Positions 1-37,385 of a stretch of 37,385 bases of DNA are shown here, one piece after another. The stretch comes from a virus. The stretch is from the IMG/VR virus record IMGVR_UViG_3300008110_000297, positions 1 through 37,385 of that record; one strand, 5' to 3'. A program made the position numbers and the translations under genes. A model generated the notes under the pieces. That model was not told the DNA's origin, did no database searches, and worked only from the letters and a program-made list of their open reading frames with translations. Every line of letters begins with the position of its first letter. The first letter of the stretch is position 1.

Positions 1-106
1 GGCTGTGTCCGTCTGGGTTATGTTTTATATTTGGATAGGTTTAGTGACTATGGTCACATACCACAGGGGGGTGGGGGTCTTTTGTTTGGAGTCCCTGTTT
101 CTAAAT
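1..106. other. Left edge without a gene
   Basis: No convincing gene lies here; it is the sequence downstream of the last gene of the minus-strand operon. Two things are visible: a short inverted repeat GTGAC-TATG-GTCAC at 44-57, and two adjacent guanine runs (six and five) on the plus strand at 66-77, preceded by CCACA. No U-tract terminator is obvious. Confidence 0.5.
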
Positions 107-385
107 TTAGCAGTCCCATTTTCTAAGTGCGAGGGCTTTGCGTGTGGGTCGTCCTTTGGAGTCTTTCATTGGTCCGGGCATACCGCCCATTCGTGCGCAG
201 AACGACTTACGTCGTGCTGCTGACTTGGGACTCTTGGCTGCTTGTTTGGCACTGACTGGTGGTTTTAGTGTGCCACCTGTTTGCGCTTTGTATGAGGCTC
301 TGCCTTTGGCGTTTAGTCCGCCTGCAGGGTTTTTTCCTTCTTTGCGTGTCCATGCGGCTGTAGTTGTAGATTTCTTGCTTGCCAT
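107..385 (-). CDS. Basic DUF6321-like phage protein
   Basis: A 92-residue, lysine- and arginine-rich protein. The sequence WTRKEGKNPAGGLNAKGRAS near residue 12, followed by a KRRK-like SARRKSFCARMGG segment and a C-terminal KALALRKWDC, matches from memory the DUF6321 family found in marine and freshwater phages, often beside terminase or structural genes. Its biochemical role is unknown; high positive charge suggests binding to DNA or RNA, perhaps packaged in the virion (inference). The ATG at 385 is preceded by GAGG and overlaps the stop of the upstream gene in the form TAATG, so the two are translationally coupled. It is the last gene of a four-gene minus-strand operon. Confidence 0.8.
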   Translation of the reverse strand: MASKKSTTTAAWTRKEGKNPAGGLNAKGRASYKAQTGGTLKPPVSAKQAAKSPKSAARRKSFCARMGGMPGPMKDSKGRPTRKALALRKWDC

Positions 386-789
386 TATCGGTACCTCTTG
401 GTTTTATCAGCAATCTTTTTAGGTTGTTTAACAAACTGTTTGCCTGCTTTAGTGCCTTCACGTTTTGCTTTAGTGGTTGCAGCGTATTCTTTATCACTTA
501 GGGACTCCCTAGCCTTCTTTGGTAGGTATCGTTCTCCTGTGGCTTTTGGTCCTACTGTGGATGGTTTACCTGATTTGGTTCCCCAGTCCTCTTTGCCCCA
601 CTTTTTGAGTGATGATTGGGCTGCAGTTTTGGTTCCTGTGTATCCGCCACCTGCAGCCTTGTAGGCTTGGGTGACTAGTTGTGCTTTTCGGGCTGACCAT
701 TGTCCTGCGGCACCACCTTTGGTGCCTGCAGTGACACGGTTTTTGATCCTGTTTCGTAGTGCAGGGTTTGTGTATGGGCTGCTAGCCAT
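385..789 (-). CDS. Basic DUF5872-like phage protein
   Basis: A 134-residue basic protein. It opens with PYTNPALRNRIKNRV, then GGAAGQWSARKAQLV, and ends with a segment containing GKPSTVGPKATGERYLPKKA and a lysine-rich tail. This order of motifs fits the DUF5872 family of phage proteins (recognised from memory). Function is unknown; the family commonly sits beside DUF6321 proteins, as here. The start overlaps the stop of the 48-residue gene upstream and its own stop overlaps the start of the next gene, both as TAATG. Positive charge over the whole length suggests nucleic-acid contact (inference). Confidence 0.8.
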   Translation of the reverse strand: MASSPYTNPALRNRIKNRVTAGTKGGAAGQWSARKAQLVTQAYKAAGGGYTGTKTAAQSSLKKWGKEDWGTKSGKPSTVGPKATGERYLPKKARESLSDKEYAATTKAKREGTKAGKQFVKQPKKIADKTKRYR

Positions 790-935
790 TAGCGACCTTT
801 GCGACCGTATTCTTTCATACGTTCTTTTTTACTTTCGGTTTTTTCATGCTTGGCACCTGAAGAGTGCTTCGCACCTTTCATCATTGTGCCGTCTGGCATA
901 CGGTGCATTTTGGCTGGCTTCTTTTTAGCAGGCAT
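789..935 (-). CDS. Small lysine-rich protein, 48 residues
   Basis: This short gene fits exactly between its neighbours: its ATG at 935 overlaps the stop of the upstream gene and its TAA at 789-791 overlaps the next ATG. The product begins MPAKKKPAKMHRMPDGTMMK and ends in KKERMKEYGRKGR. The HRMPDGTMMKG segment is a recurring motif in small phage proteins (from memory) but no function is established. About one third of residues are lysine or arginine. It lies in an operon of four genes with three other virion-like or basic products, so a packaged or capsid-associated role is possible but unproven. Confidence 0.75.
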   Translation of the reverse strand: MPAKKKPAKMHRMPDGTMMKGAKHSSGAKHEKTESKKERMKEYGRKGR

Positions 936-1264
936 TATTTTGATGTCCGATCTGCGACTATAGTCACATTAACTGTACCGCTGGTTGCGGTACTAAAACG
1001 TGTACGAATGTAATGCATTGCATGACATTCATGGAAAAAAACTCCGTTACCTGTTGCAGATGTAACGCCAGTTGATTTGTTCGTTGTTGACGAATCAATC
1101 AACGACATTAAAAACCAGTTGGTTCCGTCAAGTGATACTTCAAAACTGACGGTGCCAGACCAAGTACCTGTTAACTGGATACTTATATCATCACAATCAT
1201 CAATGGTACGAACAACTGTAGAGTTGCTCGTTGCCATTGATCCGCTACTTAATCCTATAGCCAT
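935..1264 (-). CDS. Beta-rich virion-like protein
   Basis: A 109-residue product, first gene of the minus-strand operon. I start it at the ATG at 1264 because AAGGAGT lies six bases upstream; an ORF extension 15 codons further has no such support. It is rich in serine, threonine and glycine, with alternating hydrophobic residues (SIQLTGTWSGTVSFEVSLDG, GTVNVTIVADRTSK), typical of a small beta-sandwich used as a capsid decoration or fibre-binding domain. FEVSLDGTNWFLM followed by HYIRTRF resembles short phage head or tail accessory proteins (inference). Transcription probably starts from the divergent region at 1265-1408. Confidence 0.7.
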   Translation of the reverse strand: MAIGLSSGSMATSNSTVVRTIDDCDDISIQLTGTWSGTVSFEVSLDGTNWFLMSLIDSSTTNKSTGVTSATGNGVFFHECHAMHYIRTRFSTATSGTVNVTIVADRTSK

Positions 1265-1307
1265 TTTTACTCCTTGTTGTACTGTTGGGTTGTAGTTGCC
1301 GCTCTTC

Positions 1308-1327
1308 AACTGTAGTTGCCTACAGTT
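1308..1327 (-). promoter_or_regulatory. Leader hairpin of left minus operon
   Basis: A perfect inverted repeat with 8-base arms (AACTGTAG and CTACAGTT) and a 4-base loop. It lies between the candidate promoter and the start at 1264, so it would be in the 5' leader RNA. A second partial copy of the arm, GTAGTTGCC, occurs at about 1292-1300. Confidence 0.5.
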
Positions 1328-1351
1328 TCAAGCGGTCTTTTCTCTTCCCCC

Positions 1352-1380
1352 CCTATAGTCCCCCCCATTTGTAACATCAA
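1352..1380 (-). promoter_or_regulatory. Candidate sigma-70-like promoter, minus strand
   Basis: On the minus strand TTGATG (1375-1380) and TATAGG (1352-1357) are 17 bases apart, matching four of six bases in each consensus hexamer. Transcription would begin near 1345, giving a leader of about 80 bases for the 935-1264 gene. The same CTATAG core gives TATAGT on the plus strand at 1354-1359, a possible -10 for the late operon, but with no matching -35. The box sits between two runs of seven cytosines. Confidence 0.45.
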
Positions 1381-1395
1381 CAGTTTTGTTACAAA
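1368..1395. promoter_or_regulatory. Inverted repeat upstream of terminase
   Basis: TTTGTAAC (1368-1375) and GTTACAAA (1388-1395) form 8-base arms separated by 12 bases, ending 13 bases before the terminase small-subunit start. It overlaps the -35 box of the minus promoter candidate. This spacing suits a dimeric regulator that could control both directions; that role is inferred. Confidence 0.4.
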
Positions 1396-1408
1396 ACAAC
1401 TAGTATGT

Positions 1409-1837
1409 ATGGCATCTACAGAAGCACTATTAACTAGCGATCAGCAACGGTACATGGACTGGCTGTGCACTGCGCCATCTGAACGTGTACCCTCTTCCAA
1501 GAAGCAGTATGCGATCCTTGCGACTGTAGATGTCACAACTCTGCGACGGTGGGAAAAGAAACCAGCATTCAGACAAGAATGGCAGACCCGTGTGGACGAC
1601 CTACAAGGGTCGCCTGAGCGTACTCAAGCGTTGTTGGACACTCTGTACAACAAGGCTCTGGATGGGGACACCAAGAGTGCTCAACTTTATCTTCAGGCTA
1701 CGAACCGTATGGCTCCTGCCACAATTGAAGTTAAGAGTGAGAAACGTTCTGCCGAGTTGACTGATAGCGAGTTGGATGAATTGATTGCTGCTATGGCTAC
1801 TAGGGAGAAGCAATCTCGGGGTCTTAAGGTTGTTTAG
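1409..1837 (+). CDS. Terminase small subunit
   Basis: A 142-residue protein, first gene of the late operon. It likely recognises the packaging site on phage DNA and loads the large subunit 3467-5047. An N-terminal helix-turn-helix is suggested around residues 28-55 (KQYAILATVDVTTLRRWEKK, then FRQEW), followed by an acidic and helical C-terminal half with LYNKALDGDTKSAQLYLQAT, a pattern common in HTH-type terminase small subunits. The ATG at 1409 is chosen because upstream codons fall in a C-rich control region and do not look coding; no Shine-Dalgarno sequence is obvious, so the start is less sure than most. Its stop overlaps a small zinc-ribbon gene. Confidence 0.75.
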   Translation: MASTEALLTSDQQRYMDWLCTAPSERVPSSKKQYAILATVDVTTLRRWEKKPAFRQEWQTRVDDLQGSPERTQALLDTLYNKALDGDTKSAQLYLQATNRMAPATIEVKSEKRSAELTDSELDELIAAMATREKQSRGLKVV

Positions 1838-1956
1838 TGCAGTTGGTTGAATGTGATCGGTGTGGGGAAGAATACCCGAACAATTGGGGCAAATGCCCCA
1901 GTTGTGATTCGGGTGAACACCCCAATGTGGGAGGTTTTGATGATGAAGATTACTAG
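1837..1956 (+). CDS. Mini zinc-ribbon protein, 39 residues
   Basis: A GTG start at 1837 shares its G with the TAG stop of the terminase small subunit. The product has two CxxC pairs, at about residues 6-9 (CDRC) and 20-23 (CPSC), then an acidic tail ending GGFDDEDY. That is a complete rubredoxin-like zinc ribbon with little else. It is too short for usual gene finders. The reading frame is free of stops over 39 codons and the four cysteines are spaced as expected, which supports it; the weak ribosome-binding site does not. A TTG at 1843 is an alternative start. Role unknown; protein or nucleic-acid binding is likely. Confidence 0.6.
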   Translation: MQLVECDRCGEEYPNNWGKCPSCDSGEHPNVGGFDDEDY

Positions 1957-2134
1957 TTTGGCTGTAGTAGGTTTGTTCTTTTTGGCTGCTTGCAGCGACT
2001 CTTACCGTTACCCTTGCCAAGATCCTGCCAAGGCTAATACGCCAGAATGTTCTTGTACTCCTAGGACTAAGAACAAGGCTCTTAGTGCCGTTCAGATTCC
2101 TACGACTGATGGCGTTCGTGGAGTTGACTGCTGA
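1940..2134 (+). CDS. Small lipoprotein
   Basis: A 64-residue secreted lipoprotein. After MMKITS comes a hydrophobic stretch and the lipobox LAAC, so Cys-18 or Cys-17 should be lipidated after signal cleavage. The mature part has three more cysteines (PCQDP, PECSCTP) that may form disulphides. GGGAGG at 1929-1934 sets the start at 1940 or 1943; the same bases are inside the zinc-ribbon gene, which overlaps it. Lipoproteins this size in phages can act in lysis (outer-membrane spanin partner) or superinfection exclusion; here neither is proven. Its stop overlaps the next ATG (TGATG). Confidence 0.7.
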   Translation: MMKITSLAVVGLFFLAACSDSYRYPCQDPAKANTPECSCTPRTKNKALSAVQIPTTDGVRGVDC

Positions 2135-2406
2135 TGGCTCGTAAGGAACGCCTAACAGAAGAACAACTAAATACCCGTTTACGGTTCGTGATTGGTGTAG
2201 TGCTTGCTGCTGTGTTGGCTGGCACTATGGGATCGGTATTGTATTCTTTGATTTATGTGACTCAACCTATGGAGCAGTCCCCGAACGATAAAGCATTTTT
2301 TGATTTGATCACCCCGATTGCAACGTTCCTTGTTGGAACGTTGTCGGGTGTGATGATTTCTAATTCTAATAATAAGAAAGATAAGGAACCTAATGGCGAA
2401 CACTAA
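2134..2406 (+). CDS. Two-helix membrane protein, holin-like
   Basis: A 90-residue protein with two predicted membrane segments, about residues 17-41 (FVIGVVLAAVLAGTMGSVLY) and 57-75 (DLITPIATFLVGTLSGVMI), and charged ends (ARKERLTEE at the N-terminus, KKDKEPNGEH at the C-terminus). This size and topology match class II holins or small phage membrane proteins. It follows a lipoprotein by one-base overlap, so a lysis role is plausible. A second holin-like gene lies at 5473-5673, so which of them times lysis cannot be decided here. Confidence 0.65.
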   Translation: MARKERLTEEQLNTRLRFVIGVVLAAVLAGTMGSVLYSLIYVTQPMEQSPNDKAFFDLITPIATFLVGTLSGVMISNSNNKKDKEPNGEH

Positions 2407-3460
2407 AATATCGGCTTTACCAGCAGTAACAAGTTTGGCTGCTGCAGACACATTCCCTGTGGTGCAGTCTGGTACAACCAAAAAGGCTGCTGTTAGCGAT
2501 ATCTCTAACTTAATGTTGACCACAGCCCCACAAACAAGTTTTCGCAACATGTTTATTAACGGCAACTTTATTGTAAACCAGCGTAACAGCAGTGGTTATA
2601 CAGTTGTTGCTGGTGCTGCACTACAGTACACGGTTGACCGCTGGTATTCTTATTGCACTGGCGCAAACACCACTATTGACAACAGTTTGTACATTGGTGC
2701 TAAACGCAGATTTCAAATTACAGGTGCTACTGGTGTTACTGGTTTTGGTTTTGGACAACGTGTTGAGGCTTCTACAACACGGAATAGTAGCAATTTTACA
2801 TTATCCGTAACCTTGCAAAGTTCTACTTTAACTAGTGTGACTTGGACCGCTTATACTGCTAACAGTATTGATTCTTTTGGAACTTTGGCTTCTCCAACCA
2901 AAACACAAGTTGCAACTGGAACTTTTGTTGTAAGTTCTGGCGGAACAAGAAGTAGCGCAACTTTTGCAGCAAGCGGTTCAAATGGTATTGAAATAGTTTT
3001 TTCTGGTGGTGCTTTAATTGCATCACAGTCATTGTTAGTTTTTGATGCCCAGTTAGAATCTGGTTCTGTTGCTACGGTTTTTGAAAACCGTCCAATGGCT
3101 CTTGAACACAGTATGTGCCTACGTTACTATGAAAAAAACTATCTTTATGGTGTCCCTGCTGGTTTCTCAACGACTAGCGGTATACATGAATTTTATGGTT
3201 GTTCAAATAACTCGAACGTTATTGGTGGTTACATAAAGTTTGCTGTTCCTAAACGTAACACTAGTTATACAGCAACTTTTTATACACCCGGTGGTACTGC
3301 TGGTTCTTGGACGTATTTGCGTTCTGGCGTATCAGCAACATCTGTTGCAGTTGCCGCCAGCAATGGTGAATATGGTCTCAGTTTTGGATCAGGATCAATT
3401 GGAGCAGCATGGGTTGTTGCAACAATTGCCGGTTTTTGGGTAGCAGATAACGAACTTTAG
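2393..3460 (+). CDS. Tail fibre or receptor-binding protein
   Basis: A 355-residue fibre-type protein. Residues 1-40 (KISALPAVTSLAAADTFPVV then SGTTKKAAVSDI) form the short N-terminal segment common to phage fibre proteins. From about residue 50 comes RNMFINGNFIVNQR, VDRWYSY, FGQRVEAS, and then FDAQLESGSVATVFENRPM and LRYYEKNY, the usual pattern of a beta-sandwich carbohydrate-binding fibre domain. The C-terminus (from about 250) is a different, variable domain likely to touch the host receptor. It sits between the two terminase genes, away from the other fibres, and overlaps the preceding gene by 14 bases. Confidence 0.75.
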   Translation: MANTKISALPAVTSLAAADTFPVVQSGTTKKAAVSDISNLMLTTAPQTSFRNMFINGNFIVNQRNSSGYTVVAGAALQYTVDRWYSYCTGANTTIDNSLYIGAKRRFQITGATGVTGFGFGQRVEASTTRNSSNFTLSVTLQSSTLTSVTWTAYTANSIDSFGTLASPTKTQVATGTFVVSSGGTRSSATFAASGSNGIEIVFSGGALIASQSLLVFDAQLESGSVATVFENRPMALEHSMCLRYYEKNYLYGVPAGFSTTSGIHEFYGCSNNSNVIGGYIKFAVPKRNTSYTATFYTPGGTAGSWTYLRSGVSATSVAVAASNGEYGLSFGSGSIGAAWVVATIAGFWVADNEL

Positions 3461-3466
3461 GAACAA

Positions 3467-5047
3467 ATGGAATTAACTGACCTTCTCAACGAGAAGGAAT
3501 GGAGGATCTGCAAAGGTCCAGAAAACGCTACCAACGAGGAACTCGTTGATGCTTTCGTCTATTTCTGCTCAAACTACTGGTTCATTAAACATCCTGAAAA
3601 GGGTCGTATTAAGTTTGAGATGCGTGAAGCACAGATTGAAACTGTGGCTGCATGGATAGATAACCGTTATAGTATCGTGCTGAAGGCACGACAGATCGGT
3701 TTCTCTACACTGGCTAGCGCCTACGTGTTCTGGGTCACGTTCTTTTGGAAAGACCGATTTGTGATCATGCTAAGTCGTACTGAACGTGAAGCAATGAAAC
3801 TGTTAGCAAAATCCAAATACGGATTTAAGTTCCTACCCAAGTGGATGGTGCTACGTGGTCCTAGCATCATTGATAACAACCAACTAAAAATGTCGTTCTC
3901 TAACGAATCTGCTATTGAATCATTACCATCAGGTAACGACCCTGCTCGTGGTGAATCAGTATTCTTGGTTGTAGTTGACGAAATGGCTTTCTTGCCTAAC
4001 AGTGATGAAGCATGGGCTTCTATTGAACCAATTGCCGACGTTGGTGGACGAGTCATTTGCCTCAGTACCGCCAACGGCGAAGGCAACATTTTTCATGAAC
4101 TGTGGGTTGGTTCCCAAACAGGGAACAACCAGTTCAAGGGCGTGTTCTTCCCTTGGTCTGCATCTGACCGTGACGACGAATGGTATGAGGCTAAGAAACG
4201 CCAACTGCCTGACTGGCAGTTAGCGCAAGAATACCCAAGCGACCCTGATGAGGCTTTTATTCGCTCTGGGCGCCCCGTATTTGACATTGATGCTCTACGA
4301 GCCTTAGAAGTAGAAGAACCTGCTAGGGGCTACATCCATGTTTATTCGGATAAACATATTGAGTTTCGTGAGGATGGTGGGGAACTAGCCGTCTGGCAGT
4401 TCCCTGAGACTGGTGGAATCTACTGTATTGGGGCTGACGTTGCCGAAGGCTTAGGTCATGGCGACTACAGCACAGCACACGTAATTAATGGTTACACACA
4501 GGAAGTTGTAGCGCACTGGCATGGTCACATTGACCCCGACCTTTTTGGCGAACACGTCCTATATAACTTAGGTTTGTTTTACCACGGTGCCCTAGTCGGT
4601 GTTGAATCTAACAACCACGGTTTAACAACATTGAAGGCTTTGCAACGTACTGGCTACAAAAACATTTTCCGTCAACGTCGTTTGGCTCAACGTACACCTG
4701 TTGCTACAGAAATTTTGGGTTGGCGAACTACAGCAGCGTCTAAACCTTTGGCTATTGACGAACTAAACGGAGTTATCCGTGACGGTTTACTGGATCTTAG
4801 GTGTGAACGAACGATTGCTGAAATGCGAACGTTCATTCGTGAAGCCAATGGCAAAACCCATGGTTCTCCCCATGATGACCGTGTCATGTCTTTGGCTATT
4901 ACGAACCAAATGTTGAAATACATTTGGATGCCAGAGTATCAGATTTCTCAAGAACCACCCAAGAACAGTATGGCTTGGTGGTCTAGGCATCTACCTAGCA
5001 AACAGGAACCAAAGTTTGTTATGGGTTCATTCGCATCAAGAACGTGA
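3467..5047 (+). CDS. terL: Terminase large subunit
   Basis: A 526-residue packaging motor with ATPase and nuclease domains. The ATPase has an adenine/Walker A region at residues 73-81 (KARQIGFST), Walker B with catalytic acid at 165-172 (VFLVVVDE), and the coupling motif STAN at 200-203. The RNase-H-like nuclease shows Asp-324 (IGADVAEG), Glu-380 (GVESNNHG) and Asp-470/471 (SPHDDRV). Together these drive DNA translocation into the prohead through the portal and cut the concatemer. Length and motif order are normal. TTTAGGAAC provides the ribosome-binding site before the ATG. Confidence 0.95.
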   Translation: MELTDLLNEKEWRICKGPENATNEELVDAFVYFCSNYWFIKHPEKGRIKFEMREAQIETVAAWIDNRYSIVLKARQIGFSTLASAYVFWVTFFWKDRFVIMLSRTEREAMKLLAKSKYGFKFLPKWMVLRGPSIIDNNQLKMSFSNESAIESLPSGNDPARGESVFLVVVDEMAFLPNSDEAWASIEPIADVGGRVICLSTANGEGNIFHELWVGSQTGNNQFKGVFFPWSASDRDDEWYEAKKRQLPDWQLAQEYPSDPDEAFIRSGRPVFDIDALRALEVEEPARGYIHVYSDKHIEFREDGGELAVWQFPETGGIYCIGADVAEGLGHGDYSTAHVINGYTQEVVAHWHGHIDPDLFGEHVLYNLGLFYHGALVGVESNNHGLTTLKALQRTGYKNIFRQRRLAQRTPVATEILGWRTTAASKPLAIDELNGVIRDGLLDLRCERTIAEMRTFIREANGKTHGSPHDDRVMSLAITNQMLKYIWMPEYQISQEPPKNSMAWWSRHLPSKQEPKFVMGSFASRT

Positions 5048-5064
5048 CAAAATAATCTAATACT

Positions 5065-5292
5065 ATGGCGATTTATACATGCAAAGACTGTTCAGCAAAA
5101 TTTGAACACGACGATTTACCTCGTCGTGGAGAATACTGCTTCAAATGCCACCTAAAAGGCATCCGTTTGGGATTTACCTACGGTAAAGAACAATTCCATG
5201 GACCTACTATTGGGGAACAGGCACGTCAACAAGTTGCGCAAGCAAAAGCAGCCGGTATTAATGCCGAACCAGTCGGGAGCCGTTGGATCTAA
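5065..5292 (+). CDS. Small zinc-binding protein after TerL
   Basis: A 75-residue protein with two cysteine pairs, CKDC at residues 6-9 and CFKC at 25-28, spaced as a zinc ribbon. The middle contains TYGKEQFHGPTIGEQARQQV, a segment I recall from small proteins found next to terminase in other phages; its function is unknown. The C-terminal half is helical and polar. It is followed by a membrane protein whose ATG overlaps its TAA (TAATG). No strong ribosome-binding site is seen. Confidence 0.75.
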   Translation: MAIYTCKDCSAKFEHDDLPRRGEYCFKCHLKGIRLGFTYGKEQFHGPTIGEQARQQVAQAKAAGINAEPVGSRWI

Positions 5293-5492
5293 TGAATTGG
5301 GCTGTCGCTATTGTTGTAGCAATTATCACTGGACCTGTTGTAGTGCTACTACAAATGTTGAGGCGAGAGAACACTCAACAACATGGCGAATCTCGAGAAC
5401 TGTTACATCACATGGTAATAAAAGTTGATGATATTAACGACAATTTGAATAATCATATCAAGGAGCATAACAATGGTAATCAAACTAAGTAA
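5292..5492 (+). CDS. Membrane-anchored coiled-coil protein
   Basis: A 66-residue protein with an N-terminal membrane segment (residues 3-22, AVAIVVAIITGPVVVLLQML) then a charged helical region with HMVIKVDDINDNLNNHI typical of a short coiled coil. The start at 5292 is preferred over one three codons upstream because it makes a TAATG overlap with the preceding stop. The architecture (single anchor plus periplasmic or cytoplasmic coil) resembles phage i-spanins or small lysis accessories, and it lies directly before a holin-like gene; this function is inferred only. Confidence 0.65.
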   Translation: MNWAVAIVVAIITGPVVVLLQMLRRENTQQHGESRELLHHMVIKVDDINDNLNNHIKEHNNGNQTK

Positions 5493-5673
5493 ACAACAAA
5501 AAGCAATACTCGCTTCATACGCACGAAGCGTACTTGGTGCAGGCGTAGCAGTTTATGTCTCAACAGGAGACCTTAAAATGGCTGCAAATGCTCTTTGGGC
5601 AGCAGGTCTCCCAGTTATCATGCGTTTCCTTAACCGCAAAGATGCCGCTTTTGGACTCGGTGGTTCTAAATAA
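5473..5673 (+). CDS. Holin-like membrane protein
   Basis: A 66-residue protein with a basic N-terminus (VIKLSKQQKA), a hydrophobic stretch of about residues 11-29, a second at 38-51, and a C-terminus reading LPVIMRFLNRKDAAFGLG. The pattern, including the final R-F-L-N-x-K-D-A-A-F-G, resembles r1t-type holins seen in phages of Gram-positive and actinobacterial hosts (from memory). Holins form lesions in the inner membrane at a set time so that endolysin can reach the wall. It overlaps both neighbours, and its position next to the portal gene instead of the endolysin at 24649 is unusual for a holin. Confidence 0.65.
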   Translation: MVIKLSKQQKAILASYARSVLGAGVAVYVSTGDLKMAANALWAAGLPVIMRFLNRKDAAFGLGGSK

Positions 5674-7472
5674 TGGCAAGAACAAGCAACAGTGAACTGT
5701 TGAAACGTTACCGCACAAAACTTAGCCAATCTAAGCGCATGCGCAAACAAGAACAGTTTGACGATACGTGGAAACGTATGCTGGACCTTTACCGTGGTCG
5801 TCACTATGAAAACTATTCAGACGAAGATCGTCTACTAGTTAACATGGCTTTTTCTACCATCAACGTTATTGCCCCCAGCGTTTCAGTCAACTACCCTAAA
5901 ATTGTTGTTTCTGCACGTAAACCAGAAGATGCAGATAAAGCAACAATAACTGAATCAATTGTCAACTATTGGTGGCGACACTATGACTGCCAGACACAGT
6001 TTAAATCTGCTGTAAAAGACTTCCTAATCTTTGGTCATGGATGGATTAAAGCAGGATACAGGTTCGTTGAAGAGGACAAAGTAGCAAAAAGCAGCCCATT
6101 AGATGAATCTAATGACTACATTGATCTTGTCCCTGAATCCAATATGGAAACAGAACTGATTGTTACTGAAGATCGTCCATTCATTGAACGCATCAGTCCT
6201 TTTGACGTGTTCGTTGATCCAGACGCTACATCGGTTTATGACATGCGTTGGATTGCACAACGTATTAAACGCCCACTTGTAGATGTAAAAAACGACCGCA
6301 GGTACAACTCCAGTGCTAGATCTGATGCACAGCCTACTTTGTACTCAAAGTACGGCGACACTGCTCAGGTTAAACAACCATACGGTGAAGAACGTGACTC
6401 ATACGTTGAAGTATGGGAATGGTACGATATTTCAACCAAAACAATGGCAGTTTTCTGTGACGGTTCAGACAAGTTCCTGATCAACCCAACAAAGATCCCA
6501 TTCACTTTCGGTCACCCATTTGTAATGCTCAGGAACTATGAGGTTCCAGAGCATTTCTACCCCATGGGCGAACTAGAAGCAATTGAATCATTGCAACACG
6601 AACTTAACGCTACACGTACACAAATGATGAACCATCGTAAACGGTTCTCACGCAAATGGTTGTACCGTGAATCCGCTTTTGACCCTGACGGTCGTTCAGC
6701 ATTGGAATCCGACGAAGATAACATCATGGTGCCAGTATCAGGTGACGAACCACTAGGTAACGTCATTGTGCCGATGCCAGCAGTTATCAGCCCACCAGAG
6801 TTCTACAACCAGTCAAGCCTTATTTCTGGCGACATGGACCGTGTATCAGGTGTGTCAGACTACATGCGTGGAGCAATGCCTGAGATCCGTCGTACCGCCA
6901 CGGAAGCCGCTATTGCACAAGACGCCAGCAATGCTAGAGCAGCAGAAAAACTTGCTCTGATTGAAATCCATATTGGTTCTTGTGCTAAACGACTTGTCGC
7001 TTTGGCACAACAATACATGACTGGTGAACAAGTTGCCCGTGTTGTCGGTTCAAACGCTATCCCACTATGGATTAACTTTGACCGAGACTTCATCCAAGGC
7101 GAATTTGACTTTGAAGTAGAAGGTGGATCAACCCAGCCCGTTAACGAGTCTTTCCGTCGCCAAATGGCATTACAACTAGTTGATGCCATGGCTCCATTTG
7201 TCGGGGCTGGTGTAGTTGACATGGCTTCTCTTGCTAGACACGTACTGCAATACGGTTTTGGTATCAAGTCACCTGAAGCGTTCCTTGCTGCACCACAACA
7301 GCAACAGATGGGTCCAGAACAAGGTGGTATGCCACCTGAACAGGGTGGAATGCCGCCACAAGGAATGTTGCCACAAGGTCAACCACAGCAGGGCGAGCAA
7401 CCAATGCCTGAAGAGGGTGGGATACCACCAGAACTAGCAGCAATGCTAGGTGGTGGAATGCCACCACAATAA
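5673..7472 (+). CDS. Portal protein
   Basis: A 599-residue portal, the dodecameric ring at the packaging vertex through which DNA enters and leaves. Features typical of the family are the N-terminal DRLLVNMAFSTINVIAPSVS region, FLIFGHGWIKAGYRFVEEDK near residue 115, ERISPFDVFVDPDA near 170, the long central helix region with ESLQHELNATRTQMMNHRKR, and a helical barrel-like region rich in Ala and Glu (TEAAIAQDASNARAAEK). The last 60 residues are low-complexity, rich in Gln, Gly, Met and Pro, with repeated GGMPPEQ-type units. It directly precedes scaffold and capsid genes, as expected. Confidence 0.92.
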   Translation: MARTSNSELLKRYRTKLSQSKRMRKQEQFDDTWKRMLDLYRGRHYENYSDEDRLLVNMAFSTINVIAPSVSVNYPKIVVSARKPEDADKATITESIVNYWWRHYDCQTQFKSAVKDFLIFGHGWIKAGYRFVEEDKVAKSSPLDESNDYIDLVPESNMETELIVTEDRPFIERISPFDVFVDPDATSVYDMRWIAQRIKRPLVDVKNDRRYNSSARSDAQPTLYSKYGDTAQVKQPYGEERDSYVEVWEWYDISTKTMAVFCDGSDKFLINPTKIPFTFGHPFVMLRNYEVPEHFYPMGELEAIESLQHELNATRTQMMNHRKRFSRKWLYRESAFDPDGRSALESDEDNIMVPVSGDEPLGNVIVPMPAVISPPEFYNQSSLISGDMDRVSGVSDYMRGAMPEIRRTATEAAIAQDASNARAAEKLALIEIHIGSCAKRLVALAQQYMTGEQVARVVGSNAIPLWINFDRDFIQGEFDFEVEGGSTQPVNESFRRQMALQLVDAMAPFVGAGVVDMASLARHVLQYGFGIKSPEAFLAAPQQQQMGPEQGGMPPEQGGMPPQGMLPQGQPQQGEQPMPEEGGIPPELAAMLGGGMPPQ

Positions 7473-7518
7473 TGTTACAAATAATATCTATCTATAGGAA
7501 CAACCAGACAAGGACTCC

Positions 7519-8298
7519 ATGAGCGATACAAATGAATATGCAATCACTGAAGTAGACCCCATTGCAGATGGACAAGTTGAAAGCGTTGAAAGCGAACCTT
7601 CTTCAAGTGGTGAAGAAGATTACTTTTCTTGGGACGAGTACGCTGACCGTAAGGTCAAACTACCTGTTGCTGGTGAAGAAATTGAAGTACCACTAAAAGA
7701 AGCATTATCAGGTTACCAACGTCAAGCGGATTATACCCGTAAGACGCAGGAACTAAGTCAAGAACGTCAACAACTACAGTTTGCTGCAGCAATCCAACAA
7801 GCGTTGGATAGCGATCCGCAGTCAACTATAGAACTGTTGAAAGAGCACTATAATTTAAACGAAGGTCTTTCTGAAGAAGAAGATATTTTCGCTGATCCAA
7901 TGGAACGGCAGTATCGTCAACTTGAGTCAAGGATTAAATCGTTTGAAGAGCAACGTGCTTACGAACAACTTGAGAATAATATTAATTCTTTACAAACCAA
8001 ATATGGTGAAGGTTTTGATGCTAATGAAGTAATTTCAAAAGCATTAGCAACTGGAACAACTGATCTTGAAGGGATCTATAAGCAAATCGCTTTTGACAAA
8101 ATTATGAACAAAGAGCAAGCACTTAGCAAAGTTAAACAAGAACAACTTGCTAAGGAGAATGCGATTGTTGAATCTAAACGTCAAATGGGAGTTGTTTCTG
8201 GAGGTGCTAGTGCTGCAAGTGCTAGTACACAGGATTCACATGTTGGTTCTTTAAGGGATGCTTTTGATTTGGCTAAACGCCAACTCGGAATTTCATAA
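7519..8298 (+). CDS. Capsid scaffolding protein
   Basis: A 259-residue acidic, helical protein between the portal and major capsid genes. The N-terminal segment contains KVKLPVAGEEIEVPLKEALS followed by YQRQADYTRKTQE, a pattern common in phage scaffold proteins, and the rest is rich in Glu, Gln and Lys with long coiled-coil stretches (about residues 80-220). Scaffolding proteins shape the procapsid and leave or are degraded before packaging. The basic C-terminal helix (AFDLAKRQLGIS) could contact the coat protein. AAGGA lies five bases before the ATG. Confidence 0.85.
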   Translation: MSDTNEYAITEVDPIADGQVESVESEPSSSGEEDYFSWDEYADRKVKLPVAGEEIEVPLKEALSGYQRQADYTRKTQELSQERQQLQFAAAIQQALDSDPQSTIELLKEHYNLNEGLSEEEDIFADPMERQYRQLESRIKSFEEQRAYEQLENNINSLQTKYGEGFDANEVISKALATGTTDLEGIYKQIAFDKIMNKEQALSKVKQEQLAKENAIVESKRQMGVVSGGASAASASTQDSHVGSLRDAFDLAKRQLGIS

Positions 8299-8327
8299 CT
8301 AATCACATCTATTTATAGGAGGCTACA

Positions 8328-9062
8328 ATGCCGGGAAATGCTAACTTTGATGCACTCTTGTCAACCACCCTTGCGAACTACCGTTCACAACTTACTGACA
8401 ACGTGTTTACTGCTCGTCCACTTACTTACACCCTTATGGACAAGGGTCGTATCCGCATGCTTAACGGCGGAACGAAAATTGTTGAACCACTGATCTACGG
8501 TGAAAGCAACACAGTTAAATCGTACTCTGATTACGATTCAATTGCTTTGACACCTCAGACTGGTATCTCGGCTGCTGAATACGATTGGAAGCAGTACGCT
8601 GCTTCAATCTCAATCAGCGGTATTGAAGAAGCCAAAAACAATGGTGAAGCAGAAATCATCAACCTTCTTGAAGCCAAAATTATGCAGGCTGAAGAATCAA
8701 TGCGTGAAGGTTTCAACCGCATGTTCTTCGCTGATTCCTCACAAACATTGTTTGAAAAGTATGAGTCGTTGTTGCAACCACAATTGCGCTACACCGACAC
8801 TAAGACTGCTGATGCAGGTTTCCAGAACTTGTTGTTCAAGGCTGCACCAATCATGTACGACGTGCATTGCAACGCTAACACAATGTTCTTCTTGAACACC
8901 AAGTACATCACGCTTGTTGGTCATAGTTCTAAGTGGTTCCAGCAGACCGAGTTCATCCGTCCTGAGGACTTGGATGCTCGTTACGCTTTGATCATGTGCT
9001 ACGGCAACTTGACTGTCCGCAACCGTAAGAAGCAAGGCAAGTTGACCGCTAAGACGGCATAA
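8328..9062 (+). CDS. Major capsid protein, apparently shortened
   Basis: A 244-residue HK97-type coat protein. The N-terminal part (LTDNVFTARPLTYTLMDKG, GGTKIVEPLIYGESNTVKSY, QTGISAAEYDWKQYAASISI, EAKIMQAEESMREGFNRMFF) and C-terminal part (FEKYESLLQPQLRYTDTKTA, SKWFQQTEFIRPEDLDARYA, MCYGNLTVRNRKKQGKLTAK) both fit a well-known phage coat family. From memory, family members are about 310-330 residues, and about 70 residues normally lie between the MFFAD and QTLFEKYE segments, which here meet directly at residues 134-144. The frame stays open across the junction. A strong AGGAGG site precedes the ATG and a hairpin terminator follows the stop. Confidence 0.9.
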   Translation: MPGNANFDALLSTTLANYRSQLTDNVFTARPLTYTLMDKGRIRMLNGGTKIVEPLIYGESNTVKSYSDYDSIALTPQTGISAAEYDWKQYAASISISGIEEAKNNGEAEIINLLEAKIMQAEESMREGFNRMFFADSSQTLFEKYESLLQPQLRYTDTKTADAGFQNLLFKAAPIMYDVHCNANTMFFLNTKYITLVGHSSKWFQQTEFIRPEDLDARYALIMCYGNLTVRNRKKQGKLTAKTA

Positions 9063-9068
9063 CTTGAA

Positions 9069-9088
9069 GTGGGGGGGAAACCCCCCAC
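9069..9088 (+). terminator. Hairpin terminator after capsid gene
   Basis: Arms GTGGGGGG and CCCCCCAC pair perfectly around a GAAA tetraloop (GNRA type), followed by a T-rich stretch (ATTCTTATTTCTATTCTTT). It starts six bases after the capsid stop. It probably stops or pauses part of the transcription, or protects capsid mRNA from 3' decay, so that coat protein is made in larger amounts than downstream products. Confidence 0.75.
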
Positions 9089-9137
9089 ATTCTTATTTCT
9101 ATTCTTTAAACAAATCATCTAATATTTAGGAGGCAAT

Positions 9138-9545
9138 ATGCCACTCGTAGGAAATACCACATCAGGCGCACTCACCCGTACACGTATCGCAGATTACATT
9201 GCTGCATCAGAATCAGTAACCCCAGTTACCGTAACTGACGCTGCACGTACTTTGACTTCAGCAGAACTGTTTGTTAACAAACTGTTTACATGCACACCAA
9301 CCGCAGGTCGTGCGTTCACCACCCCAACAGGTACAGAACTCGCAACCTACGTTGCTGACGAAGTAGTTGGAACATCATTTGAGTTCACAATCGTGAACCT
9401 TGCTGCTTCATCACATGCTATTACGTTGACTGCTGGTGCATCTGGTGTAACCATTGTAGGTTCCGCTACTGTAGCGCACGCAACTTCAGGCACCTTTGTT
9501 GGTGTTGTTACTGCTGCCAACACGGTTTCTATCTACCGTAAGTAA
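9138..9545 (+). CDS. Capsid decoration protein
   Basis: A 135-residue protein directly after the coat gene. It is rich in Thr, Ala, Ser and Val, with short beta-strand patterns (FEFTIVNLAASSHAITLTAG, GTFVGVVTAANTVSIYRK) and few charged residues, typical of small beta-sandwich cement or head-fibre proteins which bind the outside of the capsid. AGGAGG lies before the ATG. There is no cysteine network or catalytic motif. Function is inferred from position and composition. Confidence 0.7.
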   Translation: MPLVGNTTSGALTRTRIADYIAASESVTPVTVTDAARTLTSAELFVNKLFTCTPTAGRAFTTPTGTELATYVADEVVGTSFEFTIVNLAASSHAITLTAGASGVTIVGSATVAHATSGTFVGVVTAANTVSIYRK

Positions 9546-9553
9546 TATTTAAT

Positions 9554-9606
9554 TGGTGGTGGTGGACTAGTAATATCGGAGTATAGACAACTAGCCACCA
9601 CCACCA
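9554..9606 (+). terminator. Long hairpin after decoration gene
   Basis: GGTGGTGGTGG at 9555-9565 pairs with CCACCACCACC at 9595-9605, extended inward by CTAG with one bulged base, around a loop of about 20 bases. It is a strong RNA structure between the stop of the decoration gene and the next ribosome-binding site. No T-tract follows, so it may be a processing or stability element and not a true terminator. Confidence 0.55.
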
Positions 9607-9625
9607 TTACTACCTAGGAGTACTA

Positions 9626-10312
9626 ATGAGTATGAATGATCTTGCATCTTATGCAATGATGTTTTCCAACAGCAATGCTGGTGGAAAAATGTCTAAAGGT
9701 AAAGTTAAAAAGAAGTCAGTAGGTTCAAAACCTGCTGGTCGTGCAAAACCTAAGGCAAGTAAAACTGCTGGGATGCCAAACGCAGCACAGCGTACCGACA
9801 CTACACGTGGTATGCCAAACCGAGCACAGGCTGTTAACCCACGTACATTGGGTATGCCAAACAAGTCACAGTCCACAGCAGTTAAGGGTGGTCGTGGAAA
9901 GTCAAGTGGTGCTGGTGTACCACAGCGTCCTTCCAGTGCTGCACAGGTTCGTGCACAGGAATCAGGTAAGAACCGTTCAGGCGGTTCTGCTGCAAGCAAG
10001 CGCAAGATGGAATCATCTAGCGGTATGGCTGGACCAAAAGTTACGCCACGTAACGTTGCTAGTGCTCGTGCTTATGAACAAGTAAACATCAAGGCTGGTT
10101 CTAAGAATAAGCCTGTTGGTTCTGCTCGTTCAATGGAATCACCAAAGGGAACTAAGGCTGCTACAGCACGTACTGGTTCTGCCCGTGGTGTAGAGTCACC
10201 AAGTACTCCTAAGAAGTATGGTTCTGCCCGTGGTGTTGAGCAGCCGTACAAGAAGGACCGTAGCAATACAAGTGCTGCTGCCCGTCGCAAGATGGAAAGT
10301 CGTTCACGCTAG
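9626..10312 (+). CDS. Basic repeat protein of the virion module
   Basis: A 228-residue protein of very low complexity and high positive charge; I recognise no family. Two kinds of internal repeats are visible: GMPN(A/R/K)(A/S)Q at about residues 49, 62 and 76, and (G/A)SARxxE at about 145, 165, 184 and 199. A third pair, AASKRKMES and AAARRKMES, begins near residues 122 and 217. Lys, Arg, Ser, Gly and Ala make up most of it and no hydrophobic core is apparent, so it is probably disordered. It lies between the decoration and head-tail genes, which suggests a virion component that coats or neutralises DNA inside the head (inference). TAGGAG precedes the ATG. Confidence 0.75.
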   Translation: MSMNDLASYAMMFSNSNAGGKMSKGKVKKKSVGSKPAGRAKPKASKTAGMPNAAQRTDTTRGMPNRAQAVNPRTLGMPNKSQSTAVKGGRGKSSGAGVPQRPSSAAQVRAQESGKNRSGGSAASKRKMESSSGMAGPKVTPRNVASARAYEQVNIKAGSKNKPVGSARSMESPKGTKAATARTGSARGVESPSTPKKYGSARGVEQPYKKDRSNTSAAARRKMESRSR

Positions 10313-10333
10313 TTACAAATCACCTTAATAGTG

Positions 10334-10567
10334 ATGAGTAACACTAAAACTTCCAAACCAGCCTACGCAATGTATGGCGAACCCATCAGTGGGATTCGCC
10401 CTGCATCAAACGTACCGGGATCAAAAATGGCTACAGCGAGTGCGCCCTACACGGGGCGCAATCGTTGTATTGCCAACAATGATACCTGTGAAGGTCCGCA
10501 GGCTAGAGGTTCAGAACATTGCATTGGTCACCTTAGGGCTAAAGAGAAAGGTCGTGACGTAACATGA
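10334..10567 (+). CDS. Small Cys-rich protein of head-tail region
   Basis: A 77-residue protein with three cysteines and a histidine in its C-terminal half, in the sequence NRCIANNDTCEGPQARGSEHC followed by GHL. This spacing can bind one zinc ion. The N-terminus is polar and basic. The start is taken at the ATG at 10334; a GTG at 10331 is in frame and adds one codon. Its stop overlaps the next ATG (ATGA). Many phages carry a small Cys-rich gene here, but I know of no function; it may aid head completion or act on nucleic acid. Confidence 0.65.
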   Translation: MSNTKTSKPAYAMYGEPISGIRPASNVPGSKMATASAPYTGRNRCIANNDTCEGPQARGSEHCIGHLRAKEKGRDVT

Positions 10568-11271
10568 GTACATCAACAGACCTAGTTAACTTAGTCCGAG
10601 ATATCATTGACCTTGAAGAAGCGGATCTACCTGACGCTTTGGTACGTACATACTTGCGAGACGGTTATGATCGTGTGATTAACCTTGAACGTACTTGGCC
10701 GTTCTTTGAGACGTCTGCCTCGTTTAATACTGTTGCTGGGCAACGAGAGTACCCAACTAGCGGTATTGGTGCAGGTAACTTTAGAGAAATAGTTAGCATG
10801 GTTGATACCAGTATTTCTGGTAACCGTTTGCGTTTGATTGCTCTTGAAGATGCTGAACGTATTTGGTCTGGCAGTTTGGACACTGCTGCTCGCCCAATGT
10901 ATTTTGTTGAATGGAACAGCATCCAGTTCTTGTATCCACGACCTGATGTCGTGTATACGATTAATGTTCGTGGTTACCGTAAACCGACTTATGATTGGGT
11001 TAACAATGCTGGTATTGAAGTTGATTGCGATGACCGTTTGCATACTGCTTTGGCTTATTATGCGTTGTCTCGGGCTTATCAGCGTCAAGAGGATGCTGAG
11101 ATGGCTGCAATGTACAAGCAGTCGTTTGATGAGGCTGTGACGCTGGCTCGCAAAGAGATTATGCGTATCACTAGTCATCGTCCTGCTATTTTGTCTGGCG
11201 GTTTCCCATACATGACTTATGATCGTTGGACACAGAACCTTGGTAGAACTTTACGAAATTATCAACCGTAG
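10564..11271 (+). CDS. Head-tail adaptor (connector) protein
   Basis: A 235-residue protein that fits the adaptor family which joins the portal to a short tail, analogous to P22 gp4 and T7 gp11. The N-terminal helix has LVRDIIDLEEADLPDALVRT followed by YLRDGYDRVI, then the recurrent WPFFETSASFNTVAGQREYP motif near residue 45, a central beta region ending FLYPRPDVVYTINVRGYRKP, and a C-terminal helix pair with HTALAYYALSRAYQRQED. It overlaps the upstream gene by four bases and is followed by the tail hub protein. Confidence 0.8.
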   Translation: MSTSTDLVNLVRDIIDLEEADLPDALVRTYLRDGYDRVINLERTWPFFETSASFNTVAGQREYPTSGIGAGNFREIVSMVDTSISGNRLRLIALEDAERIWSGSLDTAARPMYFVEWNSIQFLYPRPDVVYTINVRGYRKPTYDWVNNAGIEVDCDDRLHTALAYYALSRAYQRQEDAEMAAMYKQSFDEAVTLARKEIMRITSHRPAILSGGFPYMTYDRWTQNLGRTLRNYQP

Positions 11272-11277
11272 GTTTGT

Positions 11278-12990
11278 ATGGCAAAGAATTTACAGTTATT
11301 TAGACAAGATGATTTTACTGGTGGTTTAAACCTTCGTGCTGACCAGTTCCAGTTGGGGGCTAATGAGTCTCCGGGAATGTTGAACGTTGAAATTGACCCT
11401 AGGGGTGGTGTTTCTAGTCGTGGTGGCATGAGCAAGATTGTTACTAATGGTGTTGTTTCTGGCACTAGTGTTTTTGTTGGTACTCTTCTTTCTACGGAAA
11501 CACCTGATGCTTTAATTACTGAAAGTGGCGATTATCTGTTTTTGGATTATCCTGCTGGTTGGAATCCTGAGAATCTTTTTGCTTTTAATGGTTCTACTCA
11601 CCAGTTGATGTTGTCAACTGGTTTTACTGGTGGAACTAATGGTCTTGTTTATTATAGCACTGGCGCAAATTTTACATCTACAACGATCCCTGTGGTTAAC
11701 CCTGATGGTGCTAATTATGCTGCTTGGGGTTCAACACTGTTTGTTGCTACTGGTGGTCCTACTTATTCTTGGAATGGTTCTACGGCTACAGCCTTGTTGA
11801 CTAGTGGCGACACTAGTGTTGGTGGTGTGTCTTGGGCTTGGGGTACTGCTAATGATCAGGCTCCTCAGGCTAAGCATGCTATTACTCATGCGAGTAAAAT
11901 GTTTGTTGCTAATACTAGGGAATATGTTTCTGGTGTTTTGACTTCTTTCCCGAACCGTGTGCGTTGGTCTGATGAATCACTTGTTAGCCCTACACGTTGG
12001 ACTCAGTTAAACTATATTGACATTAATGATGGTGGTCAAAACATTACTGGCTTGGCTTCATTCAACGGTGTATTGATTGTGTTTAAAGAATTTAGTGTTT
12101 ACGCTATTCTTGGTTACAACTCGGATAACTTTCAAGTTATCCAGTTGTCAAACAAGGTTGGAACAATCAACCAAAACACTGTTACTACTACTGAACGTGG
12201 AGTTTATTTCTTCTCTTGGCCTGATGGCTTGTATTTTTATAATGGTAAACAGATTTTGGATGTGTTTGAGAATATTCGTCCTATTCTTAAAAGATCTAAA
12301 GTTAACTCTCTTTATACAAATAAGATTTATGTTAACAATATAAACAATCGTATATGGGTTTCTTTGCCTTATGCGGAAGGTGATGCGGTTGTTGATCCTG
12401 TTGTTTCTTTTGTGCATGACCCTACATTGGGTACTGCAGGTTGGACTATGTTTCAAACTTCTGACGGTTATGGTGTTGCTGGTGGTTGTACTTTTACTAA
12501 GAGTGATGGAACTGTTATCAATGCTGCTGCTCATCCTATTGCTGATTCTGTTCTCAATGTTGATATTTCCTCAAGTCAAACAGACAATATTATTGGGACT
12601 GATGATGCTTATGCTAGTTACTATTTAACTAGGTGGGTTGATGGTCGTAACTATGCTATGAAGAAAATGTTTCGTAGACCTGATTTTGTTTTAAAACAAA
12701 CTGTTACTGCACGTAGTTTAGTTGTTGGTGTTTATCATGATTATGAAGAATCTGCTGAACAAAAAACTTTTAATTTGGATCTTGCTTCTTCTGGTACTAC
12801 AGCATTGTGGGACGTAGCGAGGTGGGACATTGACAGTTTCGGTACGCTTAATCAAGGTGCTGTAGTTGAAACTGGTGCCAACCTTGGGTTGGCTAGAAGT
12901 GTTCAATTAAAAATTTCTGGTCCTACTGGTTTATCTTGGGGTTTGGACAGTTTCACTATTAAATATAATCCACGAAAGGTGAAAGCATAA
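11278..12990 (+). CDS. Tail hub or stopper protein
   Basis: A 570-residue protein built mostly of beta-strands. The N-terminus (FRQDDFTGGLNLRADQFQLG, then MLNVEIDPRGGVSSRGGMSK) is typical of large tail hub or nozzle proteins of short-tailed phages that have a beta-propeller core, comparable to T7 gp12 or P22 gp10. Repeated short strands with Trp and Gly, such as RVRWSDESLVSPTRW and GVYFFSWPDGLYFY, fit propeller blades. It would form the distal tail tube, closing the head and holding fibres. It lies between the adaptor and fibre genes. No enzyme motif is visible. Confidence 0.75.
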   Translation: MAKNLQLFRQDDFTGGLNLRADQFQLGANESPGMLNVEIDPRGGVSSRGGMSKIVTNGVVSGTSVFVGTLLSTETPDALITESGDYLFLDYPAGWNPENLFAFNGSTHQLMLSTGFTGGTNGLVYYSTGANFTSTTIPVVNPDGANYAAWGSTLFVATGGPTYSWNGSTATALLTSGDTSVGGVSWAWGTANDQAPQAKHAITHASKMFVANTREYVSGVLTSFPNRVRWSDESLVSPTRWTQLNYIDINDGGQNITGLASFNGVLIVFKEFSVYAILGYNSDNFQVIQLSNKVGTINQNTVTTTERGVYFFSWPDGLYFYNGKQILDVFENIRPILKRSKVNSLYTNKIYVNNINNRIWVSLPYAEGDAVVDPVVSFVHDPTLGTAGWTMFQTSDGYGVAGGCTFTKSDGTVINAAAHPIADSVLNVDISSSQTDNIIGTDDAYASYYLTRWVDGRNYAMKKMFRRPDFVLKQTVTARSLVVGVYHDYEESAEQKTFNLDLASSGTTALWDVARWDIDSFGTLNQGAVVETGANLGLARSVQLKISGPTGLSWGLDSFTIKYNPRKVKA

Positions 12991-13685
12991 TGCCTTCAAT
13001 GTCTACAACATACACATTCACTAACGGTTCTGTTATTGATTCAAACCAAATGAACACTAACTTTGACGATGTCAAAGAAGCGTTCAACGCTAATGCTGTT
13101 CAGGTTGACGGTACTGTTCAGGCAACTACAGCGTCGTTGGGCACTGGTATTGTTACTACTGCTAAACTTGTTGATCTTGGTGTTACGACAGCAAAGATTG
13201 CCGATCTTGCAGTGACTACACTCAAGATTGATAATCTTGCTGTTACTAATGCAAAGATTGCTGATTCAACTATTGCTATTGGCAAACTTGATTCTAGTGT
13301 TGTTTCTTCTGGTACTTGGACTCCAACTGCTACTTATAATGGTACTGGTACTGCTGGTGGAACGTGGTATAAAGTTGGACAACTAATGACGTTTAACTGT
13401 TATATTGTGTTAACTGGAGCAATTGTTGCTGGTAATGACGTTTTTATAACTTTGCCTACTGGATCGTATGGATCCGAGTTGTATGGTTCTATGGAGGTAA
13501 CATGGACTGGTGGTATTTTTGGTACTTCAGTTTATGCAGGTAGAGTTGCGCTTGCAGGTGGTTATATGGTTCCGTATCATGTTGCTGGAGGTGGTTTTTC
13601 AACTGCTTTTGCTAACCAATATACTGGTCAAAGCGCAAACAATGTTGTTATGACTTTCAATGGTGTAATAAGGAAATTTTCGTAA
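12990..13685 (+). CDS. Tail fibre with triple-helix repeats
   Basis: A 231-residue fibre protein. The N-terminus (SMSTTYTFTNGSVIDSNQMN then NFDDVKEAF) is a typical fibre attachment segment. Residues about 45-105 hold repeats with a roughly ten-residue period of the type VTTAKIADLA (VTTAKL, VTTAKIADL, VTTLKIDNL, VTNAKIADS), which in other fibres form a trimeric beta-helix stalk. The C-terminal domain (WTPTATYNGTGTAGGTWYKV onward) is a beta-sandwich of the type used for receptor binding. The ATG overlaps the preceding stop (TAATG). Confidence 0.8.
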   Translation: MPSMSTTYTFTNGSVIDSNQMNTNFDDVKEAFNANAVQVDGTVQATTASLGTGIVTTAKLVDLGVTTAKIADLAVTTLKIDNLAVTNAKIADSTIAIGKLDSSVVSSGTWTPTATYNGTGTAGGTWYKVGQLMTFNCYIVLTGAIVAGNDVFITLPTGSYGSELYGSMEVTWTGGIFGTSVYAGRVALAGGYMVPYHVAGGGFSTAFANQYTGQSANNVVMTFNGVIRKFS

Positions 13686-13694
13686 GGTTGTATT

Positions 13695-15062
13695 GTGACT
13701 GCTGCTAACCCTGATCGTTGGGCTGCCCCCAACTACGCTAGTTTTACTGGAACTGATGCAACACCGTTGCAGCAGACGTTCCAGTCTTTGTCTGCGTATT
13801 TGGAGAAGATCAATAATAGTGTAACTATTGCTAGCGGTACTGGTGTTACTAGTCTTGTTGCTGGAACGAACATAACTTTGTCTGGTTCTACTGGTGCTGT
13901 GACAATAAATGCTGCTGGTGGTGGTGTAACTAGTTTGGCTGGTACAGCCAACCAGATAACAATGTCAGCATCTACAGGTGCTATTACAGCGTCATTGCCC
14001 AGTGCGGTTACTATTGCAGGAACATTTACCGCATATAACTCTACTAGAGCAATTACTTTGGGTGTGTGGACTCCTGATACTAACTGGGGTGCAGTAGTTA
14101 GCACAAACGGTTATTTGTTGATGGGTCACCCTAGTGATTCAAATATATATTTAAGAACTAGCACTGCAGGGAACGTTTACATTGGCAGCAATGGCAACAA
14201 CGCTCTAACTGTAGGTTCAAGTTCAATAATTGTTAGTGGTGGTATTACTGCTGGTGGTACTATTTCAACTACTGGTGGTCTTGTTGGTGATGTGTTTACT
14301 ACTGGTGTTTCTTATGGTTCTTATGGCTCTATTTCCATTAAGGGCGCAGGCAACAACACCTATATAGGCATTGCAAACTCTAACTACGCTTGCGCTGTTA
14401 TGTGGAACAACACAATTTTTGGTCATTACCGCAACAACAGCACATGGAACTTCTATTTTGAGAGCGGTAACATGTACGCCACTAGCGTCAATCTTAGTGG
14501 CGGTATTTCTGCTGTAGGTAACGTTGATATTCAAAACCGTTATCGTGGCACTGCACCTAACTCGGGTGCATATATTCAGATGCGTAGCGGAAACGCAACA
14601 TCATGGAACTGGGATGGGACATACCGCTGTATTGTTGATTCAACATTAGTCAAAAACTTTACAATTCAACACCCAAATAAACCTGATAATTGGCTGGTTC
14701 ACGCTTGTGCAGAAGGCGCTACAGCAGATGTGTTTTATCGTGGCGAAGCACAACTCAAAGCAGGCATCTGCGTTGTCACACTGCCTGATTACTTTGAAGC
14801 ACTCACAGACCTTGAAGGGCGATCAGTGATGCTCACACCTATAGCAGACGAGAATGGAATGGTTGCAAACTTGGCAGCCTACAGGATAGAGAATGGGCAG
14901 TTCCTTGTCGAGCAGATCGGTGGATATCATGTGCCTGATCAACGTTTTTGGTGGCGTGTAGATGCAGTACGTAAGAACACAGCGTTTAATGTTGAACCTG
15001 AGAAATCATCAGTAACAGTGCATGGCATGGGACCATACACCTACATAGAAAGCAACACATAA
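13695..15062 (+). CDS. Tail fibre with widespread C-terminal domain
   Basis: A 455-residue fibre protein beginning at a GTG. The first part has WAAPNYASFTGTDATPLQQT followed by an attachment helix, then glycine- and threonine-rich repeats typical of a trimeric stalk (GVTSLVAGTNITLSGSTGAV and GGITAGGTISTTGG). From about residue 325 comes HPNKPDNWLVHACAEG, FYRGEAQLKAGICVVTLPDY and FWWRVDAVRKN. This C-terminal arrangement recurs in fibres of unrelated phages (from memory). It could form the tip or a folding domain. The stop at 15062 overlaps the start of the cold-shock-like gene. Confidence 0.8.
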   Translation: MTAANPDRWAAPNYASFTGTDATPLQQTFQSLSAYLEKINNSVTIASGTGVTSLVAGTNITLSGSTGAVTINAAGGGVTSLAGTANQITMSASTGAITASLPSAVTIAGTFTAYNSTRAITLGVWTPDTNWGAVVSTNGYLLMGHPSDSNIYLRTSTAGNVYIGSNGNNALTVGSSSIIVSGGITAGGTISTTGGLVGDVFTTGVSYGSYGSISIKGAGNNTYIGIANSNYACAVMWNNTIFGHYRNNSTWNFYFESGNMYATSVNLSGGISAVGNVDIQNRYRGTAPNSGAYIQMRSGNATSWNWDGTYRCIVDSTLVKNFTIQHPNKPDNWLVHACAEGATADVFYRGEAQLKAGICVVTLPDYFEALTDLEGRSVMLTPIADENGMVANLAAYRIENGQFLVEQIGGYHVPDQRFWWRVDAVRKNTAFNVEPEKSSVTVHGMGPYTYIESNT

Positions 15063-15259
15063 TGTACACTGGAACAGTTGAGTTCTACAACAAAACACGC
15101 AAGTTCGGCTTTATTATAAATAGTGATGAAAGCCTACAAGAGTCATATCTTTTTAGTGGAGATTATGAATTAGAAACTGGCGACACTGTTGAGTTTGATT
15201 TAAGCGCAGCAGGCGAAAAAGGGCAAAAAGTTAAAAACCTAACGAAAGTGGAACAATGA
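15062..15259 (+). CDS. Cold-shock-domain-like small protein
   Basis: A 65-residue protein whose whole length matches the cold-shock fold: a first strand with GTVEFYNKTRKFGFII, where KFGFI corresponds to the RNA-binding RNP1-type motif, then YLFSGDYELETGDTVEFDLS and KGQKVKNLTKV at the end. Host CspA-type proteins bind single-stranded RNA and DNA and open RNA structures. The usual second motif (VFVH type) is weaker here, so binding may be altered. It overlaps the fibre gene before and the coiled-coil gene after by a few bases, meaning late expression. It may act as an RNA chaperone during late translation (inference). Confidence 0.75.
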   Translation: MYTGTVEFYNKTRKFGFIINSDESLQESYLFSGDYELETGDTVEFDLSAAGEKGQKVKNLTKVEQ

Positions 15260-15414
15260 GTAATACCGATATTCAAGTAAAACCCGAGCATGTTATTGAA
15301 AGCCTGAGTCGGCAAGTAGCCGAACAGGCACAAAAAATTGCAATGCTGGAATCTTACCTACGCCAAATACAAGAAGAACCTAAGCAAGAGCCTAAGGCTG
15401 TAGTTGACCTCTAG
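15256..15414 (+). CDS. Small coiled-coil protein, 52 residues
   Basis: A 52-codon gene whose ATG overlaps the preceding stop (ATGA). The product (MSNTDIQVKPEHVIESLSRQ...) continues as a heptad-like helix with VAEQAQKIAMLESYLRQIQ and ends in a glutamate- and lysine-rich tail. It has no cysteine or membrane segment. Small proteins of this kind in phage tail modules can be assembly chaperones, but I do not recognise a named family. It is supported by tight coupling to its neighbours and by regular hydrophobic spacing. Confidence 0.65.
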   Translation: MSNTDIQVKPEHVIESLSRQVAEQAQKIAMLESYLRQIQEEPKQEPKAVVDL

Positions 15415-15434
15415 GTGACAAAAGGACTATTTGT

Positions 15435-15875
15435 ATGAGTAACATTGATTTTAGCCCCTATGAAGCGAAAAGGCGCACAGCCTTTGACCAGTTGTCTGCT
15501 GGCACGTCTCGCAACGCATACGCTAAATTCTTGTCTAAACAACGTGGTGACCGCAACCTAGAGATGATGAAGGGCAGTTTCCAGAAACAAATGCCAACAT
15601 ATGTTTCTGGGTTGTTGCAACGTGGTTTGGGTGGTCCAAGTGTCCGTTCAGGCATTGCTGATCGGACATTGAACGATGCTGCCGTGAACTTCCAGAACAC
15701 CTACAGCGATGCGACTGATGCTTTGAATCAGGAGCAGGCTGGTTTTGATAACACTCAGGCTAGTTATCAGGATGCTTACAATAATGCTATTAATGATATT
15801 GAGTCGGAGAAGGCTAGGGCTATTCGTGAGTCTGCTTATTCTTTGAATGCTTTTAAACCTTTTCTGGGGAGTTAA
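15435..15875 (+). CDS. Putative small internal virion protein
   Basis: A 146-residue, mainly helical protein. A central segment with GLLQRGLGGPSVRSGIADRT is followed by a heptad-rich region with NQEQAGFDNTQASYQDAYNN. The GLGGPSVRSG-type loop followed by long helices with many alanines is common in small ejection proteins of short-tailed phages. It opens a run of four genes before the endolysin that together resemble an ejectosome set. Function is inferred from position and composition. Confidence 0.65.
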   Translation: MSNIDFSPYEAKRRTAFDQLSAGTSRNAYAKFLSKQRGDRNLEMMKGSFQKQMPTYVSGLLQRGLGGPSVRSGIADRTLNDAAVNFQNTYSDATDALNQEQAGFDNTQASYQDAYNNAINDIESEKARAIRESAYSLNAFKPFLGS

Positions 15876-15877
15876 CA

Positions 15878-16921
15878 ATGACTGATTTTAATCTTGGACC
15901 TATTGGTGGCGGTAAAGGTACTGTTCCTAGTTCAACACCACGTGGTGTAACCACCAGTGGTGGCAAACCTGTTATCCAAAAAGATTACGGCGAAACCAAA
16001 AAAACTGTTAACGGTAAAACATACACGTATCGTAATGGTGTTTTGGTTGGCGTTAGCCAGCCCGGTCAAGGTGACGCTAGGTCAGATTATGCTGCAGTGA
16101 CTCAGGCTACTAGTGACGCTCAGACTGAGGCTGAACGTCTTAAAGGTTTGATGGATCTATACAAAGGCATGGGTAACGGTAAAGCGGATAATACGGCTGC
16201 TTATGCACAGAACGCTTTAAACTATCTGCGTCGTAATCCTAATACGGGTGCAGAGTTTAATCCACTGATCACCAATCAGCAGGGCATGCTTGAGTCTTTG
16301 CAGAACCAACTTACCAGTGGTTCTTACAAAGAACCTTACAACGATCTTCGTGAAAATCTTACGACTATTTACGATAACGCTAACACTAATATCGGCGCTG
16401 CCAATACTGGTTTGATGGCTGCTTTACAGAACTCTCCTTATAGCGGTATCAAAGATATTTCTCTTAGTGACTCTATTGGTGATTCTGGTTTGCTTAGTTA
16501 TTTACAGGATCAGGGTGTTACTACGCAACCTTTGCAGAATCAGATCGCTGCTAATCAAGCGGCATCTACAGCGAGTAGGAATCAGTTTGGGAATATGATT
16601 TCCATGTTGGCTGCAGCGGAGGAAGCCGGTCGTGCTTCTCGTATTGCTGAAGCGAACTTTGGTAACACTTTTGCTAATCAGGGTTTGGAGGCTAATAGGG
16701 CTGCGTATGAGACGCAGATTGGTGCTAGGGAGCAGGAACGTGGACAGCAGTTGGCTGATCAGTTGCCAGCACTTCAAGCAACACTTGCTGAATTGATTGG
16801 TAAGCAGACTGCTTCACGTCAAGGGAACAAGGACACGATGGTTGAGTTGATGACTAAGGGTGCGAAGATGCCTAAGTCTAAAACTAAAACAAATAAATCT
16901 AAATCTGGTAGCAAGAAGTAG
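15878..16921 (+). CDS. Putative internal virion protein
   Basis: A 347-residue protein. The first 60 residues are Gly-, Thr- and Lys-rich and partly disordered (GGGKGTVPSSTPRGVTTSGG), with KTVNGKTYTYRNGVLVGV. The rest is a long helical region with many Ala, Gln and Asn residues (for example NAANRAAY-like stretches around 265-300), ending in a very basic tail with KMPKSKTKTNKSKSGSKK. Such layout fits proteins stored in the capsid and ejected with DNA. No enzyme motif is seen. Confidence 0.65.
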   Translation: MTDFNLGPIGGGKGTVPSSTPRGVTTSGGKPVIQKDYGETKKTVNGKTYTYRNGVLVGVSQPGQGDARSDYAAVTQATSDAQTEAERLKGLMDLYKGMGNGKADNTAAYAQNALNYLRRNPNTGAEFNPLITNQQGMLESLQNQLTSGSYKEPYNDLRENLTTIYDNANTNIGAANTGLMAALQNSPYSGIKDISLSDSIGDSGLLSYLQDQGVTTQPLQNQIAANQAASTASRNQFGNMISMLAAAEEAGRASRIAEANFGNTFANQGLEANRAAYETQIGAREQERGQQLADQLPALQATLAELIGKQTASRQGNKDTMVELMTKGAKMPKSKTKTNKSKSGSKK

Positions 16922-16928
16922 GTTGTAG

Positions 16929-17870
16929 ATGACTAAGGATGAACTTCGAGCATTATTGATGATGTTAACTCCAGAGGAGTTAACAAACTATGCCAACTCT
17001 GGTACGCAGGAACCTTTTATTGACGAAGGAAGAATGCGTTTATTTGCACGTGGTGGTGATGTTGGTCGTGCTGCAGAACAAATTTATGGTTACATTGATA
17101 ACGGTGCTGATCCTATTACTGCTGCTAGAGAGTTTGTAGAAATACAACCACAGGAATTTCCTCAGATGGATCCTGCTATGGTTTCTGATATTGCTGACAC
17201 TATTGCTAAAAGTGCTGTTGGTATGGCTAAGTACAAGGGCGATATGCCTAGTCAGACGGATCAGTTGGATAAACTTGGTTTGGGTTCTTTGGCGCCTTTG
17301 CTTCAGTACACACAAAAAAGTGGTGGCAAAAATTATGCTAGTCCTACAAGTATGCAGGATACGTATAAAAGTATTCTTGGTAGAAACGTCAGCGAGGCTG
17401 ACCGTTTAAATAATCTTTTGTTTGAGGAATCTAAATCTAGTAAGAAGAAAGATTCTAATTATAAGAAAACTGGTGCTGCTGCTAGTGCTGCTACTGCTGC
17501 CACAATAATGTCAGGACTTGCTGCCGGTCTTGCACCAACAGGCATAGGTTTGCCTGCTTCTGCAGCATTGGCTCTTGGTGCAATCGGTACAGGTGTTCTG
17601 GGTAGCGCATTGGGCAACAGGGCTGCAGGTCCAGCCAAAAATGAGTACGGTTACACTAAGAAAGAGTTTGAGGCTGGTCGTACAAAGAAACTTAAAGATC
17701 TTGACGCTAAGAGTGCTAGGGCTTTGGCTAGTTTGGAAGCAGAACAAAAGAAGGCTATGGCTAGGCAACAGTTGTATCAGGATACGTATGATACAGAATT
17801 GGCTAAGTATAAGGTTCCATCCGAATTTGATATCCGCAAATCTCTTATGTTAAAGGTTTTAAATGGCTAA
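16929..17870 (+). CDS. Internal virion protein with membrane-like segment
   Basis: A 313-residue protein. The N-terminal half is helical and acidic and contains the loop EQIYGYIDNGADPITAAREF near residue 46. Around residues 178-235 is a long small-residue hydrophobic stretch (AATAATIMSGLAAGLAPTGI, then LPASAALALGAIGTGVLG), long enough to insert in a membrane. It ends with a charged coiled coil (KELKDLDAKSARALASLEAE-like). Internal proteins with such segments can form the channel for DNA crossing the cell envelope (inference from T7-type ejectosomes). The stop overlaps the start of the 2261-residue gene by eight bases. Confidence 0.65.
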   Translation: MTKDELRALLMMLTPEELTNYANSGTQEPFIDEGRMRLFARGGDVGRAAEQIYGYIDNGADPITAAREFVEIQPQEFPQMDPAMVSDIADTIAKSAVGMAKYKGDMPSQTDQLDKLGLGSLAPLLQYTQKSGGKNYASPTSMQDTYKSILGRNVSEADRLNNLLFEESKSSKKKDSNYKKTGAAASAATAATIMSGLAAGLAPTGIGLPASAALALGAIGTGVLGSALGNRAAGPAKNEYGYTKKEFEAGRTKKLKDLDAKSARALASLEAEQKKAMARQQLYQDTYDTELAKYKVPSEFDIRKSLMLKVLNG

Positions 17871-20800
17871 TGTTACTGAAAATGGTTTGCTATCTTACAT
17901 CAACAGTCGCACAGGAATGGCTACTGGTCCACGACCAGCAAGCCGACCTGCCTTAAATCCTAAGTTAGCGGAACAATATAGTCAACTACAGCAGCGGGCT
18001 AGTACCGCTAAAAGCACTCCGGGTATTGCTGGCAATAACGGTTTGATGGAATACATCAACCGTGTTTCTAACACTAGTATTCCTAAACCTAAGAAGTTGA
18101 ATGCTGCACAGAAGGTGTTGTCTAATAAGGCTGTCAAGACTGCTTTGATGCCTTTGCAGGTTCTTGATATTCCTAGACGTACTGTTGTTTCTGGTTTGAA
18201 AGAACTTTATGACACTGCTTCTGGTGAGGGTGGTGCAAGTCTAAAAGATTTTGGTAAACAAATTGCTAATCCTACTTTTGGTGTAGGTGACTTTGTTGAT
18301 ACTGGCAACAAGTGGCAGGATCGTATTCTTGGATTTGTTGGTGACGTTGCTCTTGACCCTACGACTTACGCTACTTTGGGTGCTGGTCGTTTTGCTGGTT
18401 TGACAGGAAAACTTGCTCTTGTTTCTGAACTTGGTGTAAAGGGCGGTGCTGAGGATCTGTTACGACGGGCTGGGGCTAGAGGTCTTGCTGGCTTAACTGA
18501 TGCGGAACGTGTTGCATATAACCTGCCACGGGCAGGTCTATATGTTGCTGGTGGACGTTTGCCTTCTACTGGTCGTATTGGTGGCGCTTTAGAAGAAGGT
18601 CTTGCTGCAATTAACCAAGGTCTTGCTAAGAGCAAGGTTGGTACTGCTTTCCGTAATGCTCGTGTTGATGAGGGTACTAAGGAAATTGCTACTGGTTTGC
18701 GTACAGGCAAATTTACTGGCGGTATGGATGCTAGAAAATCTGCTGCTGTTCTTAACATGCGTAATGTTAGGGCTGGTGTTACTGGAAGAACTCTTGCTGA
18801 AATAGATCAAGAACTTGTACCGGTAATTGACGAGATCAGAAACTTTGGTGACACTACAGAACTTACGCATCTACTTGAGGCTGGCGATCTTAGCAATCCT
18901 GTTTTGCAGAACACTAGAACTTGGCTTGATAATACTAGGAATCGTTTGCTTGATGCTGGTGTTCCAGAGGACGAAGTTGGTTACATTGTAAACTACGTTC
19001 CTCACGTTCATACTGATGAAATGTTTAGTATTCTCAGTAAAGAAACACCTTTTGCTAAATCGTATCGTGAACAAACTGGTGTAAGTGTTAACGAACTTCG
19101 TGCACCTAGCCTTACTAAATCTCGAGGAATGTTCCAACCTGATGTTGAATACATTATTGGTGGAAAAGTATTAAAGTTTAAGACTGGTTCTATTAAAGAA
19201 GTTAACGAAGTATTTTCCCGAGAGTTCCCTGAACTCGCAGGCAAAAAAGTTCTTAGAGACGATCTTGATGCTTTGTTAACTGGTTATGGTGCGCAGGTTG
19301 CTCAAGGTGTTGGTGCTAAGGCTGGAGCAGATTCTCTTGTTACTTTCGGTGATGACATCGGCAGGGTTTCTGCTGATGCCATGGTTGATGTTGCTGATAT
19401 TGATGCCAACAAAGTTCTTGTTGGCAAACTTGAAGAGTCAGCAAAAGCAGCAAACAAAAAGAACACTGATCTTCGTGCACAACTTAAAGCCAAATATAAA
19501 GACATCGGCAAAGGTGTTGAAACTTTCCTAGTTGGGCGTAAAGCAGTTTTGAACACTGAACAGGCTGCATTAAAAACAGAGTTTGATGCTATTTCTGCTG
19601 CAGGTTTTGCTGAAGCAAAAGATCTGCAGTCACAGTTGGCTGACATAGAACAGTTTTCTCTTCGTGCACAAAAAGAATTAGATGATGCTATTGCAGAAAA
19701 CTCTCGTGCTGCTGTAGATGCCGAAGCCGTTGGTTCTGTTATAAATGCAGACAACCCTATTATTAAGGCTGCTAATGATCGTTTGGAATCTGCTCAACAT
19801 TTTGTTGATCAGATTTCAATTATGAAGGCAGAACTTCAAGACACGATTAAACAGTTGGACAACATTAAACTTCCTAGGATTTCTGATCTTCCGGAAGAAG
19901 TGCAGGCTGCTTTAAGAAAAACAACAAACGTTACTGGTGATGTCCCTATTGATGACATGACTATGCAACTACACAATATCTCTGGAAAGATGAAAAACTC
20001 GCAACCTCATGTGCGTAAGGCTTTCCAACAGTTTTTAAATCGTTTTGCTGGATCAGCAAAAGTTGTTGAAAATGTTTCTGCAAAAGTTTCTAGAGGTTTG
20101 CAAGAGTTACGTGCTTTTGATGACGAAGTTGTTCGTCAACTAAAAGTTTTTAAAGATTATGCTCCAAGAGATTTAGCAACTGGTGCTGTTGGACGCAAAA
20201 CAAAACAATTAGAAGAACTGATGAATAACCGTTCTGTATTTTTGGAAGATCTTTCAGATATCAGGCAAAGAATTGCTCGTGAATCTAGACTTCCTACTGA
20301 GGCTGAAAGTGCCTACATTGAATTAGCGACTAAAAATATTGCTGATTTAGAGAAAAAAATAGAACCACTATATTTTGAAAGTGTTGATGTTCCTACGCAG
20401 GAAGTTATTGATGGTTTGGCTAAGCAACGTCAGGCTCTTGTTACAAAAATAAAAGAAACCGCCAGACAAGATATGAAAGCATATCTTGATGGCATTCCTG
20501 TTGACTATCAGACTAAAGTTCAGATTGCCGAGCAGTTCCAAAGGCATGTTGATATTCACATACAGTCTGGTGCTTTGAAGGATCGTATTATCAACAAAGT
20601 AAACATTGATGATAATACTGCTCGTTCTTTGGCTGCTGAAGCAGAAGCAGCAAACAGATCTCTTGATGCATCTACACGCCAGTTGCGTTTAACCATTGAC
20701 TTTACTCAACGCTACAAGAATGTAGTTGAGGCTATTAGAACCAACGCTGAGGCGTATGCCATTGCCGGTTTGCCACCAATGAAATACAACAAGGCTCATA

Positions 20801-23800
20801 TAGAAAGTCTTGTTGCTAAAGAAGTTTTGGTTTCAGAAACAAAACGTTTGAAAGAAGTACGCAGAGGTCTTTTAAATATTTTGGATACCATTGCTACTGA
20901 GCAGGCAGATGGTGTTGTTTCTTCTGCAAGGCAACGAGTTGGTTTGGATCAAGTAGATGCTGCTACTGAAAAGGCAGCAAAATTAAGCAGTACTAACAAG
21001 AGGCGTATTCTTTCTTCTAATGCTGCTGATGACATGAAAGCCAGAACAAACCTTGTTGAAGGTTTGATGGAAAATATTCGTGATAGAAGAAAACAAATCA
21101 ACGCAATTGCTGCCGAAGGCAAAACAAGGGTTGATGAAGTAAATGTTAGGTATGGTATTGAAGCAGGTTATGCTGATGATGCTGATTATGCTGGAAACTT
21201 TTTTTATAAGAATAGAGTTGCAGAGTCGGCAGATCTTTCTGCTTTGAATAAAGAAGATTTTGATCTTATTACCCAACTTCTTTTTGGTGATGGTCCATTG
21301 CCTGAAGGTTGGAGTATAAGTTTTATTGAAAAAGAAATCTTAAAAGGTAACAAGGTTGATTCACAAAAAGTAATGAAACTTGTTCAAACAAGGTTTGAAA
21401 CTGTTCTTACAGATCCAGTCACAGGCAAAGCAAGAACTGTTCTCAATACACCACCTAGTGCTAAGGCTCTTAAAGCAAAGTTAAACGAACCAGCAAGTCT
21501 TATTGATGGTCAAAGATTTTTGGATGCACAGGTTGCTGCTATATGGGAAGAAGTAACTAACAACACTAGAATGATTCGTGATCTTGACCGTCGTTCTGCA
21601 GCATTGGGTAGACAATTTTCTGGTGACCACTTGTATGACGTGACTAATGCTCCTGTACGTATTGACATTCTTGAAAAAGAATTGCCAAAGTTAAATGCTG
21701 AAAAGAAAGAAATTACTAAAACTATTTTGCCTGAGATTGGTAAAGAACGTGCTGCTTTGGCTAGGCGTACTGGTCCTAGGGAACTTGTTGACGACACTAT
21801 GCCTAAGGATCTTTCTGGCCGTTTAGAGATATTGAAGCAAAAACGTAAAGAGCGTTTAGCGTTAAACGAAAAAGAATTGCAGTCAACTGGAAGGTTTGAG
21901 TCAGCCAGACTTCAGGAAATGAAAAGGGAAGCATCTGATATTAATAACGAGATTCAGTTGCTTGAAGAACTCCAAAAACTTTTTGACGACTTAAACAAGT
22001 TTAAGGGTCAAAAAAACAAAGCATACGTTCGCACCCAAATTGCTGAGCATCCTATGATGCAAGGAAAGGTTGGTTCGGACGAACTGGAATTCATGATCAA
22101 AAGAGAACAACAGTTCCGGACAAGACTTGTTGAAATTGATAGAACATTAAAAAGCCATGGTGATGAACTGGCTTATCTTAAGGGTTTCTCTAGCGCACCT
22201 ACAGGTCCGAGTGGACGTGGTGTAATTCAGGCTGACTGGCAAGAAGTGATGTTCGGTAAAGGTAGTGTTTCTAGAGCAAAATTAAATTTTAAGGCTAGAA
22301 CAGAACTTGAAATTGTTAAAGCCGAATTAGAACGCAAACTTTCATTGCAAAATGCTGGTGAGGTTAAATCACGAATTGAAACCATTCGTGCTGCTTCTAA
22401 AAATGCTAGAGGCAAAACGGCTGTTAACGCTGAGATTAAAACTATCAAGCAAGAAATATCTGATCTTGAAAAGCAGTTGGCTTTACCAAAGCCAGACAAT
22501 GTTATGCCTATTGTCCATGGCAAAAATCAATCTATTCTTAGAAAGAAAATTGCTAAGGCTCAAGAAAGACTTGCTGCTTTGGATGCTGAAAAGGGGCTTA
22601 AGGAAAGTAGTGGTGCAGAAATTAAGTTGCTTCAACAACAACTTGATGGTGGCGCAGAGAAGTCTGCACAAGCAGAGTTGGCTGTAGCACGAGAAGAAAG
22701 CAATAATCTTAACGGTGATGTACTTGCTGCTAACCGCAGGTTAGAAGATGCTCAATCTCAGATTGATAACAAAAATTTGCAAGACCTGAGCACGTTTGAT
22801 GATAAAACACGTGCGCTTATGGAGCAAAAGAAATCTGTTGAAGCACAACTTAGTACAACATACAACTTGTCTAAAGGCAATAACGAAGCATATGATATTG
22901 CTAGAGCAAGACTTCAAGAACAACTGAAGAACATTAATGATGCGATGGCTGAAGCAATGGCTGTGCCTAAACTCAGGGATGCTTCTGGCAAGTCTGTTTC
23001 TAACGTACAGTTCCTAGACGAAGGTCGTGTGTGGCTGGATGAGGCTCAAGCATTAACTGATCCTGCAAAATACTGGGCAACTGTACACGGTCAAGATCTG
23101 GCTAATGCTCCTGCGGATGTAGTTGCCAACTTGGTTCGTGATGCAAATATTACCGCTAGGGCTTACTGGGGTGGACCTAACGTTGCTGACCAATATGCTT
23201 TGCTTGGGTTGCAGGCATCATCTCCTGAACGTGACGCATTGTTAGTGATGATTCAAGAAGCACATGCTCTTGAAGCACAACTAACTTTGTCCACTATGGC
23301 ACAGGCAAACTTCAATACAATGATTCAGTCAGCAAAGAGCAACAGCCTTGGGGCTGTTGTTAAACAACAGATTATGGATGGTTGGACAGACATTGCTAAG
23401 ACTGGTGTGGCTGTACCAAAAGAAATTAATGACGCTATGACACGTGTTCTTCGTCTTGACCGTCCTGATGAATGGTCTAAGTTCTGGGACAGTTGGAACC
23501 GTTACACTGACGTGTTTAAAGCGTATGCTACGCTTTCACCACGTTTCCATATCCGTAACGGTATGTCTGCAACGTTCATGAACTTTGCCGACGGTGTTGC
23601 CTTCACAGACATGAAGAAGGGTGTTAACTATTGGCGAGAGTTCCGTAACGATCCTAAGGGATGGTTGAGCAAGATACCTAAGGAAGAACAACAACTTGCT
23701 TTGCAGGCTGTAGATGCAGTATTTGCTTCTGGTGGTGGACGTTACAGTGACTTCCAAATTGGCACTAGAGGAACAAGGAACAGAGTTGTTGCTAAGTCAC

Positions 23801-24648
23801 GTCAAATTGGTACCAGTGTTGAAGGCTTTGTCCGCATGGGTATGGCTTTGGATACTATTCGTGCTGGTGGTTCAGTGAACGAAGCAGCAGCACGTATTAC
23901 ACGTGTTCATTTCAACTACAGCCAAGTGTCTACAGTTGATGCGCAAGTCAGAAAGGTTATTCCTTTCTGGACTTTCATGAGTCGCAACATTCCGTTGCAG
24001 GTTCAACAGATGTGGACTAAGCCACGTGCGTACCAGATCTACAACTCGTTTGTCCGCAACTTTGCTGGTGCACCTAACGGTGATGTTGTCCCTGATTACT
24101 ATGGTGATCAGGGTGCATTTAAGTCTCCTGTTGGTAGTGGCTATATTGTTCCTGACTTGCCTTTCACTAAGATTGGTCAGGACATACAGGATATTGCTAG
24201 TCCAACGAAACTTCTTGCTAGTTCTAACCCGTTACTGAAGGGTCCGGCAGAGTTTATTTCTGGCAAAAACTTCTTTACTGGTGCTCCTAATAGCACAGAG
24301 ATGAAAGAGTTGACTGGTCCGATGTCTGCTCTTGCTCCACTGTTGAATATGTTGGGTGAGGGTGCTACTGGTGCTGGTGGTCAGAACATGGCTACTGCAC
24401 GTTCGCAACAGTTGCTCAGGTCGTTGACACCATTGTTGAACACTGGTGAACGTCTCAGTGGTACTGGGTCTACTGATCCTGCTACGCAGATGCAAAACAT
24501 ATTGAACTTCTTTATTGCGTCACCGTATAAGAACATTCCGCAGGGTGCACAGGAAGGCGACTTGTACGCTAGAGAACGTTTGATTAACGAACTGTTGGCT
24601 AAACAAAAACAATTAGGTTTTACTCCAGATAGAGGTAGGGGATTATAA
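17863..24648 (+). CDS. Giant internal virion (ejection) protein
   Basis: A 2261-residue protein, nearly one fifth of the window. Residues 6-18 and 59-71 hold a repeated motif, NGLLSYINSRTGM and NGLMEYINRVSNT, joined by a basic linker. Around 150-185 is LGFVGDVALDPTTYATLGAG, seen in large internal proteins of short-tailed phages. From about 500 to 1700 the sequence is mostly long coiled coil (Lys-, Glu-, Gln- and Leu-rich). A more globular C-terminal part includes WSKFWDSWNRYTDVFKAYAT at about 1870 and VRKVIPFWTFMSRNIPLQVQ near 2030, similar to ends of other phage ejection proteins. No lysozyme or protease motif was seen. It probably travels into the host with DNA. Confidence 0.8.
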   Translation: MANVTENGLLSYINSRTGMATGPRPASRPALNPKLAEQYSQLQQRASTAKSTPGIAGNNGLMEYINRVSNTSIPKPKKLNAAQKVLSNKAVKTALMPLQVLDIPRRTVVSGLKELYDTASGEGGASLKDFGKQIANPTFGVGDFVDTGNKWQDRILGFVGDVALDPTTYATLGAGRFAGLTGKLALVSELGVKGGAEDLLRRAGARGLAGLTDAERVAYNLPRAGLYVAGGRLPSTGRIGGALEEGLAAINQGLAKSKVGTAFRNARVDEGTKEIATGLRTGKFTGGMDARKSAAVLNMRNVRAGVTGRTLAEIDQELVPVIDEIRNFGDTTELTHLLEAGDLSNPVLQNTRTWLDNTRNRLLDAGVPEDEVGYIVNYVPHVHTDEMFSILSKETPFAKSYREQTGVSVNELRAPSLTKSRGMFQPDVEYIIGGKVLKFKTGSIKEVNEVFSREFPELAGKKVLRDDLDALLTGYGAQVAQGVGAKAGADSLVTFGDDIGRVSADAMVDVADIDANKVLVGKLEESAKAANKKNTDLRAQLKAKYKDIGKGVETFLVGRKAVLNTEQAALKTEFDAISAAGFAEAKDLQSQLADIEQFSLRAQKELDDAIAENSRAAVDAEAVGSVINADNPIIKAANDRLESAQHFVDQISIMKAELQDTIKQLDNIKLPRISDLPEEVQAALRKTTNVTGDVPIDDMTMQLHNISGKMKNSQPHVRKAFQQFLNRFAGSAKVVENVSAKVSRGLQELRAFDDEVVRQLKVFKDYAPRDLATGAVGRKTKQLEELMNNRSVFLEDLSDIRQRIARESRLPTEAESAYIELATKNIADLEKKIEPLYFESVDVPTQEVIDGLAKQRQALVTKIKETARQDMKAYLDGIPVDYQTKVQIAEQFQRHVDIHIQSGALKDRIINKVNIDDNTARSLAAEAEAANRSLDASTRQLRLTIDFTQRYKNVVEAIRTNAEAYAIAGLPPMKYNKAHIESLVAKEVLVSETKRLKEVRRGLLNILDTIATEQADGVVSSARQRVGLDQVDAATEKAAKLSSTNKRRILSSNAADDMKARTNLVEGLMENIRDRRKQINAIAAEGKTRVDEVNVRYGIEAGYADDADYAGNFFYKNRVAESADLSALNKEDFDLITQLLFGDGPLPEGWSISFIEKEILKGNKVDSQKVMKLVQTRFETVLTDPVTGKARTVLNTPPSAKALKAKLNEPASLIDGQRFLDAQVAAIWEEVTNNTRMIRDLDRRSAALGRQFSGDHLYDVTNAPVRIDILEKELPKLNAEKKEITKTILPEIGKERAALARRTGPRELVDDTMPKDLSGRLEILKQKRKERLALNEKELQSTGRFESARLQEMKREASDINNEIQLLEELQKLFDDLNKFKGQKNKAYVRTQIAEHPMMQGKVGSDELEFMIKREQQFRTRLVEIDRTLKSHGDELAYLKGFSSAPTGPSGRGVIQADWQEVMFGKGSVSRAKLNFKARTELEIVKAELERKLSLQNAGEVKSRIETIRAASKNARGKTAVNAEIKTIKQEISDLEKQLALPKPDNVMPIVHGKNQSILRKKIAKAQERLAALDAEKGLKESSGAEIKLLQQQLDGGAEKSAQAELAVAREESNNLNGDVLAANRRLEDAQSQIDNKNLQDLSTFDDKTRALMEQKKSVEAQLSTTYNLSKGNNEAYDIARARLQEQLKNINDAMAEAMAVPKLRDASGKSVSNVQFLDEGRVWLDEAQALTDPAKYWATVHGQDLANAPADVVANLVRDANITARAYWGGPNVADQYALLGLQASSPERDALLVMIQEAHALEAQLTLSTMAQANFNTMIQSAKSNSLGAVVKQQIMDGWTDIAKTGVAVPKEINDAMTRVLRLDRPDEWSKFWDSWNRYTDVFKAYATLSPRFHIRNGMSATFMNFADGVAFTDMKKGVNYWREFRNDPKGWLSKIPKEEQQLALQAVDAVFASGGGRYSDFQIGTRGTRNRVVAKSRQIGTSVEGFVRMGMALDTIRAGGSVNEAAARITRVHFNYSQVSTVDAQVRKVIPFWTFMSRNIPLQVQQMWTKPRAYQIYNSFVRNFAGAPNGDVVPDYYGDQGAFKSPVGSGYIVPDLPFTKIGQDIQDIASPTKLLASSNPLLKGPAEFISGKNFFTGAPNSTEMKELTGPMSALAPLLNMLGEGATGAGGQNMATARSQQLLRSLTPLLNTGERLSGTGSTDPATQMQNILNFFIASPYKNIPQGAQEGDLYARERLINELLAKQKQLGFTPDRGRGL

Positions 24649-25215
24649 ATGAAGTATCCATATAAAAAACTTGTGTTGCCTAAAGCATTGGCAAAAGTTG
24701 AGAACGGAAAACTAGATGTAAAAACTCTGGTCAAAGTTAAATGTGGTGGCGTCATGTACGTTGACGCTGCAAACAAGTTCAACGAAATGTATGACGCTGC
24801 AGAAAAAGAAGGCATCAAGTTCAAGAATGTGGGTGACTACCGTTCGGCTGAAGCACAATTAAAACTCTTCAAAGAACGCTACCGTCTCGCTGAGGATCGT
24901 GACTGGAAAGACAAGAAGAAAGGCATCCTAGTGGATGCTGATCGTGTTAAGCGTGTGTATGAAGGTGAGACATGGTTGCTTCGCAATGGCTTCGCACCAT
25001 GTTCTAGCCCACAGAAATCTAACCATGGCTACGGTCTAGCGATTGATATCGGGGTGGAACGCAAAGGTAAACTTGTTGCTCTTGCGTCAGATAAAGAAAG
25101 TTTACAATGGTTGTGTGCTAACGCACCAACCTACGGTTTCTATCTGCAATCAGATGACCCGTCTAGTCGTGAGTTTGAGGCATGGCACTGGCAGTACTGT
25201 GGGGTTGGTGCTTAA
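24649..25215 (+). CDS. M15 family peptidase endolysin
   Basis: A 188-residue peptidoglycan endopeptidase or carboxypeptidase of the VanY/M15 type. The zinc site is visible: His-126 and Asp-133 in SNHGYGLAIDIG, with catalytic Glu-177 and ligand His-180 in FEAWHWQYCG. The preceding VGDYRSAEAQLKLFKERY helix is also typical. It cuts a peptide bond in the cell-wall stem or cross-bridge to release progeny. No signal peptide or binding domain is visible, so export would depend on a holin. Its ATG follows the previous stop directly. It is the last late gene and overlaps the convergent minus-strand gene by 53 bases. Confidence 0.9.
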   Translation: MKYPYKKLVLPKALAKVENGKLDVKTLVKVKCGGVMYVDAANKFNEMYDAAEKEGIKFKNVGDYRSAEAQLKLFKERYRLAEDRDWKDKKKGILVDADRVKRVYEGETWLLRNGFAPCSSPQKSNHGYGLAIDIGVERKGKLVALASDKESLQWLCANAPTYGFYLQSDDPSSREFEAWHWQYCGVGA

Positions 25216-25465
25216 TTAGTTGACGCACCATCCCTACGGGGATGTAGATGACGTGATCGTAGAAGCCGTCTGGTGTTGAGGACTGTGCGATAGTGACGTG
25301 CAGTTTCTTTCCACCGTCATCTTCTGGTATCAGGTAGCCGCAGGTGCGAACAATGTGTTCGCCACTGTCGGCATCTTCTAGTTCTGCCCAGTGTCCTTCA
25401 CCTGCATGTGCGTCTGCCCAATGTATTTCAACTACATTGTCAGTCTTGGTAGGGGTTGATTCCAT
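25163..25465 (-). CDS. Small acidic phage protein
   Basis: A 100-residue protein. The core reads VVEIHWADAHAGEGHWAELE, then a strand with VRTCGYLIPEDDG, and LHVTIAQSSTPDGFYDHVIY, ending in IPVGMVRQLIKH. I recall short phage proteins with this arrangement (W-x-D-A-H near the start, AQS then IP-x-GM at the end), without an assigned function. It is the last gene of the minus-strand early operon and its 3' end overlaps the end of the endolysin gene, tail to tail. The start lies inside the end of the upstream gene. Confidence 0.75.
   Translation of the reverse strand: MESTPTKTDNVVEIHWADAHAGEGHWAELEDADSGEHIVRTCGYLIPEDDGGKKLHVTIAQSSTPDGFYDHVIYIPVGMVRQLIKHQPHSTASAMPQTHD
25229..25244. terminator. Possible bidirectional hairpin at convergent junction
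   Basis: CATCCC and GGGATG pair around a TACG loop (UNCG type on the plus strand). It lies 14 bases past the endolysin stop and inside the 3' part of the opposing gene. There is no T-tract, so it may slow rather than end transcription. It is the only compact stem at the meeting point of the two large operons. Confidence 0.35.
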
Positions 25466-25724
25466 TATCTTCTAACTCCTGTTCTATCATTTCAACAATG
25501 TTTTGCATGAATCTGATGACTGACCATGATGCTTGTAAGTCACCGTTTATTGATTTTCTAAATGTTTTGCATAGGTCAATCGCTGATGAGCGTGGCGCAG
25601 ATAGAACGAGGTTGATCTGTGTTGCTTCGTTTTCCCTGATGTTGCGGAACGATTCTTTGATTGAGTCAACTTGTTCTTCCGGTACGATGTCGTAGATCCA
25701 TTGGTCATCATTTTCTCCGTTCAT
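25440..25724 (-). CDS. Helical early protein, unknown
   Basis: A 94-residue acidic protein, mainly helical, with DQWIYDIVPEEQVDSIKESF, then NIRENEATQINLVLSAPRSS and a final segment with NIVEMIEQELEDNGI. I do not recognise a family. Its start overlaps the stop of a short upstream gene and its end overlaps the 25163-25465 start, so these small genes are translated together. The amphipathic helices suggest protein-protein contact. Confidence 0.7.
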   Translation of the reverse strand: MNGENDDQWIYDIVPEEQVDSIKESFRNIRENEATQINLVLSAPRSSAIDLCKTFRKSINGDLQASWSVIRFMQNIVEMIEQELEDNGINPYQD

Positions 25725-25878
25725 TATCTACCACAATCCAGTTTGCAGGTACACCATTAGACACTTGACCTTCTCCTACTGTGACGGAACCTTTGCCAAA
25801 GGTTAACTCCAACATTTTTACGATTGAATACATGGGGACTGGTTTAGAGAAACCAACCGTTATTTGAGTTGTTTTCAA
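25708..25878 (-). CDS. Small early protein, TTG start
   Basis: A 56-residue product reading MKTTQITVGFSKPVPMYSIV... then LTFGKGSVTVGEGQV and NWIVVDNERRK. The TTG at 25878 overlaps the preceding TGA (ATTGA), and its own stop overlaps the next start, which is the pattern of the whole operon. Downstream ATG codons at 25833 and 25815 are alternatives but leave a gap. The short beta-like sequence fits a small ferredoxin-like fold. Function unknown. Confidence 0.6.
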   Translation of the reverse strand: MKTTQITVGFSKPVPMYSIVKMLELTFGKGSVTVGEGQVSNGVPANWIVVDNERRK

Positions 25879-26090
25879 TTGTGACCTGCGTTCATTGATG
25901 ACCGCATACGCCCCTCAATACTAAGAGCAGTTTCTTCTAGTGCTTTAGCGGATTCTTCACCGTAAGTGAATTCAATGAAGTACAGGATTGCAATGATTTG
26001 TGATGCAAGCCATGGTGCGTCAATGACCATTGGGGCTTCTTGTTCTGATTGTTCTTCTTGTGGTTCTTGTGGTTCTAGTTCATTCGTCAT
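25875..26090 (-). CDS. Small acidic early protein
   Basis: A 71-residue protein with a Glu/Gln-rich N-terminus (NELEPQEPQEEQSEQEAP), then a hydrophobic helix (WLASQIIAILYFIEFTYG) and a short helical tail. The hydrophobic part is about 18 residues and could be a membrane segment or a dimer interface. It overlaps the sigma-like gene upstream by 11 bases. Unknown function. Confidence 0.65.
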   Translation of the reverse strand: MTNELEPQEPQEEQSEQEAPMVIDAPWLASQIIAILYFIEFTYGEESAKALEETALSIEGRMRSSMNAGHN

Positions 26091-26478
26091 CGTAATCTCC
26101 TAGTGATGTTCTTTCAGTCAGTCTTTTGAGGATTGTTGGGTTGCTTAACATTATACCTTTAAGATTTGCGTAAGCAGCATCTCTTAGTCGGGAAGCGTGC
26201 ATTCTTGACACGCCGAGACGGTCACCTAGGACTTGCAGTGTGACTCGCTCAGAATTGATTGAATCAATTATGTAGCGGTCTTGCTCCCCTAGTTGTTCCA
26301 TACATTCGGCTACCGCCTCACGAAAAGGTTGTAGTTCTTCTAACGACTCTTCAGGTTCGGCATACGGGGCAGCAGACATTAACGCCTCCATGGGTGTTAA
26401 TGGTCTGCCTGCACCGATGTCGTGACTATCTAGGTAAGCGTCTAGTGACACTGCCCTAATTGGTTGTGCTTCATTCAT
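26080..26478 (-). CDS. Sigma region-4-like transcription factor
   Basis: A 132-residue protein with a sigma-70 region-4-like DNA-binding domain at about residues 55-110: EAVAECMEQLGEQDRYIIDS, then VTLQVLGDRLGVSRMHASRL, a helix-turn-helix of the type that reads a -35 element. The first 50 residues are different from sigma region 2, and no -10-binding region is present. It therefore probably works with host RNA polymerase as an activator or partial sigma factor, perhaps switching to late genes (inference). It overlaps the nuclease gene upstream by four bases. Confidence 0.75.
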   Translation of the reverse strand: MNEAQPIRAVSLDAYLDSHDIGAGRPLTPMEALMSAAPYAEPEESLEELQPFREAVAECMEQLGEQDRYIIDSINSERVTLQVLGDRLGVSRMHASRLRDAAYANLKGIMLSNPTILKRLTERTSLGDYDDE

Positions 26479-26909
26479 AATATGTTAATGATGTCCGTTT
26501 TCGCATTCAGTTTGTGGATGGTACATAAGTCAATTGGTATTTCTATAAACTGTTCCCACCTTGTGTACTTGGTGCGTTTAGAAACTATTGGGCTAGCAAA
26601 CAATGCTTCACCTGTAGTGACTAAGGCATGTGTCCGTTCATCATTTAACATGACGAAGAATGTGTTTGGTTTAGCAAACTTTGCTTTACGTGCAGAGAAG
26701 TGAACACAATCGTAAGGGAACTTTGATCCCTTCCAGTTGTGTTTCACTTCAACTTCCACACCTGTTCCTGTGGATGTAATCAAGTCAATGCCGTATTTGT
26801 TTTCGTTAACTGCGGCAACCACACCACGCTTCTTTAGCCATTTGATGACAAGTTCTTTCGCCGGGTCATCTTCTGCGTAAGTCTTTTCGTCAAATGGTTT
26901 GTGTGTCAT
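26475..26909 (-). CDS. PD-(D/E)XK nuclease-like protein
   Basis: A 144-residue protein with the core of a restriction-type nuclease fold: an N-terminal helix with AKELVIKWLKKRGV, then Asp-42 in KYGIDLI, and the strand VEVEVKHNWKG with Glu-54 and Lys-56 as the E-x-K pair. This is the arrangement D...ExK. Metal-dependent cleavage of DNA is likely; the substrate (branched, foreign or host DNA) is unknown. It lies directly next to a RusA resolvase gene, so a role in recombination or host DNA breakdown is reasonable. Confidence 0.75.
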   Translation of the reverse strand: MTHKPFDEKTYAEDDPAKELVIKWLKKRGVVAAVNENKYGIDLITSTGTGVEVEVKHNWKGSKFPYDCVHFSARKAKFAKPNTFFVMLNDERTHALVTTGEALFASPIVSKRTKYTRWEQFIEIPIDLCTIHKLNAKTDIINIL

Positions 26910-27256
26910 AGTTTGATTGCTTTCAGTTCACGAACTTGAATGTCGTCGTCCCACGCAACGCCGTTCAATCCATCAAGGATGGATTTAACATAGTTGTCTA
27001 TGTCTCCTCGGAGTGCAGTTGGTGTATGAACGTCCAGTTCTTGTACGTGTACGAGAAAGTAGTCTTTCCCGAGTTCAACGCTAACGGATACGGGCTTATC
27101 TTTGAATCGTTTACGTTTGTTCCATCCTGTTGCAACTCTTGTTTCAAATTCATGAGTTGCTTTAGGCGTGTACGCTCTTCCTCGTCTGGACATTCGTGGT
27201 CGTTGTTTTGCTTTGGCACGAAATTCATATCTTTGTGTGTGATGTTTTAAAGCCAT
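26906..27256 (-). CDS. rusA: RusA-type Holliday junction resolvase
   Basis: A 116-residue RusA family endonuclease. The basic N-terminus KAKQRPRMSRRGRAYTPK binds DNA; catalytic acids are visible in GDIDNYVKSILDGLNG (Asp-85 and Asp-87) and AWDDDIQV (Asp-103 or 104), with Lys-91 between them. These residues match the family pattern. RusA dimers cut Holliday junctions made by replication and recombination, preparing concatemers for packaging. The start overlaps the PrimPol region only by a short gap, and the stop overlaps the next gene (ATGA). Confidence 0.9.
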   Translation of the reverse strand: MALKHHTQRYEFRAKAKQRPRMSRRGRAYTPKATHEFETRVATGWNKRKRFKDKPVSVSVELGKDYFLVHVQELDVHTPTALRGDIDNYVKSILDGLNGVAWDDDIQVRELKAIKL

Positions 27257-27259
27257 TCA

Positions 27260-28183
27260 TTAATCTGCCTTCCCATAAACCCTTGTCACTAGTCTAACAA
27301 TTTCTTTGTCAGGATCAGGGCGCATATGAAACTTCCCCCAACGTCTGTCTGCTGATTCAACCAACTTGTAACACTGTTCAGGTGTGAAGCCTTGGTCTTT
27401 GACCAGAGCAGTGAACCTGTACAGCGTCAAGGATCTGTCGCTACCGACCTTAGGTCCGTCACGCCATATGATGTACGCCAACCCACTGAGGCTGGTTATC
27501 AGTTCCTCCACATCGGCACTGTCAATGTTGTTGATGACAACACTTCTGGTGACGGGTGCTTTATATAGTTCGGCTATTGCTTCTAACTGCTCGGGTGTAG
27601 CCCGAGATGCTAGGGCTTGTGGCACGAAGTCATGTAAAGACATTTGGTTGATGTTGGCATCAAGCATGAAGCGGAACCGTGTTTCCACACGTTCCTCATC
27701 AAAGTTCAATGCGCTTGGGTACGGCAACCGCACATAGTTACCTAATCCGCCCCTGAGTTCCTCCTGCTTAGGATTAACTTCAGTAGGTGGGTAATCAATA
27801 ACCTGATGTGCTGCAAGGAACGCTCTTCTCATTGTGGGGGCTGAAACAGTTTTGGTGGTGAATACCCAGATGTGGTAGCCCTTACGGGTTTTCTCTACCC
27901 AAGCAGTGATCTGCTTCATGGCAAAAGCCAACTGCAAATTCAATGCTGCATCTAGATCATCAACGTCAATGTCGCTACAACCCCACACGCAACGTTCACC
28001 TTCTGGCATCGGGACAACAGGGTAAACCCCGATCAGTTCCACACCATGTAGGTGTCGCCAAAAGGATTCTTCGGTGAGTTGTTTTCTTGCACAGCCACCT
28101 TCCCAAGTTCCGTGTGCGTCTCCACGTCCACGGAACAAGGTCATGAAGTCGCCTGAGATACTTTCAGTCTCTATCATGATCAT
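27260..28183 (-). CDS. Archaeo-eukaryotic-type primase (PrimPol)
   Basis: A 307-residue protein with the motifs of the AEP superfamily: DxD at residues 71-73 in WGCSDIDVDD, the sxH-type motif with His-104 in KGYHIWVF, and the region EVNPKQEELRGGLGNYVRLP at 135-154, which recalls TOTE-type primase domains. The C-terminal third is helical and may be a helicase-binding or PriCT-like domain. It would make primers, and may also extend them, at the replication fork. It is coded next to the helicase. ATGs at 28183 and 28177 are both possible starts. Confidence 0.85.
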   Translation of the reverse strand: MIMIETESISGDFMTLFRGRGDAHGTWEGGCARKQLTEESFWRHLHGVELIGVYPVVPMPEGERCVWGCSDIDVDDLDAALNLQLAFAMKQITAWVEKTRKGYHIWVFTTKTVSAPTMRRAFLAAHQVIDYPPTEVNPKQEELRGGLGNYVRLPYPSALNFDEERVETRFRFMLDANINQMSLHDFVPQALASRATPEQLEAIAELYKAPVTRSVVINNIDSADVEELITSLSGLAYIIWRDGPKVGSDRSLTLYRFTALVKDQGFTPEQCYKLVESADRRWGKFHMRPDPDKEIVRLVTRVYGKAD

Positions 28184-28322
28184 CCAATGGTTTTTGTCTC
28201 AACGTGCTGGGTTCTTTAAGAAACTCTGGTGCGTCATACTTGAACCAAATATGTAGAACTACGGATACGGCAACCCCAATCATAATGAAACCTACTGTGG
28301 CAATAACTACAAATGTTTTCAC
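28164..28322 (-). CDS. Small single-span membrane protein
   Basis: A 52-residue protein starting at a GTG that overlaps the helicase stop (GTGA), with GGAG five bases upstream; longer ORF starts lie inside the helicase gene. The N-terminal half is a membrane helix (FVVIATVGFIMIGVAVSVVL), followed by a charged cytoplasmic or periplasmic tail. It sits between helicase and primase genes. It might attach the replication complex to the membrane, or be an exclusion protein; nothing distinguishes these. Confidence 0.6.
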   Translation of the reverse strand: MKTFVVIATVGFIMIGVAVSVVLHIWFKYDAPEFLKEPSTLRQKPLDDHDRD

Positions 28323-29374
28323 AGCATCTCCGTTTGTTTCCATGTTTGCTGACGCAGATACTGGTCGGGTAGTTCCCCGTTCTTCAGTTCCCACAAACGT
28401 CCTGTACGTACATCCAACTCAAAGTCAACGTCATCAACAAGGCTTCCTGCTGGACGCTTATTCTTCAACAATGACATTGTTAACGTGTACTCGTGGATAC
28501 GTTGATCGTGCTTCAGTTCGTCGAGACGATCCTGCGCACGTTCACTATGGTTGCGTTCCAGTTTCTCCTGAAGTTCATTGATCTCTGATGCGATCTCGTA
28601 CTTCTTACGGCGAACACCAATCACTGTAGTTGCCTGCTGTTCACCACCGAACGAACCTGACGACATAGTAAGTTTCTTACCGTCGGCTCCCGATGTTCGT
28701 GACGTCTGATGCAACACCATCAACGGTATGTCGTGCCTACGTCCGAACGACTTGAGGAACTGCGCTTTAGCCGGTACTGTTTCTCCTGCTTCAACAAGTT
28801 CCAGATAGTCAACTACAACCAGTTCAGGTTTGTCGCCCCATACGTCACAGACTTCTTTGTAGCCACGTTCCATATCGCTAGGTACTAGTGGCTGGTCAAA
28901 GACAGCAAGGTTAGGGAAATCTTCTTCGGCGGTACGCCTAAGGAGATTGATTGCGTCTGCATCATCGCAGGCAATACGGTTCTCTAGATCTCTTGCGTCA
29001 ACGCCGTGATGCATGCAAGCAAGTTTCGTTAACACTAGGGTTCTTGGTTCGTCAGGAATAAATAGTGCTATCCGTTTATCTCGGTTAGCGAGCAGTGTGT
29101 GTAACAACGCTAAAGTTTTTCCACCGTGACTGTAACCAATCATCAATGCTAGTTCGCCTGCAGCGATACCACGCATCTCTTTGTCCAAAGGTTCAATACC
29201 TAAGTAGACACGTTCGTTTGGGGCTTGTGCCCAACGAACAAAAGATTCGGCAGCATCACTGAGTGGTGAATACATTCTGTATTCGGGCGTGGGAAGCAGA
29301 ACAGGAGGCATTGCTGCCCCCTGTTCCACGGTGTCCCAACCCGCAATTATTTCTTCTGCGGATAATCTGGGCAT
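28319..29374 (-). CDS. DnaB-type replicative helicase (RecA-fold only)
   Basis: A 351-residue helicase with a short N-terminus. Walker A is at residues 80-87 (GYSHGGKT), Walker B at 185-189 (LVVVD), and LHQTSR at 221-226 is the usual DnaB H3/H4-like motif. The normal N-terminal primase-binding domain of DnaB is missing or replaced by about 50 residues. The C-terminus has a long charged helix (EINELQEKLERNHSERAQDR) before the final strands. It should unwind DNA as a hexameric ring and act with the AEP primase two genes downstream. Confidence 0.88.
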   Translation of the reverse strand: MPRLSAEEIIAGWDTVEQGAAMPPVLLPTPEYRMYSPLSDAAESFVRWAQAPNERVYLGIEPLDKEMRGIAAGELALMIGYSHGGKTLALLHTLLANRDKRIALFIPDEPRTLVLTKLACMHHGVDARDLENRIACDDADAINLLRRTAEEDFPNLAVFDQPLVPSDMERGYKEVCDVWGDKPELVVVDYLELVEAGETVPAKAQFLKSFGRRHDIPLMVLHQTSRTSGADGKKLTMSSGSFGGEQQATTVIGVRRKKYEIASEINELQEKLERNHSERAQDRLDELKHDQRIHEYTLTMSLLKNKRPAGSLVDDVDFELDVRTGRLWELKNGELPDQYLRQQTWKQTEML

Positions 29375-29379
29375 CTAAA

Positions 29380-29805
29380 TTACTTACCCTTTGGTGGCCA
29401 GAAAGCCTTGTCGCCACTGGTTGCTTTGAACCAAGGACGCTTCGGATTTGCTGCGAGTCCATCACGGTTGTCATACACTTCAGACACACCCGACTTCTTG
29501 CATTCTGCAAGGAGCCAGTTCGGAATGTCGCCATGCTGGTCACCACGTACTTTGATGGTGAACCCTGATGATGGGGCTGACTCAACTTGTGTTACTGCAC
29601 CGAATGCTGATTCAAGCGTTTGTGTTGCTGCTTCAATATTCGCTGCTTCACCATAAATGCTGTCCATCAAAACATCTTTGATGTCAACGAAGATCAAAGT
29701 GAAACGGTTCACTGTCTCTTCTGCATTCATGCCTGTTGTGTTGCCTGTGAGTTCGCTAGCAATTTTTGCTGCTACCTGTGTGATGATTGACCTATCTTTA
29801 TCCAT
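29380..29805 (-). CDS. Putative ssDNA-associated replication protein
   Basis: A 141-residue protein. The start at 29805 is set by AGGAGG seven bases upstream and by a TAATG overlap with the previous stop; a longer start seven codons upstream is less likely. The first two thirds are helical (IITQVAAKIASELTGNTTG). The C-terminal part reads KVRGDQHGDIPNWLLAECKK, VYDNRDGLAANPKRPWFKAT and a final DKAFWPP, a conserved block I have seen in small phage replication proteins. Function is not established; aromatic and basic residues would suit binding to single-stranded DNA (inference). Confidence 0.7.
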   Translation of the reverse strand: MDKDRSIITQVAAKIASELTGNTTGMNAEETVNRFTLIFVDIKDVLMDSIYGEAANIEAATQTLESAFGAVTQVESAPSSGFTIKVRGDQHGDIPNWLLAECKKSGVSEVYDNRDGLAANPKRPWFKATSGDKAFWPPKGK

Positions 29806-30647
29806 TACTGAGCCTCCTGACTCCATTGTTGCTCCACGTCGGAGACGTGTGAGCCTTTACATATTGACCACCACGAACACCATGATTCTGAACATAGGAA
29901 GTGTTGGTCATTTATCGGCCAGTTTGATTCCCTGCCGATCCGCATTGCAGATTGCACGATTGATGCAGTCTGTTTTACGATCCATTGTCCATGTGCTTCT
30001 GTGCGTTGCACTGGAACGATTTGTCCCTGCGAGTTGTTCGCTCTGGTCATTACACCAAAGTTAAACGTGACAGGGAAGTGTGAAAGTTCATTGAACACAG
30101 CAGCATAAGCATACACGCTTGATTGCACGTTTTGCTTCTGCTTCTCTGATTGCGAGTATTTGCGTGAGGATGTTTTCCAATCCCACAACACACCGTCGGG
30201 ACTGAGGTAGTCCATTGTGCCTTCAAACCAAATCTCGTACAAGTCGTTGCCAACTTGTACTGATGTTGGTGTGGGTACTTTGAACTTGTACTCAATCTCG
30301 CCACCGAACGTAACGTGGGGCATGATGTCTCGCACCCATGTTTCTGCCATCAGCCCTGTGTGGGGCATCATGGTGTCGGGCTTGATGTTGGTTTGCTTCC
30401 AGTTCTCTTCAGCCATCAACGCTTCCAGTGAGTCTTGCGCCACTTCAGCAATTCTGTCTGGCGCTACGTCACCAACTAGCACACGTTCAATTGCAGTGTG
30501 TACTGCTGTACCCATGATGGTCGCATCTGATCCTGATCGGAACTCGGGGTGTGTGATTTGGAACTTGCCTCGTTGCATACACATCAGTGTGTCACCGAGC
30601 CAAGATTGGCGGACATAAATACGTTTGTTCTCTTCTTCTATTTTCAC
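29805..30647 (-). CDS. Cas4/RecB-like Fe-S exonuclease
   Basis: A 280-residue PD-(D/E)XK nuclease of the RecB/Cas4 type. Catalytic features are His-50 in MGTAVHTAIE, Asp-146 in FEGTMDYLSPDG, then DWKTS at 156-160 with Lys-158, and Gln-175 in VQSSVYAYA. One cysteine near the N-terminus (Cys-23) and three near the end (Cys-252, Cys-257 and Cys-263 in CSESWCSWWSIC) are spaced as the four ligands of an iron-sulphur cluster in AddB and Cas4. It would digest DNA ends and support recombination, in line with RusA nearby. The ATG overlaps the upstream stop (ATGA). Confidence 0.85.
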   Translation of the reverse strand: MKIEEENKRIYVRQSWLGDTLMCMQRGKFQITHPEFRSGSDATIMGTAVHTAIERVLVGDVAPDRIAEVAQDSLEALMAEENWKQTNIKPDTMMPHTGLMAETWVRDIMPHVTFGGEIEYKFKVPTPTSVQVGNDLYEIWFEGTMDYLSPDGVLWDWKTSSRKYSQSEKQKQNVQSSVYAYAAVFNELSHFPVTFNFGVMTRANNSQGQIVPVQRTEAHGQWIVKQTASIVQSAMRIGRESNWPINDQHFLCSESWCSWWSICKGSHVSDVEQQWSQEAQ

Positions 30648-31240
30648 TTGTTAGAACCTTTCGTTCCGTTATAAATATATCGCCGTTTGGAGATATATGA
30701 CTGTGATATTTCTATATTAAACATTTCTTTTACCTGTCGTATTACTGTTGCATTTCTCACACCTGAATCTATTGACTCACGTATGAACTCTTTCGCAGCA
30801 GGAGTGACCTTGTTGTTCAACGTCCATCCTCTTTGAACAGTGTCAGAGTTCAGCATGTCATGTGCTCTCGCACACATGCTTAGCATTGACAGTAGTTTTT
30901 CCGAAGTCCATGGTGCACTGTATTCCATGTGTTCACAGATTACGGATGCGTACATCATGTCCTTTGGTAGATCTATTAGAATTGGGGTTTTCTTCTTTAC
31001 AACTACATCGCACAAACAATCAGGGTCGTGGTCTTTGTGACCACAACCCGGCTTGTTCAACATCCACATTGCCTTTGGATGTAGTTGCACTCCTAGGCGT
31101 GATCCCATGAGGGATCTCGCCGTTTCAGGGTCTACGGTTTTACCCCCACCCCCTGTAGTCCCCCTCCCCCGTGACGACACAGGGGAGTTTAGCACAGGGG
31201 TCTGATCGGTTGTCAACGTTCCTTTTTTACTCCCGCTCAA
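30644..31240 (-). CDS. Putative DNA-binding regulatory protein
   Basis: A 198-residue protein of unknown family. Its first 40 residues are polar (GRGTTGGGGKTVDPETARSL) and encoded by a G-rich element. A small zinc-type cluster is visible at residues 66-77 (CGHKDHDPDCLC). The C-terminus (SGVRNATVIRQVKEMFNIEI, then SYISKRRYIY) has the shape of a helix-turn-helix. TTG at 31240 is the longest start and overlaps the zinc-ribbon gene, with AGGG a few bases upstream; TTG at 31216, with AAGGA before it, is an alternative. Regulation of early genes is possible but unproven. Confidence 0.65.
   Translation of the reverse strand: MSGSKKGTLTTDQTPVLNSPVSSRGRGTTGGGGKTVDPETARSLMGSRLGVQLHPKAMWMLNKPGCGHKDHDPDCLCDVVVKKKTPILIDLPKDMMYASVICEHMEYSAPWTSEKLLSMLSMCARAHDMLNSDTVQRGWTLNNKVTPAAKEFIRESIDSGVRNATVIRQVKEMFNIEISQSYISKRRYIYNGTKGSNK
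31143..31170 (-). other. Perfect G-quadruplex motif
   Basis: On the minus strand, four runs of exactly five guanines are separated by A, ACTACA and T. This satisfies the usual G-quadruplex pattern with very short loops. It lies in the 5' part of the 30644-31240 gene. The central ACTAYA flanked by G runs also occurs at 1347-1366. It could fold in the non-template strand or in mRNA and affect translation or polymerase passage. Confidence 0.6.
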
Positions 31241-31382
31241 ATGCCCTCATTTCGGTAGGGGTATGTTTACCGCTGTTGGAGCATTTGGGAGGCTCAGAGA
31301 GCCGTACAAAGGTTGTGACAGCCTTCTTGCACTTAGAGCACACCCACAGGGTTGCGTTCTTTATGGTCGGTTGCCTACCCAC
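31227..31382 (-). CDS. Small zinc-ribbon protein, 51 residues
   Basis: A 51-codon gene starting with GTG at 31382, which overlaps the stop of the upstream gene, and ending inside the start region of the next gene. The product carries LWVCSKCKKAVTTFVRLSEP followed by PKCSNSGKH, that is CxxC and then CxxxxxH, a treble-clef or zinc-ribbon-like site. I recall a small protein with the pattern C-K-K-x-V-T-T-x-V and E-P-P in other phages. Function unknown; a nucleic-acid or RNA-polymerase partner is possible. Confidence 0.65.
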   Translation of the reverse strand: MGRQPTIKNATLWVCSKCKKAVTTFVRLSEPPKCSNSGKHTPTEMRAFERE

Positions 31383-31869
31383 GGTCAGTCCCGAAGAACT
31401 CGTCACACAGATCTAGGTAGTCCTCCGTGACTCTTTGCAGGGCAGGGATCATGTGATGCAGATCTTGTATGGCGTCAGCCAAACAGTCTGCCATGTCACG
31501 CCACTTGTCACGGTCTGCGGTCAATGCCCTGATCGTGGCTTGTTGCATTTCGCTAATATCCATTTCTGTTTCCTTTCTTTGGTTTTTGATTATTTCTTTT
31601 TTTATTTCCAACGTTTTTTCCCACGGCTCAGGTGGGGTGATGATGCGCTGGTACGCATCTGATTGCGCCCACGTTGGTTTAATATCCTCATTCACAGGGA
31701 TAGTGCTGTGTACTCCTCTCTGGCTAGTGACGGGCATGTGAACCTCAGCGATATTGAGGACATGGTTGGGGTCGTTCCCCAACAATGCCTCGTACAGAAT
31801 GTCCTCTGCTTGGTTGCTGTAGTCAGCCCTGACGAACGTTGTGACTGTTGCTGTTACTGTATAAAACAT
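31375..31869 (-). CDS. Early protein with N-terminal beta domain and coil
   Basis: A 164-residue protein. GGAGAA lies just before the ATG at 31869, so the longer ORF start is rejected. Residues 1-45 (FYTVTATVTTFVRADYSNQA, then LNIAEVHMPV) look like a small beta domain. Residues 85-105 are basic and helical (EKTLEIKKEIIKNQRKETE). The C-terminal 62 residues (MDISEMQQATIRALTADRDK, then DYLDLCDEFFG) are a helical module. An internal in-frame ATG at 31563 has its own AAAGGA site, so two products may be made. No family is recognised. Confidence 0.65.
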   Translation of the reverse strand: MFYTVTATVTTFVRADYSNQAEDILYEALLGNDPNHVLNIAEVHMPVTSQRGVHSTIPVNEDIKPTWAQSDAYQRIITPPEPWEKTLEIKKEIIKNQRKETEMDISEMQQATIRALTADRDKWRDMADCLADAIQDLHHMIPALQRVTEDYLDLCDEFFGTDRG

Positions 31870-31876
31870 GTTTCTC

Positions 31877-32305
31877 CTAGTTTGTTTTCCATTGTAGCCA
31901 TGGATCATCATGGCGGTCATCTGAATATTTGTATAACTCGTATGCAGCCTCAAGATTGTTTCTTGGGTTCAACAGTTCTGTTGACTTGGTAACAATCTTT
32001 TTGCCACGCAGATACGTAATCCAACTATAGTCATTGATCTGAGCCAAGCCCCAATCCCGTGACCAAGTAGAACCGTCGGTACGACTGTTCTCGTTGATCG
32101 CTTTGGGCATACAGCGTGACTCACGCCAAATGATCTTGTCCAATTTGACCCAGTCCCGACGGGAGAAACCCACATCAAGTGCGAGCCGCTTCCATTGTGG
32201 ACAGTTGTCTTTGGCTTTGTTTGCGTTAACGGTAGAAACAGAAATGGTTGGGACAATCAGCCCAACCACCACTGCCATTGCAAGTTTGGATATACGTTTA
32301 GTCAT
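31877..32305 (-). CDS. Secreted lysozyme-like (SLT) protein
   Basis: A 142-residue protein with a Sec signal peptide: MTKRISK, a hydrophobic core of about 18 residues, then VNANK, giving likely cleavage near residue 29. The mature part has the lytic-transglycosylase pattern: KLDKIIWRESRCMPKAI with catalytic Glu-62, then DWGLAQINDYSWITY, the family's G-L-x-Q-I motif. It would cut glycan strands of peptidoglycan. Its gene lies in the early operon and not beside the endolysin, and it is exported by the host, so it may act early, for example on superinfection or during ejection. ATTACTCC-complement GGAGTAAT lies before the start. Confidence 0.8.
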   Translation of the reverse strand: MTKRISKLAMAVVVGLIVPTISVSTVNANKAKDNCPQWKRLALDVGFSRRDWVKLDKIIWRESRCMPKAINENSRTDGSTWSRDWGLAQINDYSWITYLRGKKIVTKSTELLNPRNNLEAAYELYKYSDDRHDDPWLQWKTN

Positions 32306-32519
32306 TATTACTCCTTAGAACGGTTGTTAAGACACTTTGGCATTCGCCCAAAGCATTAGTGAGAGACTCGTACTCATCACATAGTTCGGCATAATGTTTT
32401 CCACCCCCTTTCGGAAATCGGGCTAACTTCTTGGCTAGTTGATCCGTACCAATGCCCAGAGATTTGACCACTGAGCACAACTCGTCAACACTGAATTGAA
32501 CTTCTACAATATTTTCCAT
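32298..32519 (-). CDS. Small early protein, unknown
   Basis: A 73-residue protein. The ATG at 32519 follows AGGAGAATC, so an upstream extension of 26 codons is rejected. It is helical (VEVQFSVDELCSVVKSLGIG, then KLARFPKGGGKHYAELCDEY) with two cysteines and a basic loop. No family is recognised. It overlaps the secreted lysozyme gene by eight bases, so the two may be made together. Confidence 0.65.
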   Translation of the reverse strand: MENIVEVQFSVDELCSVVKSLGIGTDQLAKKLARFPKGGGKHYAELCDEYESLTNALGECQSVLTTVLRSNND

Positions 32520-32526
32520 GATTCTC

Positions 32527-32781
32527 CTAAAACGGTTGAGTGAACAGGGGTTCAAGCCTGTCGTAAATGTCTGATGGTAGTAAACCCTTGACTCCATCTA
32601 GTTTATAGATATCTTCCAGTAAATCCATCGCATAACGCAGATCTAAAGCAAGATTGCCGTACTCCTGATGGAGTTTAATGTTCTCCATCTGTGAGTCTTT
32701 GAGCCAGTCACGGATTTTCTCTACCGCAACATGGTGTAAGTTGATTGGTTGACCCTCATACGGCATGACTAGGCAATCCAT
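32527..32781 (-). CDS. Small early helical protein
   Basis: An 84-residue protein, starting at ATG 32781 (inside the upstream gene's end) or at ATG 32766 just after that gene's stop; neither has a clear ribosome-binding site. The sequence MPYEGQPINLHHVAVEKIRD, then KLHQEYGNLALDLRYAMDLL, is helical and charged and ends in RLEPLFTQPF. Function unknown. Confidence 0.6.
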   Translation of the reverse strand: MDCLVMPYEGQPINLHHVAVEKIRDWLKDSQMENIKLHQEYGNLALDLRYAMDLLEDIYKLDGVKGLLPSDIYDRLEPLFTQPF

Positions 32782-33017
32782 TCTGAAAATATGCGAACCC
32801 ATTCATCGGTACGCAAACCAGTGACATTATCCCAAGGGTACGCATCGGCATACAGGTAGCCGTCACGGACATGGAAATTAATATCCCACTCACCACGACC
32901 ATGCCACGTTTCCCAATCCTCCCAATTCTCTTTAGGGTTCATCTCATGAATGATGCGAGTCGCATAACCATGTGCGAAACCTTCAATATCATCGGTCATT
33001 ACTAGTTTCTTATTCAT
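32769..33017 (-). CDS. Small Trp-rich early protein
   Basis: An 82-residue protein with AAAGGAGAAAG before the ATG. It has seven tryptophans, including NWEDWETWHGRGEWDINFHV, and is acidic. The N-terminus is helical (EGFAHGYATRIIHEM). Trp-rich short proteins often bind a partner protein; no family is recognised. Stop and start overlap with neighbours. Confidence 0.7.
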   Translation of the reverse strand: MNKKLVMTDDIEGFAHGYATRIIHEMNPKENWEDWETWHGRGEWDINFHVRDGYLYADAYPWDNVTGLRTDEWVRIFSEWIA

Positions 33018-33229
33018 TCTTTCTCCTTTATGTTTTTTGTTATGGAACCTAAACCCAGCATTTCAATGGTAGAGAATGGCACATAGTGCCATGTCTCCCT
33101 CCACTTTATACCTTCGTAATCAACTACAACGACTTGGAGATCCATCAAATTGACCCCTGTCTCTTCATAGTTTGTAACCGTTACAAGCCCCCTACGGGTG
33201 GCTATCTGCATATTACACTTGATAGACAT
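33014..33229 (-). CDS. Small early protein, beta-rich
   Basis: A 71-residue protein from ATG 33229, or 65 residues from ATG 33211, which lies directly after the amidotransferase stop. Neither start has a strong ribosome-binding site. The sequence includes RRGLVTVTNYEETGVNLMDL and VVVVDYEGIKWRETWHYVPF, a pattern of short strands, and ends with a charged tail. It is coupled to the amidotransferase gene by overlap, so the two may share expression. Function unknown. Confidence 0.6.
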   Translation of the reverse strand: MSIKCNMQIATRRGLVTVTNYEETGVNLMDLQVVVVDYEGIKWRETWHYVPFSTIEMLGLGSITKNIKEKE

Positions 33230-34190
33230 CAATTTGTTCCACCCCCTCGTCGGTAGAGAACTTGAGTGAACTGTAGTTTGGTGGTGTCGGAACATACTCG
33301 TTGTTGCACCACAAGATCACCTCATCTTGAGTCATCTTGCGATAGAACGGTTCGTAGTCCTCGTCAAAGTCATTCTCCCAACACTTGCAGTCTTGCTTTG
33401 TCCAACCGCACCACATACATGAGTCACAAGTACGACACTCGTGCACGTCCTCGTTAACAAGATCGTAAACCTCGTTAGTACCGCAGAACGGACACTCAAC
33501 CTCGTACATATCACCGTACCAATCCTCATCATCGTCTAACAGATAAGGATCCTTAGGTGTGCGTGAAGTGTAGGTGTTGGCAGTCCACGAACCATACGAA
33601 CTGTAACCGTATGCTGAACGTGCAGGTGCAGGTGTGTAACAGTACGAATAGTTACTCCACCACACGCCATCAGTCCAGTGACCGTCTTTCTCGTTGAGAA
33701 TATAGTACTCAGAGTTCGCATGACGGTCGGCAGTAAGCACAACCAACTTGGAACCCTTAGCCCAATTCTCTAGAGATGCACGAACAGTGTGATCGTCCAG
33801 AGCATACACGCCACCCAACGATGGCAGATACTCTGAAGCAAAGATGTTCGTGTCACTACGATTGTCACCTACAGCGGGTTTGATGGGCAGAATGCCGTTG
33901 TGACCAACGACAGTCAGATCATCAGTACCGACCTTGAACGGGTGGCAATTCGTGGTGTCAGTAACACCATGAGTTGTGATCCGTGAATGAAATATGGCAT
34001 GACCTTTGAAACGTGAACGAACGTCATAGAAACGATCAACCACTTCCTCAAAGTTCATACCCTTGCCAGTGACGATGTGATCCCCCATGTGAACAGCGAA
34101 ACCAAAACCATCATCATTGTAAATAGCACCATTGCGTAGATCTTCAATGTCTACGTCAATGCCACTAGGAATAAAAGTTAATAAACACAT
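33213..34190 (-). CDS. Class II glutamine amidotransferase
   Basis: A 325-residue Ntn-hydrolase. The N-terminal residue after Met is the catalytic Cys-2 (MCLLTFIPSG). Other conserved sites are Arg-70 and the surrounding HAIFHSRITTHG, Asn-81 in TNCHPF, the oxyanion motif HNGI at 97-100 and Asp-113 in NRSDTNIF. It should release ammonia from glutamine, or use a related amide. A C-terminal part has two cysteine clusters (CPFCGTNEVY, then CRTCDSCMWCGW and CKCW), likely zinc-bound and unusual for this family. GAGG lies before the ATG. The gene follows the amidoligase gene across a hairpin leader. Confidence 0.85.
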   Translation of the reverse strand: MCLLTFIPSGIDVDIEDLRNGAIYNDDGFGFAVHMGDHIVTGKGMNFEEVVDRFYDVRSRFKGHAIFHSRITTHGVTDTTNCHPFKVGTDDLTVVGHNGILPIKPAVGDNRSDTNIFASEYLPSLGGVYALDDHTVRASLENWAKGSKLVVLTADRHANSEYYILNEKDGHWTDGVWWSNYSYCYTPAPARSAYGYSSYGSWTANTYTSRTPKDPYLLDDDEDWYGDMYEVECPFCGTNEVYDLVNEDVHECRTCDSCMWCGWTKQDCKCWENDFDEDYEPFYRKMTQDEVILWCNNEYVPTPPNYSSLKFSTDEGVEQIDVYQV

Positions 34191-34208
34191 TCGGTATACC
34201 TCTTTCCG

Positions 34209-34228
34209 GCAACAACAACGGTTGTTGC
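34209..34228 (-). promoter_or_regulatory. Hairpin near amidotransferase ribosome-binding site
   Basis: GCAACAAC and GTTGTTGC form a perfect 8-base stem with a 4-base loop in the leader of the amidotransferase gene. It ends a few bases before GAGG and may control access to the ribosome-binding site. Confidence 0.45.
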
Positions 34229-34269
34229 TACCATTATTTTTTGTTGAACGATGCGACTACTGGGTGTTG

Positions 34270-34309
34270 GGCACACCAAGATATACCCTAAGGTATAACT
34301 TGATGTGCC
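34270..34309 (-). ncRNA. UUAG-loop hairpin, copy 1 (amidotransferase leader)
   Basis: Arms of 18 bases pair around a UUAG loop in the minus-strand transcript. There is one U-U mismatch (position 12) and one G-U wobble (position 7). It starts seven bases after the amidoligase stop and ends about 80 bases before the amidotransferase ATG. No U-tract follows, so it does not look like a simple terminator. It is one of four related copies. Confidence 0.75.
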
Positions 34310-34316
34310 ACCACCA

Positions 34317-35783
34317 TTAGTAACTAGAGCGTGCATCGGAACGCTTGATTAGTGACACAAGATTGTCGTACTTGGGGTCATGTTCAACCCAATCAGCAAA
34401 CGCATTGAAGTCCATCTTGTGATGTTCTTTGAGTTTGCCAATACGGTCACTCTTAGTGTACGCCCACAAAGCATGGGTGAACTCTAGATAACCCAAAGCA
34501 CGATTAGGGTTCAACGCACCACTGAAGCAACGCAACTCAATAGTGTGCTGGTTGCGACAGTTCACTGCAACACTGCGGTCACCATACGAACGGTGACGTG
34601 CATAGCCGTAGATGTTGTCTAACTCCGTATCAGTGATGGAACCGTAATGACTGTTCCGTGAACTGATGCGAGTCATCGCATTTACGTTGTGATAGATGAA
34701 CGACAAGAACCCGTAAAGATGCGGGCTTGAACTTGTACGTTCATGCAAACGCTTAGTGTAGAAAGCGTTGCGGTTGATATGGATATGGAAACCAACATCG
34801 TGGTTCAAGTTAGGGTTGTGATACTTGTACGAACGGAAACCATACTGGCTAAGTTGCCTGAATGGTGACCAGTCAAAATGGTTCTGATACATATCAAGCG
34901 TATGAGGTTGCGTAACAATCTCAAAGCCATCATGCAATGAACCATCTTCCTTGAGGTACAGGTGTTCCTTGTCAATCATGTTCTGAAAGAAACTTGCACC
35001 ATGATACAGATCACACTGCTCCGACTCAGTCTCGCATTCAAAGCCCATCATTGGTTCGTGAACAAACTCTGAGCGGTTGAAACGATGCTGAGAACGGATC
35101 ATGTTCGGCATATCAGTATCACGGTCACCCGTCATACCAACAAAGAAGATGCGGTCATTAGCATCACGCATAGCACTGTAATTTAGAATGATGCTACGTG
35201 GATCGTTGCAGTCACATGGTGGCTCATCATCTTCATGATAAGTCTCATCACAGACCTCACAACTAGTAACACGGTTCTCGTAACAGCAATGACAGTAGTA
35301 GTCGTCTCTACGACCATAACTGTCAAATACGTAATAGTCACCATCAGATACGTTGAGTACGTCACCGCACCCAGCGCATTCTCTGGCATCTTCCTCACAC
35401 GCCGTACACAATGTGATACCCGAAAACGTTGTGCCACTAAGACGCACAGGTTCCTCACACCATTCACATTCATCAGTGCAACTAGGGCACAATGAAGTCA
35501 TGATGTAATCCCTCTGCCCCTGTAGAACAGACGAAGCAACAATGTTTTCAGGATCATGAACCCGAGGAACCAACCTAGTCTCGTAAGAACGTAGGAAGTT
35601 CATGTGCTCATGATGTCGTGAACTATTGCAATCGGCACATTGAACCACAGCGTACTGTGGGAAATGTGGACGATCACTATAGTCCATCGGCACCGTGTGC
35701 TGGCTCAAGTACGTGCGGTAAGCCGCATGACCATGATGCTCAATAATTCTGTCCCCGAGGGACATATGTGTTCCGTTAGGCAT
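34317..35783 (-). CDS. Zinc-ribbon amidoligase-like protein
   Basis: A 488-residue protein in two parts. Residues 49-192 hold about nine CxxC-type pairs (for example CADC, CPSC, CEWC, CTAC, CAGC, CHCC, CEVC), a chain of zinc ribbons. Residues 245-440 carry the amidoligase signature: GFECETE (247-253), LKEDGSLHDGFEIVTQP (277-293), GFHIHINR (331-338), TIELRCFSG (414-422) and LEF (433-435). These acids and histidines match the putative amidoligase fold, a glutamine-synthetase-like enzyme which would join an amine to a carboxylate using ATP. AGGAG precedes the ATG. Next to a glutamine amidotransferase, it may modify proteins or peptides. Confidence 0.78.
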   Translation of the reverse strand: MPNGTHMSLGDRIIEHHGHAAYRTYLSQHTVPMDYSDRPHFPQYAVVQCADCNSSRHHEHMNFLRSYETRLVPRVHDPENIVASSVLQGQRDYIMTSLCPSCTDECEWCEEPVRLSGTTFSGITLCTACEEDARECAGCGDVLNVSDGDYYVFDSYGRRDDYYCHCCYENRVTSCEVCDETYHEDDEPPCDCNDPRSIILNYSAMRDANDRIFFVGMTGDRDTDMPNMIRSQHRFNRSEFVHEPMMGFECETESEQCDLYHGASFFQNMIDKEHLYLKEDGSLHDGFEIVTQPHTLDMYQNHFDWSPFRQLSQYGFRSYKYHNPNLNHDVGFHIHINRNAFYTKRLHERTSSSPHLYGFLSFIYHNVNAMTRISSRNSHYGSITDTELDNIYGYARHRSYGDRSVAVNCRNQHTIELRCFSGALNPNRALGYLEFTHALWAYTKSDRIGKLKEHHKMDFNAFADWVEHDPKYDNLVSLIKRSDARSSY

Positions 35784-35837
35784 TGTATTCTCCTTTGTTT
35801 ATGTTTGTTTTATGTTCCACCATGATTAGTGGAGTTG

Positions 35838-35877
35838 AACACACCAAGATATACCCTAAGGTATAACTTGGTGTGCT
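35838..35877 (-). ncRNA. UUAG-loop hairpin, copy 2 (amidoligase leader)
   Basis: The same 18-base arms and UUAG loop as copy 1, with the U-U mismatch at position 12 and a G-U wobble at position 2, where copy 1 has G-C; position 7, a wobble in copy 1, is C-G here. It lies 54 bases before the amidoligase ATG and begins about 14 bases after the predicted transcription start. Confidence 0.78.
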
Positions 35878-35897
35878 CTCACCAGTAACCATCTTAC

Positions 35898-35926
35898 AGT
35901 ATACCACCTACAGTGGTCATACCCAA
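35898..35926 (-). promoter_or_regulatory. Candidate sigma-70-like promoter for amidoligase
   Basis: On the minus strand TTGGGT (35921-35926) and TATACT (35898-35903) are separated by 17 bases; the -10 box matches five of six consensus bases. It starts just after the stop of the upstream gene. RNA would begin near 35891, so hairpin copy 2 would lie at the start of the leader. Confidence 0.5.
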
Positions 35927-35927
35927 C

Positions 35928-36362
35928 CTAGCCCATATTGTCAATATATTGCATCATTCTATCTACGTAATCACTAGCGGTCTTTTCACCTAAATCAATG
36001 AACCCCATATCTCTATAGTTGTCCAATTCTTGCCATGCTTCGCACAAGTCGTTAATGAGAACATCAAGAGATCTAATTTTACCCAGAACAGCATTTGGTC
36101 TATTAGCACTGTACTTTTTCAACAATTGACTGAACTCATCATCGCTTTCTTCAAAAGCAAAAACAATAGTTAACTCGTTGTCGGAACGGTATAAACTAGA
36201 ACAAATGTCCTTTATCTCAAGCCGTTGACCGTATAACCTGTCAGCAATATCTTGTTGCAACTCACGTTGATCACGCAACAATCTTTCAGCAGTGTACTTT
36301 TCCTCACACAACGCTGAGATTTTGCTTTCAATAGCAAGCATACATTCTTTTACTTTTTGCAT
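35928..36362 (-). CDS. Coiled-coil accessory protein
   Basis: A 144-residue protein, mostly helical. The first 60 residues form a coiled coil (MLAIESKISALCEEKYTAER, then LRDQRELQQDIADRLYG), followed by a beta-like segment (NELTIVFAFEESDDE) and a second helical part ending in DYVDRMMQYIDNMG. No enzyme motif is seen and no family is recognised. AAAGAGAAAAT lies before the ATG. The gene has its own hairpin leader (copy 3) and is followed by the amidoligase transcript. Confidence 0.7.
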   Translation of the reverse strand: MQKVKECMLAIESKISALCEEKYTAERLLRDQRELQQDIADRLYGQRLEIKDICSSLYRSDNELTIVFAFEESDDEFSQLLKKYSANRPNAVLGKIRSLDVLINDLCEAWQELDNYRDMGFIDLGEKTASDYVDRMMQYIDNMG

Positions 36363-36402
36363 TATTTTCTCTTTCTATTTTGTCCACCGATTAGTGGAGT
36401 CG

Positions 36403-36452
36403 GGCACACCAAGATATACCCTAAGGTATAACTAGGTATAACTTGATGTACC
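36403..36452 (-). ncRNA. UUAG-loop hairpin, copy 3 with 10-base duplication
   Basis: The same arms and UUAG loop; relative to copies 1 and 2 the arm carries a 10-base tandem duplication next to the loop (GGTATAACTA on the plus strand). G-U wobbles occur at positions 3 and 7. Alternative pairing of either repeat unit with the opposite arm is possible. It lies 40 bases before the 35928-36362 start. Confidence 0.7.
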
Positions 36453-36467
36453 CTCACCATCAACCAA

Positions 36468-36809
36468 TCACTTGAAACTGGTTCTACAAACTTTTCCTGT
36501 AAGCGTCCACCCTTTCCAAGCCTCACTTCCATCAACCAATATTTTGTTTCCATTCTTGTATTGGAGGAAAAGAAACTTTTTGCCCTTAGACGTATCCTTG
36601 TCAAAACTGTTTATAGCAGACAAATAGTTCTTTTTTGTTTCACCAGAACGATATACACCAATTTCTGAAATACCAATACCATTTGGTTCTGTTCTATACC
36701 ACAATTCGTCATTAGATATGTAAAGCATATGAATGAACCAAGAAACTTCTTGAATGGGAGTTGAGTTAACAGAATGTAATATTCGCACTCTTTCATTGTA
36801 GTAATACAA
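36468..36809 (-). CDS. Accessory protein, TTG start
   Basis: A 113-residue protein beginning at TTG 36809, with GGAGG seven bases upstream inside the end of the previous gene; this strong site supports the unusual start. The sequence has many aromatic and basic residues (YYYNERVRILHSVNSTPIQE, FLFLQYKNGNKILVDGSEAW) and looks like a small beta-barrel or OB-like fold. No family is recognised. It is coupled to the membrane protein gene upstream. Confidence 0.7.
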   Translation of the reverse strand: MYYYNERVRILHSVNSTPIQEVSWFIHMLYISNDELWYRTEPNGIGISEIGVYRSGETKKNYLSAINSFDKDTSKGKKFLFLQYKNGNKILVDGSEAWKGWTLTGKVCRTSFK

Positions 36810-36811
36810 AA

Positions 36812-37141
36812 CTAAACCTCCATTCCATAAGTAAGACGATTAAAGTCTCTCGTCGTATAATAATGATTTTCAATAGCGTTATCCCATTCCTTATACAACA
36901 CAACGCCAAGCACAATCATGCTTGCATGAACACAAGCAGAGAACACTACAGCAATAAACACTTGATCATTCCAAGTAAGATCACCACCAAGTGAAAAAAA
37001 CCAGTAGTTCGCATACATGGTGACACCCCACAATATGAGCCACATAAAAAATACTTGAGCACTAGTGTTGCGCTCAACCCTTGTGCGGTTCATAGCACTG
37101 TAGGCATCACGAATATCCTGCAAATGTTGTTTCTTATCCAT
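36812..37141 (-). CDS. Two-span membrane protein
   Basis: A 109-residue protein from ATG 37141, with AGAGAA upstream; a longer start is rejected because it would lie across the hairpin region. The N-terminal 28 residues are charged and helical (QHLQDIRDAYSAMNRTRVER). Two membrane segments follow, FFMWLILWGVTMYANYWFF and VFIAVVFSACVHASMIVLGV, joined by a loop of about 12 residues. Function unknown; superinfection exclusion is one possibility for an early membrane protein. Hairpin copy 4 is in its leader. Confidence 0.7.
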   Translation of the reverse strand: MDKKQHLQDIRDAYSAMNRTRVERNTSAQVFFMWLILWGVTMYANYWFFSLGGDLTWNDQVFIAVVFSACVHASMIVLGVVLYKEWDNAIENHYYTTRDFNRLTYGMEV

Positions 37142-37189
37142 TACATTCTCTTTTCTGTTAACTAAACACATTATTGTGAATAGTAGTGC

Positions 37190-37221
37190 AACCAAGATAT
37201 ACCCTAAGGTATATCTTGGTT
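37190..37221 (-). ncRNA. UUAG-loop hairpin, copy 4
   Basis: A perfect stem of 14 bases around the UUAG loop: AACCAAGATATACC and its exact complement. Here the position that is U-U in the other copies is an A-U pair. It lies 18 bases after the stop of the partial gene at the right edge and 48 bases before the membrane protein ATG. Confidence 0.8.
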
Positions 37222-37239
37222 ACGTACCACCAACAATAA

Positions 37240-37385
37240 CTACGACCAGAAATCAGTCACAGTCCTACCAGCAAGAATAGGCTTGTAGATGCCATCACCG
37301 AAATTGCCCACCAACACACGAGCACCCTTAGAGAACTCGTCGTTCAGATAAGCAAGACAATACTCAGCCTTGGCAAGATACGCAC
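37240..37385 (-). CDS. Partial protein at right edge, C-terminal end
   Basis: The last 47 residues of a gene running off the right edge: ...AYLAKAEYCLAYLNDEFSKG, then ARVLVGNFGDGIYKPILAGR and TVTDFWS. The frame has no other stop, and it is followed by hairpin copy 4, so it belongs to the same block. The start is outside the window. No family can be named from this portion. Confidence 0.7.
   Translation of the reverse strand, partial: AYLAKAEYCLAYLNDEFSKGARVLVGNFGDGIYKPILAGRTVTDFWS

Follow-up and report, generated by a model that had tools for sequence, protein, structure and literature searches.

What kind of element are the repeated hairpins between the early genes of this phage: folded RNAs, binding sites in DNA, or some combination? 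The window (the whole 37,385-nt stretch analysed, IMG/VR record IMGVR_UViG_3300008110_000297) comes from an uncultured podophage, and it carries four such copies, all on the minus-strand transcript and between early genes. The original prediction was that they are RNA and not a DNA operator, because their imperfect pairs are wobbles on one strand only. We compared the window with about 20 related podophages (L numbers below) in the same early intergenic slots.

Hairpin copies in the window

An exact 17-mer (ATATACCCTAAGGTATA) occurs four times in a scan of the record, and allowing up to three mismatches gives eight matches on both strands, all within the four sites (0.02 expected in shuffles). 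This count and a reading of the sequence place the copies where they were predicted to be, and the rest of the record holds no further copy, so they are confined to this block (Table 1). They were expected 40–80 bases ahead of the next start, and the distances to the minus-strand start codon are indeed 79, 54, 40 and 48 nt. The hairpins also lie directly 3′ of the upstream stop codon as much as ahead of the next start, e.g., the stem of copy 1 directly follows the stop of a 488-aa gene.

On the minus-strand transcript, the core arms of all copies pair around CC-UUAG-GG. As predicted, the departures from perfect pairing in the contiguous, ungapped stems are wobbles (five G-U, no A-C), and one position is U-U in copies 1–3 and A-U in copy 4; in the core of copy 1, all pairs are Watson-Crick apart from this U-U. 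The proposed arms of 14–18 bases do pair, but they understate the stems, which with internal loops reach the approximate extents in Table 1. Likewise, UUAG is invariant as a sequence but is not always the loop, because the minimum-energy fold of copy 3, which bears a 9–10 nt duplication (TAGTTATACC), has a 12-nt loop. There is no U-tract and no terminator-like site at the hairpins, so a standard terminator is unlikely, as had been argued; consensus sigma-70 sites are absent there too.

Table 1. Features of the early region, in window coordinates.
Feature	Position	Strand	Evidence
Copy 1, palindromic core AGWTATACC-TTAG-GGTATATCT, putative operator	34279..34300	-	Exact repeat
Copy 1, whole extended RNA stem with its internal loops	34253..34324	-	Nested fold; covariance model R2 match
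Copy 2, palindromic core	35847..35868	-	Exact repeat
Copy 2, extended RNA stem (internal loop UGA/AACU)	35822..35892	-	Folds; covariance model R1 match
Copy 3, palindromic core, adjoining the partial duplication	36412..36433	-	Exact repeat
Copy 3, extended RNA stem	36389..36465	-	Folds; covariance models R1 and R2
Copy 4, palindromic core, perfect arms	37195..37216	-	Exact repeat
Copy 4, extended RNA stem	37170..37240	-	Folds; comparison across sites
144-aa gene between copies 3 and 2, moved cassette	35928..36362	-	Comparison with L012/L013
Separate hairpin GGTAGCAACAAC-C-GTTGTTGTTGCC	34208..34232	-	Read from sequence; fold -9.2 kcal/mol

The separate hairpin abuts the Shine-Dalgarno sequence of a 325-aa gene, and its slot in L012/L013 is taken by a palindrome-only copy. 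A search of known phage records gave no match for the window.

A palindrome that differs between lineages

The palindromes of the relatives are symmetric inverted repeats of 16–23 bp ahead of genes, with a spacer that is fixed within a phage. There are 4–7 copies per phage (approximately 0 expected), mostly intergenic, and many are 20–100 nt ahead of early genes. Their sequence is lineage-specific (ATAATCCCGA, CTTAGCG, AACTGATAC, AAGTTGGT, TTGGAACG and others). Even orthologous sites of close relatives can bear different palindromes in conserved flanks, as in the window versus L012/L013, and the same exchange is seen in L077 versus L078 and in L022/L024.

One distant relative, MW202803.1, has 26 palindromes genome-wide versus 1.4 expected, some of them inside coding regions of both operons. 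These inside-gene copies were checked against annotated genes. We disregarded other inside-gene labels of our census, which came from a crude ORF caller that wrongly put window copies 1 and 3 in genes on account of short spurious ORFs. Four exact-core matches in viral contigs were set aside as chance: three are one coding sequence, and the fourth lies alone between genes of an unrelated contig of 53 kb.

An RNA stem around an operator-like core

The outer stem and the palindromic core behave differently. In the window group, 45 of 257 outer-stem pairs are G-U, and there are compensatory changes across sites and relatives. The sense fold is more stable than the antisense fold at 12 of 12 sites in this group and at 5 of 5 in L022/L024. 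The outer stem thus acts as folded RNA, and this part of the original prediction stands. For copy 1, the nested fold scores -35.5 sense versus -31.4 antisense, and the outer arms have a z of -3.35. The stem of copy 4 (8 bp, 1x1 mismatch, 7 bp, 1x2 loop, 16 bp) has an architecture common to L012:3924 and 4834 and L013:3965 and 4832, and 5 of its 12 outer pairs have changed on both sides across 7 sites. Stems are predicted to be double-stranded over at least approximately 20 bp in the transcript, long enough for RNase III processing sites.

The core shows none of this. None of its 100 pairs in the window group is G-U, and 766 cells from 16 relatives hold 4 G-U, 10 A-C and 11 other, with no strand bias. 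Cores do not covary inside one phage, and the palindrome occurs without an outer stem at L012:3420 and 7491 and at L013:3476 and 7488. The strand asymmetry seen at the repeat arises from the stem around the palindrome, which is a caution for similar cases: G-U asymmetry around a palindrome can stem from RNA wrapped around a DNA site.

Most relatives carry, beside the palindrome, a separate covarying RNA hairpin with a C-rich loop. All 14 of its pairs are 100% paired, 7 have changed on both sides (0 of 500 shuffles), and the sense fold is better in 26 of 26 cases. A search of the window and L044 regions with 4227 Rfam models gave no match, making this an RNA hairpin family absent from Rfam. A covariance model built from relatives only (R1) finds window copies 2 (E 0.0011) and 3 (E 0.028) on the correct strand, and a narrower model (R2) finds copies 1 (E 0.02) and 3 (E 0.018); these E-values (0.001–0.03) are modest and rough, and some score is given to every strong hairpin.

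The first gene of the early operon

A single gene goes with the palindrome. It opens the early operon, lies just downstream of the first palindrome and encodes a small, all-helical protein. L077 and L078 are approximately 94% identical as far as the first palindrome and once more beyond 3.6 kb, yet have unrelated first genes. The two phages also differ in a few of their other small early genes. In L066 versus L142, a neighbour gene is 95% identical while palindrome and first gene both differ; conversely, both are common to L066/L135 and to L064/L142. The association was reached in 0 of 5000 rounds of a partial permutation test, which takes phages as independent and was applied to a gene picked as candidate after the data were seen.

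First-gene proteins that go with the same palindrome keep short blocks: VKTIQNKI in L012/L013, at 35% overall identity, and KAKTG.TLDKGD in L064/L142. In homologues that go with the CTTAGCG palindrome, another block takes that place. The candidate regulator has no match in Pfam, PHROG or PDB, including none to HTH repressors, and AlphaFold with Foldseek gave no known fold and no recognised DNA-binding fold for two regulator types. We therefore do not call it a helix-turn-helix protein. The window's own regulator gene is off the contig, so the pairing of palindrome and regulator for the window rests on its relatives. Other candidates for the trans factor, the conserved 142-aa minus-strand gene and the 89/103-aa genes adjoining the operon, were rejected because they are 94–99% identical in pairs with different palindromes.

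Gene movement between hairpins

The 144-aa gene has a homologue in L012 (4368–4799; 45% identity, E 1.6e-39) between two other hairpins, and it is absent from L013. Near it, the 3′ flank of copy 2 is orthologous to L012:5913 (75% identical) and L013:5912, and the 5′ flank of copy 3 is orthologous to the single L012/L013 site (82% over 107 nt). Hairpin units are conserved between non-orthologous neighbours. Judged by these comparisons, the 144-aa gene is a moved, hairpin-flanked cassette.

Interpretation and alternatives

The tip behaves like an operator because it lacks RNA-type tolerance, has stem-free copies, is swapped wholesale between relatives, tracks the first early gene and reaches 26 genome-wide copies in one relative; here the claim of RNA rather than DNA operator fails. 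We think it probable, from sequence comparison, that the copies are stoperator-like operators for a diversifying early regulator, that each forms the tip of an mRNA hairpin between genes, and that the whole unit flanks movable genes. Each copy would be a composite intergenic cassette of the minus-strand, polycistronic early operon, its tip a palindromic binding site for the small protein from the first early gene. Made first, this protein would bind its own leader as well as the intergenic sites further along, thereby damping or blocking early transcription. Stoperator-like action is the likeliest mode because the sites have no promoter and lie right after stop codons. Each lineage would have its own protein/palindrome pair because the first-gene protein evolves fast, and with specificities diverging so rapidly a phage could evade the protein of a relative. 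The outer stem, probably homologous to the C-rich-loop hairpin, would most likely be an RNA processing or 3′-end stabilising stem between genes, of the kind cut by RNase III. Recombination would then move genes as hairpin-flanked cassettes, because the units are near-identical and intergenic.

Some observations count against this reading, among them the lack of a recognised DNA-binding fold in the candidate regulator. A search of 12 records found no tyrosine integrase, and hence no hint of a lysogenic state in which a repressor would be useful. In addition, palindrome spacing is 2 in L012 and 3 in L013, a one-base shift that sits badly with a rigid DNA dimer.

That spacing difference would suit a pure RNA element, as originally predicted. 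In this case an RNase, a phage RNA-binding protein or a regulatory RNA would recognise the entire hairpin, with its tip, as RNA; the palindrome would be only the apical stem, and the first early gene would encode a lineage-specific RNA-binding protein. The clearly RNA-like outer stem, the single orientation of the window-group copies in transcribed gaps, the many tips with N4 centres resembling tetraloops and the lack of a recognised DNA-binding fold in the regulator family all agree with it. We nevertheless find it doubtful, given cores with neither G-U tolerance nor covariation within a phage, the stem-free copies and the MW202803.1 palindromes inside coding regions.

Another alternative is that the hairpins are only RNase III sites of the T7 type, spread by recombination and binding nothing specific. 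In the early transcript of T7, itself a podophage, the RNase III sites are long stems between genes that contain internal loops, and to our knowledge they have no phage-specific perfect palindrome and no linked regulator gene. The stems here are of the same build and also lie in a polycistronic early region of a podophage. L077/L078 have a type II hammerhead in the same region, which suggests that early mRNAs are cut between genes. As a full account this is improbable, since it leaves unexplained the palindrome-only copies, the near-identical arms within a phage, the wholesale replacement between relatives and the one-gene association.

We give equally little chance to an activator or promoter element, in which every gap would have its own transcription start, set by a phage activator or sigma-like factor acting at the palindrome. 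Many sites are suitably placed ahead of early genes, and one protein of the window weakly matches sigma region 4, but promoter-like hexamers do not occur beside the sites beyond chance. Furthermore, the window-group sites lie in a covarying stem that is itself transcribed, which means that transcription must often start upstream of them. A 2261-aa protein from the virion region prompted us to consider N4-type hairpin promoters, but it has no family match. Finally, the hairpins could be REP- or PeSL-like mobile repeats, selfish or passive, that gene conversion keeps uniform and in which no regulator is involved. This would explain units that flank moved genes and persist between non-orthologous neighbours, but it is very improbable: positions are fixed even in distant relatives, each phage has one family, and the first-gene tracking persists after correction for neighbours.

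Relation to known systems and significance

The operator reading has its closest parallel in the stoperators of Cluster A mycobacteriophages, which are 13-bp asymmetric sites, 20–30 per genome, oriented with transcription and bound by a monomeric HTH repressor of temperate phages (PMC6550527, PMC9283540). Both kinds of site are repeated, mostly intergenic and not promoter-linked (PMC6550527, PMC9283540). From phage to phage, the stoperator motif changes in correlation with the repressor of that phage, and cognate specificity separates close relatives (PMC6550527, PMC9283540); here the palindrome also varies by phage, and it covaries with the first early gene, which encodes a candidate regulator. 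The differences are that our sites are symmetric, longer and fewer (except in MW202803.1), that no integrase was found, that the protein has no homology to the Cluster A HTH immunity repressor, and that in one clade the palindrome is nested in an RNA hairpin.

Cluster K mycobacteriophages have ESAS, imperfect 17-mer arms with a variable spacer, tied to a start-associated sequence, with no cognate gene named and no function assigned (PMC3203893). Like our palindromes, ESAS are short-spacer inverted repeats in gaps ahead of genes, and their consensus differs between subclusters (PMC3203893); unlike ESAS, ours have a fixed spacer within a phage, and no shared box like the start-associated sequence was noticed next to the starts. 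PeSLs of T4-like phages are, according to PMC4503421 (citing Arbiol 2010 and Comeau 2014), mobile intergenic cassettes of an early promoter and a terminator stem-loop that appear to move small early genes. The stem-loop units flanking the 144-aa gene resemble them, but have neither a promoter-like nor a terminator-like site.

That the slots are kept while the palindrome and one small gene are rewritten across approximately 20 podophages is the signature of diversifying selection on a specificity system. The pair is open to test: L077/L078 are a natural swap, and the recognition block can be mutated. The same explanation may extend to similar orphan inverted repeats, e.g., ESAS. As a tentative and more far-reaching idea, this could be a new, rapidly diversifying form of self/non-self recognition in virulent-looking podophages, where a lineage-specific palindrome is read in DNA, and possibly at the mRNA hairpin tip, by the first-expressed small protein, coupling transcription damping to RNA processing at gene-shuffling cassettes. 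If true, it would be an immunity-like barrier between co-infecting relatives that operates without lysogeny.

Hairpins in the window

All four hairpins of the original prediction are present in the window sequence where it placed them. The core sequence has exactly four exact occurrences, and its near-matches (eight over both strands; 0.02 expected) all fall at these four sites. Their confinement to this block also stands, with zero further copies across the 37,385-bp virus record, as do their distance from the next start (40–79 nt; 40–80 bases had been predicted) and the absence of a U-tract at every copy. The copies lie between genes of a minus-strand block, directly past the upstream stop, and a search for a consensus promoter at them found none. 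With terminase, portal, DnaB-like helicase, primase, RusA and exonuclease, the window has the gene content of a podophage.

An RNA-like stem and a palindromic tip

In two relatives (L012 and L013), whose neighbour proteins are 80–88% identical to the window's, hairpins occupy the same slots and their flanks are conserved (AATGGTGAGAGCACA...TGTGTTCAACTCCACTAAT), but the tip differs: it is ATAATCCCGA-NN(N)-TCGGGATTAT, with six copies in each. Across the window and these relatives, an outer stem surrounds the palindrome at 12/16 sites (arm-only z −1.6 to −4.2), and the palindrome stands without one at 4/16 (z positive).

The original prediction took G-U wobble as a mark of RNA, an argument that holds for the outer stem but not for the repeated tip, because the G-U pairs lie in the outer pairs (212 Watson-Crick and 45 G-U at the 12 stemmed sites, compared with 100 and 0 in the core) and the palindrome arms show no RNA bias (741 Watson-Crick cells, 4 G-U, 10 A-C and 11 other in 16 relatives). 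The transcribed strand is more stable than the antisense at 12/12 stemmed sites, which are partly orthologous and so are not 12 independent trials. One architecture is common to seven sites, with changes on both sides in 5/12 of its outer pairs. A third clade near the window (L022 and L024; DnaB 81%) carries the palindrome CTTAGCG-N3-CGCTAAG, and its long-stem sites favour the sense strand 5/5.

Many relatives have a separate hairpin adjoining the palindrome (~14–22 bp, UUCCCC-type loop), in some cases with the UGA/AACU internal loop of window copy 2. Its 14 pairs are 100% paired in 12 aligned members, with seven changed on both sides and one invariant U-G; no shuffle reached its covariation score, the sense strand is more stable in 26/26, and Rfam gave no match. 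A model built solely on these hairpins of relatives found copies 2 (E 0.0011) and 3 (E 0.028) on the window's minus strand, and a narrower one recovered copies 3 and 1 (E ~0.02). In the window's clade, we infer, this hairpin now carries the palindrome at its tip.

Coordinates of features in the window and in related phage loci
Feature	Location	Strand	Remarks
Copy 2 stem	window 35822-35892	-	UGA/AACU internal loop
Copy 3 stem	window 36389-36465	-	
Third, unrelated hairpin	window 34208-34232	-	directly before Shine-Dalgarno of 325-aa gene; slot of palindrome-only copy in L012/L013; G-U pairs on transcript strand
2261-aa virion-region protein	window 17863-24648	+	no Pfam or PHROG match; distant relative in MW202803.1 annotated 'chromosome segregation'
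132-aa protein	window 26080-26478	-	sigma-70 region 4 hit, borderline at 23.6 bits (cut-off 24.1); possible second regulator
325-aa protein	window 33213-34190	-	35-42% to mycobacteriophage proteins annotated glutamine amidotransferase
Type II hammerhead ribozyme, full core, early region	L077:2408-2463; L078:2468-2523	+	TGAC-GAAA-CGCC-UUCG-GGCG-UA/A-stem I-CUGAUGA-GUCA; Rfam Hammerhead_II 32.2 bits (under the gathering score, 37), E 0.0005; zero in shuffled loci
Hammerhead-like, directly after palindrome	L025 ~380-450; L078 ~2200-2265	+	GAAA-CGCC-GUGA-GGCG-UA-stem-CUGAUGA; mismatch at stem II base; not picked up by Rfam search
Mini-tRNA-like element past palindromes	L077 ~2860-2905; L078 ~2909-2955, ~4129-4175	+	7-bp acceptor-like stem TGCGTAG/CTACGCA; T-arm-like hairpin CGGG-TTCAATT-CCCG; no tRNA by ARAGORN; possible RNase P type processing site

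Palindrome families and their partner gene

Helicase and exonuclease searches gathered ~120 further loci, which we scanned for repeated palindromes. The early region of each phage holds one family, e.g., AACTGATA(C), AACTGAGA, GTTGATAG, AAGTTGGT, TCTTTACA, GTGTAAGA, AGTAAGAC, TTGGAACG or AAGTGGACAAC, among others, in 4–7 copies per phage (~0 in shuffles) of 16–23 bp, with constant spacing inside most phages. The whole public record MW202803.1, a distant relative, has a clear genome-wide operator-like repeat: 26 copies of YGTTTC-N5-GAAACR (1.4 expected), in both operons and also within genes.

The first gene, 3' of the first palindrome, encodes a fast-diverging protein of 130–175 aa, predicted to be all-helical, whose similarity tracks the palindrome once two neighbour genes are corrected for (0/5000 permutations). 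L077 and L078 form a natural swap. They agree at ~94% as far as the first palindrome and at 94% again farther on; between these stretches they have unrelated first genes and different palindromes, and some other small early genes likewise differ. Proteins sharing a palindrome at only 35–41% identity retain one short block (VKTIQNKI; KAKTG.TLDKGD), and homologues with the CTTAGCG palindrome have a different block at that position. Because no search made gave it a known match, the protein is a candidate DNA-binding regulator solely through its association with the palindrome.

Genes also move between hairpin units: a 144-aa gene lies between copies 3 and 2 in the window, has its L012 homologue between two other hairpins and is missing from L013. 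One single L012 site has two sides that match, respectively, copy 3's 5' flank and copy 2's 3' flank.

Proposed function

The 325-aa protein's likeness to mycobacteriophage proteins hints at an actinobacterial host. No tyrosine integrase was found in 12 records, so any immunity role would differ from classical lysogenic immunity. Among repeated phage intergenic elements, there is partial likeness to ESAS (PMC3203893) and, as far as PMC4503421 cites them, to PeSLs. The proposed mode of working is like that of stoperators (PMC6550527, PMC9283540), but we do not class this system as a member, since its sites are symmetric and none of the searches made showed homology for the protein. Judging from association and position, the early protein would most likely bind its own palindromes and damp early transcription in the stoperator manner. 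The stem, by its structure and the type II hammerhead in the early region of L077/L078, would most likely be an mRNA processing or stabilising element.
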